Source of the DNA: an uncultured Kiritimatiellota bacterium
GTDB lineage: Bacteria; Verrucomicrobiota; Kiritimatiellia; RFP12; DVOR01
Direction of reading: 5' to 3'
Assembly (NCBI GenBank): GCA_944389565.1
Contig: CALXMV010000007.1
Span: 1 to 64,000, forward strand
DNA length: 64,000 bases
The notes under the pieces were generated by a model. That model searched no databases. It worked only from the letters and a program-made list of their open reading frames with translations, and was not told where the DNA came from. This document shows, one piece after another, positions 1 through 64,000 of this stretch; position 1 is the stretch's first letter; every line of letters starts with the position of its first letter. A program made the position numbers and the translations under genes.

Positions 1-38
1 CCCTTAAACGCCCTGATACACCACCCCTCTCAAAAATC

Positions 39-1535
39 TTACCATCCAACAAAAAATATAGTTGACTTAGGGTTTGGCGGGAGAGTCTGCCGGCTTTCGG
101 CTCTTTGGGCGAGGGGGTCGGAGACGTCGCGCATGATTTCACGCAAGGTTTGGCGCATGGCTTCGAGGCGTTCGGCATGGGCAGGGGAGGCGGCAAGGTC
201 GTGGCGCTCATGGGGGTCGTCGCGCAGGTCGAAAAGGAGCCATCGCGGCGCGGCCTGCTTGCCTTGGGCGAGGCGGATGAGTTTCCAGTCGCCTTGGCGG
301 AGAGTCCTTTGGTGCGTGCGGTAGGCCGTGTAGATCCGTTCGCGGAAAGGGGCGCCGGCATCGTCCTTCGTGAGCAGCGTGGCGAAGGAGCGGAAGGCGG
401 TTGCGGACGGTGCGTCGCGAAGGCCGGCCAGTTCGAGCAGGGTCGGGCGGATGTCCTGCAGGTAGACGAGCGCGTCGCGGGTCTGCCCCTGCGGGATACC
501 GGGGCCGGCGAGGATGAGCGGCACCTTGATGCTGTGCTCGAAGGGGTTTTGCTTGCCCATGAAGCCGTGTTGCCCCACGGCGAGGCCGTTGTCGGAGGCG
601 AACGCGACGATCGTGTCCTCGGCGTGGCCGGTCACGTCGAGCGCGTCGAGCACGCGGCCGATCTGGGCGTCGAGATAGGTGATGAGCGCGTAATATTCGG
701 AACGGTGCACTTGGATGGCGTGCGAGGTGCGCGGGGTGGGGGCGAGACGTTCGTCACGAAGGGTGGGGGGCGCGCCGATGGCCCCGCTCTTCGGGAAGGC
801 GGGGAGGAAATTGTCGGGCACGGTCATCCGATCCGGCGGGTAGAGCGCCTGATATTCGGCAGGTGCTTGGCGGGGATCGTGTGGGGCGTTGAAGGCGATG
901 TAGGCGAAAAACGGCCGATTCCGTGGCGCCTCGCGGAGGAAGGCGATGGCATCGTCCGCGGTGACGGCGGCCCAGTGCTTCCCGCCACTCCAATGGCCGG
1001 GGCGCGTGACATCGGCGGGATCCCAGGGGTCGGGGCGCCCATCGCGCGGTCGCAGGTAGGCCTCCTCGCAGGTCGGCGGCATCCCGGGGCGGACGTGGCG
1101 GACTTGGTCGAAGCACGCTTTCGGGTCGGCATTGACGTGCCACTTCCCGGCCAGACACGTGGCGTAACCGGCCTCGCGCCAGAGCCTCGCCCAGAGCGGG
1201 CACGCTTCCAGCTTGGCACGGTCCTTCTCAAGCGGTTGCGCCTCCCAGAGGAAACGGCCGGTGTTGAGCATCGTGCGACTGGCGACGCAAATGGCCCCAT
1301 GCCACCCGCCGGGATTGTAACAGTTGCGGAAGGCGGTGCCGCGTGCGACGAGACGGTCGATGTGCGGTGTGCGGATCTGTGCGTTCCCGAGGGCATGAAT
1401 GGAATCAAAGGTCTGGTCGTCCGTGAGCAAAAACAGGACGTTCGGGCGGCGCGGCACGTCGGTTCCCTTGGCAACAAGGAGTCCGGCGGCGCTGGCGGCC
1501 AACGAGGCGAGAAACGCGCGGCGTGTGCAAGGCAT
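39..1535 (-). CDS. secreted sulfatase (family S1), Tat-type signal
   Basis: Hydrolyses sulfate esters, probably on sulfated host or algal glycans; predicted to be exported and to act in the periplasm or at the surface. The 498-aa protein opens with a twin-arginine-like signal (T-R5-R6-A-F-L-A followed by an Ala/Leu-rich stretch to about residue 24), then the alkaline-phosphatase-fold core with D39-D40 metal ligands and the maturation motif C83-V-A-S-R87, in which C83 would become formylglycine; a later D-N-G...H-G...G-K segment completes the metal and sulfate site. The motif is C-x-A-x-R rather than C-x-P-x-R, a form associated with anaerobic radical-SAM maturation, but no maturase gene is in this window. 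I chose the inner ATG because AAGGG lies 7-8 nt upstream and because it puts the twin arginine next to the start; an in-frame ATG at 1571 is upstream. The natural substrate cannot be read from sequence. Confidence 0.9.
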   Translation of the reverse strand: MPCTRRAFLASLAASAAGLLVAKGTDVPRRPNVLFLLTDDQTFDSIHALGNAQIRTPHIDRLVARGTAFRNCYNPGGWHGAICVASRTMLNTGRFLWEAQPLEKDRAKLEACPLWARLWREAGYATCLAGKWHVNADPKACFDQVRHVRPGMPPTCEEAYLRPRDGRPDPWDPADVTRPGHWSGGKHWAAVTADDAIAFLREAPRNRPFFAYIAFNAPHDPRQAPAEYQALYPPDRMTVPDNFLPAFPKSGAIGAPPTLRDERLAPTPRTSHAIQVHRSEYYALITYLDAQIGRVLDALDVTGHAEDTIVAFASDNGLAVGQHGFMGKQNPFEHSIKVPLILAGPGIPQGQTRDALVYLQDIRPTLLELAGLRDAPSATAFRSFATLLTKDDAGAPFRERIYTAYRTHQRTLRQGDWKLIRLAQGKQAAPRWLLFDLRDDPHERHDLAASPAHAERLEAMRQTLREIMRDVSDPLAQRAESRQTLPPNPKSTIFFVGW

Positions 1536-1556
1536 GGCAAAACCCTTTTGTTGTGC

Positions 1557-1565
1557 AGTATAACA
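1557..1565 (-). promoter_or_regulatory. extended -10 promoter of the sulfatase gene
   Basis: On the minus strand TG-T-TATACT, with TATACT at 1562-1557. It would give a leader of about 15 nt containing the AAGGG ribosome binding site. Confidence 0.5.
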
Positions 1566-1663
1566 CGGCATGGCGGAGGCGGCATGTGCCCCGCCGCGCG
1601 GGATTGACGGTGCCTCCTCGCGGACACAGCCCGAGGGGTGTTAGCAGGCACTAAAAATAACGC

Positions 1664-1692
1664 TTGCCGTCCGCATTAGCCTTTGCTATTAT
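1664..1692 (+). promoter_or_regulatory. sigma70-type promoter of feoAB
   Basis: TTGCCG (1664-1669), 17-nt spacer, TATTAT (1687-1692) preceded by TGC, so both a -35 and an extended -10 are present. It is one of the few promoters in the window with a recognisable -35. I see no convincing Fur or DtxR palindrome, so iron control is only inferred from the genes. Confidence 0.6.
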
Positions 1693-1721
1693 TTGTGCGC
1701 TCTAACGAGAAAGGGTTCTTT

Positions 1722-1955
1722 ATGAGCATCGCAATGATGAAGGTCGGCGACAAGGCCGAGATCGTGGGTTATGAGGCGGCGGCGGCGGGTTACCGTGCGC
1801 GCCTTTTGGCCTTGGGGCTGACGCGTGGCGCAACGATTCAGTTGCTTGGGGTCGCGCCGATGGGCGATCCGTTGCGTTTGCGTGTGCGCGGGTTTGAGTT
1901 GTCGTTGCGCAAAGATGAGATGACGGCCCTGAAGCTGCGGGCGGTTGAGGCATGA
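1722..1955 (+). CDS. feoA: FeoA, ferrous iron transport accessory protein
   Basis: Small (77 aa) SH3-like cytoplasmic partner of the FeoB iron permease. The sequence shows the family pattern: a short strand, then R-A-R-L-L-A-L-G-L-T-R-G, then I-Q-L-L-G-V-A-P-M-G-D-P, and a closing R-x-R-x-F-E-L-S-L-R-K segment. An in-frame ATG lies upstream at 1683, but AAGGG sits 8-9 nt before the ATG at 1722, and the conserved domain starts only a few residues after it. The stop codon overlaps the feoB start (ATGA), so the two proteins should be translationally coupled. No feoC-like gene follows feoB. Confidence 0.93.
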   Translation: MSIAMMKVGDKAEIVGYEAAAAGYRARLLALGLTRGATIQLLGVAPMGDPLRLRVRGFELSLRKDEMTALKLRAVEA

Positions 1956-4207
1956 GCGGCGAGGGGCGTCCGCTCACGATCGCCTTGGCCGGCAACCCGA
2001 ACACCGGCAAGTCGACCTTTTTCAACGCTTGGACGGGGATGCGCCAGGCGACGGGCAACTGGCCCGGCGTGACGGTCGAGAAGCTTTTGGGGCAGGTTTC
2101 CTTAGGCGCCGACGGGACGGCGACGGTGGTGGATCTGCCTGGGATGTATTCCTTGCACGCGGTCTCCGAGGATGAGCGCGTCGCTTCCGAATACGCCCGC
2201 GGGACTGAGCCAGACCTCATCGTGAACGTGGTGGACGCGGTGAATCTGGAGCGTAACCTCTATCTCACGCTCGCCCTCATGGAATTGGGCAAGCCGATGG
2301 TGGTGGTGCTCTCGATGACCGATGTTTTGGCGCGGCAGGGCGCCAAGATCGATGTGGCGGAACTCGCGCGGCGACTTGGCGTTCCGGTTGTGACGGCGGA
2401 TATCCGCCGACGCTCCAGGCGCGTCGCCTTGGAGCGTGCGATCGCGGAGGCGATGGACTCCTCCCCACAGCGGACGCCGCGTGCCACCTATCCGGGCACC
2501 TTGGCGCCATTCATCGCCCGGGCACGCCATGACGGCGAACCCGAGGTCCTGGCCATCCATCGCCTGGAGGGCATCCTTCCGGATGCCGCGGACGTCATCG
2601 CCGATGCCGAACGCGTATTGGGCACGACGCCCGACGTGCTGATCGCCGATGCGCGCTATGACACCATCGCCGTGCTCACGCGGGGCATCGTGCGCCGGAC
2701 GGGACATGTCCGCGCCGAGGCCGGGCGTGCGCTCGACCGCGTGGTCCTGAACAGATGGCTCGGGATTCCCATCTTCCTCTTCGTGATGTATCTGCTTTTT
2801 TGGTTCACGCAGGTGGTGGGAGGGTGCTTCATTGACTTTTTCGACGGTTTGGGTGACGCGCTTTTCGTGACGGGCTTCGGCAACGCGCTCACGCTTTTGG
2901 GCGCGCCCGCATGGTTGGTCACGTTGCTCGCTGATGGCTTGGGCGTGGGCATTCAGACGGTGATGACCTTCATCCCGCCGGTCTTCTTCATCTTTCTGGG
3001 GCTTTCCCTGCTTGAGGATTCGGGCTACATGGCACGCGCCGCCTACGTGATGGATCGCTTCATGCGGTTGCTTGGGCTGCCCGGGAACGCCTTCGTGCCG
3101 ATGCTCGTGGGGTTCGGGTGCACCGTCCCGGCCATCATGGCCACGCGCACGCTGAGCAACCGTCGGGATCGCCTGCTCACCATCTTCATGACACCTTTCA
3201 TGAGCTGTGGCGCACGCCTGCCGGTCTATGCGCTCTTCGGCGCGGCCTTTTTCGGCGCGGCCTCCGGCACGATGGTCTTCGCCATTTACTTGGCCGGCAT
3301 CGTCTTGGCCGTCCTGACGGGGCTTCTGCTGAAGCACACCCTCTTCGTCGGCGAGCCGTCACCGTTCATCATGGAATTGCCCATCTATCACCTCCCGCAC
3401 CCGACGACCGTCCTCAAACAGGCCTGGGAGCGCCTTCGCCATTTCCTTTTCCGAGCGGGCAAGGTGATGGCCGTTATGGTGCTCTTGCTGAGCCTCTGCG
3501 ACAAAATCGTCGTGCGCGATCCCTTCGCCGCGCCCTCGGGGACCTCCGGGCGGGAGGCCTCGGTCATCGAGGTGGCCGGCCGCGCGCTCGCCCCCGTCTT
3601 TGCGCCCATGGGCGTCGACGCCGACAATTGGCAAGGCTCCGTGGCGCTTATCGTCGGACTTTTCGCCAAAGAGCAGGTCGTCTCCTCCCTCAACACCCTC
3701 TATGCCATCGATGGCGCACGTACGCCACCCGTGAATGCCCCTGCGGAGCCGCTTTCTTGGGATTATGCCCGGGAAACTTTCGTCCAGGGCGTGGCAGATG
3801 CCTGCGCGACTGTCCCCGCCGCGCTCGCCGCGCTCGTCGTGGAGCCCTCCGGGGATGCCGACGAACCGGAGGAGGCCGAGGCCTCCCTCATGAGCATCCT
3901 TGTGGCGAAGTTCGATCATGACCGGTCGCGTGCCTTCGCCTATCTCCTTTTCGTCCTTCTCTACGTTCCTTGCTTGGCGGCAATGGCCACCGTGGTCCGT
4001 GAGATTGGCTGGGGCTATTCGCTCATCCTCTTTGGTTACCTCACCCTTCTCGGTTGGAGCGTCGCCACGCTCTACTTCCAGCTCGCCAGCGGCCATGAGC
4101 CTCTCTGGGTCTTTATCCCCTGCGCGCTTCTTGCCGCGATCGTCGCGATCTTCGCGGTTCTTGGGCGGCGCGTCAAAATCCCCCTTCCCGGCGCCAAACG
4201 CGACTGA
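1952..4207 (+). CDS. feoB: FeoB, GTP-dependent ferrous iron permease
   Basis: Inner-membrane Fe(II) importer, 751 aa. The N-terminal G domain has G1 G14-N-P-N-T-G-K-S-T and G3 D61-L-P-G64. The expected G4 N-x-x-D motif reads S121-M-T-D124, so the guanine-contacting Asn is Ser. A helical spacer domain follows to about residue 260, then the membrane part with two gate regions (G-C-T-V-P-A-I-M-A-T-R near 390 and F-M-S-C-G-A-R-L-P near 420) and a second Cys-lacking half ending in a basic tail. Length is typical. It shares a 4-nt overlap with feoA. Fe(II) uptake fits an anaerobe. The G4 change is the only oddity; all other core motifs are intact, so I expect a functional permease. Confidence 0.95.
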   Translation: MSGEGRPLTIALAGNPNTGKSTFFNAWTGMRQATGNWPGVTVEKLLGQVSLGADGTATVVDLPGMYSLHAVSEDERVASEYARGTEPDLIVNVVDAVNLERNLYLTLALMELGKPMVVVLSMTDVLARQGAKIDVAELARRLGVPVVTADIRRRSRRVALERAIAEAMDSSPQRTPRATYPGTLAPFIARARHDGEPEVLAIHRLEGILPDAADVIADAERVLGTTPDVLIADARYDTIAVLTRGIVRRTGHVRAEAGRALDRVVLNRWLGIPIFLFVMYLLFWFTQVVGGCFIDFFDGLGDALFVTGFGNALTLLGAPAWLVTLLADGLGVGIQTVMTFIPPVFFIFLGLSLLEDSGYMARAAYVMDRFMRLLGLPGNAFVPMLVGFGCTVPAIMATRTLSNRRDRLLTIFMTPFMSCGARLPVYALFGAAFFGAASGTMVFAIYLAGIVLAVLTGLLLKHTLFVGEPSPFIMELPIYHLPHPTTVLKQAWERLRHFLFRAGKVMAVMVLLLSLCDKIVVRDPFAAPSGTSGREASVIEVAGRALAPVFAPMGVDADNWQGSVALIVGLFAKEQVVSSLNTLYAIDGARTPPVNAPAEPLSWDYARETFVQGVADACATVPAALAALVVEPSGDADEPEEAEASLMSILVAKFDHDRSRAFAYLLFVLLYVPCLAAMATVVREIGWGYSLILFGYLTLLGWSVATLYFQLASGHEPLWVFIPCALLAAIVAIFAVLGRRVKIPLPGAKRD

Positions 4208-4255
4208 CCCCAATCTTCTCCCCAAAGTCTCTCAAGGGAATTGCCTTCCCATCAT

Positions 4256-4287
4256 CCTGTTCCCACGATGCGATCGGGGGAACAGGG
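4256..4287. terminator. hairpin between convergent feoB and DUF2264 gene
   Basis: 4256-4265 (CCTGTTTCCC) can pair over 10 bp, with one G-T wobble, with 4278-4287 (GGGGAACAGG), loop 12 nt. No T-run follows on either strand, so it may help end both transcripts only weakly. Confidence 0.35.
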
Positions 4288-4305
4288 TGGTTCGGCGACG
4301 GGGAC

Positions 4306-5499
4306 TCAATCGATGGCATGGTCGTTGGGGAAAGGTTGCCCGCCCCACGCGCGCCGCGAGGTCCACGCACGCCCATCCTCGGCCCAGAACGGCGCCTCCG
4401 GCGGCAAGCCCAACGGCAGGAAAACGCTCATGCAGAGGTAGAGCGATCCGCTGTTGATGTAATAATCGCACATTCCCCGTTGCTCGCCGTTGAACCCGGG
4501 ACGAAGCCACCCCGTTTCCGTGAAATTCACGTCCGTCACTTGCCGGCGCAACACCGCCGTGAGCGCGGCGCGGACCTGCCCCGGCGTCACCTCCTCTGGT
4601 AGATCCTCGCGCAACGCCATGGCGGCGAGCAGATGAAATGCGCCCATCCGATAGCACAGCGACCGCCCGAACGCGGGATACGTCCCCTCCGGGGAAATCA
4701 GTCGCTCCAGCCAGGCGGCGTAACGTCGGGCCCGCTTCCGCTCACGCCCCAGCAGCGCCTTGGCCTCCGCCTCACCCGCGCGGATCCGCGCCTCCAGAAT
4801 GTCCAAAAGCATGGGGTGGATCACGTAACTGTTGTAGTAGTCGCTGTGGAAACGCTTCCCGTCGCCGTAAACCCCATCGCCTTTGTACCAGCCGTCCATG
4901 AACGCCTTGACCCCACGCGTCAGCCGCGCCCTGTCGCACTTTCCCGTCTGCGTCAGCAAGAAGGCCTCCACCTCCCCGGCGAAGAGCAGCCAGTTGTTCT
5001 CAAAGGGTTTTATGGCGCGCGACTTCTCGAAGAGGGCGATCCATGCCTGACGCGTCTCGGGGGGCAATCCGCCCCATAGCCGGTTGGGCGAACGCAGGAA
5101 CGCCTGCGCCAGGAACGCGTATTCCACCAAGGGTTGCGCGCCCTTGCCTTGCGTCACGCAATCCGCCGAACGCGGGTCCGCCGCCTGCCGGAGCGCGCGA
5201 TGCGCCAAGCCCAGCAAGCGCGCACGCGCCTTGCCCTCCGCCGTCTCATCCGCCGGAAGTTCCAGCCACGGCGCAAGCCCGTTTAGCGTTCGGGCAAGCC
5301 CCTCGAACGAAGCCGTCGACGCACGCTTCGCATTGATGGCCGGCAACGCTTCCTGCAAGCGGCCTCCCGCGGCCTGCTCCAAGACCGGCCCCGCGATTCG
5401 CGTCGCCGCCTCGACCCACGCCGAACGGTCCGCGTTTCCCGCGCACCATGCTGTCGCCGCGCCCAAACATCCGATGAGGGCAATCATTGCTTTGCGCAT
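4306..5499 (-). CDS. exported DUF2264 domain protein
   Basis: 397-aa protein with an N-terminal signal peptide (M-R-K-A-M-I-A-L-I-G-C-L-G-A, cleavage near the A-W-C-A-G site at about residue 21). The rest matches the DUF2264 pattern: a long alpha-helical fold with P-F-E-N-N-W-L-L-F near 175, G-D-G-V-Y-G-D-G-K-R-F-H-S-D-Y-Y-N-S-Y-V near 225 and R-S-L-C-Y-R-M-G-A near 290. DUF2264 proteins resemble (alpha/alpha)6-barrel polysaccharide lyases and unsaturated glucuronyl hydrolases and are often found with carbohydrate degradation genes, so a role in glycan breakdown is inferred, not shown. The start at 5499 has GGAA about 9 nt upstream; an ATG eight codons earlier (5523) lacks a site and lies inside the -10 element. 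Confidence 0.8.
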   Translation of the reverse strand: MRKAMIALIGCLGAATAWCAGNADRSAWVEAATRIAGPVLEQAAGGRLQEALPAINAKRASTASFEGLARTLNGLAPWLELPADETAEGKARARLLGLAHRALRQAADPRSADCVTQGKGAQPLVEYAFLAQAFLRSPNRLWGGLPPETRQAWIALFEKSRAIKPFENNWLLFAGEVEAFLLTQTGKCDRARLTRGVKAFMDGWYKGDGVYGDGKRFHSDYYNSYVIHPMLLDILEARIRAGEAEAKALLGRERKRARRYAAWLERLISPEGTYPAFGRSLCYRMGAFHLLAAMALREDLPEEVTPGQVRAALTAVLRRQVTDVNFTETGWLRPGFNGEQRGMCDYYINSGSLYLCMSVFLPLGLPPEAPFWAEDGRAWTSRRAWGGQPFPNDHAID

Positions 5500-5521
5500 A
5501 CCCAGATTCCTTTCTGGCTTC

Positions 5522-5530
5522 ATCCTAGCA
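5522..5530 (-). promoter_or_regulatory. extended -10 promoter of the DUF2264 gene
   Basis: Minus strand TGC-TAGGAT, hexamer at 5527-5522, giving a leader of about 15-18 nt that carries the GGAA ribosome binding site. Confidence 0.45.
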
Positions 5531-5600
5531 TCTCACACGCAGAACGTCCACGCACGATCGACTTCGACGAAAGTGTGTGACGTGAGTAGGCACCGCCCCA

Positions 5601-6605
5601 TCAGGCGATGAAGCCGCCGCCGAGAAGGTAAGGGCCACGGTAGAAGACGCAGGCTTGGCCGGGGGTGACCAAGGTTTGCGGGCTGGCGGCCTCGGCGGTG
5701 CCGTCGGCCAGGACGCGGCAGGCGAAGGGTGGGTGATGGTAACGCGTGACGGCCTCGCAGTCGAGCGGAAAGACGGGGGGGACGATCCAGTTGATGTCGG
5801 CGACGCGGAAGCGGCGGGTCTCCAAGGCCTCCCGTGGGCCGAGGGTAAGGGTGTTTCGTGCGCGGTCGAAGGCGACGACGAAGGCGCGTCCCCCCGTGGC
5901 GACGCCGAGGCCGCGGCGTTGGCCGCGGGTGTAATTGCCCAAGCCTGTATGGCGGCCGATGACCTTGCCGTCGGGGGCGAGGATATCGCCGGGTCGATCG
6001 GTTTCGGGGTGGCGTCGGCGGAGTTCGGGGCGGTAGTCGCCATCGGGCAGGAAGCAGATGTCCTGGCTGCCGGAAGCAAGGCGCGATTCGGGGAGCGGGA
6101 GCGCCCAGGATCGGGCAAGGGCGACGACCTCGGAACGGGTCTTGTCGGCAAGGGGAAAATCGGTCGCGGCGATGTCTTCAGGGGTGAGTGCGAAGAGGAA
6201 GTAGGATTGGTCTTTGGCGGCGTCGGTGGCGACACGGAGGGTGAGGGCGCCGGTTTCCGGCTCGACGGCCTTGGCGACGTAGTGCCCTGTGGCGAAAGGA
6301 AGGCCGGAGGCACGGCGCAAGGCGCCGAACTTCAGGCGAGGGTTGCACCAAGCGCAAGGGTTGGGCGTGCGCCCCGCGGCGTAGGCGGCGTAAAAAGGGG
6401 CGATGACCTCGCGCTCGAAGGTCGCGCGCAGGTCGACGATGCGGAGGGGGATTCCCAAGGCGTCGGCGAGCGTGCGGATGGCGACATCGGGGACGGCGTC
6501 GCGCGTGAGCATATGCCAAGCCTCGACGGCCTCGCCGCGTTCGAGCAGGAGGCGGGCGCAGACGGCGGAATCGACGCCGCCGGAGAAGGCGAGCGCGCGC
6601 TTCAT
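5601..6605 (-). CDS. mnmA: MnmA, tRNA-specific 2-thiouridylase
   Basis: Makes 2-thiouridine at U34 of Lys, Glu and Gln tRNAs with ATP and a sulfur relay. The 334-aa protein has the PP-loop S8-G-G-V-D-S13, the first catalytic Cys in P-N-P-C-A-W-C87-N, the tRNA/ATP segment A-T-G-H-Y-V, the D-Q-S-Y-F-L motif and the second catalytic Cys in S-Q-D-I-C184-F. It ends with the family beta-barrel signature Y-L-L-G-G-G-F-I. It is slightly shorter than the E. coli enzyme. It is the last gene of the operon starting with the aminotransferase, and its ATG overlaps the stop of the upstream HAD gene (6602-6605). Confidence 0.95.
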   Translation of the reverse strand: MKRALAFSGGVDSAVCARLLLERGEAVEAWHMLTRDAVPDVAIRTLADALGIPLRIVDLRATFEREVIAPFYAAYAAGRTPNPCAWCNPRLKFGALRRASGLPFATGHYVAKAVEPETGALTLRVATDAAKDQSYFLFALTPEDIAATDFPLADKTRSEVVALARSWALPLPESRLASGSQDICFLPDGDYRPELRRRHPETDRPGDILAPDGKVIGRHTGLGNYTRGQRRGLGVATGGRAFVVAFDRARNTLTLGPREALETRRFRVADINWIVPPVFPLDCEAVTRYHHPPFACRVLADGTAEAASPQTLVTPGQACVFYRGPYLLGGGFIA

Positions 6606-7576
6606 TCGAGCGGCAGCTCCAATTGCCCGGAGACCATCATTTTGTGCGCGCCGGCGCCGTCGGAGGTGTCGTAGACGCAGAAACGGACGGACGGGAAGTG
6701 GCGGGCGAGGACTTGCTCGATATAGGCACGCACGGCAGCGACGTTATGGGGGTCGTCGTCGGAAAAGCCGACGGCCATCGGCAGACCGAGAGCGTCCATG
6801 CCGGTGCGTTCGAGGATGTGGATGAGATGGTCGATGAAGTCGCGGATGGCGAAGCGCTTGCGGGCTTCCTGGGTGGTGGCGGTGGGGGCCTCGGCGGCGA
6901 GACGGCGGTCGAAGGCGGGGGAGGTTATGGCGTGGTAGCGGTTGAGCGCGAGGTAGTTGCGCAGGACGGCCGTCTGCGAGGGGAAGGTCTGCGTGCCGTC
7001 GAAGCAATAGGCGTAACCGCGCAGGTTGATGAGCATGATTTCGCGCTCGACGGGCGTGAGGACGCGTTCGATGAAACGTTCGACGCCTTGGCGGAGGGTC
7101 TCGGAAGCATGACCGCGCGCGGTGACGATGGCGAAGAGTCGGCCCTCAACAAGCGTTTTGCGAAAGGTCTCGAAGCTGGGCGGCGGCTTGCGGCGGCCTT
7201 CGGCGATGGCGTCGAGCGCACGGTCGAGGTCTTCCATGAAGGTTCCGCCGCCAAGCGGCGTGCGCCGGTCTTGGAACTCCACGAAAGCCAATTCGCGTTG
7301 GCCCTGCGGGTAACGATAATGGGCGCTGTCCCTGCGGATGACGCTGAAGGTGGCGGTGGAGCAGAGATGCGGCACCCAACGGCCCTTGCTGTCCAGACGC
7401 TCCATATGGATGCGCGTAGGCATGCAGAGCACGTTGTCGTCCCAATCGAAAACATAGTACTTCAGGTCGCGCCCGCGCACCGACTCGTTTACCCATACGC
7501 CATCGACGAAGGCGAGCCGCGCACCCTCGAAACGCGCGAGAGCCTCTTCCAAGGGCGATGCCGTGGGGGAGTCCAT
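6602..7576 (-). CDS. HAD-superfamily hydrolase-like protein
   Basis: 324-aa cytoplasmic protein with HAD-fold motifs: motif I Y-V-F-D-W-D-D-N-V-L near residue 45, motif II I-V-T-A-R-G-H near 150, and motif IV G-F-S-D-D-D-P-H-N near 265. The large insertion between motifs I and II (about 100 residues) makes the cap and substrate unpredictable. The conserved K of motif III is not obvious, though K near 235 (A-R-K-R-F-A) is possible. It starts 1 nt after the agmatinase stop and overlaps mnmA by 4 nt, so it is translated as part of that operon. A phosphatase activity is the default inference; substrate unknown. Confidence 0.75.
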   Translation of the reverse strand: MDSPTASPLEEALARFEGARLAFVDGVWVNESVRGRDLKYYVFDWDDNVLCMPTRIHMERLDSKGRWVPHLCSTATFSVIRRDSAHYRYPQGQRELAFVEFQDRRTPLGGGTFMEDLDRALDAIAEGRRKPPPSFETFRKTLVEGRLFAIVTARGHASETLRQGVERFIERVLTPVEREIMLINLRGYAYCFDGTQTFPSQTAVLRNYLALNRYHAITSPAFDRRLAAEAPTATTQEARKRFAIRDFIDHLIHILERTGMDALGLPMAVGFSDDDPHNVAAVRAYIEQVLARHFPSVRFCVYDTSDGAGAHKMMVSGQLELPLE

Positions 7577-7577
7577 G

Positions 7578-8450
7578 TTAGGCCATCAGCCCCATGAGCG
7601 TCTGTGTGAGCTTCGCGGCGGTGAAATCGGCGTGGTGCAGACCGGGGATGGGGGCCAATTCCACCACGTCGCACCCCACGATGTCATGATCGGCGGCGAT
7701 CTCACGGAGCATGAAGAGGGCGGACCACCAGAGCAGGCCACCGGGCACAGGTGTCCCCGTCGCCGGCATGACGGAGGGATCCAAGCCGTCGACGTCGAAG
7801 GTCACGTAGACTTTCTTTGGGAAACGTTTGGGAAGGATGGGCGAGGGGGGGCCTTTGAGCGCCAAGTCCTCGGCGTCGTGCGCGAAGAGGGTGCGAGGGT
7901 TGGCCGCGCGGTAGGCCGCCTCGTCCACGCAGTAGGCGCGCGTGGCGAACTGCGCCAACGGGAACCCCAGCTCGTGGCAACGCCGCAGCACACACGCATG
8001 GGAGAGCGGGCTTCCTTCGTACGTGTCGCGCAAGTCGGCGTGCGCGTCGAAATGCACGATGCCTACTTTCTCACCGCGCACCTTGTAGGCCAGCATCGCG
8101 CCGAGGGTGACCGTGTGCTCACCGCCCAGCACGACCGGTCGCGCGCCGCAGTCGAGCGCCGTGCCGACCGCTTTCTCGATGGCTTTCAGCCACGCCTCGG
8201 GATCGCTCCGTTTGGCGGCGGCGGGGCGGACGGGTGGGGCGGTGTGGATGCCGCCCTCGCAGGGGAAGGATCCGCGTTCGTGGGCCTCCAATTGGTCGGA
8301 TGCCGCCAAAATGGCAGCGGGGCCGTTCGCCGCTCCGGCACCGTAGGAGACGGAGAGCTCCATCGGCACGGGAATCACGTGAAACCGTGCGGACTCCTTG
8401 GGCGTCGGCTCATGCTCGGATCCGAGAAACGGCGGATAACGCGTGGCCAT
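7578..8450 (-). CDS. speB: agmatinase/arginase-family ureohydrolase
   Basis: Binuclear manganese ureohydrolase, 290 aa, most like agmatinase (agmatine to putrescine plus urea). Metal ligands are present: G-G-E-H112, F-D135-A-H137-A-D139 and D-V-D-G-L-D-P-S in the second half, followed by A-T-G-T-P-V-P-G-G-L, which is the agmatinase-type version of the segment. The start at 8450 is set by AAAGGAG 8 nt upstream; an in-frame ATG 17 codons earlier has no such site. It follows the EF-hand membrane protein by 13 nt. Arginase or guanidinobutyrase cannot be ruled out from sequence. No speA is nearby. Confidence 0.85.
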   Translation of the reverse strand: MATRYPPFLGSEHEPTPKESARFHVIPVPMELSVSYGAGAANGPAAILAASDQLEAHERGSFPCEGGIHTAPPVRPAAAKRSDPEAWLKAIEKAVGTALDCGARPVVLGGEHTVTLGAMLAYKVRGEKVGIVHFDAHADLRDTYEGSPLSHACVLRRCHELGFPLAQFATRAYCVDEAAYRAANPRTLFAHDAEDLALKGPPSPILPKRFPKKVYVTFDVDGLDPSVMPATGTPVPGGLLWWSALFMLREIAADHDIVGCDVVELAPIPGLHHADFTAAKLTQTLMGLMA

Positions 8451-8463
8451 CGTGGCGCTCCTT

Positions 8464-10437
8464 TCAGCGGGATTTCGGGCGGCGGACGAAACGTCTGCCA
8501 AGATAGTTGGCGTTGTGGGTGAAGAAGGCTCCGAGGCGGGCCGTCAGGCCGATCGGCAGGTTGATGGCCCAACCCGAGGCGTTCAGAATCGGCGCCAAAT
8601 CGCGGTTGCGAAGTCGGAACCAGGCCAAAATCACGCTCGGCACCGAGACCGCCAGGATGATCCCCGCCACCACCGCGCCCGTCTTCCAGAGCGGCGTGTG
8701 CGTGACGGCCGCGGCCAACGCCGCCACCGCCGAGGCCACGAAGGAGAGCGCGATGCCCAGCGTCGCCACCGAGGCCATCTGCGATCCTGAGGGTAACGCG
8801 GGAGGCTTCGCGGTCTCCGCCGACGCGGTCGTGGAGACGACGGCGGAGGTCGCTGTCACGACCGCTGCGTCACCTTTTCCGGCGACGAGTTTGCGCAGGG
8901 TTTCCGAGCAGGTCTCCCCGATTTTCCGCCACGGCGCGAAAAAGGCCTCCGTCAGACTGACGGTGTTGACCTCCAAGTGCGTGATGACCGCGTCCCAATC
9001 ATGCCCGAGGTCATCCACGTAGATACCGCGCTTGCCGACCTCCAGGTGACCGGTTGAACCTGCGGTGAAGACGGCGAGGAAGGCGTGGTCGGCCGCACCT
9101 TTGCGGGTGGCCAGGCAGTAGGCGAGGCAACAGCGCGAGGCCTTCGCGGCCGCCGCGTGTGTCGCCGTCTTCACGTCCGTGCCCAAGGGGAAGCAGAGCG
9201 TGCAACACCGGCCGTCCAGATAGAGCCGTCCCTCCAAGAAGAGCGGTGCGGCCGTCGGCGGATAAAGGTCGGCCACGTTCACGAAGTTACGCAGAAAACG
9301 CAGGAACCCCGCGCGCAGACGGAGCAGTTTCTCCAACTCGCCGAAGGTCGCCCGGAGGGACGTCTTCGCCTCCTCCGCGGCGATGAGCCGTTCCAACTCC
9401 TTGCGGAGCTCGGAATCGGTCAGCGTGGAGACCTTCTCTGTGTCGTCCATCCCGACTTGGTCGAGGAAGGCATCACGCTCGCGGGCGCTGAGCGTTGGGG
9501 TCTCCCACCACGCCGTCAGCGGCGCGAATTGTTCGCAGAGCGTGCGCCACACCTCCGGGGAGAGCCTCTCGTCGTCTCGCCCGGTCCAACGCGCGATGGC
9601 TTCGGCGCACCATTTCCACTCGGGGTTGAGCCCGTCGTGCAGGGGAAGACCGGGAGCCGTCGCCGAAGGGATGGCGATGGGCCCCTCACGCAACGGCTTG
9701 GTGGGATCGTGCGCGAGCGGGGTCGATGAAGGGTCGTAACGCAACGTCTCGCACGCACGGAAATAATCCTCGACCGGCTTGCGCAGCGCAAGAAAGGCGA
9801 GCAGATCGCCGTAGGCGCGGAGGCCATTGGGATAGGCGGCACGCCAAGCCACGGCGCGGTCGATCACGCCGCACCCAGCCTCAAAGCCCGTGCGATCCAA
9901 CGCCCCATGGTCCTCGATGCCCGGGCAGACGCGTAGGAGGGTCATCGCCAACATATGGAGCGGCTCGCGCAGGGAGGCGGCGTTCAGGGCGACCTTCCCC
10001 GGAGCGGCAGGATCGCTCCCCAAGCGTTCACGCCGCGCCTCCCGCAAGGCTTGCTCGGTCAACGGCCCCCCGTCCGGGGCGATTTCCGCCAACAGGTCGG
10101 CAAGGGGCTTGCCCTCGGGGGTGTCGGCGCGGAGATCCTCGGGGAGAAGCCCATCGAAGGGGCGAAACAGACGGTCAAAGGCGGCAAGGCGCGGGCGAAG
10201 CCATTCGATGGCCGCCAAGACGTCCTGCATCCGGACGCGTCCGTCCCCGTCCGTGTCGAGCAGCGCCGCCACATGGAAGGCGCGCATTTCCCGCATGGAG
10301 AAAGCGGTCGGGCGTGCGAGGATGACCCAAAGCGTCGGGTCGAGATCCGCCAACCGCGCGACGTCCTCCCCGCACGTCAGTGCGGGCTGGGGCGTGCGCG
10401 CGGCGTGGAAGAAGGCGTGGCGATGGGTTGCCGGCAT
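8464..10437 (-). CDS. unknown 657-aa protein with one EF-hand and two C-terminal membrane segments
   Basis: I do not recognise the family. One canonical calcium loop is visible at residues 61-72 (D61-T-D63-G-D65-G...D72). The body (about 80-560) is helix-rich with many Trp and several Cys (a C-C-T-L-C group near 450), and two hydrophobic stretches lie near the C terminus (about residues 570-592 and 600-622) before a basic tail. No signal peptide is seen, so the large N-terminal part is probably cytoplasmic. It lies between the aminotransferase (8 nt gap) and the agmatinase (13 nt gap). The start has only a weak AGG. A calcium-responsive or structural role is only a guess from the EF-hand. Confidence 0.7.
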   Translation of the reverse strand: MPATHRHAFFHAARTPQPALTCGEDVARLADLDPTLWVILARPTAFSMREMRAFHVAALLDTDGDGRVRMQDVLAAIEWLRPRLAAFDRLFRPFDGLLPEDLRADTPEGKPLADLLAEIAPDGGPLTEQALREARRERLGSDPAAPGKVALNAASLREPLHMLAMTLLRVCPGIEDHGALDRTGFEAGCGVIDRAVAWRAAYPNGLRAYGDLLAFLALRKPVEDYFRACETLRYDPSSTPLAHDPTKPLREGPIAIPSATAPGLPLHDGLNPEWKWCAEAIARWTGRDDERLSPEVWRTLCEQFAPLTAWWETPTLSARERDAFLDQVGMDDTEKVSTLTDSELRKELERLIAAEEAKTSLRATFGELEKLLRLRAGFLRFLRNFVNVADLYPPTAAPLFLEGRLYLDGRCCTLCFPLGTDVKTATHAAAAKASRCCLAYCLATRKGAADHAFLAVFTAGSTGHLEVGKRGIYVDDLGHDWDAVITHLEVNTVSLTEAFFAPWRKIGETCSETLRKLVAGKGDAAVVTATSAVVSTTASAETAKPPALPSGSQMASVATLGIALSFVASAVAALAAAVTHTPLWKTGAVVAGIILAVSVPSVILAWFRLRNRDLAPILNASGWAINLPIGLTARLGAFFTHNANYLGRRFVRRPKSR

Positions 10438-10445
10438 ACCTAGGC

Positions 10446-11618
10446 TCAGCCGCGAAGTTCCTTGCAGAACTCGGCGAGTCGGGCGAGCCCCTCGCGGATG
10501 TTCTCGGTGGAGCAGGCGTAGCTCAGGCGGATGCAACGGTCATCGCCGAAGGCCACGCCGGGGACGACCGCCACGTGCTTGGTCTCAAGCAGTCTCTGGG
10601 CGAACTCCAGCGACCCCATGCCGTAGGCCTCGATATTGGGGAAGACGTAGAAAGCACCTTGCGGTTTCGGGCACTTGAAACCTGGGATGGCCGCGAGCAG
10701 GTCGTAGATGAGCGTGCGCCGTTCGGCAAAGGCGGCGACCATCTTGGCGACGTCGGGGGCGGCCTCCTTGAGTGCCGTGAGCGCCCCCCACTGGGCGAAG
10801 GTGTTGGGGGCGCTGGCCATGTGGCTCTGCAGGGAGCTGAGCGCCTTGGCGAAAGGTTTGGGCGCGGCCGCGTAGCCAAGGCGCCACCCGGTCATCGCGT
10901 AGGTTTTCGAGAACCCGTTGACGGTGATGGTGTGGTCGTAGAAGGCAGGGCCGAAGGAGGCCATCGAGGCCTGCTCCACCTCGCCGTAGACCATCTTTTC
11001 GTAAATCTCGTCGGAGACGACCCAAAGGTCATGCTTGACGGCCACTTCGCCGAGGGCGCGGAGTTGCGCGGGGGAGTACATCATGCCCGTGGGGTTCGAC
11101 GGCGTGCAGATGACCACCGCCACCGTACGTGGCGTGATGGCCGCCTCCAATTCCTCGGGCGTCATGAGGAAGTGATCCTCCACGTGCGTCGTCACGAAGA
11201 CGGGCTTGCCGCCGGCCACGCGCACCATCTCGGGGTAGGAGAGCCAGTAGGGCGCGGGGATGATCACCTCGTCGCCGGGCTTGAGCATCGTCAGAAAAAC
11301 CTGCGACAGGGCGTGTTTGCCACCGTTGGCCACGATCACCTGACCGGGCTCGTAGGAAATCTTGTTCTCGGTGGCCAGCTTCTCGCAGATGGCCTCACGC
11401 AATTGCGGCAGGCCGGCGGCCGCCACATAACGCGTTTTGTTCGCCGCCAACGCCTCCGCGCACGCGCGCTTGATGCACTCGGGCGTGTCGAAGTCCGGCT
11501 CACCCGCCGCGAAGGCGCATACCTTCACGCCCTGGCTTTTCAGCTCGGCGGCCTTGCTCGAAATGGCCAGAGTCGCCGAGGGGGCGATCGCTGCGACGGT
11601 TGGATTCAGTTCTTTCAT
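10446..11618 (-). CDS. PLP-dependent aspartate aminotransferase (class I)
   Basis: 390-aa cytosolic enzyme that would interconvert aspartate and oxaloacetate with 2-oxoglutarate/glutamate. Family signposts are clear: G-E-P-D-F-D-T-P near residue 40, the P-Y-W-L-S-Y-P segment near 125, S-N-P-T-G-M near 172, the PLP lysine in S-K-T-Y-A-M-T-G-W-R-L-G-Y near 235, and R-L-S-Y-A near 365 for the substrate carboxylate Arg. The pattern is the AspB type (subgroup I-gamma) rather than E. coli AspC; some members also act on prephenate or alanine. GAGGA lies about 10 nt before the ATG. First gene of a five-gene operon ending with mnmA. Confidence 0.9.
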   Translation of the reverse strand: MKELNPTVAAIAPSATLAISSKAAELKSQGVKVCAFAAGEPDFDTPECIKRACAEALAANKTRYVAAAGLPQLREAICEKLATENKISYEPGQVIVANGGKHALSQVFLTMLKPGDEVIIPAPYWLSYPEMVRVAGGKPVFVTTHVEDHFLMTPEELEAAITPRTVAVVICTPSNPTGMMYSPAQLRALGEVAVKHDLWVVSDEIYEKMVYGEVEQASMASFGPAFYDHTITVNGFSKTYAMTGWRLGYAAAPKPFAKALSSLQSHMASAPNTFAQWGALTALKEAAPDVAKMVAAFAERRTLIYDLLAAIPGFKCPKPQGAFYVFPNIEAYGMGSLEFAQRLLETKHVAVVPGVAFGDDRCIRLSYACSTENIREGLARLAEFCKELRG

Positions 11619-11652
11619 CTCACTGTCCTCGTTCTCTCAACAAAACCGGAAA

Positions 11653-11661
11653 AGTATAGCA
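11653..11661 (-). promoter_or_regulatory. extended -10 promoter of the aminotransferase-mnmA operon
   Basis: Minus strand TTTGC-TATACT, hexamer at 11658-11653, with a leader of about 28 nt. A run of eight G lies in the spacer and no -35 is recognisable. Confidence 0.55.
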
Positions 11662-11688
11662 AATCCGCCCCCCCCTTCGCTTGCGCGG

Positions 11689-12348
11689 TCAGAGGCAGGC
11701 GAACGCGAAGAGGTTGAAGAGCGTGTGCAACAGAATGGCCGGGAGCAACGATCGCGTGCGCAACGTGAGCGCCCCTAAGAGAAAGCCGACAAAGACCAAC
11801 GGGACGACAAAGCGATCGGGGCCATGGGCCAAGGCAAAGAGCGCCGCGCTGGCGGGAAGCGCGACCGCCGCTGGCGCGGCGCGCAGCAGGACCCCGCGGA
11901 AGAGCGCCTCCTCCGCCAACGGCGTGAGCAGACAGATGGTGGGGATCAGCATCGCCCGTTGCAGGGGGGAGAGCCCCGCGAGGAGCGCCACGGCGCTTTG
12001 CTCCTCCCCGCCCGCGACGATCGCGTTCAGCGCGTAGGCGCCGGCGAGAAGTAGGGCAAAGCCCCCCACCGTCGCCCGAAACCCGAATCCGCGCGGCCAG
12101 GAGAGCGCGCGTCGGAGGGTCACGCTGGGGGTGACGGCCAACCGCACCGCGCTCGGCACGACCAAGAGCCCCAAGGCGATCAGTTGTGTCCGGATGAGCG
12201 CGGGGAAATCAACGGTGAAGGGCGCTTGCGGGACCGGCGCCGCGTTTGCGAGGCAGAAGAGCCCCGCGCAAAGCACGCCAAGCGCGACGGAGAGCCCGGC
12301 GAGGAGCGCCCGGGGCGTGGGAAAAGAGGGGAAGGGGCACCATCTCAT
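11689..12348 (-). CDS. CPBP-family intramembrane metalloprotease
   Basis: 219-aa multi-pass membrane protein of the CAAX/Abi (CPBP) type. The diagnostic E-E-A-L-F-R-G motif is near residue 145, the second motif A-L-A-H-G near 173 and the third I-L-L-H-T-L-F-N near 205, supplying the Glu, His and Asn/His of the intramembrane active site. About six to seven hydrophobic segments are visible, and the last motif sits close to the C terminus. It begins 1 nt after the exonuclease gene stop, so it belongs to the sialidase operon. Bacterial members process peptides or exported proteins; the substrate here is unknown. Confidence 0.85.
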   Translation of the reverse strand: MRWCPFPSFPTPRALLAGLSVALGVLCAGLFCLANAAPVPQAPFTVDFPALIRTQLIALGLLVVPSAVRLAVTPSVTLRRALSWPRGFGFRATVGGFALLLAGAYALNAIVAGGEEQSAVALLAGLSPLQRAMLIPTICLLTPLAEEALFRGVLLRAAPAAVALPASAALFALAHGPDRFVVPLVFVGFLLGALTLRTRSLLPAILLHTLFNLFAFACL

Positions 12349-12349
12349 C

Positions 12350-12946
12350 TTATTGCTCGCAAATCTCGCCCAAGGTCAGCGCCGCCCATCCTGGCAGGGC
12401 GAGGATGTGTTCGAGCAGGAGCGCGCAGGCCAAGGCGTCGTAAAAGGCATCATGCGGGGCACGCCCTGGCAGGAGCGCATCCAGCCGTGGGCGCAGACCG
12501 AGCGCCGGGATGAGCGCGTCGAGCGCGCCGGGCAGGGTGGGGTAGGCGCGTCGCGCCAGGCGAAGTGTGTCGACCCAGAATGGATAACGTGTCATCGGTG
12601 CGAGCCGCGCCAAGGTGGCGCGTTCGGCGGAGGCGTTGTGCGCCACGGGAACGGTTCGGCTGAGCAGGGGATGAAGGGTGTCCGCCCAAACGGCGAGCGC
12701 ATCCGGCGCGGCCGCAATGGCATCGCGCCGCGCGCGGTGATCCCCCGGGGCGTGCCGAGAGAAGGGATACCCCTTCGGCACACGCAGGAGCGTGTCGATG
12801 TCTGGCCCTTCCGGGGCGTAACGCCCCGCCCGCAGACTCACCGCGCCTACCTGCCAGGGCAGGCTTGCGAAGCCTTTCACCACGCCGGTCGTCTCGAAGT
12901 CCAGCGCGGTGAAAGGGACTTCCCGCGCGGGCGTCTCCGCCGTCAT
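12350..12946 (-). CDS. DnaQ-like DEDDh 3'-5' exonuclease domain protein
   Basis: 198-aa stand-alone exonuclease domain. The three DEDD motifs can be seen: A-L-D-F-E-T-T-G (ExoI) near residue 15, H-N-A-S-A-E-R near 98 (ExoII) and H-D-A-F-Y-D-A (ExoIII, with the His that defines DEDDh) near 165. No polymerase or GIY-YIG partner domain is attached. It may proofread or trim nucleic acids; a DNA polymerase III epsilon role is possible but the protein is short and sits in an unusual operon. The ATG at 12946 overlaps the sialidase stop by 4 nt. Confidence 0.85.
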   Translation of the reverse strand: MTAETPAREVPFTALDFETTGVVKGFASLPWQVGAVSLRAGRYAPEGPDIDTLLRVPKGYPFSRHAPGDHRARRDAIAAAPDALAVWADTLHPLLSRTVPVAHNASAERATLARLAPMTRYPFWVDTLRLARRAYPTLPGALDALIPALGLRPRLDALLPGRAPHDAFYDALACALLLEHILALPGWAALTLGEICEQ

Positions 12947-14400
12947 TCGATGTCCTTCAGCGGCACGCGGAGGAAATACGTGTAGTCGCTCTGGCCCTCG
13001 TAGATCACGCCGACGGCATCGTCCCCAAGCGGCACCAAGGAGGAATAACCGGCACAGGGGCGCGGATCGTAAACGGTGCCCTTGGACCACGTCGCGCCGC
13101 CATCGGTGGATTTGCGGAGCGTCATCGTGTCGCGCTTGTCGGAGTTGGGGTTCGAGAAAATCAGCGTCCCGCCGATGCGGGTCATGGCCGCCTGGCAGAG
13201 ATTTCTGGGTTGGCGCAGGGGGGTGGTCTTCACCTTTTGCCAAGTCTCCCCGAGATCGTCGGTGCGGGCGGTGACACGGGTGGCCGGCCCCCCTCCCTCG
13301 CGCGTGTTCAGCAACAGCGATCCGTCCGCCAATTGCACGACGGTCGATTCCGACCCGCCGAAGGGGTTGGCCTTGGAGGAGGTCCACGTCTTGCCATGGT
13401 CTTTGGAATAGATGAGCGCGCCGTGATGCGGGGCCTTGCCGTTCCCGCCCCAGATTTGCGCGGGGAAGACGAGCGTGCCGTCCTTGAGCGCGATGCCGGC
13501 GCCGGGCCCTTGGAAGAGAAGCCCCCAAGCGGTGGTGTCCGGGTCGTCCAAACGTTTGATCTCGGCGGTGATGTTGCGGGGGGAGGACCATGTCTGCCCC
13601 TCATCGTCGGAATAGGCCACGTAGATCTGCCCGCAACGGGCCGGGTCGGCGGTGCCGGTGGCGGATTTCCAGATGGGATGCCCCGAACCGGGCGTGTGCA
13701 GGGCCATCAGCCAGAGCCGCCCGTTCGAGGGATCGGCCAGGATGGCCGCGTCGCCGATACCCTGCCCGCCCGGCATCCCCGCGTAATCCATGGCCGTGCG
13801 GATGGGGCTCCACGTATCGCCGCCGTCCGTCGAGGTGCTTACGCCCACGGTGATATCCGCGGGCAAATCGCCCGAATGCTTATAGCGGATGTCGAAGCAC
13901 GCCACGAGCGTTCCCTTCGGCGTGCGCGTGATGCCGGGGATGCGGAAGTTCTTCGAGGCGCGCAGACGGCCGTCCTTCAGGCGTCGGTCGCTGATTTGTT
14001 GCGCCGGTTTCGTCACCACGCTCCCGATGCGGATCCGCTTCCCCGCCACGCACAGGCTTCCCTCCACGCTCGCCGTCGGCGACAGCTCCGCATACAGCGG
14101 GAACGTGTTCTGCCCGGCCTTCACCGGCACCGTGAATGTCGCCGCGTCGTTCGCGATGCGGGCGCACGACGACGTGCCCAGGCTCAGACACGCCACGTCC
14201 GAGGGGTTTGTCCCACGGATATCCAACCGAACCCGCTCCGCCTCCGCTTCCGCGCTCGCCGCGAAGGTCACCGTCGCGATCGGTTCGCCCTTGATCCCCT
14301 TGAACGCCGGCACGCCGGTCGGCTTCACGGAAATCCCCGAGACCGCGGCCTGCGCCACGGCCGCGCCCAACAACGTCACAAGCAACAATTTCTCTCGCAT
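12943..14400 (-). CDS. secreted exo-alpha-sialidase (GH33-type, BNR/Asp-box)
   Basis: Removes terminal sialic acid from glycans; exported by a signal peptide (M-R-E-K-L-L-L-V-T-L-L-G-A, cut near A-Q-A at 18). The 485-aa protein has an N-terminal beta-sandwich (about 20-130), then a six-bladed propeller with the F-R-I-P motif near 145 supplying the arginine triad, R-Y-K-H-S-G-D-L near 170 with the likely acid/base Asp, and five Asp boxes of the form S-x-D-x-G-x-T-W between about 187 and 445. The V-I-Y-E-G segment near the end would hold the nucleophile pair. AAGGAG lies 7 nt upstream of the chosen ATG. No nan catabolic genes are in the window, so sialic acid release may serve to expose underlying glycans. 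Confidence 0.92.
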   Translation of the reverse strand: MREKLLLVTLLGAAVAQAAVSGISVKPTGVPAFKGIKGEPIATVTFAASAEAEAERVRLDIRGTNPSDVACLSLGTSSCARIANDAATFTVPVKAGQNTFPLYAELSPTASVEGSLCVAGKRIRIGSVVTKPAQQISDRRLKDGRLRASKNFRIPGITRTPKGTLVACFDIRYKHSGDLPADITVGVSTSTDGGDTWSPIRTAMDYAGMPGGQGIGDAAILADPSNGRLWLMALHTPGSGHPIWKSATGTADPARCGQIYVAYSDDEGQTWSSPRNITAEIKRLDDPDTTAWGLLFQGPGAGIALKDGTLVFPAQIWGGNGKAPHHGALIYSKDHGKTWTSSKANPFGGSESTVVQLADGSLLLNTREGGGPATRVTARTDDLGETWQKVKTTPLRQPRNLCQAAMTRIGGTLIFSNPNSDKRDTMTLRKSTDGGATWSKGTVYDPRPCAGYSSLVPLGDDAVGVIYEGQSDYTYFLRVPLKDIE

Positions 14401-14421
14401 GGCGGAACTCCTTCCGTTCGC

Positions 14422-14430
14422 AGTATAGCA
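14422..14430 (-). promoter_or_regulatory. extended -10 promoter of the sialidase operon
   Basis: Minus strand TTTTGC-TATACT, hexamer at 14427-14422; leader about 15 nt with AAGGAG. No clear -35. Confidence 0.55.
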
Positions 14431-14489
14431 AAACCGTGCGGCGCAAGCGAAAAGAAAAATCCCGAAGACGAAAAAAACGGACCGGAGGG

Positions 14490-15950
14490 TCAGCGTTCGC
14501 CGGCCTTCCCGCGCAACGCTTCCCGCAGGATGGTCTTGGCGATGGGCAAGGCCGTCGCCGCGCCGAACCCACCATGCTCCACCAGCACCGTCACCACCAC
14601 TTGCGGGTTCTCGTAGGGCGCGAAACAGGTGAACCACGCATGATCCGCCCCCGAGGATTGCGCGGTGCCCGTTTTCCCGCAGACGGCCACGCCTGGCAGT
14701 GCCGCGGCCCGGGAGGTTCCTTCCAGCACGGAGGCACGCATCAACGTGCGCACGCGGTCGGCCACGGCCTGCGGCCAGAGCCGGCGCGCCTCGCCCCCGC
14801 CTCCCGGCCCCAACCGCGGAGGGACGAGCACGCCCCCGTTCGCGAAGGCAGCCGTCAGCGCCGCCACGTGCAAGGGGGTCATCAGGAGATCGCCCTGGCC
14901 GAACCCGAGATACGCCACGCGGTTGGGGGATGCGTCCAGGTCGGGCAGGCGTCCCGGCTCGGCCACGTACGCCCGTTCGCCGCACCGGGCCAGGACGAAT
15001 CCCGTGTCGATCCCGCAGGTGCGCAGGGCATCGCGGAAGGCGGGCCACCCGCAGGCCGTCGCGGCTTTCGCGAACCAGATGTTTGAGCTCTCCGCGAAGG
15101 CCGTGCGCAAATCCAGCAAGGTGTCGTCCTCCGCGTGTGGGTGGGTGTCGCGGATAGGTTTGGTGTAGGCGGCAGGCGCCCAGCCACGCGGTGGGCAGAC
15201 GTACCGCCCGGCTTTGCGGCGACTGAGCGCAAGTGCCGCCGTGAAGGTCTTCAACGTCGAGCCTGCAGGATAGAGCCCTTGGGTGGCGCGATTGAAGAGC
15301 GGTGCGTTCGCGTGGTCGGCCATGGCCTCGCGCAACCGGGCCTCATCGGCCGATGGCGAGGAGACCAACGCCAGGATGTCGCCGGTGCGGGGGTCGAGCG
15401 CGATGGCCGCCCCACGGCGGTCTCCAAGAGCGTCATGGGCCACGCGTTGCAGGCGGGCGTCGAGGGTCGTGCGCACATCCTCGGGGCTTGTCCGCCGCAG
15501 GAGGTCGCCCGCCCGGCTTGGTTCCGCGAAACCGCAGAGCCGGGCGTCGTAGACCCGCACCAAACCGCTTAGACCAAACTCCCTCGACGCGTAGCCCACC
15601 GTGTGCAGGCCTGCCGCGCCCAACGGCGCCACCTGCCCCCACCGCTTGCCGGGAATCGCCGCCGCGAGCGTCTCGCCGTTCCGATCCAAAAGCCGGCCCC
15701 GAGCCTCCGAGTGCCTTGCCAGCGTCGTCGGGCGCGTGTCATAGCGCCGTTGGAACTTCTGAAAGCCAAGCGACCCGAACCCGCTCAGTTGCCAACAGGC
15801 CTGATGCGTCAAGACCGCCACGAAGGCCACCGCGAAAATCGCCGTCAGCCCGCGCCCCCCCCAGCCCTTCCCGCGCGTGGGCCAGCACGCGAAAAGCAGC
15901 ACGCAAAGCCCGAGCAGGGACAGGAAGACCAAATGGTAAACCGGCGCCAT
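14490..15950 (-). CDS. class B penicillin-binding protein transpeptidase
   Basis: 486-aa peptidoglycan DD-transpeptidase anchored by N-terminal membrane segments (two hydrophobic stretches, about 4-20 and 33-53). The catalytic triad of motifs is complete: S-T-L-K near residue 235, S-S-N near 293 and K-T-G-T near 432. A reduced pedestal containing G-R-L-L-D-R-N-G-E-T-L-A near 85 precedes the transpeptidase domain, as in PbpA/FtsI-like enzymes. It is shorter than typical FtsI or PBP2. GGAG lies about 7 nt before the ATG at 15950. It is the last gene of a unit with a rhomboid protease and a small membrane protein, so a role in septal or envelope growth is likely but which machine it serves is not clear. 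Confidence 0.88.
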   Translation of the reverse strand: MAPVYHLVFLSLLGLCVLLFACWPTRGKGWGGRGLTAIFAVAFVAVLTHQACWQLSGFGSLGFQKFQRRYDTRPTTLARHSEARGRLLDRNGETLAAAIPGKRWGQVAPLGAAGLHTVGYASREFGLSGLVRVYDARLCGFAEPSRAGDLLRRTSPEDVRTTLDARLQRVAHDALGDRRGAAIALDPRTGDILALVSSPSADEARLREAMADHANAPLFNRATQGLYPAGSTLKTFTAALALSRRKAGRYVCPPRGWAPAAYTKPIRDTHPHAEDDTLLDLRTAFAESSNIWFAKAATACGWPAFRDALRTCGIDTGFVLARCGERAYVAEPGRLPDLDASPNRVAYLGFGQGDLLMTPLHVAALTAAFANGGVLVPPRLGPGGGGEARRLWPQAVADRVRTLMRASVLEGTSRAAALPGVAVCGKTGTAQSSGADHAWFTCFAPYENPQVVVTVLVEHGGFGAATALPIAKTILREALRGKAGER

Positions 15951-15963
15951 GCACGGCTCCCTC

Positions 15964-16647
15964 TCACGCACATGGCGGCGCGGGGCGCAGGGCACGGGCG
16001 GCCACCGCGCCGTACACCACCCCCGCGAGCCACCCACCCACGTGCGCGCCATAGGCCGTCACATGCGGCCACGCCCAAGCCTCCGCCACCGCGTAGGCCA
16101 CGAAAAGCGGCATCAGCCACCACGCCCGGATCGGCACCGGCAAAACTGTCACCCACAGCGTCACCCGCGCCCGTGGCGCCACCCCCGTGACCGCGCCCAG
16201 GCAGGCCGCCAGGCACGCCGACGCCCCCACGCACGAGGCACCGCCCGAAAGCCGGGCGTCAAGCGCCAGCGACGCCAGAAAACCCACCGCGCCGAAAGCC
16301 GCGCCCACCGCGACCAACCCCATGAGTCGCCGGGCCCCCAACACGTGCTCCAAGCACGCCCCCGTCACTGCCAGGCCGAAAACGTTCGCCAGCAGGTGCG
16401 CCCATGACCCATGCAAGACCGCGTAAGTCAGCGGCTGCCACCACGCCCCCATGCGCAACCCCTCCGCGCTCAGCGCGAAAAGGCGCACGAACCCCGACTC
16501 CCCGCCCTCGGGGAAGCCCGCCATCTGACACTGCGCCAACCAAACCGCCACGCACGCGACGCAAAACCACCGCGTGGCGGTCGCGCTTGGCGCGCGTCCG
16601 GTCAGAACAGCTGATTCGGATCGATGTACTTCGTCAGCGCGTCCCAT
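15964..16647 (-). CDS. rhomboid-family intramembrane serine protease
   Basis: About 227-aa polytopic protein. Rhomboid marks are H-G-S-W-A-H-L-L-A-N (H-x4-H-x3-N type) in the second helix, the catalytic Ser in V-G-A-S-A-C, and the catalytic His in Y-G-A-H-V-G-G in the last conserved helix. The start is uncertain: an ATG at 16647 lies inside the upstream small gene and has no Shine-Dalgarno, while a CTG at 16605 would overlap that gene's stop (CTGA) and start just before the first membrane helix. I list the ATG. Downstream 13 nt lies the penicillin-binding protein. Substrate unknown. Confidence 0.8.
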   Translation of the reverse strand: MGRADEVHRSESAVLTGRAPSATATRWFCVACVAVWLAQCQMAGFPEGGESGFVRLFALSAEGLRMGAWWQPLTYAVLHGSWAHLLANVFGLAVTGACLEHVLGARRLMGLVAVGAAFGAVGFLASLALDARLSGGASCVGASACLAACLGAVTGVAPRARVTLWVTVLPVPIRAWWLMPLFVAYAVAEAWAWPHVTAYGAHVGGWLAGVVYGAVAARALRPAPPCA

Positions 16648-16802
16648 TCCAAATAAAGGAAGAGGGTCGTGGCAACCGCCACCAGGAACGACAGAATCGC
16701 GCACACGCCACCCACCCAGTCAGGCTTGGCGGCACGGGGTTGCGCGGCGGCGACTTCCGCGGGATTGCGCAGACGCGCGGCGATAAAAGGCTTCTCTGCC
16801 AT
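16602..16802 (-). CDS. small single-pass membrane protein, unknown
   Basis: 66 aa. A basic/Ala-rich N-terminal 28 residues is followed by one strong hydrophobic helix (about 33-52, G-G-V-C-A-I-L-S-F-L-V-A-V-A-T-T-L-F-L) and a short acidic tail ending Y-I-D-P-N-Q-L-F. AAAGGAG lies 9 nt before the ATG at 16802, a better site than most in this region, which argues it is real. It leads the operon with the rhomboid protease and the penicillin-binding protein and overlaps the rhomboid reading frame. I do not recognise the family; a small cell-envelope subunit is a reasonable guess. Confidence 0.75.
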   Translation of the reverse strand: MAEKPFIAARLRNPAEVAAAQPRAAKPDWVGGVCAILSFLVAVATTLFLYLEWDALTKYIDPNQLF

Positions 16803-16828
16803 TGGAATCACTCCTTTCGACTGTCCTT

Positions 16829-16834
16829 AGTATA
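16829..16834 (-). promoter_or_regulatory. -10 element of the small membrane protein operon
   Basis: Minus strand TATACT at 16834-16829, preceded by GCGG rather than TGn; leader about 20 nt with AAAGGAG. Confidence 0.4.
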
Positions 16835-17000
16835 CCGCATTTCTCCCCGTCGCGAAAGTCTTTTTTGAGGGAAATTGTTTGAGGGCAGACGGCCGCCGAC
16901 GCGGATTTTGGGGCCTTGGCGGATGGGGTAGGGCGCGCCACGCAAGCCGGCCGTGCATGGGTGGCGTTTCATGGGGACTTTCGTGGCCGGCGGGCGTGCC

Positions 17001-17789
17001 TCAGCGGGCGTTCAGTTCGGCGATGGCGGCGGGAAGGTCGCCGAATCGGTCGATGACGAGGTCGGCACCGGCGGCAAGGTAGGCCGCTCGGGTCTTTTCC
17101 TTGAGCGCGGCCATCTCGGTGGCGGAGAGCGCGGCGGCCTCGGAGGCGGAGAGGCCCAGGAGGTTGGAGGCGGTGAGGATGCCGATGGAGCGGGCGCCGG
17201 CGTTCTTGCCCTCTCGGATGTCGGAAAGGGTGTCGCCGACCTTGACGACGCGCTCGGCGGGCCAAACGTTGAGGCGGCGCATGCATTCATAGACCATGAA
17301 TGGGGTGGGGCGGCCCAACCCGCCGGTCTGGTCTGGCGTGACGATGCAATCGGGCGCATAACCTTCGCGGGCGGCGACGGGAGCCACACGTTCCATGATT
17401 TCCGAAGAGTAGCCGGTGGTGGAACCGATTTTGAGGCCTGCGGCACGAAGGGCGGCGACGGTCTCGGGGACGCCGGGGATGGGGTGGCTGAAGTCCGCGA
17501 CGACTTGCCGGAGGGTTGCCTCGAAGGCTTCGTACAGGGCATCGATGTCGGCCTCAGTCCACGAACAGCCTTGGGCGCTTTCCCAGAGGCGGGTGCCTTT
17601 CTCCGTGGAGAGCATGGCGCGGATGTGGGCGCGTTTCTCCATGCCCATGGGGGCGTTGATGTCGGCGCGGTCGAAGTGCAGGCCACGCGCGGCGAAGGTG
17701 CGTGCGAAAACTTGGACGGGGGCCTGAGAGCCGTAATCGGTGGTGGTGCCGGCCCAGTCGAAAACGATGAGCGCGATGGGGGCTTTCAT
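17001..17789 (-). CDS. phnX: phosphonoacetaldehyde hydrolase (phosphonatase)
   Basis: Cleaves phosphonoacetaldehyde to acetaldehyde and phosphate, the second step of 2-aminoethylphosphonate use. The 262-aa HAD-fold protein has F-D11-W-A-G-T-T with the nucleophile D11 and Ala at the +2 position typical of phosphonatase, the Schiff-base lysine in P-M-G-M-E-K52-R-A-H-I, the motif T-T-G-Y-S near 128, G-R-P-T-P-F-M near 160 and V-K-V-G-D-T near 185. Length is typical. No 2-aminoethylphosphonate transaminase (phnW) or transporter is adjacent, so it stands alone. AAAGG lies 11 nt upstream of the ATG. Confidence 0.88.
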   Translation of the reverse strand: MKAPIALIVFDWAGTTTDYGSQAPVQVFARTFAARGLHFDRADINAPMGMEKRAHIRAMLSTEKGTRLWESAQGCSWTEADIDALYEAFEATLRQVVADFSHPIPGVPETVAALRAAGLKIGSTTGYSSEIMERVAPVAAREGYAPDCIVTPDQTGGLGRPTPFMVYECMRRLNVWPAERVVKVGDTLSDIREGKNAGARSIGILTASNLLGLSASEAAALSATEMAALKEKTRAAYLAAGADLVIDRFGDLPAAIAELNAR

Positions 17790-17870
17790 GATGTCATGCC
17801 TTTCGTTGCGGGGGAATCCCGTTTGCGCGTTACGATAGGCTTTGCGCGTGAGGGAAACATGAAAGGCCGG

Positions 17871-19976
17871 TTAGTTTTTCGCGAAGGGCCGTACGAGGCG
17901 GAGGATCTCCTCGCCGTATTTGGCAAGCGTCCGCTCGCCGACGCCCGGGATGAGCGCCAGCTCGTCAAGCGTGGCCGGGCGTTTGCGGGCAATCGCGGCG
18001 ATGGTGCGGTTGTGGAGGATCATGTAGGCGGGGCGTTGGAGGCGCTCGGCCTCGGTGCGCACCCACGCGCGGAGCGCGGTGGCCAGTCCGGCCGTCGGCG
18101 GGGGGGGGCTCGCTTCCTCCTCGCACGGCTCCACGCGAGGCTGGGAGAGCGCGTGCGCGCGGCCTGTGTGAAAGACCGCGATGGCCGGGATCTCCGGCAA
18201 GCGGTCGAGCACCAAATCGTATCCCGCCGGGGTGAGCGTCATGGCGGAGAGGTAGCCATCGAGCTCCAAGGCCTGGCAGGTCTGCACGATCGCCTCGGGC
18301 GCGGCATCGGGCAGAAGCCCATAGGTCGAAAGCGCGCGCCACGCCTCGGGCGCGTCGCCGCGCAGGACGGCCGCGACCAGCGCGTAATCGCCCTGACCGC
18401 GCAAACGCGCCACGCACGAAAGTACCTTACGCAAATCGGTGAGGCGCGCGTCATCCGGCCGCAGGCGCGGCGGGAAGGCGCGGAGCGGATGGCAGACGTC
18501 ACATTTGTCGCATGGGCGCATCGGGGTCTCCTCGCCAAAATAGGCCAAGAGGAAACGATGGCGGCAACCGCGCGCGTCCACGTAGTCGAGCAGGTCGCGC
18601 AGGCGCTGGCGATCGGCTGTCTCCTTTCGCGCGAGGCCGGCGCAGATCCGGTCGATCGCGGCACGGTCGGCCTGCGGCGGCACGGTGATGACGGAATGGG
18701 GGGAGCCGATTCGGCGCGCCCGGGTGAGCAGTCGGTGCCGCTCGAAAAGGGCCACGAGGTTACGCACGGCCGAAGGCGATTTCAGCCCCGCGCAGGCGGC
18801 CCAGTCCTCGGCGCTCAGGCACGCTTCGCCATGCTCGCCCTGGGCGCAGGTGGCGCGGATGGCGGCATAGAGTTCGTGGACGTGTTCGGGCGGCGGGTTG
18901 GCCGACTCGATGAAGAACTCCTGCGTGCGCACGTCGGCGTAAGAGAAGAGCAGCTCGCACCAGGCGTAGGCACCGTCGCGCCCCGCACGCCCCACCTCCT
19001 GATAGTACGCCTCCAGGGAGCCCGGCACGTCCCAATGCACGACGAACCGGATGTCCGGCCGGTCGACCCCCATGCCGAAGGCATTGGTGGCCACCACCAC
19101 GGGCGCGTGGCCGTGCATGAAGGCATCCTGCACGCGGGTGCGCTCCGCGTCTGGCATCGCGCCGTTGTAGGCCAACGCCCGCACGCCATGCTCGGCAAGC
19201 AGGGCCTGCACGCGCTCGACCATCTTGCGCGTGGCGCAATAGACGATGCCCGTGCGGAAGAACTCGACGATTTCCAGCAGACGTTCGAGTTTCTCGGCGT
19301 GCGAACGCACGCGCGTGACGTTGAGGCAGAGATTCGGGCGCTCGAAGCCCGTGACCAGGATCTCCGGCGGTTCGCGCCCCCCTTGCCCAAGACGCAGGTG
19401 CGTCAGGATGTCCGTGCGCACGCCGGCGGTGGCGGTGGCCGTCACAGCCAGGAGCCGCACGCGCGGCGGGAGCGCCGCCACGATCTCGCCCAAGTGAAGG
19501 TAGTCGGGACGGAAGTCATGGCCCCACGCGGAGATGCAGTGCGCTTCGTCGATGGCCAGCATGGCGAGCGGGGCCTCCCGCAACGCCTCCAGAAAAAGCG
19601 GGTTGCGGAAACGCTCCGGCGCCACGTAGACAAGTTTCACGCGCCCCGCGCGCAAAGCCGCGAGGCGCCGCGCGTGCTCCTCGGCGCCCAGCGTGGAGTT
19701 CAGGAACGTGGCCGGGACACGCCGTGCGGCCAAGGCGTCCACCTGGTCTTTCATCAGCGCGATGAGCGGCGAGACGACCAGCGTCACGCCTTCCATCATC
19801 AGCGCGGGCAATTGGAAGCACAGGCTCTTGCCCGAGCCCGTGGGCATGACGACCAACGCGTCACGCCCACCCAGCACCGTCCGCACGATGCGCTCCTGGC
19901 CCGGCCGAAAGGCACGGAAGCCGAACCATCGCGCCAGCGCCGCGTGCAACGCGTCCATGCCGTCGCCGCGCGTCAC
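17871..19976 (-). CDS. recQ: RecQ-family ATP-dependent DNA helicase
   Basis: 3'-5' DNA helicase for recombination and repair, 701 aa. Motif 0 F-R-A-F-R-P-G-Q, Walker A P-T-G-S-G-K-S, the D-E-A-H box with C-I-S-A-W-G-H-D-F-R-P-D-Y (aromatic-rich loop), and Q-E-V-G-R-A-G-R-D-G (motif VI) are all visible in the first 340 residues. A zinc-binding module with C-R-H-R and C-D-K-C-D-V-C follows near 480-510, then a winged helix and a C-terminal HRDC domain (about 620-701). A GTG at 19976 overlaps the upstream stop by 4 nt (GTGA); an ATG at 19958 is the alternative and neither has a good Shine-Dalgarno. Confidence 0.94.
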   Translation of the reverse strand: MTRGDGMDALHAALARWFGFRAFRPGQERIVRTVLGGRDALVVMPTGSGKSLCFQLPALMMEGVTLVVSPLIALMKDQVDALAARRVPATFLNSTLGAEEHARRLAALRAGRVKLVYVAPERFRNPLFLEALREAPLAMLAIDEAHCISAWGHDFRPDYLHLGEIVAALPPRVRLLAVTATATAGVRTDILTHLRLGQGGREPPEILVTGFERPNLCLNVTRVRSHAEKLERLLEIVEFFRTGIVYCATRKMVERVQALLAEHGVRALAYNGAMPDAERTRVQDAFMHGHAPVVVATNAFGMGVDRPDIRFVVHWDVPGSLEAYYQEVGRAGRDGAYAWCELLFSYADVRTQEFFIESANPPPEHVHELYAAIRATCAQGEHGEACLSAEDWAACAGLKSPSAVRNLVALFERHRLLTRARRIGSPHSVITVPPQADRAAIDRICAGLARKETADRQRLRDLLDYVDARGCRHRFLLAYFGEETPMRPCDKCDVCHPLRAFPPRLRPDDARLTDLRKVLSCVARLRGQGDYALVAAVLRGDAPEAWRALSTYGLLPDAAPEAIVQTCQALELDGYLSAMTLTPAGYDLVLDRLPEIPAIAVFHTGRAHALSQPRVEPCEEEASPPPPTAGLATALRAWVRTEAERLQRPAYMILHNRTIAAIARKRPATLDELALIPGVGERTLAKYGEEILRLVRPFAKN

Positions 19977-20947
19977 GGCGCGGGCGCGGCGTAGTCGGCC
20001 CGGGATTTCTCGATCATGGCGTTATACTCCTCGGGCGTGCCGAGGCCGGAGCGGAACTCCATCTGGGAGCCGTCCGGCGCCATGATGACGATGTAGGGGT
20101 AGAGGCGGCCGCTGTCGGTGACGGAGAAGGTCGCGAAGAAGGAGGCCAGCGTGGCCTCGTCGTCGCACGAGACATCCGCGTACAGGAAGTCGTCGGGGAT
20201 CTTGACACGCCCGTCGCCGATCATGTTCCACACCTTCTGGCAATTGGTGCAATTGGTCCGGCCCATCTGGACGAGGAGGAACTTGCCCTGCTTTTTGGCG
20301 TCCTCGATGGCCTTGTCCAGATCGTGCTCGCCGCGGCGCTTTTTGACGGCGATCTGTTCGCATCCCTCCGGCGTCGGGACGGCCGATTCCGCGAAGGGCT
20401 TGTCCGAGAAGGTCTGCGAGGTTTTCGCGGCAGGCGTCGGCGTGCCTTCGTAGTCGGCGATCGCGCGCTTGATCAGCGCGTTGTATTCGTCGGGCGTGTG
20501 GCGCCCCGCGCACGAGGCCAGCTGCGAGCCGTCCGGCCCGACAATCACCACATAGGGCAACCAAAAACCGTCCTCTTCGAGCGCGAAGCGGGATTCGAAC
20601 TCCATGCGCATGGCATCGTCATCGCGCGAGATGTCGGCATAAACGAAGTTGTCGGGGATTTTGACGCGGCCATCGGCGAGCATATGCCAGAGTTGCATGG
20701 TGTTGGTGCAATTCTGGCGCCCCACCTGGATGAAGGTGTACTTGCCCGCGCGTTTGGCCGTGTCGAGGGCCTTGAGCAGATCGTGCTCGCCCTTGGGCTT
20801 GACCACCTTGAGCTGAAGGTCCTTCCACTTTTCCCCAGGGATGGAGGAGGGCGCGTAGGGGCGGGGTTTCCCCTCGGCGGCGAGTTCCTGGGCGAACGCG
20901 CAAACCGTGAGCGCAAGCACGCAGAGAGTCGTAAAAATCAGACGCAT
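19973..20947 (-). CDS. exported protein with two tandem thioredoxin-fold domains
   Basis: 324 aa with a clear signal peptide (M-R-L-I-F-T-T-L-C-V-L-A-L-T-V, cut near A-F-A-Q at 20). Two homologous repeats follow (about 40-165 and 195-320), each with K-x-G-E-H-D-L-x-K-A, then G-K-x-x-x-x-Q-x-G-R-x-N-C-T-N, then L-P/Y-Y-V-V-I-x-x-P-D-G-S-Q. The active-site positions differ: the first repeat has C80-T-N-T83, the second C233-T-N-C236. So only the second can form a C-x-x-C disulfide; the first resembles a single-Cys (monothiol-like) site. Likely periplasmic thiol chemistry. AAAGGAA lies 9 nt before the ATG. Cotranscribed with recQ. Confidence 0.82.
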   Translation of the reverse strand: MRLIFTTLCVLALTVCAFAQELAAEGKPRPYAPSSIPGEKWKDLQLKVVKPKGEHDLLKALDTAKRAGKYTFIQVGRQNCTNTMQLWHMLADGRVKIPDNFVYADISRDDDAMRMEFESRFALEEDGFWLPYVVIVGPDGSQLASCAGRHTPDEYNALIKRAIADYEGTPTPAAKTSQTFSDKPFAESAVPTPEGCEQIAVKKRRGEHDLDKAIEDAKKQGKFLLVQMGRTNCTNCQKVWNMIGDGRVKIPDDFLYADVSCDDEATLASFFATFSVTDSGRLYPYIVIMAPDGSQMEFRSGLGTPEEYNAMIEKSRADYAAPAP

Positions 20948-20969
20948 GGCACGATTCCTTTCGTTTCTG

Positions 20970-20978
20970 ATTATACCA
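20970..20978 (-). promoter_or_regulatory. extended -10 promoter of the thioredoxin-fold gene and recQ
   Basis: Minus strand ATTTGG-TATAAT, hexamer at 20975-20970, TGG forming the extended element; leader about 16 nt. Confidence 0.55.
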
Positions 20979-21039
20979 AATCGGCTTGCCGCGCCATCGG
21001 GATTTTCTCCTGTTCGGAAGCGCGTGCGCATCGGCGTGG

Positions 21040-21879
21040 TCACAAGGTCCGGAGAAGCGCGGTGGCGAATGGGGTGGGGCGCTCGTAAAGCCCCAGCCCT
21101 TGGAGCCGGCGCACCGAGAGGCGGCAGTCGTGGGGGCGGGGGACGGTCGGCGGCGTGCGTTCCGGCAGACATTGCGTGGCCTCGCACCCCACCATGGGCG
21201 CCATCGTCAGCGCCATCAGGAACTTGGTCAGCGGTTCCTCTCCCGAGTAATGGACGATCCCCGCGAGACCGTCCCGGAGCGCCGGGAGCAGACGCACGAT
21301 CTGCCGCGCGACGTCGGGCGTGAAGGTGGGATAACGGATGGCCAGGTCATCCATCGGCACGGCGGCCCCACGCGCGGCCACGAGATTCGCCGCAAGCACC
21401 GTCACCGCCGAGGCCCGCCAGTCGTCCGTCGGGCCGAAGAGGATGGGCACGCGCAGGGTCAACGCATGGGGCAGCCCGTCGAGCGCGGTCTCCGCCTCGG
21501 CCTTCTGCCGCCCATACGCGTTGATCGGGCACCGCGGCGCATCGACCTCGTAGGGTGGGGTGGTGCCGTCGAAAACGTAATCCGTGGAGATGTGGAGGAG
21601 GGGGATGCCCAAGGTCCCGAGCAGGGCGGGCAGGGCGACGTTCAGCGCCACGACTTGCGGGTCGGCGCTTTCGCAACGGTCGGGATGGCGCTGCGCCGCG
21701 CAATTGACGATGACATCCGGGGCGGCCGAGGCGAGACACTCCCGCACCTGCGCACCCTCCGTGAGATCAAGCGCGGCATGGGTGGGGGCGACGACGTCCC
21801 AGCCCGCGCGTCCCAGCGCGAGGCGGACCTGCCGGCCCAAGAGCCCAGAGCCACCGGTCAGGAAGACTTTTCCGTGCAT
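21040..21879 (-). CDS. RmlD-like sugar-nucleotide reductase (extended SDR)
   Basis: 279-aa NAD(P)-dependent short-chain dehydrogenase of the dTDP-4-dehydrorhamnose reductase/MAT2B type. The Rossmann motif G-G-S-G-L-L-G is at residues 9-15, the substrate/cofactor segment S-T-D-Y-V-F-D-G near 97 and the catalytic Tyr-Lys in Y-G-R-Q-K near 122. Second-half R-Y-P-T-F-T-P-D-V-A is also typical of RmlD. The start at 21879 lies within the end of tatD (22-nt overlap); an in-frame ATG nine codons earlier gives an unlikely N-terminal extension. No rmlABC genes are nearby, so its substrate could be another nucleotide sugar. Confidence 0.82.
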   Translation of the reverse strand: MHGKVFLTGGSGLLGRQVRLALGRAGWDVVAPTHAALDLTEGAQVRECLASAAPDVIVNCAAQRHPDRCESADPQVVALNVALPALLGTLGIPLLHISTDYVFDGTTPPYEVDAPRCPINAYGRQKAEAETALDGLPHALTLRVPILFGPTDDWRASAVTVLAANLVAARGAAVPMDDLAIRYPTFTPDVARQIVRLLPALRDGLAGIVHYSGEEPLTKFLMALTMAPMVGCEATQCLPERTPPTVPRPHDCRLSVRRLQGLGLYERPTPFATALLRTL

Positions 21880-22604
21880 ATGCGCCCCAAATCGAAAAGC
21901 CGCCACGCGTTGGCGGTGGTCTGTTCGGCAAAGGCCCCCGGGGAGACGCCCCGGATGGCGGCGAGGGCGATCCCCGTGTCGCGCACAAAGACGGGGCGGT
22001 TGCGTTTCCCGCGATGCGGCACCGGCGCCAGATAGGGGGAGTCGGTCTCCACGAGAATCCGATCGGCGGGGACGAACCGCGCCACCTCACGCAGGGCGTC
22101 CGCATTGCGGAAGGTGACGATGCCCGAAAAGGAGATGGCATATCCCAGATCCAGGAAGTCACGCGCCAGCGGGATGCCGCCGGTATAGGAGTGGATGACG
22201 CCCGCCCGTGGGAGCGCCAAGGCGCGGAGCGTGTCGCGGGTGAGGGCATCGGCCTCGCGCGTGTGGACGATGATGGGCAGACCGAGCCGCTCGGCGAGCC
22301 GCGCCTGCGCCTCGAAGCGCTCCCGTTGGCGGTCGGCCGTCTCCGGCCCGCGCCAATGGAAGTCAAACCCGAGTTCGCCGATGGCCACGAGGCGAGGGTG
22401 GGGGGCGATCGTCGGGGGCGTGGCCTCGCACGACCAATCGTATCCCTGCGCGAAGGGGGCGCCGGAGGCCTCCGCGGTGGCGTTGAGCGCGGCGTTCCCG
22501 CCCACGGCGAGGACCATCACGCCGGCGGCCTCGGCCTCCGCAAGGAGCGCGGCCGCGTCATCGTCCGCCTCGAAGTGGCAGTGCGTGTCGATCCAGGTCG
22601 TCAT
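21858..22604 (-). CDS. tatD: TatD-family metal-dependent hydrolase (DNase)
   Basis: 248-aa TIM-barrel hydrolase of the amidohydrolase superfamily. Metal ligands show in D-T-H-C-H-F (residues 6-11), the G-E-L-G-F-D Glu near 76, I-V-H-T-R near 110, H-S-Y-T-G-G near 135 and E-T-D-S-P-Y near 187. Family members are 3'-5' exonucleases or AP-type repair enzymes. The ATG overlaps the stop of the PEGA gene by 4 nt and the RmlD-like gene begins before its stop, so it is a middle gene of the FHA operon. Confidence 0.92.
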   Translation of the reverse strand: MTTWIDTHCHFEADDDAAALLAEAEAAGVMVLAVGGNAALNATAEASGAPFAQGYDWSCEATPPTIAPHPRLVAIGELGFDFHWRGPETADRQRERFEAQARLAERLGLPIIVHTREADALTRDTLRALALPRAGVIHSYTGGIPLARDFLDLGYAISFSGIVTFRNADALREVARFVPADRILVETDSPYLAPVPHRGKRNRPVFVRDTGIALAAIRGVSPGAFAEQTTANAWRLFDLGRICTEKSS

Positions 22605-23932
22605 GGCGTGGGCGTGAGGAAGCGTTTCGAACGGATCTCCCCGGGCAGGAAGGTGCGATACGTCCCCGGTTTGAGCTCCAGCGTCAGCGAGCCATCCCCG
22701 TTCTGCCGCGTGAAGACGCCGCGATAGGTGCCGAGGGCGGTTTTGACCTCGAGGTTGGGCTGAAAGGTGAGGCGCACGCGCAGGGAGACGGTCTCGTTCG
22801 GGGCGATGGTGACGGTGCGCGTGGCGTCGGCGTAACCGGCGGCCTTGAGCGTGAGGGTCGTGGGGCCGGGCGGCAACCGGATCTGCTCGATGGCCGAGGT
22901 GAAGCCCTCGCGTTGCGCGGGGCGCGTGGTAAGGAGCCGTTTCCCGCCGACCCAGACCTCGACGCGCCCAGGCTGGGTCTGCACCGAGAGCGTGCCGTAA
23001 ATCTCCTTCAGGGCGAACTCCTCCACCTGCGTCGCGCCGCCTTTGAGCGTCACCATCCGCGAGAGATCCTCATGCCCGGGCAGGGAGACGCGGATGGTGT
23101 GGGCGCCCTCCGGCAATCCCGCCAACGTCAGATCCGAGGTGCCACGGAACTCGCCGTCCACGTAGACGCGTGCGCCCTCGGGGATCGTCGTCACCGTCAG
23201 CCCGGCCGGCAGCCGCTCCAACGCGAAGTCCAGCGGCACCTTGTCGCCCGCGGCGACGGTGATGTCATGGGTGATGGGCTTGTAGCCGTCCAAACGGATC
23301 GAAAGGGTGTGGGCGCCGGCGCGGATGCGATCGAGCGTGCAGGGGGTGCGCCCATGCTCCACGCCATTGACCAGGACGCGTGCGCCGGCGGGTTCGCTGG
23401 CCACCTCCAAGGTCGCGGAATCCGCCACCAACGTCGCGTCCACCACCCTCGGTTTGCCGTTCGTCAGATCCAGGCGGATGGCCTGATCCTGGAAGCCCGG
23501 CGCACGGACCACCACGCGATAGGCGCGCGGCTCCGTGAAAAAGGTGTGGAACGGCGTCTCGCCGAGCTCCGCGCCGTCGCACAGCACCGTGGCCGGCGTC
23601 TCCGAACGGAAGAGCACAGGGATGGGCTCGTGCTCCAACTCGAAGGGCTCATGGCGGCGTTCGCCTGGGCCGAGCGTGACGGTGCGGTATTGCGTCACGT
23701 ACCCCGGCGCGGAGACGCGCAGGACGGTCGGCGTGCCGGGCGGCACCTCGACGGTGAACGCCTCCGCCGTCTTCTGCGGGCGATGGTCCACCCAGAGCGT
23801 TGCCGCGGGGTCGGCGGTCACCCGGATCACCCCCGGCAACGGCGCTTGAGCGAAAGCCGGCACGGTCGCCACCGCCATGAGGGCGAGTGCTGCCGCACGC
23901 GCCACGAAAGAGCGATTTTCCCGGTCGGCCAT
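22601..23932 (-). CDS. exported PEGA-repeat protein
   Basis: 443 aa. After a signal peptide (hydrophobic stretch about 11-28, A-F-A-Q) come four or more PEGA-type beta domains, each with the P-A-G-A-R-V-x-V-N-G or P-E-G-A-R-V-Y-V-D-G core and a G-x-H-T-I-R/S-V-S-L-x-G strand, e.g. around residues 35, 110, 185, 260 and 335. PEGA domains are surface or periplasmic beta-sandwich modules of unknown ligand, often next to kinases or FHA proteins. GGGAGG precedes the ATG. It starts 1 nt after the FHA gene, so the two probably act together at the envelope. Confidence 0.85.
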   Translation of the reverse strand: MADRENRSFVARAAALALMAVATVPAFAQAPLPGVIRVTADPAATLWVDHRPQKTAEAFTVEVPPGTPTVLRVSAPGYVTQYRTVTLGPGERRHEPFELEHEPIPVLFRSETPATVLCDGAELGETPFHTFFTEPRAYRVVVRAPGFQDQAIRLDLTNGKPRVVDATLVADSATLEVASEPAGARVLVNGVEHGRTPCTLDRIRAGAHTLSIRLDGYKPITHDITVAAGDKVPLDFALERLPAGLTVTTIPEGARVYVDGEFRGTSDLTLAGLPEGAHTIRVSLPGHEDLSRMVTLKGGATQVEEFALKEIYGTLSVQTQPGRVEVWVGGKRLLTTRPAQREGFTSAIEQIRLPPGPTTLTLKAAGYADATRTVTIAPNETVSLRVRLTFQPNLEVKTALGTYRGVFTRQNGDGSLTLELKPGTYRTFLPGEIRSKRFLTPTP

Positions 23933-23933
23933 C

Positions 23934-25283
23934 TCAACGCCCTCCCTGCTTCAGATAACGGCCTTCGATCGAGAGCAGACGCTCCGTGGCCTCCATGTTG
24001 CGCGGATCGTCCCGATCCGGGATCATCCGGAGAATCTTCCGCAACGCTTCCGCCGCGGTCTCGTAACGTTGCGTGTTCAGCGCCTGATCCACCGCGAACG
24101 AGGCCTCTTGGTAGCGCTGCGCCAGCAAGTCCTCCGCCTCGCGCAACCCGGTCGCCAACGCCTCCGCGAAGGCGGGCTTCGGATTCAGCGTCTCCAGATA
24201 GGAGAGCCCTTGGCGATAGGCCGACACGCACTCGAAGAGCGTCTCGTCCGCGAGGTCGCGCTGCTCCCAGTAACGCCGCGCCACGCGCAACTGCTCCTCG
24301 CCCAACGCGCGCAGCTCCGCCACGGAATATTGCGTCGCCCAAGCGCCCAACTCGTTGCGGCCGAAGGTCTCCAGACGCTCGCACAGGGTGTCGAAGGCGC
24401 GATTGCGCACGTTCTCGGCCGTCCGCGACCAGACTTCCGGCCCCAAGACGACCGTCAGGCTTTTGCGTTGCAGACTCACACCGTCCGCGCTGCGCTCCGG
24501 GAAGAGCTGGCCGATTTTGCCGTACCCGGAATCCAGGAGCACCTTGCGCAGCTCGACCCGTGCCGTCTCGCCCAACGTCTTGGTTTTCGCGAAACTGCGA
24601 TCCGCGTCACCTAGGTCGTCGATGGAGAGGGCGAGCACCCCGGCATTGTCGTAGGTCAGCGTGTAGCGGAAGAGGGTCCTGGCATCGATGGCGAGACGTT
24701 CGTAGCGGAACTCAAAGGGCAGGCTCTCGGGCGCGGTGAGCCGTTCGACGGGCACGCCCGTCCGTGCCTCGCCGGAACCGCCGGAAAAGGCGAAGATCGC
24801 CCAAGCGCCAAGGGCCAGAACGGCCACCGCCGAAAGCGCCACCAAAAGCCCGCGCACCGGCCTTGCCGCCCCGCTGGCCCCCGCGGAGGGCTCGGCCAAC
24901 GCATCCGGCGACAAGCCCAGATCCACGGACTCCGGCAACGTCTCACCCGCAGGCTTGCCGGGCTCCGTCGGGCGAGGATCCGGCTTGGCGTCCGCCGCCA
25001 GGCGCACGCGCAGGGCCACGCCGCCCATGGATACCACATCGCCATCACGCAAAGGTTCCGGCTTGCCGCCAAGCGACACGCCATTCAGCGAAGTCCCGTT
25101 GGACGAGCCGAGATCTTGCACGGAGGCCTTCCCGTGCTCGATGGCGAACCGGCAATGCAGGCGCGACAACATGCCGTCCTCGAACTGAATGTCCGCCATA
25201 CGCGAGCGCCCCAGCGTCGCCCCGGTGGGCGGCACCTTGAACCGCTCGCCCGTCTTCGGGCCGGTCAGCACCACGAGTTCCAT
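23934..25283 (-). CDS. FHA-domain membrane protein
   Basis: 449 aa. The N-terminal forkhead-associated domain (about 1-95) has the phosphothreonine pocket residues G25-R-S27, S40-R-L-H43 and S-S60-N-G-T-S-L-N-G68. A Pro/Ala/Gly linker leads to one membrane helix (about 145-165), and a 280-residue extracytoplasmic part that looks alpha-helical and lacks a family I recognise. It would read phosphorylation of a partner in the cytoplasm and act across the membrane. No Ser/Thr kinase is in the window. The ATG at 25283 has GAGGA 9 nt upstream; an ATG six codons before it is less well placed. First gene of the FHA-PEGA-tatD-rmlD-like operon. Confidence 0.85.
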   Translation of the reverse strand: MELVVLTGPKTGERFKVPPTGATLGRSRMADIQFEDGMLSRLHCRFAIEHGKASVQDLGSSNGTSLNGVSLGGKPEPLRDGDVVSMGGVALRVRLAADAKPDPRPTEPGKPAGETLPESVDLGLSPDALAEPSAGASGAARPVRGLLVALSAVAVLALGAWAIFAFSGGSGEARTGVPVERLTAPESLPFEFRYERLAIDARTLFRYTLTYDNAGVLALSIDDLGDADRSFAKTKTLGETARVELRKVLLDSGYGKIGQLFPERSADGVSLQRKSLTVVLGPEVWSRTAENVRNRAFDTLCERLETFGRNELGAWATQYSVAELRALGEEQLRVARRYWEQRDLADETLFECVSAYRQGLSYLETLNPKPAFAEALATGLREAEDLLAQRYQEASFAVDQALNTQRYETAAEALRKILRMIPDRDDPRNMEATERLLSIEGRYLKQGGR

Positions 25284-25310
25284 AACCGCTTCCTCATGCA
25301 TAACGCCGCT

Positions 25311-25319
25311 AGTTTAGCA
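25311..25319 (-). promoter_or_regulatory. probable -10 of the FHA operon
   Basis: Minus strand ATGC-TAAACT, hexamer at 25316-25311, TGC giving an extended -10; about 20 nt of leader would include GAGGA. Confidence 0.4.
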
Positions 25320-25390
25320 TATCCCAGCACCCATCGCCAAGAATACTTGCCAGATCGGTTCAAGAAACGGGAGGCATAAGGGGACGTGAC

Positions 25391-25485
25391 GAAAGTCGGG
25401 AGGGTTTGGGCGAAAGTCGGGAGGGTTTTGGGCAAAAGTCGGGAGGGTTTGACCTGAAACCTCCTAGGGTCTGATCCGAAAACCG
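25391..25485 (+). repeat. intergenic repeat family, copy 1 (with 3 tandem head units)
   Basis: Three tandem units of about 18-22 nt beginning AAAGTCGGGAGGGTTT (25391, 25412, 25435) run into a tail, 25441-25485, that aligns with 46571-46614 (GGGAGGGTTT, then GAAACC, CTA-GG, TCTGA-CC, AAACC in the same order). A third copy lies on the minus strand near 62.6 kb. It sits between the FHA operon promoter and the tRNA terminator. Confidence 0.75.
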
Positions 25486-25627
25486 TAATATTTAAGATAA
25501 CACCGATTATGCGACGTGCCTTCAGGTTGGCAAAACCTGCACAAGAATCGTTTGCGGACATCTCGGCACCTCCCCTCCCCTGGCCCGTGAACAGAGGGCC
25601 AACACTTTGTCGGAAACGTCTGGGGAC

Positions 25628-25656
25628 AAAAAAAGCGGCATGAAAAAGAATGCCGC
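25628..25656 (-). terminator. Rho-independent terminator of tRNA-Pro
   Basis: On the minus strand GCGGCAT (25656-25650) and ATGCCGC (25641-25635) form a 7-bp stem with an 8-nt loop, followed by seven T (25634-25628). It lies 9 nt past the CCA end of the tRNA. Confidence 0.9.
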
Positions 25657-25664
25657 GCGGAAAA

Positions 25665-25741
25665 TGGTCGGAGCGGAGGGATTTGAACCCTCGACAACCT
25701 GCTCCCAAAGCAGGTGCGCTACCAGGCTGCGCTACGCTCCG
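25665..25741 (-). tRNA. tRNA-Pro (anticodon UGG)
   Basis: 77 nt including an encoded CCA. Read on the minus strand: acceptor CGGAGCG/CGCTCCG, D-stem GCGC/GCGC with loop AGCCTGGTA, anticodon stem CCTGC/GCAGG with loop TTTGGGA (anticodon TGG), 5-nt variable loop, T-stem GAGGG/CCCTC with loop TTCAAAT, discriminator A, then CCA at 25667-25665. All stems are perfectly paired. Confidence 0.98.
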
Positions 25742-25755
25742 TGAAAAACGGGCGC

Positions 25756-25764
25756 ATTATAGCA
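25756..25764 (-). promoter_or_regulatory. extended -10 promoter of tRNA-Pro
   Basis: Minus strand ATTTGC-TATAAT, hexamer at 25761-25756, ending 14 nt before the mature 5' end of the tRNA. Confidence 0.65.
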
Positions 25765-26076
25765 AATCGTTGGGGCGCGTGTGGCGACTCTTCGCAAAAA
25801 GCGTGTTCGTCTTTCCGCTGTTCTCTCGCGATTGGTGTCTCACAGAAGAACTGGCGGAAATCGACGGCCTTCTCTCGACTCGTGTCAAGAATGGGACAAT
25901 CCACCACCTAATTATAAAAGCGAAACAGGCCTTTTCGATATCTGCCAAGACACCCTGTTTCCCACCCTTTTATCGAGACATCCGTGCCCCCACCCCCGCA
26001 CATTCATTTTTCGATTTGGCGGTTATCGGGAAGACAAAACAATCCGCGCGAACATCCTCACAAAATCCCTCGCTTT
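25765..26076. other. 312-nt non-coding stretch, no feature recognised
   Basis: Between the tRNA-Pro promoter and the gtr-island promoter. Composition is less G+C-rich than the flanks. Open frames crossing it either run antisense to the tRNA or have no start signal or family resemblance; I see no gene, repeat or conserved motif. Confidence 0.5.
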
Positions 26077-26085
26077 TGCTATACT
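26077..26085 (+). promoter_or_regulatory. extended -10 promoter of the gtr island
   Basis: TG-C-TATACT with the hexamer at 26080-26085. Transcription would start near 26092, giving an unusually long leader (about 190 nt) before gtrA. Confidence 0.55.
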
Positions 26086-26095
26086 CAGTGGCACG

Positions 26096-26120
26096 CGACG
26101 GGATTGAGCCGTCGTTTTTT
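26096..26120 (+). terminator. terminator-like hairpin just after the gtr promoter (possible attenuator)
   Basis: CGACGG (26096-26101) and CCGTCG (26109-26114) form a 6-bp stem with a 7-nt loop, followed directly by six T (26115-26120). It lies about 5 nt after the predicted transcription start and 160 nt before gtrA. Confidence 0.55.
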
Positions 26121-26141
26121 GCGCTTCGCGCGAACAAGTTG

Positions 26142-26255
26142 CTTACTTGAAACCTGCGAATTTCTTTGGACAGGCAACGTGTTTGAGCGGGTGTGCCGTG
26201 TTTGGCACACCTTCTTTCACGTGCTTGTCCAGGGCCTCGCAGGGCCTCAAGTAAG
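26142..26255 (+). ncRNA. long imperfect hairpin, structured leader or small RNA candidate
   Basis: Four nested stems: 26142-26150 with 26247-26255 (9 bp, perfect), 26153-26159 with 26237-26243 (7 bp), 26167-26181 with 26218-26231 (13-14 bp, one wobble, one bulge), 26190-26197 with 26204-26211 (8 bp, loop GTGTTT). Internal loops are short and mostly asymmetric. It ends 24 nt before the gtrA start. The outline recalls a 6S-like rod, but known 6S or SRP sequence signatures are not evident. Either strand could form it; the + strand is favoured by the upstream promoter. Confidence 0.55.
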
Positions 26256-26279
26256 AACGTGACGGAAGGTGTGTTTTTT

Positions 26280-26750
26280 ATGTCGATAGGCGAGCGTTTC
26301 GCCCCCTCGGTGCTTTTGCGGATGGCAGTGCGGTTGGTACGATCGCACATGGGGCTTTATGTTTTTTTCGGAGCATGCACGACGGTGCTGAACTTCGTGC
26401 TCTTTCTCTTTTGTTTCCATGTCTTCGGGTGGCCGGGGTGGCTATCGAACACGGTGGCTTGGTGGCCATCTGTCGTTTTCGCATGGTGGACGAATCGCCT
26501 ATGGGTCTTCGATGCACCCAAACGGCTTTCGCCATGGGGATTGACACGAGAGTTGGCGGCATTCACGGGATCGCGCCTTTTCACAGGCATAGCGGACGTC
26601 TTTCTGATTTGGATTACGGTGGACGTGGCGCGATGGAACGAGGTGGCGATGAAGATTGTGGTCGGCGTCCTCGTTGTCATACTGAATTACGCAATCAGCC
26701 GTTGGTGGGTCTTCAAGGCCGGACGGCAGGAACGCAGGAATGAAAAGTGA
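26280..26750 (+). CDS. gtrA: GtrA-family membrane protein
   Basis: 156-aa four-helix membrane protein of the GtrA/DPMS family, thought to help move polyprenyl-phosphate-linked sugars across the inner membrane. Typical pieces are Y-V-F-F-G-A-C-T-T-V-L-N-F near 30, N-T-V-A-W-W-P-S-V-V-F-A-W-W-T-N-R-L-W-V-F near 60-80 and N-Y-A-I-S-R-W-W-V-F-K near 140. The ATG at 26280 has GGAAGG about 12 nt upstream; the frame is open upstream but would run into the structured leader. It is followed after 9 nt by the GtrB-like transferase. Base composition is lower in G+C than the surrounding operons. Confidence 0.85.
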   Translation: MSIGERFAPSVLLRMAVRLVRSHMGLYVFFGACTTVLNFVLFLFCFHVFGWPGWLSNTVAWWPSVVFAWWTNRLWVFDAPKRLSPWGLTRELAAFTGSRLFTGIADVFLIWITVDVARWNEVAMKIVVGVLVVILNYAISRWWVFKAGRQERRNEK

Positions 26751-26759
26751 GGTTACGGA

Positions 26760-27674
26760 ATGAGGCTTTCATTAGTAGTGCCGTGTTACAACGAGGCGCT
26801 GTGCGTGCGGCGGTTTTGGGAGGCGGTGCGAGCGTTGGCGTTGCCGTGTGAGACGGAGTTCGTCTTTGTGGACGACGGCTCGCGGGATGGAACATTGGCA
26901 GCATTGCGGACGTTGGCGCGAGAAGACGCAACCGTGCGATACATCTCCTTCTCGCGGAACTTCGGCAAAGAAGCCGCCCTCCTGGCCGGCCTGCGGAAGG
27001 CGACGGGTGAACGCGTGGTGACGCTCGACGTGGATCTGCAACACCCAGTGGCACTCCTGCCCGAGATGCTGGCGACACTGGACGGTGGCGCGTACGATTG
27101 CGTTGCGGCCCGACGCACCGACCGTGCCGGCGAGCCATGGTTACGCAGCCAATGCGCAAAGGCCTTCTATGAGATTCTGAACCGACTCTCTGAAGTCCAG
27201 GTGCGCGGCGGTGAGACCGACTACCGGATGATGACGCGACAAGTCGTCGATGCCGTGCTAGCCCTGCCGGAAGTCAATCGCTTCACCAAAGGGATCTACG
27301 CGTGGGTGGGTTTTCGCACGAAATGGCTGGAGTTTGGGAACGTGGAACGCGCCGCGGGCGAGACAAAATGGTCGTTCTGGGGGCTTGTCCGTTATAGCCT
27401 GCAAGGTATCACGGCCTTCTCCGTGGCACCGCTTCAGCTCGCCTCCGTGGCTGGCATCCTCTCTTGCGTGGCGGCCTTGCTCTATCTGACCTATGTGATC
27501 TTTGTGACGCTTATCATGGGCAATCCCGTCTCCGGTTACCCCACGCAGGTCTGCCTGACGCTCTTCTTTGGCGGCTTGCAACTCTTCTCCATCGGAATTC
27601 TCGGCAACTATCTCGCCAAAACCTACCTTGAGACCAAACATCGACCGCTTTACCTCATCCAGGAGGAACATTGA
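26760..27674 (+). CDS. gtrB: GtrB-like polyprenyl-phosphate glycosyltransferase (GT2)
   Basis: 304-aa membrane-anchored GT2 enzyme that would load a sugar from a nucleotide donor onto undecaprenyl phosphate at the cytoplasmic face. The catalytic domain has V-V-P-C-Y-N-E near residue 6, D-D-G-S-R-D-G-T near 38, the S-R-N-F-G-K-E-A-A-L segment near 66 and the D-V-D-L-Q-H-P motif near 90, plus R-R-T-D-R and the G-E-T-K-W-S-F-W-G signature near 200. Two C-terminal membrane helices (about 225-255 and 265-290) match GtrB. It overlaps the next gene's ATG by one base (TGATG). Confidence 0.92.
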   Translation: MRLSLVVPCYNEALCVRRFWEAVRALALPCETEFVFVDDGSRDGTLAALRTLAREDATVRYISFSRNFGKEAALLAGLRKATGERVVTLDVDLQHPVALLPEMLATLDGGAYDCVAARRTDRAGEPWLRSQCAKAFYEILNRLSEVQVRGGETDYRMMTRQVVDAVLALPEVNRFTKGIYAWVGFRTKWLEFGNVERAAGETKWSFWGLVRYSLQGITAFSVAPLQLASVAGILSCVAALLYLTYVIFVTLIMGNPVSGYPTQVCLTLFFGGLQLFSIGILGNYLAKTYLETKHRPLYLIQEEH

Positions 27675-29362
27675 TGAAACCTTTTCCGGTTCAAGGCAAA
27701 ACACAGAAGAGCACAATGCCAATAACATCGAGGAATATTGCCCTTTCATGGGCACTCTTGGTGATAATGGCGGGCTGTTTATTCTTGATCAACCGTTATT
27801 GCCTGCCTAAATTTGACGAATTGGCCTATGCGTTCGCGGGAATGTCTACGCCAATGGAGGGGGAGTGCCCGCGAATTGCCTCGTTCTCGGACGTCGTGCA
27901 GGTGCAGATCGGGGACTATCTGGCGAAAGGCAATGGGCGTGTCTTTGTGCATGGGTTGGTCTCAATCTTTGCAGGGTTTCGCCTTTACGCACTCTTCGAT
28001 TTCTTGAATACGGGAATGTGGTTTTTATTCGTTTGGGGGATTCTAAAAGCCAGTAAAGTGCATATCCAGAATGTCAAAACGTTCCTTTTCTTTGCCTCAG
28101 TAATTTGGCTTTTATTATGGCGCCAAGGGTTTTGCTGTGCAAATGCAGCCTTTGCGATTAATTACCTTTGGGCGGGGACCGCCACAGTGTGGGTGATTGT
28201 CCTTTGGAACAATCTAACCCGTTGGTGGATGATTCCGCTCCTGTTTTTCTTTGGGTGGAGTCAGGAATCATTCGCATTACCGCTATTGGCGGGGTTCGCT
28301 GGTGGTGCTTTGTTTCGAGGGGTCTTTGAACGGCGATGGCCATGGACGACCAAGCAAACGATCGCGTGGATAGTGGCGATGTGCGGTTTGGCGTTTTTGT
28401 GCTTGGGCCCGAGTGCGCGTGGCGCTGCTGGAGGATTATTATCGCAGGGTTTAAGGGAGATTATTGAGTCGATTATTAAAGCACATCTCGATTTATGCTT
28501 GGCAGGATGGCCACTCATCTTCGTCGCTCTATTACTGTGGGTAATTGGGTACAATAGAAGAAATATCATGGCGCTCTTTAATCGAGCACTGGAACTGTGG
28601 TGCTTCCTATTTGCAGCATATGGACTTTTTCTGCTCACGTGCGCTCGGGCTGGAGCGCGTACACAATTCGTCGTCTATGTAGCTATCACGGTCATTGTAT
28701 TGTTGGAACGCGCCAGTTTTGGGCGAGGAAATCGATGGCCACGGAGGATTCTCATCCTTTGCGCGATGACGGGGGTGTTAATTTCGATGGCTATGCAAAT
28801 CGTTGTGGGACGGGATGCCATACAAATGCGTGCGTGCTATATCGATAATCCTCAAGGGATCACAATGCTTCCAGCGCGTAACTTGGGGCCTTGGTCAAAC
28901 TCCGTCACAACAGGGAAAATCATCAATGCCAATGATCAGATGTATTTGCGCCGAGAACTAGGAATGGCAACCAACCCGACTGTTCTGCCACCGAGACTTT
29001 ACGTAGAACTCTATTGCACTCCAAGGCAGTTCTTCAAACATGCGCAAGAAATCGAGCGAGGCTGTGGCCTCTATGTGCTGAAAGACCTCCCACGTGCTGT
29101 TGTCATGCGCGGTCATGGCGCATTATCCACATTTCAAAAAGAGGTCTTGGCAGATTACTTCCGCGGTTTGGCTTACCCGCTTGGCATAAAAGGGTGGCTC
29201 AAAGTTCGCTGGGACAACGCCCACTTTCATGAGGACGATACATTATGGACTTCTGACTTCCCATTCTATTTCACTGCCAAAGATGGAGCCGACTATACTT
29301 TATTCGCGATTCACGATCTTGCTCACGGAATCGTCGAAGAAAAACTTGCCGCCCTACCCTGA
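27674..29362 (+). CDS. multi-pass membrane glycosyltransferase-like protein (DUF6056/GtrC role)
   Basis: 562 aa with about ten to eleven hydrophobic helices in the first 400 residues and a soluble C-terminal domain of 160 residues. An F-D-E-L-A-Y-A-F motif in the first outside loop (about 48) and L-A-K-G-N-G-R-V-F-V-H near 85 resemble the acidic-loop/N-G-R pattern of DUF6056 and GtrII-like GT-C enzymes, which transfer the polyprenyl-linked sugar to surface glycans. AGGAGG lies 7 nt before the ATG. Base composition is markedly A+T-richer than all neighbours, which suggests recent acquisition. It would complete a gtrA-gtrB-gtrC style sugar-modification set. Confidence 0.75.
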   Translation: MKPFPVQGKTQKSTMPITSRNIALSWALLVIMAGCLFLINRYCLPKFDELAYAFAGMSTPMEGECPRIASFSDVVQVQIGDYLAKGNGRVFVHGLVSIFAGFRLYALFDFLNTGMWFLFVWGILKASKVHIQNVKTFLFFASVIWLLLWRQGFCCANAAFAINYLWAGTATVWVIVLWNNLTRWWMIPLLFFFGWSQESFALPLLAGFAGGALFRGVFERRWPWTTKQTIAWIVAMCGLAFLCLGPSARGAAGGLLSQGLREIIESIIKAHLDLCLAGWPLIFVALLLWVIGYNRRNIMALFNRALELWCFLFAAYGLFLLTCARAGARTQFVVYVAITVIVLLERASFGRGNRWPRRILILCAMTGVLISMAMQIVVGRDAIQMRACYIDNPQGITMLPARNLGPWSNSVTTGKIINANDQMYLRRELGMATNPTVLPPRLYVELYCTPRQFFKHAQEIERGCGLYVLKDLPRAVVMRGHGALSTFQKEVLADYFRGLAYPLGIKGWLKVRWDNAHFHEDDTLWTSDFPFYFTAKDGADYTLFAIHDLAHGIVEEKLAALP

Positions 29363-29610
29363 CGACACTCGATAGTGTTTCGATGTTTTACGCAAAATCC
29401 GTAAAATAAGCATAAGTAGGAGGATTTCGGAGAAAAAAACACGGCGAACATCTGCTTAGGTCGGGACATCCCCGATTCTTTTGGTCGGGGAGTCTGTAGG
29501 TAAGCCGACCAGCGGCCGTCCTTTTACCGAGGATGTGTCGCACGGTCGCCTCCGCCTCCCCAATGAGCGCGAATTGCTATTTCATGTGCTCTTTGGCGAA
29601 AGGTTTTTGG
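29363..29610. other. 248-nt intergenic stretch after the gtr island
   Basis: Contains small hairpins only: ACACT/AGTGT near 29370 and TTTACG/CGTAAA near 29388-29406, neither with a T-run, and a nested structure at about 29460-29511. No gene is visible. Confidence 0.5.
29460..29511 (+). ncRNA. nested stem-loop of unknown role (weak)
   Basis: Outer GGTCGG near 29460 can pair with CCGACC near 29506-29511, enclosing CCCCGA/TCGGGG with a loop of about 9 nt. It lies between the gtr island and the next operon. No promoter or family match is evident. Confidence 0.25.
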
Positions 29611-29616
29611 TAGAAT
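29609..29616 (+). promoter_or_regulatory. -10 element 10 nt before the operon's first ATG
   Basis: TTTTTGG-TAGAAT, hexamer at 29611-29616; the ATG is at 29627, so the mRNA would have a 5' end only about 3-4 nt before the start codon, with no room for a Shine-Dalgarno. Confidence 0.5.
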
Positions 29617-29626
29617 ACATCGCGTT

Positions 29627-30628
29627 ATGCTGACACAGGCGAAGTTGGATCAAGCGGTGCTGGAATTGCGTGGGTTGCGATGGCGGCCGCCACGGCGCAC
29701 GGTGTTTGACCTCACGGGCGGCGGTTTCGCCGGGCTGTTCGGGGCCTTGTCGTTTCTCGTGGATTCGCGGGAGGCGCATGGGTTGGGCGATTTGGTGCTT
29801 TCGGCGCTGTTGCGCGGGGTGCGGGGAGAGATCGAGCCCCCGCCGCGCGTGGTGACGGACGTGACGTGGGTGGACGGCGTGCTGCGCGTCGAGACGCGGC
29901 AGACGCGGCTGTGGGTGGCGTTCGGCAAGGCGCCGGATGGCGTGACGCCGGAGGCGGCGCCGGGGAAGCGGTGGAACGCCGCCGTGCTGCTGGGCGGGGA
30001 GGGCGCCGCGCCGGAGCCCTACGGGGCGCTTTCGCACGGCGCGTTTCTGGAGGCGTTGCGGCGCTTCATGCCGGCTTACCTAGCGGGGGCCGAGGCCCAT
30101 TGGTGGGCGGTGCTCGCGGATTGGATGACGGCGTTGGAGCGCGCCACGGGAGGTTCGACCATGAAGGATTTGACGGAAGCGTTGCGGTTTTACGACCGGA
30201 ACAAGGAGAAGATCGAGTCGCTGTTGGCTTTCCGCCGGGAATTGGCGGAGGAGTCCGAGAGTTTCGCGAAGCGGCTGGAGGGCAAACTGCGCGCGGCCGG
30301 GTTGGGCGACGGGTTGTCCTGCGAGCCGGGCGGGCGGCTGTGCGTGTCGCGGACGCTTCGCCTGCAGGGCACCCCTTACGAGGTAGCCTGGGTGGCCGAG
30401 GTGCGTCTGGAGGATCTGACGATCCGCGCGGCGCCCGTCGTCCGGCGCGACCTGAAAAGCCGCCGTAGGCCGAGCGCGGAGGAGGCCGAGCGGCTCCTCG
30501 CGGAAAGCGGGTTGGCCGCGCTCGTCGGTGAACGGCGCATCAATCCGGAGAACCCGGAGGCGATGGCCTATCAGACGCTGAAGGCGATGACCCAAGCGGC
30601 CGAGGACGCCTTCGCGAAACTGGTCTGA
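29627..30628 (+). CDS. hypothetical protein, 333 aa
   Basis: No family recognised. It looks soluble and cytoplasmic. The N-terminal half is beta-rich (R-R-T-V-F-D-L-T-G-G-G-F-A near 25; V-V-T-D-V-T-W-V-D-G-V-L-R-V-E-T near 75). A highly charged helix at about 180-225 (K-I-E-S-L-L-A-F-R-R-E-L-A-E-E) is followed by another beta segment and a Lys/Arg-rich helical tail. The layout could suit a nuclease-like alpha/beta fold but no catalytic motif is convincing. First gene of the seven-gene operon that ends at 35432; the CDF gene starts 4 nt after it. Confidence 0.65.
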   Translation: MLTQAKLDQAVLELRGLRWRPPRRTVFDLTGGGFAGLFGALSFLVDSREAHGLGDLVLSALLRGVRGEIEPPPRVVTDVTWVDGVLRVETRQTRLWVAFGKAPDGVTPEAAPGKRWNAAVLLGGEGAAPEPYGALSHGAFLEALRRFMPAYLAGAEAHWWAVLADWMTALERATGGSTMKDLTEALRFYDRNKEKIESLLAFRRELAEESESFAKRLEGKLRAAGLGDGLSCEPGGRLCVSRTLRLQGTPYEVAWVAEVRLEDLTIRAAPVVRRDLKSRRRPSAEEAERLLAESGLAALVGERRINPENPEAMAYQTLKAMTQAAEDAFAKLV

Positions 30629-30632
30629 CGCG

Positions 30633-31553
30633 ATGGACGCCACCGAATCGGCGGAGACGCGCGAGGCGCGGGCCAACCGTGTGACGTGGCTCTCGGTATG
30701 GGTGAACAGCATCCTCACGGCGGGGAAGCTGTTCGCCGGTATCTTCGGGCACTCGTCGGCGATGGTGGCCGACGCGGTGCATTCAGCGAGCGACTTCGCG
30801 ACCGATTTCGCGGTGTTGCTGGGAATGCGCCTGGCGGGGAAGCCGCAGGATTGCGACCATCCCTACGGTCATGGGAAGTATGAGACGATCGCCGCCGCCG
30901 TGGTGGGCATCGCCCTCTGCGCGGTGGGGTTGGCCATCGCCCTGCACGCCGGCCATGCGCTCCTGGCGGCCACGCGCGGCGTCTTGCCCAAGCGTCCGGA
31001 ACTGATCGCGCTTTGGGCGGGGGCGATCTCCATCGTGGTGAAGGAATGGCTTTACCAAGTGACGGTGCGGGTGGCGCGGCAGACGGCGAACGACGCGTTG
31101 CGGGCCAATGCCTGGCACCACCGCAGCGACGCGCTTTCCTCCATCGCCACCACCATCGGCGCGGGCGCGGGGGCGCTCTTCGGCGGGCGATGGGCGTTGC
31201 TGGATCCCTTGGCGGCGGCGGCCGTGGGCGTGACGCTCGTGAAGATCGCGTGGGACATCGTGCGCGACGCGATCGACAAGTTGGCCGAGCAGGGGATGAC
31301 CGACGCCGAGAACGCCGCCATCCTGCGATTGGCGCACGCGGTGCCGGGGCTCAGCGAGCCGCACCACCTGCGGAGCCGCCGCGTGGGCAGCGTGGCGGTC
31401 ATCGAGCTGCATTTCCGCGTGGATCCCGAGATGACGGTGCGCGAGGGCCATGCCATCGCCTGCCGCGTGGAGCAGGCCCTGCGTGGCCGTTTCGGGGCGG
31501 ATGCCATCATCACCATCCATGTCGAACCTTGGAAGGAAAGGACTGAACCATGA
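30633..31553 (+). CDS. cation diffusion facilitator (Zn/Fe/Mn efflux)
   Basis: 306-aa antiporter that exports divalent metals using the proton gradient. Six membrane helices are visible. Site A ligands lie in M-V-A-D-A-V-H-S-A-S-D (near 47-56) and N-A-W-H-H-R-S-D-A (near 155-162), in the H-x-x-x-D style of many Fe/Zn transporters. The conserved D-H-P-Y-G-H-G-K-Y-E segment after helix II and a C-terminal cytoplasmic metallochaperone-like domain (about 215-300, with H-H-L-R-S-R-R-V-G and V-E-L/I-H-F-R-V-D-P) match the family. Metal choice cannot be read. It overlaps the next gene by 4 nt (ATGA). Confidence 0.92.
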   Translation: MDATESAETREARANRVTWLSVWVNSILTAGKLFAGIFGHSSAMVADAVHSASDFATDFAVLLGMRLAGKPQDCDHPYGHGKYETIAAAVVGIALCAVGLAIALHAGHALLAATRGVLPKRPELIALWAGAISIVVKEWLYQVTVRVARQTANDALRANAWHHRSDALSSIATTIGAGAGALFGGRWALLDPLAAAAVGVTLVKIAWDIVRDAIDKLAEQGMTDAENAAILRLAHAVPGLSEPHHLRSRRVGSVAVIELHFRVDPEMTVREGHAIACRVEQALRGRFGADAIITIHVEPWKERTEP

Positions 31554-33097
31554 GGACGACCCTCACCTTGGCGTTCGTGGCGGCGTTGCTCGCGGCGGCG
31601 CCCGCGCGTGCCATCTGGCCCTTCGGCGAAAGCGAGGAGGAGAAGGCCGCCAAACTGGCCACCCACGTGGCGGAGGTCTTGCGCGAACCCAACCGCCTCA
31701 TCGCCCAGGCGCAGGACGCCTTCGACGCCGACGACACCGAGAAGGCCATCCAGCTCTTCCGGCAGGCGCAGGAGGCCATCATGGCCATCGAGGCGGGCGA
31801 GGACACCTCCGGCACGGCTTACGCTCCCTTGCGCATCAAGAAGTTCCACTGCATCTCCATGCTCGATTCCTTGGCGCTCCAACGGGCCGAGGTCAATGAT
31901 GTGCGCCAGGCCGTCACCGACACCTCCGAACTCGAGAAACGGTTGGCGGAGGAACGCGCCGCGCTCGTTCGCGAGGAGCAAAAAAAAGAGGCTGAGGCCA
32001 AAAAGCTCGAACCGCCCAAGCCACCAACCTTCGCCGAACGTCTGCCCGACGCCCAACGGCGCCTGGCGGAGGCCACCGCCGCCCGCGAGTTCGCCGACCA
32101 AGCCGTCCTGGAAGCCGAAAAGAAACTCCTCGCCGCGCAGGCCACGCTCAAGGCGGCCTCCAAGGCGAACGCCGCCGCCGACGCGCAACGTTTCCTCGCC
32201 GAGAAACGCCTCGAACAGGCCGAGGCCGACGCCCCCGCGGAAGCCCCCGAAAACGCGCTCGCCGCCGAGCGCCACGCCGCCGAGGTCGCCAAGCAAGAGG
32301 CCGGGCAGGCGACCCAGGCCATGGCCGCCGCGCGACAAACCGTGACCGCCGCCGAACGCGGGCGGGAGGATGCCCGTGCCGCCGCAGAACGCGCCCGCGC
32401 CACCGAGGCGGACACCCGGCTGGAGGTGGAGATGCTGCAACGCGGCATCGCGGAGGAGAAAGCCGCCGCCGAACGCGAACGTCGCGCTGCCGAGGCCCGC
32501 CAACGCCAAATCGAGGCCGAGGAGCTCGCCAAGCGGCAAGCCGAGGCGAAAGCCGCCGCGGAGGCCCGCGCCGCGGCGGAGAAAGCCAAGGCCGCACGCG
32601 ACGCGCAGGCGAAGGCCCAGGCCGAGGCCGACGCCAAGGCACGGAAGGCCGCGGCCGACGCGTGCGCCATGCTGTGGGATCTGAAACGCATCGACACCTT
32701 GGAGGGAAGGCTCGGGGAAGCGCTCGGCAAATGGCCGGAAGATCCCACGCTGATGGTGCTGTTGGCGCGGTTGCGCCTCTTGCAGAACCGCCCGGACGAC
32801 GCGTTGGAATTGGTCGCGATGGTCCCGTCCGGCGGAGAGGCGGGGGTCGACGCGCAGCTGGTCGCGGCGGGGGCGTACCTCACGCGCAACCGTCCCGAGC
32901 AGGCGATGGATGTGTTGGAACGGGCCATGCGGGCCGCGCCAACCGACCCGCGGCCCTATTTCAACGCGGCCATCACGTTCCTGCGGTTGCCGCAACTGGA
33001 TCCGAAGCGCGACCTTGCCGCGCGCTATTACGTCCGGAGCGTCGAACTCGGCGGGAAGCGGTCGCTCTCCCTAGAGCGGCGGCTGGGCATGGAATGA
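31550..33097 (+). CDS. exported Ala/Glu-rich coiled-coil protein with TPR-like ends
   Basis: 515 aa. Signal peptide (T-L-T-L-A-F-V-A-A-L-L-A-A-A-P-A-R-A, cut near 21). Residues 25-110 contain helical pairs like a TPR (A-Q-D-A-F-D-A-D-D-T-E-K-A-I-Q-L-F). Residues about 125-370 are an almost uninterrupted Ala/Glu/Lys/Arg coiled coil. The last 130 residues return to TPR-like helices (P-D-D-A-L-E-L-V-A-M-V, P-E-Q-A-M-D-V-L-E-R-A). Probably a periplasmic scaffold or adaptor; TolA-like stalks have a similar look but no TolA C-terminal domain is present. It overlaps the CDF stop by 4 nt. Confidence 0.75.
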   Translation: MRTTLTLAFVAALLAAAPARAIWPFGESEEEKAAKLATHVAEVLREPNRLIAQAQDAFDADDTEKAIQLFRQAQEAIMAIEAGEDTSGTAYAPLRIKKFHCISMLDSLALQRAEVNDVRQAVTDTSELEKRLAEERAALVREEQKKEAEAKKLEPPKPPTFAERLPDAQRRLAEATAAREFADQAVLEAEKKLLAAQATLKAASKANAAADAQRFLAEKRLEQAEADAPAEAPENALAAERHAAEVAKQEAGQATQAMAAARQTVTAAERGREDARAAAERARATEADTRLEVEMLQRGIAEEKAAAERERRAAEARQRQIEAEELAKRQAEAKAAAEARAAAEKAKAARDAQAKAQAEADAKARKAAADACAMLWDLKRIDTLEGRLGEALGKWPEDPTLMVLLARLRLLQNRPDDALELVAMVPSGGEAGVDAQLVAAGAYLTRNRPEQAMDVLERAMRAAPTDPRPYFNAAITFLRLPQLDPKRDLAARYYVRSVELGGKRSLSLERRLGME

Positions 33098-33112
33098 CAA
33101 GGAGGCCCGACA

Positions 33113-33676
33113 ATGCCGAACGGTGACCCCATGACCGAGAAAACCCTCGCCACCCGGCGCATTTTCGAGGGGCGAGCCCTGACCATCGACATCCTCGACA
33201 TCGAGATGCCCGATGGCCGCAAAACGACACGCGAGATACTCCGCCATCGCGGCGCGGTATGCATCCTGGGCGAGTTGCCTGACGGGCGGTTCATCTTTGT
33301 GCGACAATACCGCAAAGCCGTCGAGCGCACGCTTCTGGAGTGCGTGGCCGGATGCATGGAAGAGGGCGAGACGCCGGAGCAGGCAGCCTGCCGCGAAACG
33401 CGCGAGGAGAGCGGCCACGAAGTGCTCGCCCTCACGCCCTTGGGTCATTCCCTCCCCGCCCCAGGTTACTGCGATGAGGTGCATTGGCACTTTCATGCCC
33501 GCCTCAAGGCCGCGCCCGATGGGCAACGCCTCGACACGGACGAGAACCTCGTCCCCTACCCGCTCGCCGCCGACGCCATCGAGCGCGCCATCGACGACGG
33601 GGAGATCGATGACGGCAAAACCATCATCCTCTGGCACCTCTATCGCCGTGCCAAGGCGCAAGGCCACTTGCCATGA
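33113..33676 (+). CDS. NUDIX hydrolase, ADP-ribose pyrophosphatase-like
   Basis: 187-aa cytosolic pyrophosphohydrolase. The Nudix box fits G-x5-E-x7-R-E-U-x-E-E-x-G-U: G-C-M-E-E-G-E ... R-E-T-R-E-E-S-G-H near residues 80-102. The N-terminal strand pattern (R-R-I-F-E-G-R-A-L-T-I, R-E-I-L-R-H-R-G-A-V) and V-R-Q-Y-R are those of ADP-sugar pyrophosphatases (NudF/YffH type). AAGGAGG is 8 nt before the first ATG; a second ATG six codons in is less likely. Its stop overlaps the methyltransferase start (ATGA). Confidence 0.9.
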   Translation: MPNGDPMTEKTLATRRIFEGRALTIDILDIEMPDGRKTTREILRHRGAVCILGELPDGRFIFVRQYRKAVERTLLECVAGCMEEGETPEQAACRETREESGHEVLALTPLGHSLPAPGYCDEVHWHFHARLKAAPDGQRLDTDENLVPYPLAADAIERAIDDGEIDDGKTIILWHLYRRAKAQGHLP

Positions 33677-34440
33677 GCCATCCGCAACGCCTCTACTGGG
33701 ACAGCATCGCCAAGACCTACCGGGCCATCACGCGCATCTCGGCGGACGATTTCCATTACGGCCCCCTGATTGCCGGCGAACACACGCTCCGCCTGCTCCC
33801 GCCCTTGCGTCCGGGGATGGACGCGTTGGAGCTCGGGTGCGGCGAGGGGCAGAACTCCGTTTGGCTTGCGCGCCAAGGCCTTCGTTGCGTGGCCATCGAC
33901 ATCTCCGAGGCGCAACTCGCCTATGCCCGGGCGGACGCCGCGGCCGCCGGGGCGGACATCGCCTTTTCGCGATGTGCCATCGAGGACTTCGACGCGCCTG
34001 CGGAATCTTTCGATCTCATCACCTCCTCCCATGCCTTTGAGTTCGTGGCCGATCCTTTTCGGCAAGTCCGTCGCGTCGCGGGATGGCTCCGCCCGGGCGG
34101 CCACTTCGTGCTCTCCACCGTCCACCCTGTCTACAACGGCGAATGGGTGAGCGCGGATGAGGAGGATGGCTCCGAGACGTGGGGACGCTTTTTGGTCGAT
34201 TATTTCCGTCCCGTCGACGACGTGCGCGAGCAACCCGACGGCGAGGGCCCCGCCATCGTCAGCCGTGCCTACCCCGTGAGTGCGTGGTTCAACGCCTTCC
34301 GCGACGCCGGGCTCACCGTCACGCGTCTGGAGGAGCCTCCTGCCAGCGCCACCCCCGCCTACGCCTCCGACGATTGGCTGGAGGCCTTCGACGAATGCGC
34401 CGCCATCCCCACCACGCTCATCCTTGTGGGGCGCAGATGA
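33673..34440 (+). CDS. class I SAM-dependent methyltransferase
   Basis: 255-aa methyltransferase domain protein. Motif I is L-E-L-G-C-G-E-G-Q-N near residue 55, motif II V-A-I-D-I-S-E near 75, and the post-motif F-D-L-I-T-S-S-H near 115; W-L-R-P-G-G-H-F-V-L-S near 140 is motif III/post III. The pattern recalls UbiE/Methyltransf_11-type enzymes, some acting on tRNA uridines or small molecules; the substrate is not predictable. Overlaps both neighbours by 4 nt. Confidence 0.9.
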   Translation: MSHPQRLYWDSIAKTYRAITRISADDFHYGPLIAGEHTLRLLPPLRPGMDALELGCGEGQNSVWLARQGLRCVAIDISEAQLAYARADAAAAGADIAFSRCAIEDFDAPAESFDLITSSHAFEFVADPFRQVRRVAGWLRPGGHFVLSTVHPVYNGEWVSADEEDGSETWGRFLVDYFRPVDDVREQPDGEGPAIVSRAYPVSAWFNAFRDAGLTVTRLEEPPASATPAYASDDWLEAFDECAAIPTTLILVGRR

Positions 34441-35432
34441 CGCTTGCCGGGACGCCTGGCATCGAGGCATGGTTGCGTGATGCGGATCCCGCCCTGCGCG
34501 TGGGGCTCCTGTCGCATCAGGCGGCGCTTCTGACCACCGGGGAAACCTCCGCCCAAGCGGTGCGGCGCGTCTTCGGAAAGAATCTGCGTGCGCTTTTCGC
34601 GCCGGAGCATGGTTATTTCGGCGCGTTGGCCGCCGGCGAACCCTCCCCCACCCTGCCGCATCCCATCTGGAAAATTCCCGTGCACTCCCTCTATGGCCCA
34701 CGCCGCAAACCGGATGCCTCGGATCTGGCGGGCTTGGATCTGCTCATCGTCGATCTGCGCGATATCGGCGTGCGGTGCTACACCTATCTCGCCACCCTCA
34801 AGCTCACGTTGGAAGCCTGCGCGGAGCGTGGCCTCCCCTGCCTCGTCTGTGAGCGCCCAATCCCCTGCCATGGGCTTGAGGACGGTCCCATCGCGGAACC
34901 CGCGCACTTCTCCTTCGTCGCGCCCTGCGCGCTCCCGCTTGTCCATGGCCGCACGCAGGTCGAGCTCGCCCGATGGCTTGGCCCTCCGCATTTGGAGGCA
35001 CCGATGACCCCCGGGGCCGACGCAGCGTTCATCCCACCTTCACCCACCATCCGCGACTGGGAGGCCGCGCGGCTCTATCCCGCCACCGTCTTCGCCGAGG
35101 CGTTGCCGCAGCTCGACGTCGGCCGCGACGGCCCATGGGCATGGCGCACGCTCCAAGCCCCGTGGATCGACGGCCCCGCGTTGGCCGATGCCCTCAACGC
35201 CAAGCATCTGCCAGGGATCCGCTTCTTTGACTTCACCCAAGCCGACGATCGCGGTGGCATCCGCCTCCATCTCACCGACCCGGCAGTTTTTCGCCCTTGG
35301 GCCACCGCGCTTGCCATCCTCCGTGCGCTTCAGGCCGCCTACGGCCCGGAGCGCCTTTTCGAGCACCCAAGCGCACGCCCGGCGTGGTTCACCAAGTTGC
35401 TTGGCACCGACGCGTGGACGTGCTGGCTATGA
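34437..35432 (+). CDS. DUF1343/NamZ-like exo-beta-N-acetylmuramidase homologue
   Basis: 331 aa. Family marks: R-V-G-L-L-S-H-Q-A-A near 21, F-A-P-E-H-G-Y-F-G near 57, H-S-L-Y-G-P-R-R-K-P near 85, D-L-L-I-V-D-L-R-D-I-G-V-R-C-Y-T-Y near 100 and C-E-R-P-I-P near 140. Characterised members release terminal N-acetylmuramic acid from peptidoglycan fragments. This copy lacks a signal peptide and is shorter than typical (about 400 aa), and the usual R-P-N-P reads R-P-I-P, so a cytoplasmic recycling role is possible but unproven. ATGA overlap with the methyltransferase; ends 7 nt before a strong terminator. Confidence 0.82.
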   Translation: MTLAGTPGIEAWLRDADPALRVGLLSHQAALLTTGETSAQAVRRVFGKNLRALFAPEHGYFGALAAGEPSPTLPHPIWKIPVHSLYGPRRKPDASDLAGLDLLIVDLRDIGVRCYTYLATLKLTLEACAERGLPCLVCERPIPCHGLEDGPIAEPAHFSFVAPCALPLVHGRTQVELARWLGPPHLEAPMTPGADAAFIPPSPTIRDWEAARLYPATVFAEALPQLDVGRDGPWAWRTLQAPWIDGPALADALNAKHLPGIRFFDFTQADDRGGIRLHLTDPAVFRPWATALAILRALQAAYGPERLFEHPSARPAWFTKLLGTDAWTCWL

Positions 35433-35466
35433 AAAAAAGGGGAAGGCCGTGGGCCTTCCCTTTTTT
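35432..35466. terminator. bidirectional Rho-independent terminator
   Basis: GGGAAGGCC (35440-35448) pairs perfectly with GGCCTTCCC (35452-35460), 3-nt loop. T6 follows on the plus strand (35461-35466) and A7 precedes it (35432-35438), so it can end both the NamZ-like operon (+) and the HU gene (-). Confidence 0.93.
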
Positions 35467-35483
35467 CACGCCATGGGTACCGC

Positions 35484-35804
35484 TCAGCCGAGAACCTGAT
35501 CCTTGAGATACTTGGAGACGGCGAACTTGAGCGCGGGACCGGCAGGAATGGTGATCGCCTCTTTGGTCCGGGGGTTGTGGCCGACGCGCTCCTTGCGCTG
35601 GACAACGGAGAACTTGCCGATGTTGTGAAGGGTGAAGACACCGGTCTTGGCCTGTTGGGCGACCACATCGACAAGCGCGGCGTACACGGCCTCGACATCG
35701 GTCTTGGTGAAACCGGTGGCGGTGGAGATGGCCTCGATCATCTCGCCCTTGGTCATGGGCTTCTGGGCGACGGCCTTCTTGGACGCTTTGGTAGCTTTGG
35801 GCAT
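35484..35804 (-). CDS. hup: HU-family DNA-binding protein
   Basis: 106-aa nucleoid protein. The HU fold begins at M-T-K-G-E-M-I-E-A-I (residue 17) and continues with A-L-V-D-V-V-A-Q-Q, the F-T-L-H-N-I-G-K-F strand and the DNA-binding arm with R-V-G-H-N-P-R-T-K-E near 75-85, close to the R-x-x-R-N-P-x-T-G consensus. A 16-residue basic Lys/Ala-rich extension precedes the fold, so it is slightly longer than E. coli HU. AAGGAAA lies about 10 nt before the ATG at 35804. Single-gene unit. Confidence 0.93.
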   Translation of the reverse strand: MPKATKASKKAVAQKPMTKGEMIEAISTATGFTKTDVEAVYAALVDVVAQQAKTGVFTLHNIGKFSVVQRKERVGHNPRTKEAITIPAGPALKFAVSKYLKDQVLG

Positions 35805-35861
35805 GAGGAGTTTTCCTTCCTGTTTGACGTTTCGGACGGGAAATCCGTTCGAATGGTTCCT

Positions 35862-35890
35862 ATTATGAGGATTTGGCGTGGCGAAAGCAA
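35862..35890 (-). promoter_or_regulatory. promoter of the HU gene
   Basis: Minus strand TTGCTT (35890-35885), 17-nt spacer, CATAAT (35867-35862). Leader about 50 nt. Confidence 0.55.
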
Positions 35891-35916
35891 GCGTAAAAAC
35901 AGCGCAAATGGCCAAA

Positions 35917-37107
35917 TTACGGGGTTTTGTCGCAATTTTCGGGCAAAAACCCGGCGATTACGTCCTCCCATTGCTGCCAAATGCGCGGCGCGGCATAGGT
36001 TTGGCGGGTGGAGCGCGCGGCGACCGTCCCCAGATGCGCCCGGAGGGCGGGGTCATCGACCAAGCGTTGCAATTGCTCGGCGAAGGCCTCCGCGCCGGGA
36101 CGCGCGAGAAGGCCGTTGGCCTCATGGGCGAGAAGCCCATTGACACCCGGCGCATCGGCGAACCCCACGCATGGGAGCCCGCACCACATCGCCTCGGCAA
36201 GCGCCAGGCCAAAGCCTTCGACACTCGACGGATAGGCGCAGATCCCGGCGCGCAGAAGCACCGGCCGAGGCGTGCGGACGATACCGAAGAAGCGCACGCG
36301 GCCGGCGATCCCGAGTGCCTCGACATGGGCACGCAGACGGCGCTCCCAAGCCGGCGTGCCTGTGCCATACAGATCCAACGTCCACGCTTCGGCGTTTCGC
36401 AGACGCGCGAAGGCGTCAAGCAACGTCAGATGGTTCTTGTCCTTGGAGAAATAGGCCACGTAGACGATGGTTTTCTCGCGCGAGGCGGGGTCGGGCAACG
36501 GTTCGTCGGCGGGCCAATCGACGGCGTTCCCGATGGCGACGACGGGCGCGGGGGTGTATGGCGCCAAGAGATCGCGGAAGGCCGGCAAGAGCACTTGGCA
36601 GGCCGCGGCCTTCGGAAGCGCGGCCTTCAGGCGTTCGACGCGTCGATATTTGTTATGTCGGAAGCAGACCGGCGGGTAGACATGAAAGAGTTGGATGAAC
36701 GGCACGGGGAGGGGACCCGCGTAGGTGAGCTCCACGCATTCGTTGGTGCCCGAGGAGAGAATAAGGTCGGGGCGGATCTCCGCGATCGCCCGCTGCAACC
36801 GCAGGGAGGTGCGACGCATGAGATCCAATGCCGGCAGACCGCGCAGGATCGCCTCGCCGAGACGCCCACGCAAGAGCAGCTTGTTCAGGAAGCCAAGGCA
36901 GGTGCCGCGGACACGTTCGGAAGGCACACGATGGCACGTCACGGCAGGCGCGAAGGTGACGGAGAGCGGGTCGCCCAAGCGTTGCTGGGTCAGCACATGG
37001 ACGGTATGCCCGCGCGCGACGAGCGCATTGGCCAATGCCGCCGTGGCGCGATCGGCGCCACGGCCGGAGCGCAGGTAGTCCTTGTAAATCAGCAGGGTCG
37101 CGGGCAT
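35917..37107 (-). CDS. GT4-type glycosyltransferase
   Basis: 396-aa GT-B-fold transferase. The N-terminal domain has Y-L-R-S-G-R-G-A-D-R-A-T near 11 (acceptor side glycine loop) and the C-terminal domain the donor motif S-S-V-E-G-F-G-L-A-L-A-E-A near 300 (E-x7-E type) with N-G-L-L-A near 340; V-Y-V-A-Y-F-S-K-D-K-N-H at about 225 is the usual start of the second domain. Probably adds a hexose to an envelope or capsule glycan; donor and acceptor unknown. The ATG at 37107 comes 2 nt after the upstream lipoprotein's stop. Confidence 0.88.
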   Translation of the reverse strand: MPATLLIYKDYLRSGRGADRATAALANALVARGHTVHVLTQQRLGDPLSVTFAPAVTCHRVPSERVRGTCLGFLNKLLLRGRLGEAILRGLPALDLMRRTSLRLQRAIAEIRPDLILSSGTNECVELTYAGPLPVPFIQLFHVYPPVCFRHNKYRRVERLKAALPKAAACQVLLPAFRDLLAPYTPAPVVAIGNAVDWPADEPLPDPASREKTIVYVAYFSKDKNHLTLLDAFARLRNAEAWTLDLYGTGTPAWERRLRAHVEALGIAGRVRFFGIVRTPRPVLLRAGICAYPSSVEGFGLALAEAMWCGLPCVGFADAPGVNGLLAHEANGLLARPGAEAFAEQLQRLVDDPALRAHLGTVAARSTRQTYAAPRIWQQWEDVIAGFLPENCDKTP

Positions 37108-37109
37108 GA

Positions 37110-37718
37110 TCACTCGGCAGGTGCCTGCCCTTCGGCGGCGGAGGTGGAGAGCCCCTCGCGGAGCAACAGGTTCGCGGCCGTCGCGCATTCGGAAAGTTGC
37201 TCGGCCAAACGCCCCGTGTCCTTCCCGAAAGCCACCAACGTCCGCGTCCATTCCAATCGTTGGGTGATGTTGGAGATGGCGGAATCGTCGCGCAGGCTGG
37301 CAGTATAATCACTCAGGTCCGTGCGTGCGGACTCGATCGCCCGGATGGCTTCCTGGTAGCGCGCGGTGATGGCCGCCTGCGTCCTTCCGGTCGCGTCCGC
37401 GGCCAGCCGCTTCCCGGAGGCAAGACGCTGGGCATCACCGTAAATCGTCCCATAAAGGGTGTTGATGCGCTGGGCGAGCTCACGGAACCGCGCCACGGCC
37501 TCTGGCGCGTTGCCATCCGGCACGGAACAGGCGATCGGCGTGGTCGGCGCGGCGGCCGCGGCCACCCACCGCTGCAACGCCGTCTGTGCCTCGGCGGCCA
37601 CGGGGTTCGCCGTCTGCGCCTCGGCGGCGGGCTCATGCGCGGACAAAGAGGCGCACCCCACGCACATGAGGGCGGAGAGCGTGGCACCGAACACGGCGAG
37701 TTTCCTGGCATGGGTCAT
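37110..37718 (-). CDS. predicted lipoprotein, unknown
   Basis: 202 aa. A short signal ends in the lipobox-like M-C-V-G-C22, suggesting lipid attachment. The mature part is Ala-rich and helical, with a spacer rich in A-E-A-Q-T-A repeats (about 30-50) and long amphipathic helices (80-190) that could form a helical bundle. No family recognised. AGGAGG lies 7-8 nt before the ATG at 37718. It is paired with the GT4 glycosyltransferase (2-nt gap), so a role in envelope glycan assembly is possible. Confidence 0.7.
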   Translation of the reverse strand: MTHARKLAVFGATLSALMCVGCASLSAHEPAAEAQTANPVAAEAQTALQRWVAAAAAPTTPIACSVPDGNAPEAVARFRELAQRINTLYGTIYGDAQRLASGKRLAADATGRTQAAITARYQEAIRAIESARTDLSDYTASLRDDSAISNITQRLEWTRTLVAFGKDTGRLAEQLSECATAANLLLREGLSTSAAEGQAPAE

Positions 37719-37743
37719 GGCGGTTCCTCCTAAAGTCAAAGCC

Positions 37744-37749
37744 ATGATA
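37744..37749 (-). promoter_or_regulatory. -10 element of the lipoprotein-GT4 unit
   Basis: Minus strand TATCAT at 37749-37744, preceded by TTGCGC; leader about 20 nt. Confidence 0.35.
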
Positions 37750-37821
37750 GCGCAAAACGGCACCGTGCGCAAGCCGCCTTTCCACAAAAAACGCACCGCC
37801 TACGGCGGGACGCAGGGCGGA

Positions 37822-38820
37822 TCACGCGCGCTTGACGGCCGTCGCGAGGAAATGCGGCATGGGCGGCGGCACGGGTGCGCAAACGAAATCGCCCAAGCCG
37901 GCCTCGGCCATCCATCCCCGAAGTTCCGTGTCGGAGAAGACCCAGCCGTGCTCGGCGGTAAGCGCCATGTTGATCGCGAAGAGCGCGGAGAAGGGCGGGG
38001 TCGTCCGATCGGGGCCCGTCATCAGATCGAGCACGTAGACCTTGCCGCCCGGTTTGAGCGCGGCGGCCGCACGTCGCAGGATGGAGAGGATCATCTCGGG
38101 GGATTCCTGGTGCAGGCATCCGAAAAGCGTCACGGCATCGTAAGTCGCCTCGGGCCAGGTGTCGATATGGTAGTCCCCGGCATGGCAGGTGACGCGGTCG
38201 GCGCATGGCGCGACGATTTCGCGGGCGACCTCGGCGATGGCCGGCAGGTCGTAAGTGTCGCAGGTCAGGGCCGGGTCCTGCTTGGCCATGAGCAACGCGT
38301 AGGTGCCAGGGCCTCCCGCGAGGTCGAGCACACGTGCGCCCTTCGGCAAGCCGAGCATCGGCACGATGGCCTGCCCGATGCCCATCGCCCGGCCATGCAT
38401 GGCCAAGGCGAAACGTCGTGTCCGCGCCGCGTCCGCGCCCAAATGCAGGCTAGGCGCCTCGACCGGGCGGCCCGTGCGCGCCAACTCCGCCAAACGCCCC
38501 CACGCGGGATAAACGTCGCGGTTGTAGGCGATGGCCTGTGAGAGATCGTGCGGTGCGCCACGCACAAGCGTCGTCGCCGCGGCGTCGGTCAGCGCGTAAC
38601 GGTCCTCCGATTTGCGCAACAGCCCCACCGCGACCGCGCCGTCAAGCAAAAGCCGAAGCCCGCGCGAGTCCAGGCCAAGGCGTTCGGCTAAGGCTGTGGC
38701 CGTCGGGACGAGGGCCTCTCGGATGGCCGTGAAGAGATCCAGCTCCAACGCCGCGAAGAGCACGGAGGAACCATAGAAGGCGCTGGCCAATGAGACGATC
38801 TGCGGGATTTGCAGTTCCAT
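37822..38820 (-). CDS. O-methyltransferase with dimerisation domain (AdoMet_MTases, Methyltransf_2 type)
   Basis: 332 aa. The N-terminal winged-helix dimerisation domain (about 1-90, F-Y-G-S-S-V-L-F-A-A-L-E-L-D-L-F ... L-R-K-S-E-D-R-Y-A-L-T) is followed by the SAM domain with V-L-D-L-A-G-G-P-G-T-Y near 170, C-D-T-Y-D-L-P near 193 and G-G-K-V-Y-V-L-D near 265. This layout is that of acetylserotonin/caffeate and antibiotic O-methyltransferases. The usual catalytic His in this family could be H-Q-E-S near 240 but this is not sure. AAGGA about 10 nt upstream supports the inner ATG at 38820. Product unknown. Confidence 0.83.
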   Translation of the reverse strand: MELQIPQIVSLASAFYGSSVLFAALELDLFTAIREALVPTATALAERLGLDSRGLRLLLDGAVAVGLLRKSEDRYALTDAAATTLVRGAPHDLSQAIAYNRDVYPAWGRLAELARTGRPVEAPSLHLGADAARTRRFALAMHGRAMGIGQAIVPMLGLPKGARVLDLAGGPGTYALLMAKQDPALTCDTYDLPAIAEVAREIVAPCADRVTCHAGDYHIDTWPEATYDAVTLFGCLHQESPEMILSILRRAAAALKPGGKVYVLDLMTGPDRTTPPFSALFAINMALTAEHGWVFSDTELRGWMAEAGLGDFVCAPVPPPMPHFLATAVKRA

Positions 38821-38913
38821 TTCGACATCCTTTCCAAGCATGGGCTCGCGGCAGAATCCCTCAAAGGGGCGGGAGGCCTTAGGGTTCTGTGTGTGGGGGG
38901 GAGGGAGGGAGCG

Positions 38914-40254
38914 TCAGCGCGCGGAGAGCGCACGCACGAGCGTTTGGAAGGCGTCTCCCCGGGCCGCCATCCCATCGAATTGGTCAAAGGAGGCGCACCC
39001 TGGCGCGAGGAGGACCGTCTCTCCGGGTTTGGCGTCCGCGAGCGCCTTCTCGAAAGCCGCCGCGAGCGTGCCACACCGATGGCAGGGCAGGATGGGCACC
39101 CATGCCGCGTAGAGCGGGTTCTGTGCCTCGCCAATCAGATAGACCGCACGGGCGCACTCGGCCAACTCCTCCTCCAGAAAGTCAAGATCGTTTTCTTTGA
39201 GGCGCCCTCCCGCGATGAGGCGCACGTCATGCCCGATGATTTTCAGGGCAGCCTGTGTGGCGGAGAGCGACGTGGCCTTGGAATCGTCCACGAAGTCAAT
39301 GCCGCCGATCCGCGCGACATGCTGCATTCGGTGCGGCAACGGGACGAAGTCGGCGAGGCCTTGGGCGATCTGTTCGGGGGCGAGCCCGCATTCGGTGAGC
39401 ATGGCGGCGATGAGCGCGGCGGCCGGCGCGAGCACCGGATTGGCGAAATAGCCGGTCAGCGGGATGCGAAGCGCGGGGTCGGCGCGTCGGGAGATCGCGT
39501 CGCCGCCGGCGCGCCAGTCGCACCACGGTTGCGGGCCGAAACGCTCCAAAGACACGCCCGGCTGGATGCCAAGCGGCGAGATCCCCCACGGCAGATAAGC
39601 GCGGGCGGAGCCATCGGCACGTTGCGCACGGAAGAGCCGCATCTTCATCGCGGCGTAGGCCTCGAAGGTGCCATGCCGGTCGAGATGGTCGGCTTGGATG
39701 TTGAGCACTGCCGCCAAACGCGGCGCGAAAGTGCGCGTGTGCTCCAATTGGAAGGAAGAGACCTCGACGACCGCGATCGTCCCCTCCCCCCGGTCCTGGC
39801 ATTCCAGCACCCGGGCGGCGAGCGGCGTGCCGTAATTCCCCGCCGTGCAGGCCTTCCGCCCAAAGTGTGTCAGGGTGTCGGCCAGGCATTTGACGACCGA
39901 GCTTTTGCCCTTGCTCCCGGTGATGGCCAAGACGTCGCCACGCCAATGTGCCGCCCCCAACTCCAATTCCGAGATGATCGAGAGTCCCCGGTCACGGGCG
40001 GCGACCATCCACGGGTGGTCGGACGCGAAGGAAGGGGAGGCGACGACAAGATCAAACGAGCCATCCGGCAGGTGCTCGCGCGGCGCGTGCAGGCAACAAA
40101 TCCCCTGCGCCCCGAGTTCGGCGGCCCGGCCTGTCGGCCAAGCCTCATCGACGATGGCCGCCTCGCCACCGGTCTCCTGAATCAGTCGCGCCGCGGCCTC
40201 GCCGCTTCGTCCGGCGCCGAGGATGAGCGCATTGCGGTTCTCGTAACGTGGCAT
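38914..40254 (-). CDS. murD: MurD, UDP-MurNAc-L-Ala-D-Glu ligase
   Basis: Adds D-Glu to UDP-MurNAc-L-Ala in the cytoplasm. The 446-aa protein has an N-terminal dinucleotide-fold domain (G-A-G-R-S-G near 13), the ATPase P-loop I-T-G113-S-K-G-K-S-S119 near 111-119, V-S-S-F-Q-L-E near 168, N-I-Q-A-D-H-L-D-R-H near 186, P-H-R-M-Q near 310, D-D-S-K-A-T near 325 and the closing L-L-A-P-G-C-A-S-F-D-Q-F near 420. The P-loop has S-K in place of the usual T-N (G-T-N-G-K-T/S). It starts 20 nt after the TPR membrane protein and is part of the murG-ruvB region rather than a full dcw cluster. Confidence 0.92.
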   Translation of the reverse strand: MPRYENRNALILGAGRSGEAAARLIQETGGEAAIVDEAWPTGRAAELGAQGICCLHAPREHLPDGSFDLVVASPSFASDHPWMVAARDRGLSIISELELGAAHWRGDVLAITGSKGKSSVVKCLADTLTHFGRKACTAGNYGTPLAARVLECQDRGEGTIAVVEVSSFQLEHTRTFAPRLAAVLNIQADHLDRHGTFEAYAAMKMRLFRAQRADGSARAYLPWGISPLGIQPGVSLERFGPQPWCDWRAGGDAISRRADPALRIPLTGYFANPVLAPAAALIAAMLTECGLAPEQIAQGLADFVPLPHRMQHVARIGGIDFVDDSKATSLSATQAALKIIGHDVRLIAGGRLKENDLDFLEEELAECARAVYLIGEAQNPLYAAWVPILPCHRCGTLAAAFEKALADAKPGETVLLAPGCASFDQFDGMAARGDAFQTLVRALSAR

Positions 40255-40274
40255 GGCCGTCTCCCCAGATTCGC

Positions 40275-43200
40275 TCAGCGCCTCCCAAGCTCGGCGGAAA
40301 GCGCGTCGAACTCGGCTTTGGCGCCCGCATCGAGGCTGTCATACTGCGCACGCGCCTCGGCAAGCGCGACCCGAGCAAGGTCGGGATTGCCCTCGGCGGC
40401 GTGAAGGCGGGCGCGAGTGATGGCGAAACGTGGGTCGATGGGCTGCCCGGGGCGGGACTGTTTGTCGAGCGCGACGGCCTTGTCGAGCTCGGCGTGCGCC
40501 TCGCCGTAGCGTTTGAGGCCAAGCAAGGCGGCGGCCGCGGTCTCATGGGCGACGGGAAGATTCGGGGCGAGTTCGCAGGCCCGTTGCGCGGCGGCGAGCG
40601 CGGCGGCCCACTTGCCCATGCGGCGATGGGTCTCGGCCAAGTCGTTGAAGGCTTCCGGGATGGGCGGGTCGGCCTCAGGGGCGGTGGCCACGGTGAGATA
40701 GGCCAGCGCGCGATCCAGGTCGCCTTCGCCGAGGGCGATGGAGCCCATCACGTAGTTGGAGAGCGGGTGGGAACGGTCTTGGTAAAGGAAGTCGCGGGCG
40801 TGGCGCGCGGCGGAGGCCTTGTCGTTGAGGCGGACGTCCAGCGCGAGGACGGTGTTGCGGAGGGCTTGGACCTCGGGCTTGAGGGCGAGCGCGCGCAAAT
40901 AGGCGGCGCGGGCCTTCCGCAGGTTCCCCTCGCGGTTTTTCGCCTCGCCCTCGACGCCGCGTCGTTCGAAGAGCTGGGCGTCGATGACCTGCACGAAATA
41001 GTTGTCCTCGGTGCCGGCGGCGGTGACCAAGCGCTTACGGGTCTGATCGCCAAGCTCGTCGTATTCCCGGGCCTGGAGCTGGAGCGTGGCGAGCATGGCG
41101 AGCGCCTCAATGTTCTTGGGATAGCGGTCGAGGTAAACCTGCAGGGCGATGCGAGCCTGGACCGGGTCGCCGGCGGAGGCGAGATAAAGCGCGCGCTCGT
41201 AGGCGAAGTCGGTGGGGTCGCCGGTGGACTCCGCCTGCTCGATCAGCTTTTTCGCCTCGGCGAGGTCGTTCTCCAGAATCGTCATACGGATCAGCTCGCG
41301 CAGGTAGGCCAAGGATTGGCGGGTGTCCGTGGAGCGGGCCAAGAGATCCTTGTAGCGGGCGATCGCCTCATCGCGTTTGCCGGGGGCCATGGCGTAGAGC
41401 GCGGCGACGGCTCCCTGCATGGCGGCGGTCTGCTCCTCGCCGAGCATCTCCATCGCCAAATCCATGCCGCTGAGCGCGGCTCCGGTCTGGCCGCTCATGG
41501 CCCAGCTGCCGGCCAAGGCGCTGATGAGCTGCGGGGAACGGATGTAGCCATAGGTTCGGGCCAAGGCCCACAGGCGGTAACGCCGGCCGCTGAGCCGTTG
41601 GACGAGGTCGCGCATCGCCTGCTCGCACCAGCCGCGCGCCTCAGGGTGGAGCCCGCCGTTGATCAGCTCGAAGACATTGAAAAGCGCCGAGACGTTGTCG
41701 GGGTCATAGGCGTAGACATCCCTGAAGAGCGCGTAGGCTTCCTCTTTGCGGTCGGCGTCGGCCAGATAGAAGGCGATGTTGTTGGCCACGAACCCGGCCT
41801 GACGGCGGACGTAAGCGGCGAAGTTGCGGATGCCAGCGGCGGCATGGTCGGGAATCTCGGCATCTGCCTCGGGAAGAAGCGCGGAGACGGAGGCCGGAGG
41901 TCTGAGCGCGGCGTGCTGGGCCTCACGCGAGAGCGCCCCGCGATAGACCAACCCGTCCGGCAAAGGGAAACGGTTGCCGGTGTAGAAAAGGTCCGGCAAC
42001 GACAGGGTGCGGAAGCGATCGACCGCCTGCTCGTCCGCACGGAGCCAATCCTGCACAAACGGGATGACGCCGATGTCAAGCGCGAGGTTGAGCGGAGTCT
42101 TCAGCGCCGCTGGGAAGAGGTCGGAACCCTCCATCTCCGCGCGCAGACGATCGCGGCCGCGCTCGGAGTTGTCGTTCAACGACATCACGACGACCGGCGC
42201 CCCGGTCTCCGCCACGCGCAACGCGAGATAGGGGTCGCTCGGCCCATCGCCCAACACCCACGCCCCACCCTCTATGCCTCGCAGCACGGCGTCGACGTAG
42301 GCACGCGGCAGGTCCGCGCCGGCGGCATCGGCCCGGAGCGCACGCACCGCGCCCCAACCGCCGAACCCGACCGTCGCGATGATTGCCAAGGCGATGGCGC
42401 ACCACGCGACCTTGCGCCCGAAAGCCCGGGCGAAGGGACGTTCCGTGACCCCCTCCGCGGGGACGCGCACGGCGATGAGCAAGACCCCCGCGCCGCCCGT
42501 CGCGCCGATGCCGAGCGCCACGAGCGCCACGAGCATCGTCGGGTAAATCTCCCCCCATTCGCGGGCGAGCGTCTCGGGGGCGACGGCAAGCGGCAGGAAG
42601 GTGATGGCGGCGAGCACCGTCATCGTCAGGTAAGTGAGCACGTTTGCGAAGGTGCGGCGGTTGGCGCCCGTCGCGCCGATCACGAAAGGCGCGAGCGCCC
42701 CCGGCACCACGCAGAAGAGCACCATCAGCAACCAGGGGCCCGCGAGCGCGGCACGCACCCCCAAGATCTGCGGCAACGCAAAGCCGAGCAGGACAGCCTT
42801 GAACGAGCCCTCCGCGCCCAACGCATAGCGCAACGCCACGGCGGCGAGGCTCGTCAGCAGGAGCCCCCCGAGCGCCGGCAGCAACAGGCAGGTGAGGAAC
42901 GGGCGCGGACGCACCCGATCATGCGCCATGTAGTACGTGATGCCAAGGACCGCCAACAGAATTGGCGCCAGAAGCACGAGCGCGGGGGCCTCGGGGGCGG
43001 TCAGGCCAATGGCGAATGCCGTCACGGCCATCCGCCGATGGCCGCCCGTGCGGGCCGTCCACACGATCAGCGTCACATCCGCGAGCGCGAAGAGGAGATC
43101 GAAGGTCTGCCATTGGAAGTGCGTCGCGGCACGCAGGAAAATCGGCGAGGCCAAGAGCGCGAGCGCGGCCAAGGGCACGGCGACCGCCCGCGCCGTGTCA

Positions 43201-43526
43201 CGGTAGGGGGCGGAGCGAGGCTCGTTGCGCACGGCCAATTCGATCAACCCGCGGACGATACCGCAGAGGCAGACCACGCAAAGCGCGCCGGCCACGGCGG
43301 TGGCGGCGTTGAGCGCGCCTGGCGTGCGGGCCCACCAAGGGGCGCAGAAGAGTTGCACCAACGGGTGCGCCACGGCGTCGCCGATCTGCCAGACACCCAA
43401 CTCGCCGACCATCAGCAAGGCCGCGCCGCCCGGGAAGACCCAAGGCGTCAGGCAGGCGAGCAACGTGGCCAAGGCGACGACGCCCCAAAGCCAAGGTGAG
43501 GCGAGCAAAGCAAGGAAACGGTTCAT
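40275..43526 (-). CDS. large polytopic membrane protein with C-terminal TPR array
   Basis: 1083 aa. About eleven to twelve hydrophobic helices occupy residues 8-440, with long loops holding no GT-C D-D motif that I trust. From about 520 to 1075 it is built of helix pairs with the TPR spacing (e.g. E-E-A-Y-A-L-F-R-D-V-Y-A-Y-D-P near 575, A-R-I-A-L-Q-V-Y-L-D-R-Y-P near 785, A-L-A-A-A-Q-R-A-C-E-L-A-P-N near 985). The plan matches PVC-group membrane-TPR proteins of unknown role. AAAGG lies 9 nt before the ATG at 43526, which overlaps the upstream stop by 4 nt. Confidence 0.82.
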   Translation of the reverse strand: MNRFLALLASPWLWGVVALATLLACLTPWVFPGGAALLMVGELGVWQIGDAVAHPLVQLFCAPWWARTPGALNAATAVAGALCVVCLCGIVRGLIELAVRNEPRSAPYRDTARAVAVPLAALALLASPIFLRAATHFQWQTFDLLFALADVTLIVWTARTGGHRRMAVTAFAIGLTAPEAPALVLLAPILLAVLGITYYMAHDRVRPRPFLTCLLLPALGGLLLTSLAAVALRYALGAEGSFKAVLLGFALPQILGVRAALAGPWLLMVLFCVVPGALAPFVIGATGANRRTFANVLTYLTMTVLAAITFLPLAVAPETLAREWGEIYPTMLVALVALGIGATGGAGVLLIAVRVPAEGVTERPFARAFGRKVAWCAIALAIIATVGFGGWGAVRALRADAAGADLPRAYVDAVLRGIEGGAWVLGDGPSDPYLALRVAETGAPVVVMSLNDNSERGRDRLRAEMEGSDLFPAALKTPLNLALDIGVIPFVQDWLRADEQAVDRFRTLSLPDLFYTGNRFPLPDGLVYRGALSREAQHAALRPPASVSALLPEADAEIPDHAAAGIRNFAAYVRRQAGFVANNIAFYLADADRKEEAYALFRDVYAYDPDNVSALFNVFELINGGLHPEARGWCEQAMRDLVQRLSGRRYRLWALARTYGYIRSPQLISALAGSWAMSGQTGAALSGMDLAMEMLGEEQTAAMQGAVAALYAMAPGKRDEAIARYKDLLARSTDTRQSLAYLRELIRMTILENDLAEAKKLIEQAESTGDPTDFAYERALYLASAGDPVQARIALQVYLDRYPKNIEALAMLATLQLQAREYDELGDQTRKRLVTAAGTEDNYFVQVIDAQLFERRGVEGEAKNREGNLRKARAAYLRALALKPEVQALRNTVLALDVRLNDKASAARHARDFLYQDRSHPLSNYVMGSIALGEGDLDRALAYLTVATAPEADPPIPEAFNDLAETHRRMGKWAAALAAAQRACELAPNLPVAHETAAAALLGLKRYGEAHAELDKAVALDKQSRPGQPIDPRFAITRARLHAAEGNPDLARVALAEARAQYDSLDAGAKAEFDALSAELGRR

Positions 43527-44260
43527 GGGGTGGCCTTTGGTTCGGTTTCGGCGGGAGTCGCGGAAGACGGCGGGTCCGACGGCGGCTCGCGCCGCCATGT
43601 GCCCTCCGGGCAGACGAAGTCTTCTGGCATGGCACGGATGTCGTCGTTGGTGTCCGGCAGACGGTCAGGCCCGCAGGAGAAAAGCTCTGGGGGCTCGAAG
43701 GGGGAGTCCGGCATCCGATAGACGTATGGAGAGTCCCACGGATCCTTCCACGCCCAATTGATGTACGGGCCTTTCCAGCCGGGGACGTGATAATCCTTGG
43801 CCAAGGCGAAGAGGCCTAGGCGTTGCGGCGGCCATCCCCCCGTGTGCACGCGATAGAAGGTCATCGCCTGCGCCGCGGCCTGCACGCTCCCGCGGGCCTT
43901 CCCCTGCAGATAGGGCGTACGATCGACCTTCGGGGGCGGCGGTTTGCGCACCGTGCCGACGAGCAGGCCGCCCAATGCCAGCATGAACAGCAAAAGGCCG
44001 AGCAGGAACCTCGGCGAACGGAAGAAGGACATGTCCAGGCGCAACGCCTGGATTTTCTGAGCCTCCGCCTCCCGCCGAATCGCGGCGATTTTGCGCTTCG
44101 CCTCCCGCCGTTCCTCGGCGCTGCGCCACCGTACCCCCGTCACGGGGCGCGACCGGCGCACTTTCACCGGCCCCTCGGGCGGGCGCGTGAAGGTCACGTC
44201 CGGCAACGCCCCCTCGCGTGGGCGGACAAATCGCGGTTTGGCTTCTTGGCGCTCGCTCAT
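43523..44260 (-). CDS. membrane protein with GspG-like pseudopilin domain
   Basis: 245 aa. A basic cytoplasmic segment of 80 residues, one membrane helix (about 84-102, [19 protein letters not shown]) and an outer domain. The outer domain carries the type II secretion GspG signature: W-K-G-P-Y-I near 165, [12 protein letters not shown] near 173 and S-C-G-P-D ... D-T-N-D-D-I near 200. Unlike true pseudopilins, no prepilin cleavage site (G-F-T-L-x-E) precedes the helix and the N-terminal tail is long. ATGA overlaps link it to ruvB and the TPR membrane protein. Confidence 0.8.
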
Positions 44261-45273
44261 GGGAACAACGTGTCCTGACTGCCCGGCGCGGCCACACCGA
44301 GCCGACGATAGGCCTTGGGCAACGCCACCCGCCCCTTCGGCGTGCGATCGATGTAACCCTCTTGGATGAGATAGGGCTCGTAAACCTCCTCGACGGTGTC
44401 CGGCTCCTCCCCCACCGCCACGGCCACCGTCGCCACGCCGACCGGGCCGCCGTTGAACTTCGCCACGATCGCTTCCAAAATGCGGACGTCCATCTCGTCC
44501 AACCCCTGCGGATCGATCTCCAAGAGCGCGAGCGCGCGGTCGGCCACCTCGCCGGTGATGCGGTTGTCCGCGCGCACCTGGGCATAGTCGCGCACGCGGC
44601 GGAGCAGGTTGTTGGCGATGCGCGGCGTGCCACGGCTTCGCGCCGCGATCTCCAGCGCCCCGCGCGAATCGATCGCCACGTTCAGCTTCGCGGCGTTTCG
44701 GGTCACGATTTGCGCCAGCTCCTCATGCGAATAGTAGTCCAGACGGTTTTGGAGGCCGAAACGCGACCGGAGGGGTGCGGAGATCAGGCCGCTTCGCGTC
44801 GTCGCGCCGACCAGCGTGAACCGCGGCAGCTCCAGGCGCACGCTGCGCGCGTTCGGCCCCTGATCGATCATGATGTCGATCACGAAATCCTCCATGGCCG
44901 AGTAGAGATATTCCTCCACCGTGCGTTGCATCCGATGGATCTCGTCGATGAAGACGATGTCGCCCGGCTCCAACGAGGTGAGCAATCCCGCCAAATCCGC
45001 CGGCTTGTCGATCACCGGACCGCTCGTCGCCTTCACGTGCACCCCCATCGCCTCGCCCAGGATGTAAGCCAGCGTCGTCTTGCCTAAGCCCGGGGGGCCG
45101 GAGAGGAGGACATGGTCGAGCTGCTCCCCACGCCCCTGGGCGGCCTCCACCGCCAGCATCAGGCGGTCACGCACCTTTTGCTGGCCCAGGAAATCCGCGA
45201 ACCGCGTCGGCCGCAGCCGATTGTCGAACGACGCGTTCCGTTGGTTCATCTCGTCCGCAGGTCTCTTGCTCAT
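44257..45273 (-). CDS. ruvB: RuvB, Holliday junction branch-migration ATPase
   Basis: 338-aa AAA+ motor that works with RuvA and RuvC on Holliday junctions. Walker [10 protein letters not shown] near 62, the D-E-I-H box with I-V-F-I-D-E-I-H-R near 110, sensor 1 G-A-T-T-R near 157, the arginine finger region S-R-F-G-L near 172 and the C-terminal winged helix (about 260-330, ending near R-T-P-K-G-R-V-A) are all in place. Length is typical. ruvA and ruvC are not in the window. The ATG lies 7 nt after a perfect TATAAT, so this mRNA is likely leaderless; the gene also follows murG by 8 nt. Confidence 0.97.
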
Positions 45274-45280
45274 GGCCGCG

Positions 45281-45289
45281 ATTATAGCA
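45281..45289 (-). promoter_or_regulatory. ruvB extended -10, overlapping the murG stop codon
   Basis: Minus strand TGC-TATAAT, hexamer at 45286-45281. The murG stop codon TAA (45284-45282) lies inside the hexamer. The hexamer ends 7 nt before the ruvB ATG. Confidence 0.65.
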
Positions 45290-46394
45290 CAACCGTCGCC
45301 GCTTGGTCGTCGCCGGCGATCAGTGCCGCGAGCCGTTCGGCGGCATCCTCGCGCGGCAGATCCGCCAATGCCTCATGCATGACCTTGCGCAGGAGCGGGT
45401 CGGAATAGAGTTGCCGGAGCGCCTCGGCGAAAGCCTGCTGGGCGTCGGGCGCCAGTTGATCCAAGCACAACGCCCCCCCGCACTTCACCAGCGCTTGGGC
45501 GTTGAGCCGCTGATGATCCTCCGCCGCCGTCGGAAGGGGCACGAAGAGCACGGGGCGTGCCGCCCGCGCCAACTCGAAACAGGTCGCCGCCCCCGCCCGT
45601 GCCACCACCACGTCGGCCTGCGCGTAGGCCGAGCCGATGTCGTCGATATAGGCCGTCACCCGCACCTGCTTGGGCGTGGCGGCGTAAACACGGTCACGCA
45701 GGTCTGCCACGTCCGCCTCGCCGCACTGGTGGACCACCCGAACCCGCGGGTCGCTTTGCGCGAGGGAGGCGAGCACGGGGCCGACGAGCAGGTTGAGCCC
45801 ATGCGCGCCTTGGCTCCCCCCCGTGACCAACACGGTGAAGGTCGCCGTCGCGCCCGCGCGCCGCTCCGCGCGTGCCCGTGCACCGTCCAGCGCGTCGAGC
45901 ACCGACCGCCGGAGGGGCAAGCCCGTCCGCACCACCCGCACGTTCCCAGGCAGACGCGCCTCCGTCTCTTCGAACGAGGTCGCCACGGCCTCGACGCGGA
46001 AATGCTTGGCCAGGAAACGGGTCGCCTTGCCGGGCAGGCTGTTGGCCTCATGCAAGATCACGGGGATCCCCAGCCACCGTGCCGCAAGCACGGGCGCGAC
46101 ACTCGTGTATCCCCCCGTCGCCACCAAAACATCCGGCGCGAAGGTCTTCAGAAACGCACGGCAGCGCAAGACGGCGAAGAGGTTGCGCGGGTCGGTGATC
46201 GGGCGTGCGCCGGACTTCAGCAACGGCCCGTCCCACGCCTCCGCCGCGGGGCGCTCCGCCGCGCGCGTCCCGGAAAGGATGAGCGCCAGGGCGTGCCCCT
46301 GCCCACGCAGGGTCTCCGCCACGGCCAAGGCGGGATTGATGTGCCCGCCGGTCCCCCCGCAGGCCAAAGCGATGCGCTTCTTGGTGGTCTTCAT
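45282..46394 (-). CDS. murG: MurG, UDP-GlcNAc:lipid I GlcNAc transferase
   Basis: Makes lipid II at the inner face of the membrane. 370-aa GT28 protein with the N-terminal [10 protein letters not shown] near 14, the first-domain V-A-T-G-G-Y near 93 and H-E-A-N-S-L-P-G near 118, the donor-domain V-T-G-G-S-Q-G-A near 188, and the C-terminal R-A-G-A-A-T-C-F-E near 268 and P-T-A-A-E-D-H-Q near 293. All match the family. The ATG at 46394 has no Shine-Dalgarno and begins 8 nt after the -10 TATACT, so translation probably starts on a leaderless or nearly leaderless message. Confidence 0.95.
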
Positions 46395-46402
46395 GGGGTG
46401 TA

Positions 46403-46408
46403 AGTATA
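46403..46408 (-). promoter_or_regulatory. murG -10 element, leaderless start predicted
   Basis: Minus strand CTGG-TATACT, hexamer at 46408-46403, 8 nt before the ATG at 46394. Confidence 0.6.
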
Positions 46409-46852
46409 CCAGAAAACCCACGAAAAGAAACTTCCCCGATGGTGCCTGGCAAAAGTTACGGTGCTTATCCCCACGCGCAGGCCGCCCCCGCATTCTCATA
46501 CTTTTCCGGACACCACTTCCGGACCGCGATTTGCTGCTCGTGCCAGACCGGATGGCTGGGAGCGCAAGTGGGGAGGGTTTGGGGCGAAACCCTAAGGGGT
46601 CTGACCCCAAACCCTAAGGGGTTCGACCCGAGAGTCGGAAGGGGGCGAGGCCGTTGGCGATACGCAAGGCTCTTCTGCGCTTCCCACTTTCCCCGGACAC
46701 CAGTGGAAATTTCCCATCTATGCCGCCATCGGCAAGTCACACCAGATGATGCATCAGGGGAATGATCACAGCCATGGCCATCATGCGAATGCGCACGGAG
46801 TCCGCTGCCCTACCCTTTGCCACCCCCGCCACGTCCATGCCCCGAACGCAAC
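46409..46852. other. 444-nt intergenic stretch with repeat copy 2
   Basis: No gene is visible. It holds the intergenic repeat (46571-46645) and, on either side of it, two direct copies of CCGGACACCA (46506-46515 and 46693-46702) within similar surroundings (ACTTT-CC before each). This may be a decayed insertion, but no transposase remnant is readable. Confidence 0.5.
46571..46645 (+). repeat. intergenic repeat family, copy 2
   Basis: GGGAGGGTTTGGGGCGAAAC, then CCTAAGGGGTCTGACCCC, then AAACCCTAAGGGGTTCGACC. It contains palindromic pieces (GGGG...CCCC, AAACCCTAAGGGGTT) and aligns with copy 1 and, reversed, with copy 3. Confidence 0.75.
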
Positions 46853-47614
46853 TCATTCGCGCCGGACGTCGCCAACGTCCGGGACGGCGGCCAGGAGCGC
46901 GCGGGTGTAGGGGTGTTTAGGCGCGGCGAAAACATCGCGGGCAGGGCCTCGCTCGACAATCTCGCCGGCGTGCATGACAATGAGGCGGTCACAAACGGTG
47001 CGGACGACGGCGAGGTCGTGGGAGATGAGGAGGATGGTGAGGTTGCGCTTGGCGCGAAGGTCGGCCAGAAGGTTGAGCACGCGTGCCTGAACGGAGACAT
47101 CAAGCGCGGAGACCGGCTCGTCGGCGATGAGGACCCGCGGGTTCATGGCGAGGGCTCGAGCGATGGAGATGCGTTGGCATTGGCCGCCGGAGAGTTCGCG
47201 CGGGTAGGCTTGTGCCACGTCGGCAGGGAGGCCGACCTCGTCGAGCAGCGTGGCGATCCGCCCGGCACGTTCGGCGGCAGGGCAAAGGCGGTGGACGGAC
47301 AGGACCTCGGCGAGCGCGTCACCAATCGTCTTGCGGGGGTTGAGCGAACCCACGGCATCCTGGAAGATCATCTGCACCGCGCCACGCGGCATGGGGGCGA
47401 AGGCAGCGGTGCCGGAAGTGACGGGGAGGAGGCCGCAAAGCGCCTTGGCCAACGTGCTCTTGCCGCATCCGCTCTCGCCGACGATGCCGAAGAACTCATT
47501 CTCCCGGACATCGAAGGCGATGCCCCTGACGGCGACGAAGGGCGGTTTTCCGGGACGCGGATAGGCGATCACGAGGTCGCGGACGTCAAGGACGGTGGGT
47601 GCTTGCTTTTTCAT
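46853..47614 (-). CDS. ABC transporter ATP-binding protein, OppF/DppF-like
   Basis: 253-aa ATPase subunit of peptide/nickel-type importers. Walker A G-E-S-G-C-G-K-S-T near 46, Q-loop M-I-F-Q-D near 85 followed by the family's S-L-N-P-R, signature L-S-G-G-Q-C-Q-R near 140 (Cys in place of the common Q/R), Walker B V-L-I-A-D-E-P near 162 and the C-terminal H-P-Y-T-R-A-L-L typical of oligopeptide ATPases. No permease, solute-binding or OppD partner is adjacent, so it is an orphan in an Exb/Ton operon. Overlaps tonB by 4 nt. Confidence 0.9.
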   Translation of the reverse strand: MKKQAPTVLDVRDLVIAYPRPGKPPFVAVRGIAFDVRENEFFGIVGESGCGKSTLAKALCGLLPVTSGTAAFAPMPRGAVQMIFQDAVGSLNPRKTIGDALAEVLSVHRLCPAAERAGRIATLLDEVGLPADVAQAYPRELSGGQCQRISIARALAMNPRVLIADEPVSALDVSVQARVLNLLADLRAKRNLTILLISHDLAVVRTVCDRLIVMHAGEIVERGPARDVFAAPKHPYTRALLAAVPDVGDVRRE

Positions 47615-48342
47615 CGCAGACGGTAATCGATGGGTTGGAGAAGGCGGCCCGGGCCGCCGGCGAAGCGGGCGGAGCGAATCATGCGCAAGGCCGCGCGGTC
47701 GAGCGTCGCGTGGCCGCTGGAGGTGTGGATGGAAGCCGAGGCGAGATGTCCCTCCGCGTCAATCACGAGGTCAAGGACGACGGTGCCCTCCCACCCGTTT
47801 CGCCGAGCCTCCGACGGATAGGACTTGCGCAACCGGGAAAGATCCGTGAGCAACTTGGGCTTGTTCTCGATGCGGGCGGTGGCACCCGCGGCGGGGCGCG
47901 GCGGGGAGGCTTCCGGTTGGGCGGGGGGCAAGGAGATTTCGGGAAGCGTGGAGGCATCGGGGCGCGCATCGGGGCGCGGCGGCGAGGGGGGCGCGTCCAA
48001 TATCGGCGGAAGTGGCCTGGAAGGCTCGATGGCAGGCGGCGCGGCAAGCGGGAGGGCGGCGTCGGGCGCGGTCAGATACGGCGCCGGCTCAGGTCGCGGG
48101 GATTCGGCGGCGGGAGGCGTGGGGGGGCGGGAAGTGGCAGGGCGCGCGATCTCGCTCTCCACCTCGGCCACCTCCAGCTCGATGGAGTCGACCACAAGCG
48201 TCGGCGCTGGAAGGGATGGCCTCGGGGCAAGAATCAGCCGAGCTGCCAGAATCGCGGCGAGGAGGTGGAGCGCCACCGCGGCGGCCCAGAAGGCGGCCTC
48301 GCGCAGGACCGCGACACACAGGCTCCACGGCGCGGCGATCAC
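47611..48342 (-). CDS. TonB-like energy transducer
   Basis: 243 aa. One N-terminal membrane helix (about 13-38), a Pro/Ala-rich periplasmic spacer (50-160) and the TonB C-terminal domain (about 170-243) with Y-P-S-E-A-R-R-N-G-W-E-G-T-V-V-L and A-L-D/T-L-D-R-A-A-L-R-M-I-R-S-A-R-F. It would link the ExbBD motor to an outer-membrane receptor; no such receptor gene lies in the window. ATGA overlaps with exbD and the ABC gene. Confidence 0.9.
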   Translation of the reverse strand: MIAAPWSLCVAVLREAAFWAAAVALHLLAAILAARLILAPRPSLPAPTLVVDSIELEVAEVESEIARPATSRPPTPPAAESPRPEPAPYLTAPDAALPLAAPPAIEPSRPLPPILDAPPSPPRPDARPDASTLPEISLPPAQPEASPPRPAAGATARIENKPKLLTDLSRLRKSYPSEARRNGWEGTVVLDLVIDAEGHLASASIHTSSGHATLDRAALRMIRSARFAGGPGRLLQPIDYRLR

Positions 48343-48740
48343 TTGGCCTTTTCCACCTGATAGGTTACCTTGGCGACGCCCTTGGCGCGGAGCGCGGCCA
48401 TGAGCTCGAGCGCCGGGCCGGCGTGGGCGCGCCGGTCGGCCCGGATGACGATCGGCCGCCCCAAGGTTTTGGCGCGGAGCGCGGCGGCCTCGACCGCGGC
48501 ATCGGCGGCCATCGGCGTGCGCCCGTCGAGCAACACCGCGTCATCCGGCGTGAGGACCAGCTGCACACTGTCGCCATGGGCGATCGTGCCATCGGCCCGC
48601 GGCAATTCCACACGCATCCCGCGCTGGACGGTCATCGTGAGAAAGGCGTAGACAAAAAAGACTATGAGCAGGAAGACGACGTCCATGATGGGCGTCATCT
48701 CCACCCGTGCGCGGGGCTGCTCGTCCTCGACCAGTCTCAC
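48339..48740 (-). CDS. exbD: ExbD/TolR-family proton-channel subunit
   Basis: 133 aa with a single N-terminal membrane helix containing the proton-site Asp in M-T-P-I-M-D20-V-V-F-L-L, followed by a periplasmic domain with V-Q-L-V-L-T-P-D and V-I-R-A-D-R strands. It works with ExbB to harness the proton gradient for TonB. Size is typical. Overlaps exbB and tonB by 4 nt each. Confidence 0.93.
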   Translation of the reverse strand: MRLVEDEQPRARVEMTPIMDVVFLLIVFFVYAFLTMTVQRGMRVELPRADGTIAHGDSVQLVLTPDDAVLLDGRTPMAADAAVEAAALRAKTLGRPIVIRADRRAHAGPALELMAALRAKGVAKVTYQVEKAK

Positions 48741-49363
48741 GGCGTCCCCTGGGCGCGTTCCACGGCGGTCATGGCCGTCTCGATGCCGCGCGCGAGCGCA
48801 CGGTGCCAGACACGCCCGGCGTTGAGCGGGATGAGCGCGGCGATGGAGATGACAAGGCCGGCGGCGGTGGTGATGAGCGCCTCGGCGATGCCCCCGGCCA
48901 CGCCCGTGGGATCGTCCACCCCCATGCTCCCCATCAGATCGAAGGCGCCGATGATGCCTGTTACGGTGCCCAGGATCCCGAGCATCGGCGCGAGCGTGAC
49001 GATGGTGTCGAGCACGCCCAGGCCGCGCGCCAGAAGACGCACTTGGGCCTGTGCCTCGGCGAGCAGGGCGTCGGCGAAGGGCAGGTCGGCCCGCGCATGG
49101 GCGGCGGCCAGGATATGCGCGTAAGGCGAGGCGCTCTTCGCGGCCTCGGCCTGGGCGGCCTCAAGGTCCCCTTGGCGCACGGCCCCCAACACCCGCGCCC
49201 AACCTGATTGCCCGGCCCGGACAGCCAGCATGAAGAAGAGCCATTGGAGCACCTTGCGCAGGACGACAAGCACGGCCACGATGGAGCAAAGCGCGAGCGG
49301 CCACATGACAGGGCCGCCGCGGTGCATCAGATCGGCCACAAGGGCGAGCGCGGCGTCCATCAC
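48737..49363 (-). CDS. exbB: ExbB/TolQ/MotA-family proton-channel subunit
   Basis: 208-aa three-helix membrane protein. Helix 1 lies near 18-42, and the conserved pore helices near 115-140 (L-D-T-I-V-T-L-A-P-M-L-G-I-L-G-T-V-T-G) and 155-180 (A-E-A-L-I-T-T-A-A-G-L-V-I-S-I) hold the MotA_ExbB signature. Partner of ExbD and TonB in the same operon. ATGA overlaps on both sides. Confidence 0.93.
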   Translation of the reverse strand: MMDAALALVADLMHRGGPVMWPLALCSIVAVLVVLRKVLQWLFFMLAVRAGQSGWARVLGAVRQGDLEAAQAEAAKSASPYAHILAAAHARADLPFADALLAEAQAQVRLLARGLGVLDTIVTLAPMLGILGTVTGIIGAFDLMGSMGVDDPTGVAGGIAEALITTAAGLVISIAALIPLNAGRVWHRALARGIETAMTAVERAQGTP

Positions 49364-50847
49364 GCGCCTTTCCGCGTCGCGCCCGGCAGACGGATCGTGT
49401 AGGTCTCACCGGCCGAGGGCGTGGCATCCGGGATGCGGATCATATTGTCGAGCAACAGGTCGGCTTTGCCGAGCGCCTCGGGCACCTCGGCCGCGGCGGG
49501 GTCGTAGCGCCACGAACCCGGCAGACGCACCCAGACGGTGCCTTTTTCGCGAACGCCGGGATTGGCGCGCACACGAAGGGTCAGCGCGCCATCCTCGACG
49601 AGCGGGGGCAGGACGGTCCAGCGGCCATCGGCGATGCGGGCGTCAAGCGCGGGATCGCCGTAGAAGCAGACGACGTCACGGTCATGCAAATGGCCCACGC
49701 GATCGAAGAGCGCCTGGCGCAAGGCGTCCGGCTTGTCACCGGCGGCTTGGCGGCCCTTCTGCCAGGCCGCGATGCCGGGGGTGATGGGGAAATTGCTCTG
49801 CTTGGCCAGCTGGGTGAAACGGAAGGTCATCATGTCGGGGATGCCGAACGAGCGGATCTTGTCGACGATGCCGGCGTTGGTGAAATGGAAGGCCTCGTTG
49901 GCGGTGCAGAGCCCGGCGGTGTCCACGAAGAGACCCTGCGTGCCCCACCCTTGCGCGCCGAACCACGTGGTGATGGTGTAGCCCATGAATTGGCGGGCGC
50001 CGCCGTCACGCATCCAGGAGAGCGCCATGCAATCGGGTTTGTCGATGTCGCCGATCAGACAATTGCCGGTGCCGAAATAGACCTTGGGCTCCGTGCTCCC
50101 GGCGGGATGACGCTGCTTCTTGGTGTCGATGGCGAAGAGGCGGCCATCCTGATGGACCATCGCCATGTTCGGGCCGCGGTACCCCATCTGCCAATCCCGC
50201 TGGGTGGCGTGGCCGGAGGTCGTCATGAACTGCACGCGATCGGTGCGCAGACGCTCCAAGACGCCCCACGTGTTATCCGTGTCGCACGGGATGTCCTGGA
50301 TTTTGTCGGTCGCGCCACGTGCCCAGAAGTTCATCGTGCCGCGATGGTCCTCGGTGTAACGCCAAGCCTTGTCGAAGGCGGTGAGGTCGCAACCCGCGCA
50401 GTCGAGCGCCCGCCGGATGGCAATGGGCTTGGCCTCGGCCAACGCCTTCGCCGCAGGGGCGTCATATCCCGTCACCACGCCCCAGAAGGTATCCGTGAAG
50501 GGATCATCGTCCAACGCGCGGCAGAGATTGCTCACCGCGATGGTGAACATCGCCCCCGCCTGCTCGGGCTTGACCACGAAAGCCGTGTGGCTGGGGAGGG
50601 CCGCGGTAAGCGCGCCGCGCGCCTCATCGACCGACTTGTCCCACACGATCAGCGTGGCGCCCGGATGTTTGGCCATCAGGGCGTCGACCGTCGCGCGTTT
50701 CCAGACGGGGTCATCCATCACGGCCTTCGAGGCGACGATCGCGTACGTATCCATCGGCGCCTCGGTGGAGAGGGAAGGCACGGCGCATCCGGCCAAAAGC
50801 ATCGCCGCGGGAAGGAAGGCAAGGGGGGAGGCACGCATCGTCGTCAT
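49360..50847 (-). CDS. lipoprotein with C25 (gingipain-like) caspase-fold peptidase domain
   Basis: 495-aa predicted lipoprotein (signal ending in L-L-A-G-C21). The core resembles family C25 caspase-fold peptidases: alternating strands and helices from 35 to 260, with a candidate dyad of H213 in T-S-G-H213-A-T and C263 in G-T-G-N-C263-L-I-G-D. The segment A-R-Q-F-M-G-Y-T-I-T-T-W-F follows as in gingipain-type domains, and a small beta domain closes the C terminus. The family call is by pattern, not alignment, so moderate confidence. It sits between mrp and exbB, overlapping both by 4 nt, which ties it to the Exb/Ton system. Confidence 0.65.
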   Translation of the reverse strand: MTTMRASPLAFLPAAMLLAGCAVPSLSTEAPMDTYAIVASKAVMDDPVWKRATVDALMAKHPGATLIVWDKSVDEARGALTAALPSHTAFVVKPEQAGAMFTIAVSNLCRALDDDPFTDTFWGVVTGYDAPAAKALAEAKPIAIRRALDCAGCDLTAFDKAWRYTEDHRGTMNFWARGATDKIQDIPCDTDNTWGVLERLRTDRVQFMTTSGHATQRDWQMGYRGPNMAMVHQDGRLFAIDTKKQRHPAGSTEPKVYFGTGNCLIGDIDKPDCMALSWMRDGGARQFMGYTITTWFGAQGWGTQGLFVDTAGLCTANEAFHFTNAGIVDKIRSFGIPDMMTFRFTQLAKQSNFPITPGIAAWQKGRQAAGDKPDALRQALFDRVGHLHDRDVVCFYGDPALDARIADGRWTVLPPLVEDGALTLRVRANPGVREKGTVWVRLPGSWRYDPAAAEVPEALGKADLLLDNMIRIPDATPSAGETYTIRLPGATRKGA

Positions 50848-51686
50848 TCAATCGAGAGGAGGTTGTCCACCACGGCCATGAAGGCCTTGGCGGCGGGGGA
50901 ATCCGGGCAGGTCGCCACGAAGGGCCGGCCCTCGTCGCCGCTCTCGCCGATTTCCGTGGCGATGGGCAGCTTGCCGAGGAAGGGCAACGCGTAGCGTTTG
51001 GCGAGCGCCTCGCCGCCGCCGGTCTTGAAGATGGGGGTGAAGGTGCCGCAATGCGGGCAGGTGAAGCCGCTCATGTTCTCCACCACGCCCGCGATCCGCA
51101 TCCCCAGCTGATTGCAGAAGGAGATGGACTTGCTCACGTCGAGCGTCGCCACCTGTTGGGGGGTCGTCACCAAAATCGCCTCGGCCCCGGGGATCAGCTG
51201 GCAGACGGAGAGCGGCTCGTCGCCGGTGCCGGGGGGGCAGTCGACGATGAGATAATCCAAGTCGCCCCAGCGAACCTCGCCGATGAACTGCTTGATCACG
51301 CCGGCCTTCAGCGGCCCGCGCCAGACGATCGGCTCATCCTCCTTCTCCAGGATGAGGCCGGTGGACATCACCTTCAGCCCCTCAGGCGTCTCGCTCGGCA
51401 CCAATTTCTCGCCGTCGCCCATCGCCCGCTGCCCCTGCAGCCCCAGGATTTTCGGGATGCTCGGCCCGTGCACGTCCACGTCCAGCAAACCCACCGCCTG
51501 TCCGCGCAGACGCAAGCCGAGCGCCAGATTGGCCGCCACCGTGCTCTTGCCCACGCCGCCCTTGCCCGAAAGCACCACGAACACATGCCGGATCTTCGCC
51601 AGCGTGGGCTTCACCGGATCCTCTTTCGGGGCGGAGCATCCGCCCTTGCTCGCGCACGCCGCGCAATTACCGTCGCAATCCGCCAT
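50844..51686 (-). CDS. Mrp/NBP35-family Fe-S cluster carrier ATPase
   Basis: 280-aa P-loop ATPase that holds and hands over Fe-S clusters. The deviant Walker A is S40-G-K-G-G-V-G-K-S-T49. An N-terminal Cys group (C4-x3-C8-x2-C11-x5-C17) as in NBP35 and anaerobe Mrp proteins is present, and C-P-H-C near 227-230 is the dimer-site C-x-x-C. D-V-D-V-H-G-P-S near 68 and D-C-P-P-G-T-G near 145 complete the family. AAGGAG is well placed before the ATG at 51686. First of six genes joined by five successive 4-nt overlaps. Confidence 0.93.
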   Translation of the reverse strand: MADCDGNCAACASKGGCSAPKEDPVKPTLAKIRHVFVVLSGKGGVGKSTVAANLALGLRLRGQAVGLLDVDVHGPSIPKILGLQGQRAMGDGEKLVPSETPEGLKVMSTGLILEKEDEPIVWRGPLKAGVIKQFIGEVRWGDLDYLIVDCPPGTGDEPLSVCQLIPGAEAILVTTPQQVATLDVSKSISFCNQLGMRIAGVVENMSGFTCPHCGTFTPIFKTGGGEALAKRYALPFLGKLPIATEIGESGDEGRPFVATCPDSPAAKAFMAVVDNLLSIE

Positions 51687-51708
51687 GACAGGCTCCTTTT
51701 CTTTCGAT

Positions 51709-52284
51709 TCAATCGTTTGGACGCGCCCCGCCGCGATAGGCCGCCACCGCCGCCGCGAATTCGGGCGTCTTGGCGTAACCGCAGCTCCTGAACTCCGGGC
51801 AGAACCCGCGATACACGCACTCGGGCACGCAGCAAGCCGCCAATTCCGGTTGGCCGCCGGCCCGCAAAGCCTCCACCACCTGCCCCCATGCCTCCCGCGT
51901 CTCCGGCGAAGCCTGCCGGCACAGCCGTTTGCGCGAGATGCTCAGGATCGCTTGGGCGTTCGCCACGCATTCATGCGTCACCGGCGTGTCTTGGCGCGAG
52001 GCGTCCCGATCCACCCCTGTGCGATCGCTCCGTTGCGTGCTCACGAAATGGTCGATCCCGAACTTGTGCCGCACCAGATGCACGCTCACCCAACTCTTCA
52101 GCCCCACCCATTTCCAGCGGAAGACCAATTGGCGGATCGGCGAATGCTCCGCCAGGAGGATCCGCTTCTTCCACGCCGACGACGGCTCCCCCGCGCCACC
52201 CTCGCGATTGATGGTGGTCCGGGCGGCGTCCGCCACATCGCGCCACGTCGAGCGCGTCCCGTAAAACTCCAGCTTCGGTGCCAT
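51709..52284 (-). CDS. ThyX-like flavin-dependent thymidylate synthase family protein
   Basis: 191 aa. The family pattern is a divergent version of R-H-R-x-x-S-x-N-x-x-S-x-R-Y: V-R-H-K-F-G-I-D-H-F-V-S-T-Q-R-S-D-R near 70-87. The W-V-G-L-K-S-W-V-S-V-H-L strand before it and the R-K-R-L-C-R-Q-A-S-P-E-T-R-E segment near 118-131 also match ThyX-like proteins of phages and anaerobes. A Cys-rich C-terminal piece (C149, C150, C154, C160, C166 approx.) is unusual for ThyX and might bind a metal. Whether it makes dTMP is open. It lies 22 nt before mrp; its -10 ends 11 nt before the ATG. Confidence 0.72.
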   Translation of the reverse strand: MAPKLEFYGTRSTWRDVADAARTTINREGGAGEPSSAWKKRILLAEHSPIRQLVFRWKWVGLKSWVSVHLVRHKFGIDHFVSTQRSDRTGVDRDASRQDTPVTHECVANAQAILSISRKRLCRQASPETREAWGQVVEALRAGGQPELAACCVPECVYRGFCPEFRSCGYAKTPEFAAAVAAYRGGARPND

Positions 52285-52295
52285 AATGTTCGCTT

Positions 52296-52301
52296 ATGAT
52301 A
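52296..52301 (-). promoter_or_regulatory. -10 element of the thyX-mrp-exb operon
   Basis: Minus strand GTGG-TATCAT, hexamer at 52301-52296, 11 nt before the ATG; the leader would be about 4 nt. Confidence 0.45.
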
Positions 52302-52352
52302 CCACAATTCCTCCATGCGGAGAGGGAAAACGCACGAGAAATCGCCTGGCGC

Positions 52353-53348
52353 TCAACTGCCGCGCGGATGCGCGTCGCGATAGGTCGCGGCAAGGCGCTC
52401 CGGGGCGAGATGGGTGTAGATCTGGGTGGTGGCCGGCGAGGCGTGGCCGAGCAATTCCTGGACGACGCGCAAATCCGCGCCATGCGCGAGGAGATGGGTG
52501 GCAAAGGCGTGGCGGAGTTTGTGCGGGGAGAGATCGGGGGAAAGCCCCGCGGCCGCGAGCCAACGCTTCATGCCGCGCTCGATGGAGCGTGTGGTGAGCG
52601 GCCCGCCGGAGACGTTGAGGAAAAGCGCGCGCTCCGGCATATCCGTGCCGGGCCAGAGGAGGCGCGCCTGCGCGCGCATGGCGGCGAGGGCAAGGCAGGC
52701 AGGCTCGCCAAGAAGGCAGACCCGTTCCTTCGCCCCCTTGCCGCGCACAAGGCACTGCCCTTGGGCCAGATCGAGGCGCGCGTTGGTGAGCGCGGCGACC
52801 TCGGCGACACGCGCACCGGTGGAGTAGAGCGTCTCCAGAAGCGCGCAATCGCGCAGGAGCAGATAGCGGTCGGTCGCGGTGAGCGTCGGCGGGGCGTCGC
52901 GAAGCGCGGCGGCGGGGGCGTTGAGCAAGCGCGTCACCTCCGCTTCGGTGAGCGTGGCGGGAAGCGCCCGGTCACGTTTCGGAGGGCGCAGGCCGGCGAA
53001 CGGCGAGGCCGGGAGCGCCCCTTCGACGACAAGAAACCGGTAAAACGCGCGGAGTGCGGCGAGTTTGCGGGCGGTGGAGGTGGGCCGGGCGCCGGTGCGG
53101 GCATACGCGAGCAGAAACGCTTGGGCGTCGGAACGCGTGGCCTCGCCCCAGCGGAAAGGCGGTCCGCCGTCCTCCTCCCCCCACACGAAGGCGGCGAACT
53201 GGGCGAGGTCGCGCAGATAACTCGTGACGGTCAGCGGGCTGGCGTTGCGGGCGGCACGGAGCGCACGGGCGAATCGCTCGGCCGCCGGATCGTCGGCAAG
53301 GTCGGCGCGCGCGGGGAGGGTCTCAAGGGTGTGTTGGTTGCGGTTCAC
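52353..53348 (-). CDS. XerC/XerD-family tyrosine recombinase
   Basis: 331-aa site-specific recombinase, probably for chromosome dimer resolution. The catalytic set is complete: R in S-T-G-A-R-V-A-E near 160, K in G-K-G-A-K-E-R near 183, H-K-L-R-H near 263, H in L-G-H-A-S near 288 and Y in I-Y-T-H near 296. The N-terminal SAM-like core-binding domain spans about 15-110. The start is a GTG at 53348 overlapping the rsmD stop (GTGA). Last gene of the lepA operon. XerC, XerD or a single XerA/XerH-like enzyme cannot be told apart here; no dif site was found. Confidence 0.9.
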   Translation of the reverse strand: MNRNQHTLETLPARADLADDPAAERFARALRAARNASPLTVTSYLRDLAQFAAFVWGEEDGGPPFRWGEATRSDAQAFLLAYARTGARPTSTARKLAALRAFYRFLVVEGALPASPFAGLRPPKRDRALPATLTEAEVTRLLNAPAAALRDAPPTLTATDRYLLLRDCALLETLYSTGARVAEVAALTNARLDLAQGQCLVRGKGAKERVCLLGEPACLALAAMRAQARLLWPGTDMPERALFLNVSGGPLTTRSIERGMKRWLAAAGLSPDLSPHKLRHAFATHLLAHGADLRVVQELLGHASPATTQIYTHLAPERLAATYRDAHPRGS

Positions 53349-53908
53349 CGGCGATAGAGGAAAAGACGTGTCTTGCCGTACTGCCGATCGCGCACGCATT
53401 CGAGCCCGGGGAGCGCGGGCGGGTCGAGACGGCGGTCGCTCTCCAGGATCAGAAAGGCACCCGGCGTAAGCGCCTCCCGGGCAAGGAGCGCTTGGGCGAA
53501 AGCGACGGGGAACCCCTCCTCGTCCCACGCCGCGTAAGGTGGGTCAGCGAAAACGATGTCCCACGGGCCATGCGGCGCGAGGGCGGGCGTGGACAGCCAG
53601 GCGGCGACGTCCAACGCGTGCGGCCGCGCTTTGGCGGGGTCTGCGCCGCAGGCGGCCAAATTGGCGCGGAGCGCCTCCATCGCGACGCGCTCACGTTCCA
53701 GGAAGTCCGCGCTTGCCGCGCCTTGGCTGAGCGCCTCCAGCCCCACGGCTCCGGAGCCGGCGTAAAGGTCAAGGAAACGTTTGCCGGCAAGGATGGGGCG
53801 CAACATATCGAAAAGCGCCTCACGGACACGATCCTGCGTGGGGCGGGTGAGGGCGTTCCGCGGCGCGCGAAGGATGCGCCCGCGCCAGACACCGGCGGCG
53901 ATTTTCAT
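53345..53908 (-). CDS. rsmD: RsmD, 16S rRNA (guanine-966-N2)-methyltransferase
   Basis: 187-aa SAM methyltransferase for G966 of 16S rRNA. The family start G-R-I-L-R-A-P-R-N-A-L-T-R-P-T-Q-D-R-V-R-E (residues 10-30), L-D-L-Y-A-G-S-G-A-V-G near 46 (motif I) and D-P-P-Y near 122 (motif IV) are all present. Overlaps the upstream gene by 4 nt and xerC by 4 nt. Confidence 0.94.
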   Translation of the reverse strand: MKIAAGVWRGRILRAPRNALTRPTQDRVREALFDMLRPILAGKRFLDLYAGSGAVGLEALSQGAASADFLERERVAMEALRANLAACGADPAKARPHALDVAAWLSTPALAPHGPWDIVFADPPYAAWDEEGFPVAFAQALLAREALTPGAFLILESDRRLDPPALPGLECVRDRQYGKTRLFLYRR

Positions 53909-54513
53909 GGGGCGGTCTCCTCTGTGGGGGGCTCGGGCGGTTGCCCGGTGAGGCGGCGGAGGGTCGGCGTGTCAAACCCCTTGGCGCGCGGAAAGACGCG
54001 CTCGGAGCCGTCGGGCAGACGCACGGCCAAGGTCCGCAGCTCCTCGCAAACCATGCCCTCGGCGCCGTTGGTGTAGCGCAACGTGGGCGGCAACGAGATC
54101 GTCCGCACGCCGATGGCATAAAGCAGGGCGAAGGAGTCCAGCGCCGTGACGGTGAAGGTCTGGCCTTGGTAGGCGACCCGCTCGGGGACGACCCAATCGG
54201 CGATGCCGAAGCGAGGCCGCGTGACGATGGCATGGCCCGTGGCGTAATTCAGCCGATAGCGCGAATCGCCGATGGCGACGCCCAGGAAAAGATCGGGGTC
54301 CAGCTCCTCGTAGCGCCCGCTCAGCGCCGACGACCCCCGCAAGCCGCTCCGCCACGTCACGGAAAGCTCGCGCGGCACCACGCCCGCGAAATCGGCCACG
54401 AAATAGGCCAGAAACACCGCCAGCGACCCGCCGCCGAGCACCCAGCACGCGATGCGGTCGCGCCGAGCCCGTGCGCGCTCGCCGGGAGAGGTCGCCTGCC
54501 CGTAAACACTCAT
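53905..54513 (-). CDS. membrane-anchored protein with an LRR_5 (BspA-like) segment
   Basis: 202 aa. One membrane helix (about 24-44) then an exported part. The stretch V-V-P-E-R-V-A-Y-Q-G-Q-T-F-T-V-T-A-L (near 107-124) and I-S-L-P-P-T-L (near 139-145) are the framework of BspA-type leucine-rich repeats, but only about one and a half repeats are seen. Function unknown. It is joined by ATGA overlaps to pdxA and rsmD. Confidence 0.68.
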   Translation of the reverse strand: MSVYGQATSPGERARARRDRIACWVLGGGSLAVFLAYFVADFAGVVPRELSVTWRSGLRGSSALSGRYEELDPDLFLGVAIGDSRYRLNYATGHAIVTRPRFGIADWVVPERVAYQGQTFTVTALDSFALLYAIGVRTISLPPTLRYTNGAEGMVCEELRTLAVRLPDGSERVFPRAKGFDTPTLRRLTGQPPEPPTEETAP

Positions 54514-55454
54514 GCGGTGAGCCTCCGCGCATGACGGATCGCCGCAATCATGCTGGCGGCGTCGGCACGCCCCTGCCAGGCCAGCGCGAAGGCCGTACCA
54601 TGATCGGGGCTCGTGCGCACGAAGGGCAACCCCAGCGTGACATTCACGCCCTCGGCGAAGGCCGCGGACTTGAACGGGATCAGCCCCTGATCGTGATACA
54701 TCGCCACAAAGCCGTCGAAACGCCCCGGGTCCGCCGCCGGCGTGAAGGCCGTGTCCGGCACGAGCGGTCCCTCCCAGTCGGCCAGCGCCGTGGCCTCGGC
54801 CATCGCCGGGCGGATGACACGCGCCTCCTCGTCGCCAAAAGCCCCATCCTCGCCCGCGTGCGGGTTCAGCGCCAGCACGCCGATGCGCGGACGCCGCCCG
54901 ACCAGCCGCCCCAACGCCGGCGCGAAGTCGCCGAAGACCCGCAGGAGACGCTCACGCGTGACGAGCCCCGGCACCTCGCGCAAGGCGCAATGGATCGTGA
55001 CCAACGCCATCGCCAGACCCGGCGCGAAGAAGGCCATCGTCGCCTCCTGACGCCCGCACAGCCGCGCCAGAAGCTCCGTGTGCCCCGGCACGTCATGCCC
55101 GGCCAGGCGCAAGGCCGCCTTGCTGAAAGGCGCCGTCACCACGGCACGGACACGCCCGGCCAAGGCGTCCCGCCCCGCGGCCGCCACGCACGCATGGGCC
55201 AAGGCCCCCGTCGCCGCCTGGTTGCGCCCCGGCTCGACCGCCTCGGGCGGGACGGCCAAAGGTTGCTCGCGCCAAGCGATGCCCGCCCCCTCGGGCACAG
55301 GCACGCCGGCCGCGGCGCAGGCCCGCGCGAAAAGGGCACGGTGGGTGTAAATCACGAATCGCTCGTTCGGGAAGGCCGCGACGGCCCGCGCGACGATCTC
55401 GGGCCCGATGCCCGCGCAATCGCCGCCGGTGATCGCCAAGGGAAGCGTCTCCAT
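54510..55454 (-). CDS. pdxA: PdxA, 4-hydroxythreonine-4-phosphate dehydrogenase
   Basis: Step in the DXP-dependent pyridoxal phosphate route. 314-aa metal- and NAD-dependent dehydrogenase with T-G-G-D-C-A-G-I-G-P-E near 10, the V-T-A-P-F-S-K-A-A segment near 106, H-T-E-L-L-A near 124, N-P-H-A-G-E near 196 and M-Y-H-D-Q-G-L-I near 246 carrying metal ligands, then T-S-P-D-H-G-T-A near 280. Starts 6 nt after the DUF212 gene. pdxJ is not in the window. Confidence 0.94.
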   Translation of the reverse strand: METLPLAITGGDCAGIGPEIVARAVAAFPNERFVIYTHRALFARACAAAGVPVPEGAGIAWREQPLAVPPEAVEPGRNQAATGALAHACVAAAGRDALAGRVRAVVTAPFSKAALRLAGHDVPGHTELLARLCGRQEATMAFFAPGLAMALVTIHCALREVPGLVTRERLLRVFGDFAPALGRLVGRRPRIGVLALNPHAGEDGAFGDEEARVIRPAMAEATALADWEGPLVPDTAFTPAADPGRFDGFVAMYHDQGLIPFKSAAFAEGVNVTLGLPFVRTSPDHGTAFALAWQGRADAASMIAAIRHARRLTA

Positions 55455-55460
55455 GCGGCC

Positions 55461-55958
55461 TCAGGGATGGGGGGCGACGAAGAGCGCCCACAGGTTCATG
55501 ACGACGATGGCGACGAGCGTGCCGGTGACCATGCCACCGAAAACCTCGGTGCGGGTGTGGCCGAGCATCTCCTTGAGGGGCTTGGCGGAGAAACGGCGCT
55601 CGTGGAAGAGTTGGCGGGTGATGGTGTTGAGCAGGCGGGCCTGTTGGCCGGCGGCGCGGCGGACGGTCGCGGCGTCGAACATCGTGATGGCGGCGACGAC
55701 GGAGGCGACGATGGTGACCGGCGCGTCCCATCCCTGCCCGATGCCGAGGGAGACGAAGACGCCGGTGACGAGCGCGGAGTGCGCGCTGGGCATCCCGCCG
55801 GTGCTGGTGAGGTAGGTGAAGTCGAGGCTTTTGGTGCGAAGCGCACCGCGGGTCATCTTGATCGTCTGGGCGACGCACCACCCCATGAACCCGCACCAGA
55901 AATACGGGTTGAGGAAATAGCGCCAGAAGTCGTAGGCGAGAGGGGCTTCTTCGGGCAT
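55461..55958 (-). CDS. DUF212 divergent PAP2-family membrane protein
   Basis: 165-aa membrane protein of the DUF212/YuiD family. The PAP2-like motifs are G-G-M-P-S-A-H-S-A near 55 and G-H-T-R-T-E-V-F-G-G near 133, both typical. Four or so hydrophobic segments. Enzyme activity in this family has not been settled as far as I know. Starts 1 nt after lepA, ends 6 nt before pdxA. Confidence 0.9.
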   Translation of the reverse strand: MPEEAPLAYDFWRYFLNPYFWCGFMGWCVAQTIKMTRGALRTKSLDFTYLTSTGGMPSAHSALVTGVFVSLGIGQGWDAPVTIVASVVAAITMFDAATVRRAAGQQARLLNTITRQLFHERRFSAKPLKEMLGHTRTEVFGGMVTGTLVAIVVMNLWALFVAPHP

Positions 55959-55959
55959 G

Positions 55960-57789
55960 TCACTTATCCTCCGAGGAGCCTTTGAGCACGGCGATGAAGG
56001 CCGACTGCGGCACGTTGACGGTGCCGAACTCCTTCATGCGCTTCTTGCCTTCGGCCTGTTTCTTGAGGAGTTTCTGCTTGCGCGTGACGTCGCCGCCATA
56101 GAGTTTGGCGGTGACGTCCTTGCGGAACGGACGGATGTCCTCACGGGCGATGATGGTGCGCCCGATGCAGGCCTGCACGGGGATCTTGAACATGTGCGGC
56201 GGGATCGTCTCGCTCAGCGCCTTGCACATCTGCTTGCCGCGGGCGACGGCGCGGTCGCGATGGACCATGCAGGCGAAGGCGTCCACCGGCTCGCCGTTGA
56301 GCAGGATGTCCAGGCGCACGATGTCGCTGGCCTGGTAACCGTGCGGCTCATAATCCATCGAGGCATAACCGCGGGAGATGGATTTGAGCGTGTCGTGGAA
56401 ATCGATGAGGATTTCGTTGAGCGGCAGGATGCAGGTGAGGATCACGCGCTGGGCGTCGAGCGTCTCGGTGCCGTCGACCACGCCCCGACGCTCCATCACC
56501 AGGCGCATGATGTCGCCGATGCACGCGCTCATGGTGATGATGCGGGCCTTGATCATCGGCTCCTCGATCGTCTCGATGCGCGTGGGGTCGGGCAAGAGCA
56601 CGGGGTTGTCGATCTCCTGCACGGAGCCGTCCTTGAGCGTGACGCGGTAGATGACGGCCGGATGCGTGTTGATGATGTCGAGCTGGAACTCGCGCCGCAG
56701 CCGCTCCTGCACCACCTCCATATGCAACAACCCGAGGAAGCCGCACCGGAAGCCGAAGCCCAACGCCGCCGAACTCTCCGCATGGAAGGTGAAGGCGCTG
56801 TCGTTCAGGTGTAGCTTCTCCAACCCCGCGCGCACCTTGTTGTACTCGTCCGTCGAAACCGGGTAAATGCCGCAGAAGACCGTCGGATGGATCTCCTTGA
56901 ACCCGTGCAGCGGCTCCTCTGCGCCGTCCCGCTGACTCGTGAGCGTGTCGCCCACCTTGATCTCCGCCGGGTCCTTGATCGCCCCCACGATGTAGCCCAC
57001 CTGCCCAGGCTCCAGCACCTCCACCGGCTTCTGCGACGGCGAGAAGATCCCCACCTCCTTCACCGGCGTCGTCAGCCCCGTGGACATGAAGCGCAACGCG
57101 TCCCCCGCACGGATCGCCCCATCCACCACCCGCACATAGGTGATCACCCCGCGATACACGTCGAAGACCGAATCGAAGACCAAAGCGCGCAAAGGCCCCT
57201 CCGCGCTCCCCGTCTTCGGCGGCGGCACCCGGCGCACCACCTCTTCCAGCACCTCCGGCACCCCCACCCCCGTCTTCGCCGAGATCTGCATCCGCGGATC
57301 CACAGGGATCCCCAGCACATCCTCGATCTGATGGATCACCCCCGGCACGTCCGCGCTCGGCAGATCCACCTTGTTCAGCACCGGGATGATCTCCAGATCC
57401 GCGTCGATCGCCAGATACGCGTTGGCCACCGTCTGCGCCTCCACCCCCTGCGCCGCGTCCACCACCAAAATCGCCCCCTCGCACGCCCCCATCGCGCGGC
57501 TCACCTCATAGGCGAAATCCACGTGCCCGGGCGTGTCGATCAGATTGAAACGGTAACGCTTCCCGTCCCGCGCCGTGTACTCCATCGTCACCGGATGGCT
57601 CTTGATTGTGATCCCCCGCTCCCGCTCCAAATCCATCGCGTCGAGCGTCTGCTCCTTGAGCTGGCGCGGGTCGATGGCCTTCGTCAGCTCCAGGATGCGA
57701 TCCGAAAGCGTGGTCTTGCCATGGTCGATATGCGCGATGATGCAGAAATTCCGCGTACGCGCCAAATCCGTCGCATAATCCTTCGTCAT
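55960..57789 (-). CDS. lepA: LepA (elongation factor 4)
   Basis: 609-aa ribosomal GTPase. G1 A-H-I-D-H-G-K-T-T, G2 with R-G-I-T-I near 57, G3 D-T-P-G-H near 84 and G4 N-K-V-D near 138 are visible, followed by EF-G-like domains and the LepA-specific C-terminal domain (A-K-L-Y-G-G-D-V-T-R-K-Q-K-L-L-K near 570). Length is close to E. coli. The frame continues upstream of the ATG at 57789, but that region lies beyond the -10 TATAAT, which ends only 6 nt before this ATG, so a leaderless message is predicted. First gene of a six-gene operon to xerC. Confidence 0.97.
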   Translation of the reverse strand: MTKDYATDLARTRNFCIIAHIDHGKTTLSDRILELTKAIDPRQLKEQTLDAMDLERERGITIKSHPVTMEYTARDGKRYRFNLIDTPGHVDFAYEVSRAMGACEGAILVVDAAQGVEAQTVANAYLAIDADLEIIPVLNKVDLPSADVPGVIHQIEDVLGIPVDPRMQISAKTGVGVPEVLEEVVRRVPPPKTGSAEGPLRALVFDSVFDVYRGVITYVRVVDGAIRAGDALRFMSTGLTTPVKEVGIFSPSQKPVEVLEPGQVGYIVGAIKDPAEIKVGDTLTSQRDGAEEPLHGFKEIHPTVFCGIYPVSTDEYNKVRAGLEKLHLNDSAFTFHAESSAALGFGFRCGFLGLLHMEVVQERLRREFQLDIINTHPAVIYRVTLKDGSVQEIDNPVLLPDPTRIETIEEPMIKARIITMSACIGDIMRLVMERRGVVDGTETLDAQRVILTCILPLNEILIDFHDTLKSISRGYASMDYEPHGYQASDIVRLDILLNGEPVDAFACMVHRDRAVARGKQMCKALSETIPPHMFKIPVQACIGRTIIAREDIRPFRKDVTAKLYGGDVTRKQKLLKKQAEGKKRMKEFGTVNVPQSAFIAVLKGSSEDK

Positions 57790-57795
57790 GCTCCC

Positions 57796-57804
57796 ATTAT
57801 AGCA
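57796..57804 (-). promoter_or_regulatory. lepA extended -10, leaderless start predicted
   Basis: Minus strand TTTGC-TATAAT, hexamer at 57801-57796; the six bases GGGAGC separate it from the ATG at 57789. Confidence 0.68.
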
Positions 57805-57881
57805 AATCGGCTGGGGCCGTGGACAACCGCCACGGTCTCGGCCCATGGGGCGGCAGGCCCCCACGGCGCCGCTTTATTTGC

Positions 57882-57911
57882 TTGCAAGGGGGGGAGGAAA
57901 TCGGATAGACT
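57882..57911 (+). promoter_or_regulatory. promoter of the sensory hydrogenase operon
   Basis: TTGCAA (57882-57887), 18-nt spacer, TAGACT (57906-57911). The leader of about 16 nt holds AAGGAGA before the ATG at 57934. Confidence 0.55.
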
Positions 57912-57933
57912 AGAGGCAATCAAGGAGAGAGCG

Positions 57934-58179
57934 ATGGTCAAGGTGACGATTTGCATGGGCAGCTCCTGCTTTTCGCGCGGGAACAGCAAGAACCTGGAGG
58001 CGGTGCGGGCATGGCTCGCGGCGCACGACAGGGAGGACGCGGTGGTCCTGCGCGGCTGCAGGTGCGGCGGGCTTTGCGGTGAGGGGCCGAACATCTGGAT
58101 CGACGAGGTGTGCCACAGCGGGGTGACGCCGGAGGCCGTGCCGGGGCTCTTGGCCAAGGCATTCGGGGAGGAGGCGTGA
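57934..58179 (+). CDS. [2Fe-2S] thioredoxin-like ferredoxin
   Basis: 81 aa. Cys pattern C7-x4-C12 (C-M-G-S-S-C) and a second pair in C-R-C-G-G-L-C-G near 42-48 (C-x3-C with one extra Cys) fit the thioredoxin-like [2Fe-2S] fold found in NuoE, HndA and HoxE. The chain is the minimal domain only. AAGGAGA lies about 6 nt before the ATG at 57934. It ends 1 nt before the hydrogenase ATG, so it most likely passes electrons to or from that protein. An upstream extension of the frame runs antisense through lepA and is not real. Confidence 0.88.
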   Translation: MVKVTICMGSSCFSRGNSKNLEAVRAWLAAHDREDAVVLRGCRCGGLCGEGPNIWIDEVCHSGVTPEAVPGLLAKAFGEEA

Positions 58180-58180
58180 G

Positions 58181-59902
58181 ATGGACGCGTTGGCGCCTAT
58201 CTATTCCGTGAACGCGCAGTGCCGCGATTGCTACAAGTGCGTGCGGCGATGCCCGGTGAAGGCGATCCGCGTGGAAAACGACCATGCGGTGGTGATCCCC
58301 GAGGCGTGCATCTTCTGCGGGACGTGCGTGGGGACGTGCCCGAACCATGCGAAGATGGTGCGCGACGATCTGACGGCGGTGCGCAATCTGGTGGGGGCGC
58401 GGCGCGACGTGGTGCTCTCGGTGGCGCCAAGCTTCGCATCGGAGTTCCCCGGGGTGGATCCGGCACGTTTCGTTTCGGCGATGCGGAAACTGGGGTTCGC
58501 GCACGTGCGGGAGACGGCGGTGGGGGCGAACATCGTCTCGCGGGCGGTGGCGGAGCTGATGGCCCGAAACACGGCGCATCGGCTGCAGATCTCCTCGGCC
58601 TGCCCGGTGGTGGTGGAGCTCATCCAGCGTTATCACCCGCGCTTCTCCGCCTACCTGACGCCGGTGGACTCGCCGATCATCGCGCACTGCAAGGCCTTGC
58701 GCCGCGAGTTCCCCGACGCGCCGATCGTCTTCGTGGGGCCATGCGTGGGGAAAAAGCACGAGAGCGACCTGCAGCCCGACCTCCTCACCGCGGCGCTGAC
58801 CTTCGAGGAGCTCCGGCGATGGATGCTCATGGCCGGCGTGGACGACCCGAACGCGCTCGACCCCGCCCCGGACTACCACCTGCCCGGCGATGGCGCGTAT
58901 TACCCGATCGAGGGCGGGATGCTCCGTAGCGTGGCGCGCAACTTCCGCGCGCTCGCCCCGCAGGGGGAGCTCCAACCGATGACCCTCACCGGCGTGAGCA
59001 CCATCCGCACGATGCTCGAGACGCTCGACCCCAAGACCCTCGAACAGCCTGTCTTCATCGAGGCGCTGGCGTGCCCCGGTGGGTGCGTCTGCGGTCCCAA
59101 GACACGCGTCAGATGCGCCGCCGGAGGTATGCTCGACGTGCTCCGCCACGCGCGGAAGACCTTGCCCGACGACCCGGCGGACAAACCGGACGTGCTCCGC
59201 CACTACCGTCCCGCGCCGACCGCCCAGAACGCCTTCACCGAGGAACAGATCCAGGCCACGCTTCATGCGCTCGGCAAGTTCCGCCCGGAAGACGAACTCA
59301 ACTGCGCGGGGTGCGGCTACGACTCCTGCCGCGAGCTGGCCTGCGCCATCCTGGCGGGCAACGCCGAGCCGCAGATGTGCGTGAGCCGGATGCGGCAGAT
59401 CGCGCTCAAACAGAGCTCCGCCATCGACCGCGCCCTACCCTATGGGCTCGTGGTGGCCGACAAGGCGCTCAACATCATCGAATGCAACGAACGCTTCGCC
59501 ACGCTCCTGGGCGACGCCGCACGGTTGGCCTACGAGGCGAAGCCCGGCCTGCGCGATGCCGACCTCGCCCGCATGATCCCCTACCCGCAGCTCTTCCAGA
59601 AGGTGCTCGACACCGGCGAGGAGATCATCCGCCGCACGGTCGACATCGATGGGCGGCTCTTCTCCCTCACCATCTTCAACGTCGACGTCCATGAGGTCAT
59701 CGGCGCGCTGATCCTCGACATCACCGAGACCGAGCGCAACCGCCAAGCGCTCATCGAGAAGGCCCGCACGGTCGTCACCAACACCGCCAAGACCGTCCAG
59801 GAAATCGCCTTCATGCTCGGACGCAACGCCGCCGAGAGCGAGCTCATCCTGGACTCCGCAGTCGAGATGTTCGCGCCGCTCGACACGGAGGGCGAGCCAT
59901 GA
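58181..59902 (+). CDS. sensory-type [FeFe]-hydrogenase with PAS domain (HydS-like)
   Basis: 573 aa. Two [4Fe-4S] sites lead (C14-x2-C17-x2-C20-x3-C24-P and C43-x2-C46-x2-C49-x3-C53-P). The H-cluster domain (about 75-320) has L1 S139-A-C141-P, L2 G186-P-C188-V-G-K-K-H-E and L3 L-A-C298-P-G-G-C302. An extra Fe-S motif C375-x2-C378-x4-C383...C400 and a PAS domain (about 415-520) follow. The L1 position that carries the proton-relay Cys in catalytic hydrogenases is A140, as in group C sensory enzymes. So it probably senses H2 or redox state rather than producing H2 fast. GGAGGAGG precedes the ATG; the stop overlaps the phosphatase start by 4 nt. It also resembles HfsB-type proteins. Confidence 0.92.
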   Translation: MDALAPIYSVNAQCRDCYKCVRRCPVKAIRVENDHAVVIPEACIFCGTCVGTCPNHAKMVRDDLTAVRNLVGARRDVVLSVAPSFASEFPGVDPARFVSAMRKLGFAHVRETAVGANIVSRAVAELMARNTAHRLQISSACPVVVELIQRYHPRFSAYLTPVDSPIIAHCKALRREFPDAPIVFVGPCVGKKHESDLQPDLLTAALTFEELRRWMLMAGVDDPNALDPAPDYHLPGDGAYYPIEGGMLRSVARNFRALAPQGELQPMTLTGVSTIRTMLETLDPKTLEQPVFIEALACPGGCVCGPKTRVRCAAGGMLDVLRHARKTLPDDPADKPDVLRHYRPAPTAQNAFTEEQIQATLHALGKFRPEDELNCAGCGYDSCRELACAILAGNAEPQMCVSRMRQIALKQSSAIDRALPYGLVVADKALNIIECNERFATLLGDAARLAYEAKPGLRDADLARMIPYPQLFQKVLDTGEEIIRRTVDIDGRLFSLTIFNVDVHEVIGALILDITETERNRQALIEKARTVVTNTAKTVQEIAFMLGRNAAESELILDSAVEMFAPLDTEGEP

Positions 59903-61080
59903 GCGACGAGAGCGCCCCGCCGCCTTTCATCGAGGTCGATTGGTTCAATCGCCATAAGTTCCGAAAGGTCTGCAGCGGCGATGTCTTCCTCAGCGAGCGC
60001 TTGGCCGACGGATCGGTCGTGGCCGTGCTCACCGACGGCCTCGGCTCCGGACAGCAGGCAAACGTCTGCGCATCGCTCACCGCCACGATGGCGATGGCCT
60101 ATATGCGCGCCTCGCTGGGGCTTCGCCGCGCCGCGACGCTCATCATGGACGCCCTGCCGCTTTGCCCCGAGCGGCACATCTCCTACTCCACCTTCACGAT
60201 GATCCGCGCCGACCCGCACGGCGAGGTGCGCATGATCGAATACGAGAACCCTCCGGCGACCCTCCTGCGCGGCGATGAGCCTGTCGACATCCCCCGCACG
60301 CCCTACACGCTCCCGCGCTGGGAGGGGCGCACGCTCCGCTACGCGACGTTTCGGATGGGGCTCGGCGACCGTCTCTTCTTCTGCTCCGACGGCATCACCC
60401 AGGCCGGGCTCGGCGCTCCGGACACCCCCTTCGGACAAGGCCTCGAACGGGTCGTCCCTTGGCTCCGGGAGGCCATCCGCATCGCGCCGGAGGTCGGCGC
60501 GCACGTGCTCTGCAAAGGCGCCGCCGACCGAGCCACGCGGTTGGACGGCGGCCGCGCGGGCGACGACACGACCGCCGCCATGCTCCATTACCGCACGCCG
60601 CGCGTCACCCAGATGCTCACCGGGTGCCCCTTCGACAAGACACAGGACGCCGCCTACGCGGCCTTGGCCACGCGTCCCGGCGTCACCGTCATCGTCTCCG
60701 GCGGCTCGACGGCCGACCTCATCGCCCGCGAGCTCGACCGCCCGATCGACACCCCCCTCACGGCGCTCGACCCGGAGGTGCCCGCGGAATCCGTCATCCC
60801 CGGCATCGACCTGGTGACCGAGGGGTGCGTCACGCTCTCCAAGGTCATCGACCTGCTCCGCCACCCGGGCCCCGACGCCCGCGTGAACCCCGCCACCAAG
60901 ATGCGTGACCTGCTCCTCGCCTCCGACCAAATCCGGATCGACGTCGGCACGGCCATCAACCCGGCCCACCAAGACCCCAACCTGCCCATGTCCCTCGATA
61001 TCCGCCGCAACATCGTCCGCGAGCTGGCGGACGTCCTGCGCGGACTGTACGTCAAAGACGTCACCGTGAAGTTCCACTGA
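59899..61080 (+). CDS. SpoIIE/PP2C-type protein serine phosphatase
   Basis: 393 aa. The N-terminal 240 residues are a SpoIIE-like PP2C phosphatase: G27-D28 near the start, L-T-D46-G47-L-G-S-G with metal-binding Asp, a central F-T-M-I-R-A-D near 100, and F-C-S-D-G-I-T and G-D-D-T-T-A-A-M later (about 160 and 220). The last 150 residues form a second domain with V-I-V-S-G-G-S-T-A-D-L-I (near 262), not recognised. Overlaps the hydrogenase by 4 nt (ATGA), so it is the likely output partner of the H2/redox sensor. The target phosphoprotein is not in the window. Confidence 0.88.
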   Translation: MSDESAPPPFIEVDWFNRHKFRKVCSGDVFLSERLADGSVVAVLTDGLGSGQQANVCASLTATMAMAYMRASLGLRRAATLIMDALPLCPERHISYSTFTMIRADPHGEVRMIEYENPPATLLRGDEPVDIPRTPYTLPRWEGRTLRYATFRMGLGDRLFFCSDGITQAGLGAPDTPFGQGLERVVPWLREAIRIAPEVGAHVLCKGAADRATRLDGGRAGDDTTAAMLHYRTPRVTQMLTGCPFDKTQDAAYAALATRPGVTVIVSGGSTADLIARELDRPIDTPLTALDPEVPAESVIPGIDLVTEGCVTLSKVIDLLRHPGPDARVNPATKMRDLLLASDQIRIDVGTAINPAHQDPNLPMSLDIRRNIVRELADVLRGLYVKDVTVKFH

Positions 61081-61088
61081 GGCTCCCC

Positions 61089-62522
61089 ATGCTTGCCCGC
61101 ATCCCCGCCACGCTCCTGCTCCTCGCCCTCGCGCTGCCGATCCACGCGGCCGTGCCCGCCTTCACGCAAAACATCGCCTGCCCGCCCCTGCGCGTGCGCC
61201 TGCCCAAAGACGCGCAGGCCACCCCCACCCCCGCCACGGAGGCTTACCGCGGCGTGATGCAGCACCCCGATGGTTCGGTCGTCGAGGTGGACGCCTTCGT
61301 CCCCGAACAGCTCTGGCGCAAAGAGCAACGCCTCGGCGCATGGGCCGATGCCGCCGGCAACAAATACGAGCTCGTCGCCCCCAAAAGCCTCCTCGGCGGC
61401 CCCTTCCCGCAGGCCATCGTCACCCGCGAGGTCTACGACGCCATCCAAGCCAAAGCGCCGGCGCTGGCCCTGCCCACGATGGGCAAATGGCTCACCGCAT
61501 GGGTGGGGGCGCCCTGCGGCCGGCCCACCCGCCTCAAACCTCTCGGCGCGGTGGCCAACGCCATCTTCGCGGAGGTCGGGAACGCCGCCGCGCTCGTCCT
61601 GTGGCTCAAAGCCGAGCCCGACCAACCCTACGCGCTGATCGTCACCCCGGGGCCCAACGCCGACCCCGCCGCCAAATGGCGCACCGCGCTCTCGCGCGCC
61701 ATGCCTGGTTTCGCCCCCATCCGCGGGGGGCTCAGCGGTTCCGCCAAGGAGGCCGGCGGCTGGCTCACCCTCGACCGCCCTCCCTACCGTCTGCACACCG
61801 ACCTGCCCCGACGTGACCGCGCGTGGCTCGACACCCTCCTCGCCGACATGGTCGCCATCCGCGAGGCCTACACCCGCGCGCTTCCGGAACCCTCCGGCGT
61901 CAAGATCCCCACCAGCGTCATCCGCGTCTTCGCCGACCCGGAGGACTACCGCGCTTACTCCGGCGAGGGAATGGAATGGAGCGCCGGCCACTTCTCTTCC
62001 GTCCAGCGCGAGCTGGTCGTCATGGGCGACGCCGCCGAGGATTCCAACAAGCGCCGCCGCGACGAAATCCGCTCCACCACCTTCCACGAAGGCTTCCACC
62101 AATATCTCTTCCTCATCACCCCCGCGCTCGCGAACGTCCCGATCTGGTTCAACGAAGGCCACGCCACCTTCTTCGAGACCTTCCGCGTGCGGAACGGCAA
62201 GGCCGCCCCGGGCGAATCGCCCCGCATCGAGGCCGCCCGGCGTGCCATCGGCCTCCGTTCGCCGGAAGGGCTCGGACGCTTCATGATGCTCTCGCAACCC
62301 GAGTTCTACGCTACCTCCATCCAGGAGAACTACGCCGTCGCCTGGTTGCTCGTCCATTGGCTCCGCACCGAGGCCAAAGCGCCGCTCGACACCGCGCTCA
62401 ACCGTTACTACGCCCTCCTCTGCGCCGGCAAGAAGCCCGCCGAGGCACAGGCCGAGGTCTTCCCCCCAGAGACGCTCCGCGCCATCTCCGAAGGCCTGGC
62501 GGACTACCTTTCCAAACACTGA
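61089..62522 (+). CDS. exported DUF1570-type gluzincin peptidase-like protein
   Basis: 477 aa with a signal peptide (L-L-L-L-A-L-A-L-P-I-H-A-A, cut near 21). The C-terminal half has the zinc motif H-E-G-F-H (T-F-H-E-G-F-H-Q-Y near 335-343) and, about 20 residues on, W-F-N-E-G-H-A near 357, whose Glu would be the third ligand, matching DUF1570. The N-terminal half (25-230) is unrecognised. It begins 8 nt after the phosphatase stop, so it may share that transcript, but a link to the sensor is only positional. Confidence 0.82.
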   Translation: MLARIPATLLLLALALPIHAAVPAFTQNIACPPLRVRLPKDAQATPTPATEAYRGVMQHPDGSVVEVDAFVPEQLWRKEQRLGAWADAAGNKYELVAPKSLLGGPFPQAIVTREVYDAIQAKAPALALPTMGKWLTAWVGAPCGRPTRLKPLGAVANAIFAEVGNAAALVLWLKAEPDQPYALIVTPGPNADPAAKWRTALSRAMPGFAPIRGGLSGSAKEAGGWLTLDRPPYRLHTDLPRRDRAWLDTLLADMVAIREAYTRALPEPSGVKIPTSVIRVFADPEDYRAYSGEGMEWSAGHFSSVQRELVVMGDAAEDSNKRRRDEIRSTTFHEGFHQYLFLITPALANVPIWFNEGHATFFETFRVRNGKAAPGESPRIEAARRAIGLRSPEGLGRFMMLSQPEFYATSIQENYAVAWLLVHWLRTEAKAPLDTALNRYYALLCAGKKPAEAQAEVFPPETLRAISEGLADYLSKH

Positions 62523-62587
62523 GCCCCCAAAGCACACGGGGCATCCATGCGGGACGCCCCTCCGAGGATCCAAGGCCAAGGATGCGC

Positions 62588-62642
62588 ATGGTCCGGGGCG
62601 AACCCTTTAGGGTTTCGCCCCAAACCCCTTAGGGTTCCGCCA
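62588..62642 (-). repeat. intergenic repeat family, copy 3
   Basis: Reverse strand contains GGGGTTTGGGGCGAAACCCT followed by AAAGGGTTCGCCCC. GGGGCGAACCCT (62594-62605) and AGGGTTTCGCCCC (62608-62620) on the plus strand form a near-perfect hairpin. Matches copy 2 (46571-46645) in opposite orientation. Confidence 0.7.
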
Positions 62643-62670
62643 CGGACAGGGCGCAGAAACGCGGCGAATT

Positions 62671-62679
62671 TGCTAGAAT
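62671..62679 (+). promoter_or_regulatory. extended -10 of the 53-aa lipoprotein, leaderless start predicted
   Basis: TTTGC-TAGAAT, hexamer at 62674-62679, 6 nt (GACGGC) before the ATG at 62686. Confidence 0.6.
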
Positions 62680-62685
62680 GACGGC

Positions 62686-62847
62686 ATGAAAACGGCACTT
62701 TTTCTTCTGGGGCTGGCGACGCTGGCGGTTTGCGGGTGCGTGAACCAAAGCATCGCCGCCCGGCGCTCGGACATCCCGTGGAACCAACCCTCGAGAGCGG
62801 AGGCGACCGGCGCGTTGCCCTCGTCGCTCGTCGACCAATATGAATGA
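62686..62847 (+). CDS. 53-aa predicted lipoprotein
   Basis: A short gene with a clear signal (M-K-T-A-L-F-L-L-G-L-A-T-L-A-V) ending in the lipobox-like V-C-G-C18, then a mature peptide of 36 residues with R-R-S-D-I-P-W-N-Q-P near 26-35. The strong extended -10 placed 6 nt upstream and the signal-peptide codons support it being real. It overlaps the ribD start by 8 nt, so the two are likely cotranscribed. Function unknown; no family recognised with certainty. Confidence 0.72.
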   Translation: MKTALFLLGLATLAVCGCVNQSIAARRSDIPWNQPSRAEATGALPSSLVDQYE

Positions 62848-63856
62848 GGCCGACGCGCGTTGGCTGGCACGCGCGGCGGAGCTTGCGGAGGCGCAGGTGG
62901 GCCGCACGGCGCCCAACCCCGCCGTCGGCGCCGTCTGCGTGCGCGAGGGGCGCCACCTCGGTGAGGGCGCGCACCTCCGCGCCGGCACCCCGCACGCCGA
63001 GGTCAATTGCCTGAACGCCTGCACGGAAGATCCCGCCGGCGCCACGCTTTACGTGTCGTTGGAGCCATGCTCGACCACCGGGCGCACGCCGCCATGTTGC
63101 GACCTGATCCGTGCCAAGCGCATCGGCCGCGTGGTCATCGGCTGCCTGGACCCCAACCCCCGCCATGCCGGTCGGGCCATTCCCCTCCTGCGTGAGGCAG
63201 GCATCGCCGTGGAAGTCGCGACGGGGGCCGTCGCGGAACGTTGCCGCCGCCTTATCGCCCCCTTCGCCAAAGCCGTCACCCTAGGCCTCCCCTATCTGCG
63301 CCTGAAACTCGCCCTGACGCTCGATGGCTTCATCGCCGACGCGGCAGGCTCCTCACGGTGGGTCACCGGTCCCGAGGCGCGCGACTGGGTGCAACACCTG
63401 CGCACCCGCGTGGACGCCGTGATGGTGGGTGCCGGTACCGTCCGCGCCGACCACCCCTCCCTCCAACCTCACCTCCCCGACGCGCCGCGGAAATGGCGCG
63501 TGCTCGTCGATCGCTCCGCCCCGTTTCCCCCGGCAGACCTCGACGACCGGACACTCGTGGCCACGCGTGACCTCGGTTACGATGGGCACGACCTCCGTGC
63601 CATGCTCCACGCGCTCTGCGCCAAAGGCGTGAACGATGTCCTCTGCGAAGGCGGCGGCCGCCTGGCCGGCGCACTGTTGGACGCCGGGCTGGTGGACGCG
63701 CTCGACCTGATCTACGCCCCGAAAATCCTCGGCCCTTCCGCACGGCCTGGCCTCGCCATCGCCCCGCGCCCCCTCGCTCACGCCCTCAGCCTTGGCGCCC
63801 CCATCGAATGCCGCGCCCTCGGCATGGACACGCTTCTGCGTTTTCGCCTCACCTGA
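62840..63856 (+). CDS. ribD: RibD, bifunctional riboflavin deaminase/reductase
   Basis: Second and third steps of riboflavin synthesis from GTP: deamination then side-chain reduction. 338 aa. The deaminase domain (1-145) has H52-A-E54 and P-C77-S-T-T-G-R-T-P-P-C86 as zinc ligands and catalytic Glu. The reductase domain (about 150-335) has K-L-A-L-T-L-D-G, S-R-W-V-T-G near 177, D-A-V-M-V-G-A-G-T-V near 195 and E-G-G-G-R-L near 275. Slightly shorter than E. coli RibD. Overlaps the 53-aa lipoprotein by 8 nt. Other rib genes are outside the window. No FMN riboswitch was recognised upstream. Confidence 0.95.
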   Translation: MNEADARWLARAAELAEAQVGRTAPNPAVGAVCVREGRHLGEGAHLRAGTPHAEVNCLNACTEDPAGATLYVSLEPCSTTGRTPPCCDLIRAKRIGRVVIGCLDPNPRHAGRAIPLLREAGIAVEVATGAVAERCRRLIAPFAKAVTLGLPYLRLKLALTLDGFIADAAGSSRWVTGPEARDWVQHLRTRVDAVMVGAGTVRADHPSLQPHLPDAPRKWRVLVDRSAPFPPADLDDRTLVATRDLGYDGHDLRAMLHALCAKGVNDVLCEGGGRLAGALLDAGLVDALDLIYAPKILGPSARPGLAIAPRPLAHALSLGAPIECRALGMDTLLRFRLT

Positions 63857-63960
63857 GAAGCGACTTCCCCTTGGCGTCCCGTCCCCTTCTTTGGGAAACG
63901 CGCGGCTTGATTTCGTTCTGTCCGATACCACACATGGGCTTGCGGGGCGGTGGCATGTTT

Positions 63961-63968
63961 GGTATGCT
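63961..63968 (+). promoter_or_regulatory. probable -10 for a gene starting at the window end
   Basis: TTTGG-TATGCT, hexamer at 63963-63968, followed by AGAGGGAG. Confidence 0.4.
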
Positions 63969-63996
63969 TGCACGCGTACGAGAGGGAGTGAAACCG

Positions 63997-64000
63997 ATGA
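63997..64000 (+). CDS. start of a gene cut off by the window end
   Basis: An ATG at 63997 preceded by AGAGGGAG about 9 nt upstream and by a -10-like TATGCT. Only one codon is inside the window. An alternative GTG at 63989 is in a position closer to the GGGAG. Confidence 0.4.

Follow-up and report, generated by a model that had tools for sequence, protein, structure and literature searches.

A phosphatase-linked, group C3-type [FeFe]-hydrogenase module in a gut-type Kiritimatiellota bacterium: comparison with hfsABC-type loci and a putative role in hydrogen or redox sensing

Phosphatase-linked hydrogenase loci and the Kiritimatiellota module

PAS-containing, sensory-type [FeFe]-hydrogenases encoded beside a Ser/Thr phosphatase have been classified in HydDB as group C3, 'phosphatase-linked (putative)' (PMC5037454). 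In Thermoanaerobacterium saccharolyticum, hfsABCD (PMC5707799, PMC11837493) comprises a first gene, HfsA, the PAS-hydrogenase HfsB, the serine phosphatase homologue HfsC and a catalytic gene, hfsD, and deletion of hfsA or hfsB raised adhE transcripts two- to three-fold (PMC5707799). When hfsD alone was returned to T. thermosaccharolyticum lacking hfsABCD, high ethanol was restored without hfsC (PMC11837493), and HfsC is therefore not strictly required for the high-ethanol phenotype. On plasmid pRUMAL01 of Ruminococcus albus 7 the hydS locus has the order rex-adhE-kinase-like-2x[2Fe-2S]-HydS-PP2C-hydrogenase, and growth together with an H2-consuming partner lowered this cluster 111-fold (PMC6776011). 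The phosphatase is an obvious candidate for the next step by which group C hydrogenases pass on a hydrogen signal.

The window analysed here is a stretch of 64,000 nucleotides from the draft genome (95% complete) of a gut-type Kiritimatiellota bacterium. At 57934-61080 it holds three packed genes on the + strand, which encode a [2Fe-2S] protein, the hydrogenase HydS and a SpoIIE/PP2C phosphatase (Table 1), and the tight spacing given in the preliminary description of this locus, a 1-nt gap followed by a 4-nt overlap, was borne out. The same description had credited the module with its own promoter, but a promoter scan matched no sigma-70-like site upstream of it; since a gap of about 143 bp parts the module from the divergently oriented lepA-type gene upstream, a promoter there is nevertheless likely. 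A Shine-Dalgarno-like AAGGAG lies ahead of the first module ATG (57922-57927), and the next gene downstream of the phosphatase encodes a DUF1570 protein. In the 81-aa [2Fe-2S] protein the cysteines C7, C12, C44 and C48 are invariant in 79 aligned sequences.

The module is of an established type: it matches HydDB group C3, in which its layout has already been named, the Thermoanaerobacterium hfsABC genes and the R. albus 7 hydS locus. HydS has the four ligand cysteines, a C-terminal [4Fe-4S] site followed by PAS, a position in group C and an adjacent Ser/Thr phosphatase; it was assigned to C3 by tree, layout and motifs, and differs in belonging to a non-clostridial subclade. Gene order is the same as in hfsABC, a likeness drawn from the published description, but no hfsD-type catalytic gene is adjacent in the window, the group B hydrogenase of this genome lying on another contig (C13) with its own [2Fe-2S] gene. 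The R. albus locus shares the [2Fe-2S]-HydS-PP2C order, and HydS and PP2C of the window are each 31% identical to their R. albus 7 counterparts over nearly the full length, C-terminal domain included. It differs, however, in keeping the relay cysteine, in its two [2Fe-2S] genes, in the rex-adhE and APH-fold kinase-like genes upstream and in the catalytic hydrogenase downstream. BfuT of Hydrogenedentota (PMC11406978) is, like the window protein, a C3 hydrogenase with PAS outside Clostridia, but it adjoins a bifurcating group A3 rather than a group B enzyme, and a phosphatase is unmentioned in PMC11406978. A Hydrogenedentota locus that we inspected (L057) carries HydS-PP2C and then a large hydrogenase.

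Table 1. Positions of the module genes, their domains and motifs in the window
Feature	Position	Strand	Basis
Intergenic region from the divergent lepA/EF4-type gene to the module, presumed promoter region	57791..57933	+	sequence
Thioredoxin-like [2Fe-2S] protein, NuoE C-terminal type (HfsA position), 81 aa	57934..58179	+	PF01257, E 2e-8
HydS, 573 aa, PAS-containing [FeFe]-hydrogenase of group C (C3-type)	58181..59902	+	domain matches, alignment, tree; R. albus 7 HydS
HydS 9-57, two N-terminal [4Fe-4S] ferredoxin clusters	58205..58351	+	Fer4 family matches
HydS 76-306, H-cluster domain	58406..59098	+	PF02906, E 2e-36
L1 motif S138-S139-A140-C141-P142	58592..58606	+	sequence; alignment with catalytic enzymes of groups A and B
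HydS 373-401, C-terminal [4Fe-4S] site	59297..59383	+	PF04060, above cut-off
HydS 401-513, PAS-like domain	59381..59719	+	PAS_8, just below cut-off; AlphaFold2 secondary structure
HydS 515-564, conserved C-terminal helices, VQ.IA..LG...AE	59723..59872	+	AlphaFold2 helices
SpoIIE/PP2C-family Ser/Thr phosphatase (HfsC position), 393 aa	59899..61080	+	SpoIIE PF07228, E 4e-15
Phosphatase 10-232, PP2C domain	59926..60594	+	AlphaFold2 model, alignment, fold match
Phosphatase 236-393, C-terminal alpha/beta domain of HydS-linked phosphatases	60604..61077	+	model, profile searches, inspected loci

Placement and residues of HydS

In a tree of 73 sequences, with group labels assigned from layout and motifs, HydS fell in the group C clade (99/94), and groups A (100/100), B (95/88) and D (100/100) all stood apart from it. 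Its branch within group C is a distinct, non-clostridial subclade (100/100). The sensory group D (TamHydS type) was considered as an alternative class and rejected, since HydS has a PAS region while the candidate D set, proteins of about 440 aa assigned by a layout with a C-terminal Fe-S site and no PAS, clades apart.

The second-shell residues are consistent with this placement. The four H-cluster ligand cysteines (C141, C188, C298 and C302) are invariant across aligned relatives, and the S139-A140-C141-P stretch on which the preliminary description had relied is exact (P142), with A140 standing where catalytic groups A and B have the proton-relay cysteine. In CpI numbering the changes are C299 to A, M353 to G and M497 to L, so that A140, G186 and L296 replace the C-M-M of group A and the C-G-M of group B; both catalytic groups have C at C299 and M at M497. 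This A-G-L combination is fixed in the sampled non-clostridial PP2C-linked clade, whereas some clostridial PP2C-linked HydS keep a cysteine at the relay site. Thermotoga maritima HydS (group C; PMC10055695) shares the alanine for the relay cysteine and the glycine for M353 (A131 and G177), but has S267 where the window protein has L296. The alanine taken alone is no proof of a non-catalytic enzyme, because TmHydS has it and still turns over H2, albeit slowly (PMC10055695). In CpI, M497L leaves the 2Fe subcluster not properly integrated (PMC10055695).

The PAS domain and extra Fe-S site reported after the H-cluster domain are both present: C375, C378, C383 and C400 are invariant in aligned relatives, and the PAS_8 score of 21.6 bits, against a Pfam cut-off of 21.8, is accompanied by a PAS-like strand/helix pattern in the AlphaFold2 model. 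The end helices, whose sequence pattern recurs in R. albus HydS and aligned relatives, are a candidate output or docking element. Taken together, the tree, the L1, L2 and L3 residues and the domain layout support the prediction that HydS is a sensor-class hydrogenase. The preliminary description had tied this reading to a position outside the catalytic clades and to the presence of maturases in the genome; HydE, HydF and HydG are all encoded there, each above cut-off, along with two further [FeFe]-hydrogenases elsewhere, one of group A and one of group B.

Genomic context, proposed mechanism and competing readings

Among 62 loci fetched by PP2C, the [2Fe-2S]-HydS-PP2C trio was found in 53, and another [FeFe]-hydrogenase gene lay within 0.6 kb downstream in 50. 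The HydS-phosphatase pairing is fixed across several phyla. In all 11 loci of the window's clade the downstream catalytic hydrogenase gene is absent, the module being separated there from the group B gene that usually comes next. In three clostridial loci adhE adjoins PP2C. As neither a catalytic hydrogenase nor adhE is adjacent to the module in the window's clade, its regulon there is a guess. A single-sequence search for the R. albus-type APH-fold kinase-like gene, as an antagonist kinase beside the module, found it neither in the other neighbourhoods nor in the window.

Gene content and order, the conserved catalytic and ligand residues, the group C placement, the maturases and the constant pairing of C-terminal domain, PP2C and HydS were observed; a response to H2, a contact between HydS and PP2C, any direction of control, the target and the role of the C-terminal domain are inferred. 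The locus is probably a group C3, hfsABC-type hydrogen/redox-sensing module in which the state of HydS sets PP2C and so tunes fermentative electron disposal. HydS, matured by the HydEFG of this genome, would use a slow H-cluster with an altered second shell to read H2 or the redox state of ferredoxin, and electrons would be exchanged with the redox pool by its ferredoxin-type clusters together with the [2Fe-2S] protein. The signal would then travel along the C-terminal [4Fe-4S]/PAS unit and the conserved end helices, and so reach the phosphatase encoded by the adjoining gene. The phosphatase would dephosphorylate a Ser/Thr-phosphorylated regulator of fermentative electron disposal, whose scope may include catalytic hydrogenases and also, in the case of Clostridia, adhE. 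Within this phosphatase family, the C-terminal domain of PP2C could serve as an integral module for binding a partner or a ligand. However, the C-terminal cluster of TamHydS, a group D relative, did not respond to H2 (PMC13104023), and the relay step may therefore work otherwise. If H2 does act on the phosphatase, the fermentation products of gut and rumen bacteria would be tied to the hydrogen level.

A variant that we put forward tentatively, as doubtful, is that the C-terminal domain is an undescribed Rossmann-like fold with a metabolite or nucleotide as its ligand, or with HydS as its docking partner. The phosphatase would then integrate H2/redox with a second signal, and its target in Kiritimatiellota would be a Hanks-kinase substrate and not a STAS protein. 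The STAS route itself, in which PP2C would act like RsbU/SpoIIE on a phosphorylated anti-anti-sigma factor and free a sigma factor from an RsbW-type kinase, draws on the SpoIIE/RsbU-type catalytic domain of the phosphatase, on a passage of PMC11418112 that names STAS proteins as classic substrates of PPM phosphatases of this family and on the occurrence of some STAS domain in 20 of 26 other module-bearing genomes. However, no STAS domain was detected in the 95% complete draft of the window genome at E<=0.001, the remaining 6 of the 26 lack one as well (four being close relatives), and the only HATPase_c_2 match in the window genome is a PAS-histidine kinase, not an RsbW-type protein. Nor did the neighbourhoods that were read around the module, where most neighbours are unannotated, show a recognisable STAS or RsbW-type gene. 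The anti-sigma/STAS target suggested earlier thus finds no support, and we hold it to be very improbable.

On another reading HydS, working with the [2Fe-2S] protein, would catalyse at a low rate or exchange electrons, the phosphatase being merely co-transcribed. This would agree with the full set of H-cluster cysteines and maturases, with the slow turnover of TmHydS in spite of its relay-site alanine (PMC10055695) and with the cysteine that some clostridial members keep. We regard it as improbable, since all three positions, those of the relay cysteine, of M353 and of M497, are altered, the last in a way that impairs the 2Fe subcluster of CpI (PMC10055695), and chance co-transcription would leave the constant pairing with one phosphatase family in several phyla unexplained. 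It is also rather unlikely that the module responds to redox pressure from ferredoxin or NAD(P)H instead of H2, with the clusters as sensor and the H-cluster a vestige or safety outlet. The thioredoxin-like [2Fe-2S] partner and the two ferredoxin clusters would suit such a role, as would a tandem HydS paralogue in Labilibaculum, in which features of the H-cluster motifs are gone but the PAS layout and a PP2C of its own are retained. In the window's clade, however, every H-cluster ligand is conserved, and in R. albus the response tracks the H2 level (PMC6776011).

The phosphatase and its C-terminal domain

The AlphaFold2 model of the phosphatase (pLDDT 89) has 3pu9 as its best PDB fold match. 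The metal-site motif residues D46, G47, D164, D222 and D223 are invariant, and helices 52-70 and 75-85 occupy the place of the SpoIIE switch helices. PP2C fold, switch-helix region and metal ligands are thus common to this protein and the SpoIIE/RsbU phosphatases (PMC5468089), but the regulatory region of the latter is N-terminal, whereas that of the window phosphatase is C-terminal and its genome is without a STAS substrate.

The C-terminal domain had been called unrecognised, and so it proved: residues 236-393, approximately, had no match in Pfam, NCBIfam, PHROG or PDB-sequence beyond weak Pfam matches (E 0.015-0.24). Foldseek was swamped by PP2C matches, and weak viral matches to DUF2493 and YspA had an rmsd of about 7 A. 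In a comparison with Rossmann domains of the SLOG, DeoR-C and PrpR_N types, hhalign against single E. coli Smf, PpnN, DeoR, NagB and PrpR sequences gave probabilities below 2%, like the controls. When loci were fetched by the C-terminal domain alone, it was fused to PP2C with a PAS-hydrogenase adjacent in 60 out of 60 inspected. Judging from these sequence comparisons, it forms a dedicated domain family belonging to HydS-linked phosphatases, which is what the present work adds. About a quarter of the sampled genomes have the domain, both in Clostridia (110/391) and in the bacterium's own phylum (99/388), as do 10 of the 11 further genomes from the same genus. It offers a defined, testable piece and a clean genomic marker of the HydS-phosphatase system.

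Its motifs are GG[ST], IDLVTEG..T and G..IN.AHQ[DN]P..P; the stricter AHQDPNLP form came from a search baited with that peptide, and profile searches gave the looser AHQ[DN]P pattern. The G..IN.AHQ[DN]P..P stretch is the most conserved of the domain and also the least ordered part of the AlphaFold2 model, a low order that resembles what a ligand-gated loop would show.

The hydrogenase and its module

The module of [2Fe-2S] protein, HydS and SpoIIE/PP2C phosphatase is real, well conserved and of the already known group C3/hfsABC kind, to which we add the tree position and characteristic residues of a non-clostridial clade, the separation of the module from the group B gene in the window's lineage, and the recognition of the second phosphatase domain as specific to the HydS-linked system. 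Gene calls reproduced the three genes of the preliminary description with their positions, strand and spacing (a 1-nt gap, then a 4-nt overlap); a promoter scan gave no confirmation of the promoter of their own also proposed there.

Genes of the module in the window
Gene	Position	Strand	Domains
[2Fe-2S] protein	57934-58179	+	stand-alone thioredoxin-like domain, PF01257
HydS	58181-59902	+	2 ferredoxin clusters, H-cluster domain, C-terminal Fe-S site (PF04060), PAS-like region
SpoIIE/PP2C phosphatase	59899-61080	+	SpoIIE/PP2C domain and C-terminal region

The four ligand cysteines of the [2Fe-2S] protein are invariant in 79 aligned sequences, the phosphatase retains every metal-site motif residue, and the HydS structure model has a mean pLDDT of 85. 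A DUF1570 gene with a weak peptidase-like match and an apparent signal peptide lies 8 nt past the phosphatase gene (61089-62522). It is a conserved downstream neighbour in most loci of the window's clade, at varying distance, and is left out of the module here.

In a tree of 73 H-domain sequences, with group labels set here by layout and motifs and not by HydDB, HydS grouped with clostridial PAS-hydrogenases in a group C clade (support 99/94), apart from groups A, B and D, as expected of the sensor proposed earlier. In the second shell it has A140, G186 and L296, against C, M, M in group A and C, G, M in group B; TmHydS agrees at the first two of these positions, alanine and glycine (PMC10055695). 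The alanine at the relay site fits a sensory class but is not diagnostic, since about 43% of sensory enzymes surveyed carry it (PMC10055695). The suggested genome search recovered HydE, HydF and HydG, each over its cut-off, a bifurcating HydABC-type group A hydrogenase (contig C19) and, on contig C13, a group B hydrogenase with a [2Fe-2S] gene of its own ahead of it. Thus HydS is neither placed among catalytic hydrogenases nor left without maturases. Seven clostridial genomes (L141-L147) encode 434-451-aa hydrogenases without PAS and with alanine at the relay site, each with a group A hydrogenase of the same genome about 5-10 kb away; they form their own clade, taken here as group D.

Gene order and characterised relatives

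We sampled 62 PP2C relatives from GTDB genomes whose matches span most of the protein or its whole length. The majority belong to gut genomes labelled Kiritimatiellota/Lentisphaerota or to gut Alphaproteobacteria and Bacteroidota; Planctomycetota, Hydrogenedentota and Christensenellaceae contribute a few. The order [2Fe-2S]-HydS-PP2C occurs in 53/62 loci, and another [FeFe]-hydrogenase gene, mostly of group B, follows within 0.6 kb in 50/62. At the usual place, none was found in any of the 11 loci of the window's clade, so that the sensor module is there parted from the group B gene, its usual catalytic partner.

In Labilibaculum the module occurs twice in tandem (L029:9297-12615; likewise L032, L041, L043, L045 and L047). 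The second PAS-hydrogenase, still followed by a second PP2C, has lysine at the relay site and an L3 motif one residue shorter (C-x-GC instead of C-x-GGC), and may therefore have lost a normal H-cluster; a similar degenerate copy occurs in L058 (Bacteroidales).

HydDB assigns the class to group C3, phosphatase-linked, with its role given as undetermined (PMC5037454). The Thermoanaerobacterium hfsABCD operon has the same arrangement, with genetics: deletion of hfsA or hfsB raised adhE transcripts two- to threefold and increased ethanol, while deletion of hfsC or hfsD gave no such rise (PMC5707799), and in T. thermosaccharolyticum lacking hfsABCD, restoring hfsD suffices for high ethanol (PMC11837493). 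A search of plasmids located the locus of Ruminococcus albus 7, which lies on pRUMAL01 in the order rex, adhE, APH-fold kinase-like gene, two [2Fe-2S] genes, HydS, SpoIIE phosphatase and a hydrogenase of Fer4-rich group B layout; its HydS and phosphatase each share 31% identity with those of the window over a nearly full-length alignment. When R. albus is grown together with an H2 consumer, the entire cluster drops 111-fold; that its output runs through a phosphatase has been suggested before (PMC6776011). The APH/RIO-fold kinase-like protein encoded between adhE and the [2Fe-2S] genes (L193:6019-6768) is a candidate for the "adjacent Ser/Thr kinase" of the literature, although the other loci yielded no homologue of it.

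The phosphatase C-terminal domain

As first described, the C-terminal region is unrecognised: it matched nothing in the libraries searched (Pfam, NCBIfam, PHROG, PDB-sequence). AlphaFold2 models residues 236-393 as an alpha/beta domain, for whose fold structure search (Foldseek), weak Pfam matches and profile comparison (hhalign) gave nothing firm. Because the first relatives had been fetched with peptide baits from this very domain, we tested its conservation again with a domain-only profile, which found it in 110/391 sampled Clostridia, 99/388 genomes of the window's phylum and, within the window's genus, 10/11 of the other genomes sampled. In every one of the 60 loci examined (30 each from the Clostridia and phylum surveys) it is fused to PP2C with a PAS-hydrogenase adjoining; the domain is therefore a signature of HydS-linked phosphatases, specific to this system. 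Its conserved motifs are GG[ST], IDLVTEG..T and G..IN.AHQ[DN]P..P. The last is the lowest-confidence part of the model (residues 360-363, pLDDT <50), as might be expected of a mobile loop that binds a ligand or partner. The same genome has a second, partial SpoIIE match (C23:28967-29179) that covers profile positions 121-191 within an open frame of 139 aa and is possibly a fragment.

Putative relay and target

Most likely, HydS would bind H2 or be reduced through its clusters, whereupon its C-terminal Fe-S/PAS unit and conserved end helices would shift and act on PP2C, probably via its switch helices; in SpoIIE, these helices switch the enzyme on by moving a metal-binding glycine (PMC5468089). 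The signal may pass by structural change, since in a group D relative the C-terminal cluster gave no H2 response and a conformational, not redox, signal was suggested (PMC13104023).

The phosphatase would then act on a regulator of electron disposal. The anti-sigma/STAS target suggested earlier found no backing: no STAS domain was found in the window genome, whose sole HATPase_c_2 match is a PAS-histidine kinase, although absences from a draft of about 95% completeness are not final. Several Hanks-type kinases of this genome could supply the target's phosphate. Among the neighbourhoods read, full-length adhE directly adjoins the phosphatase gene in three clostridial ones (L196:4642-7245, L198:6085-8685 and L207:5638-8241), in line with adhE belonging to the regulon.
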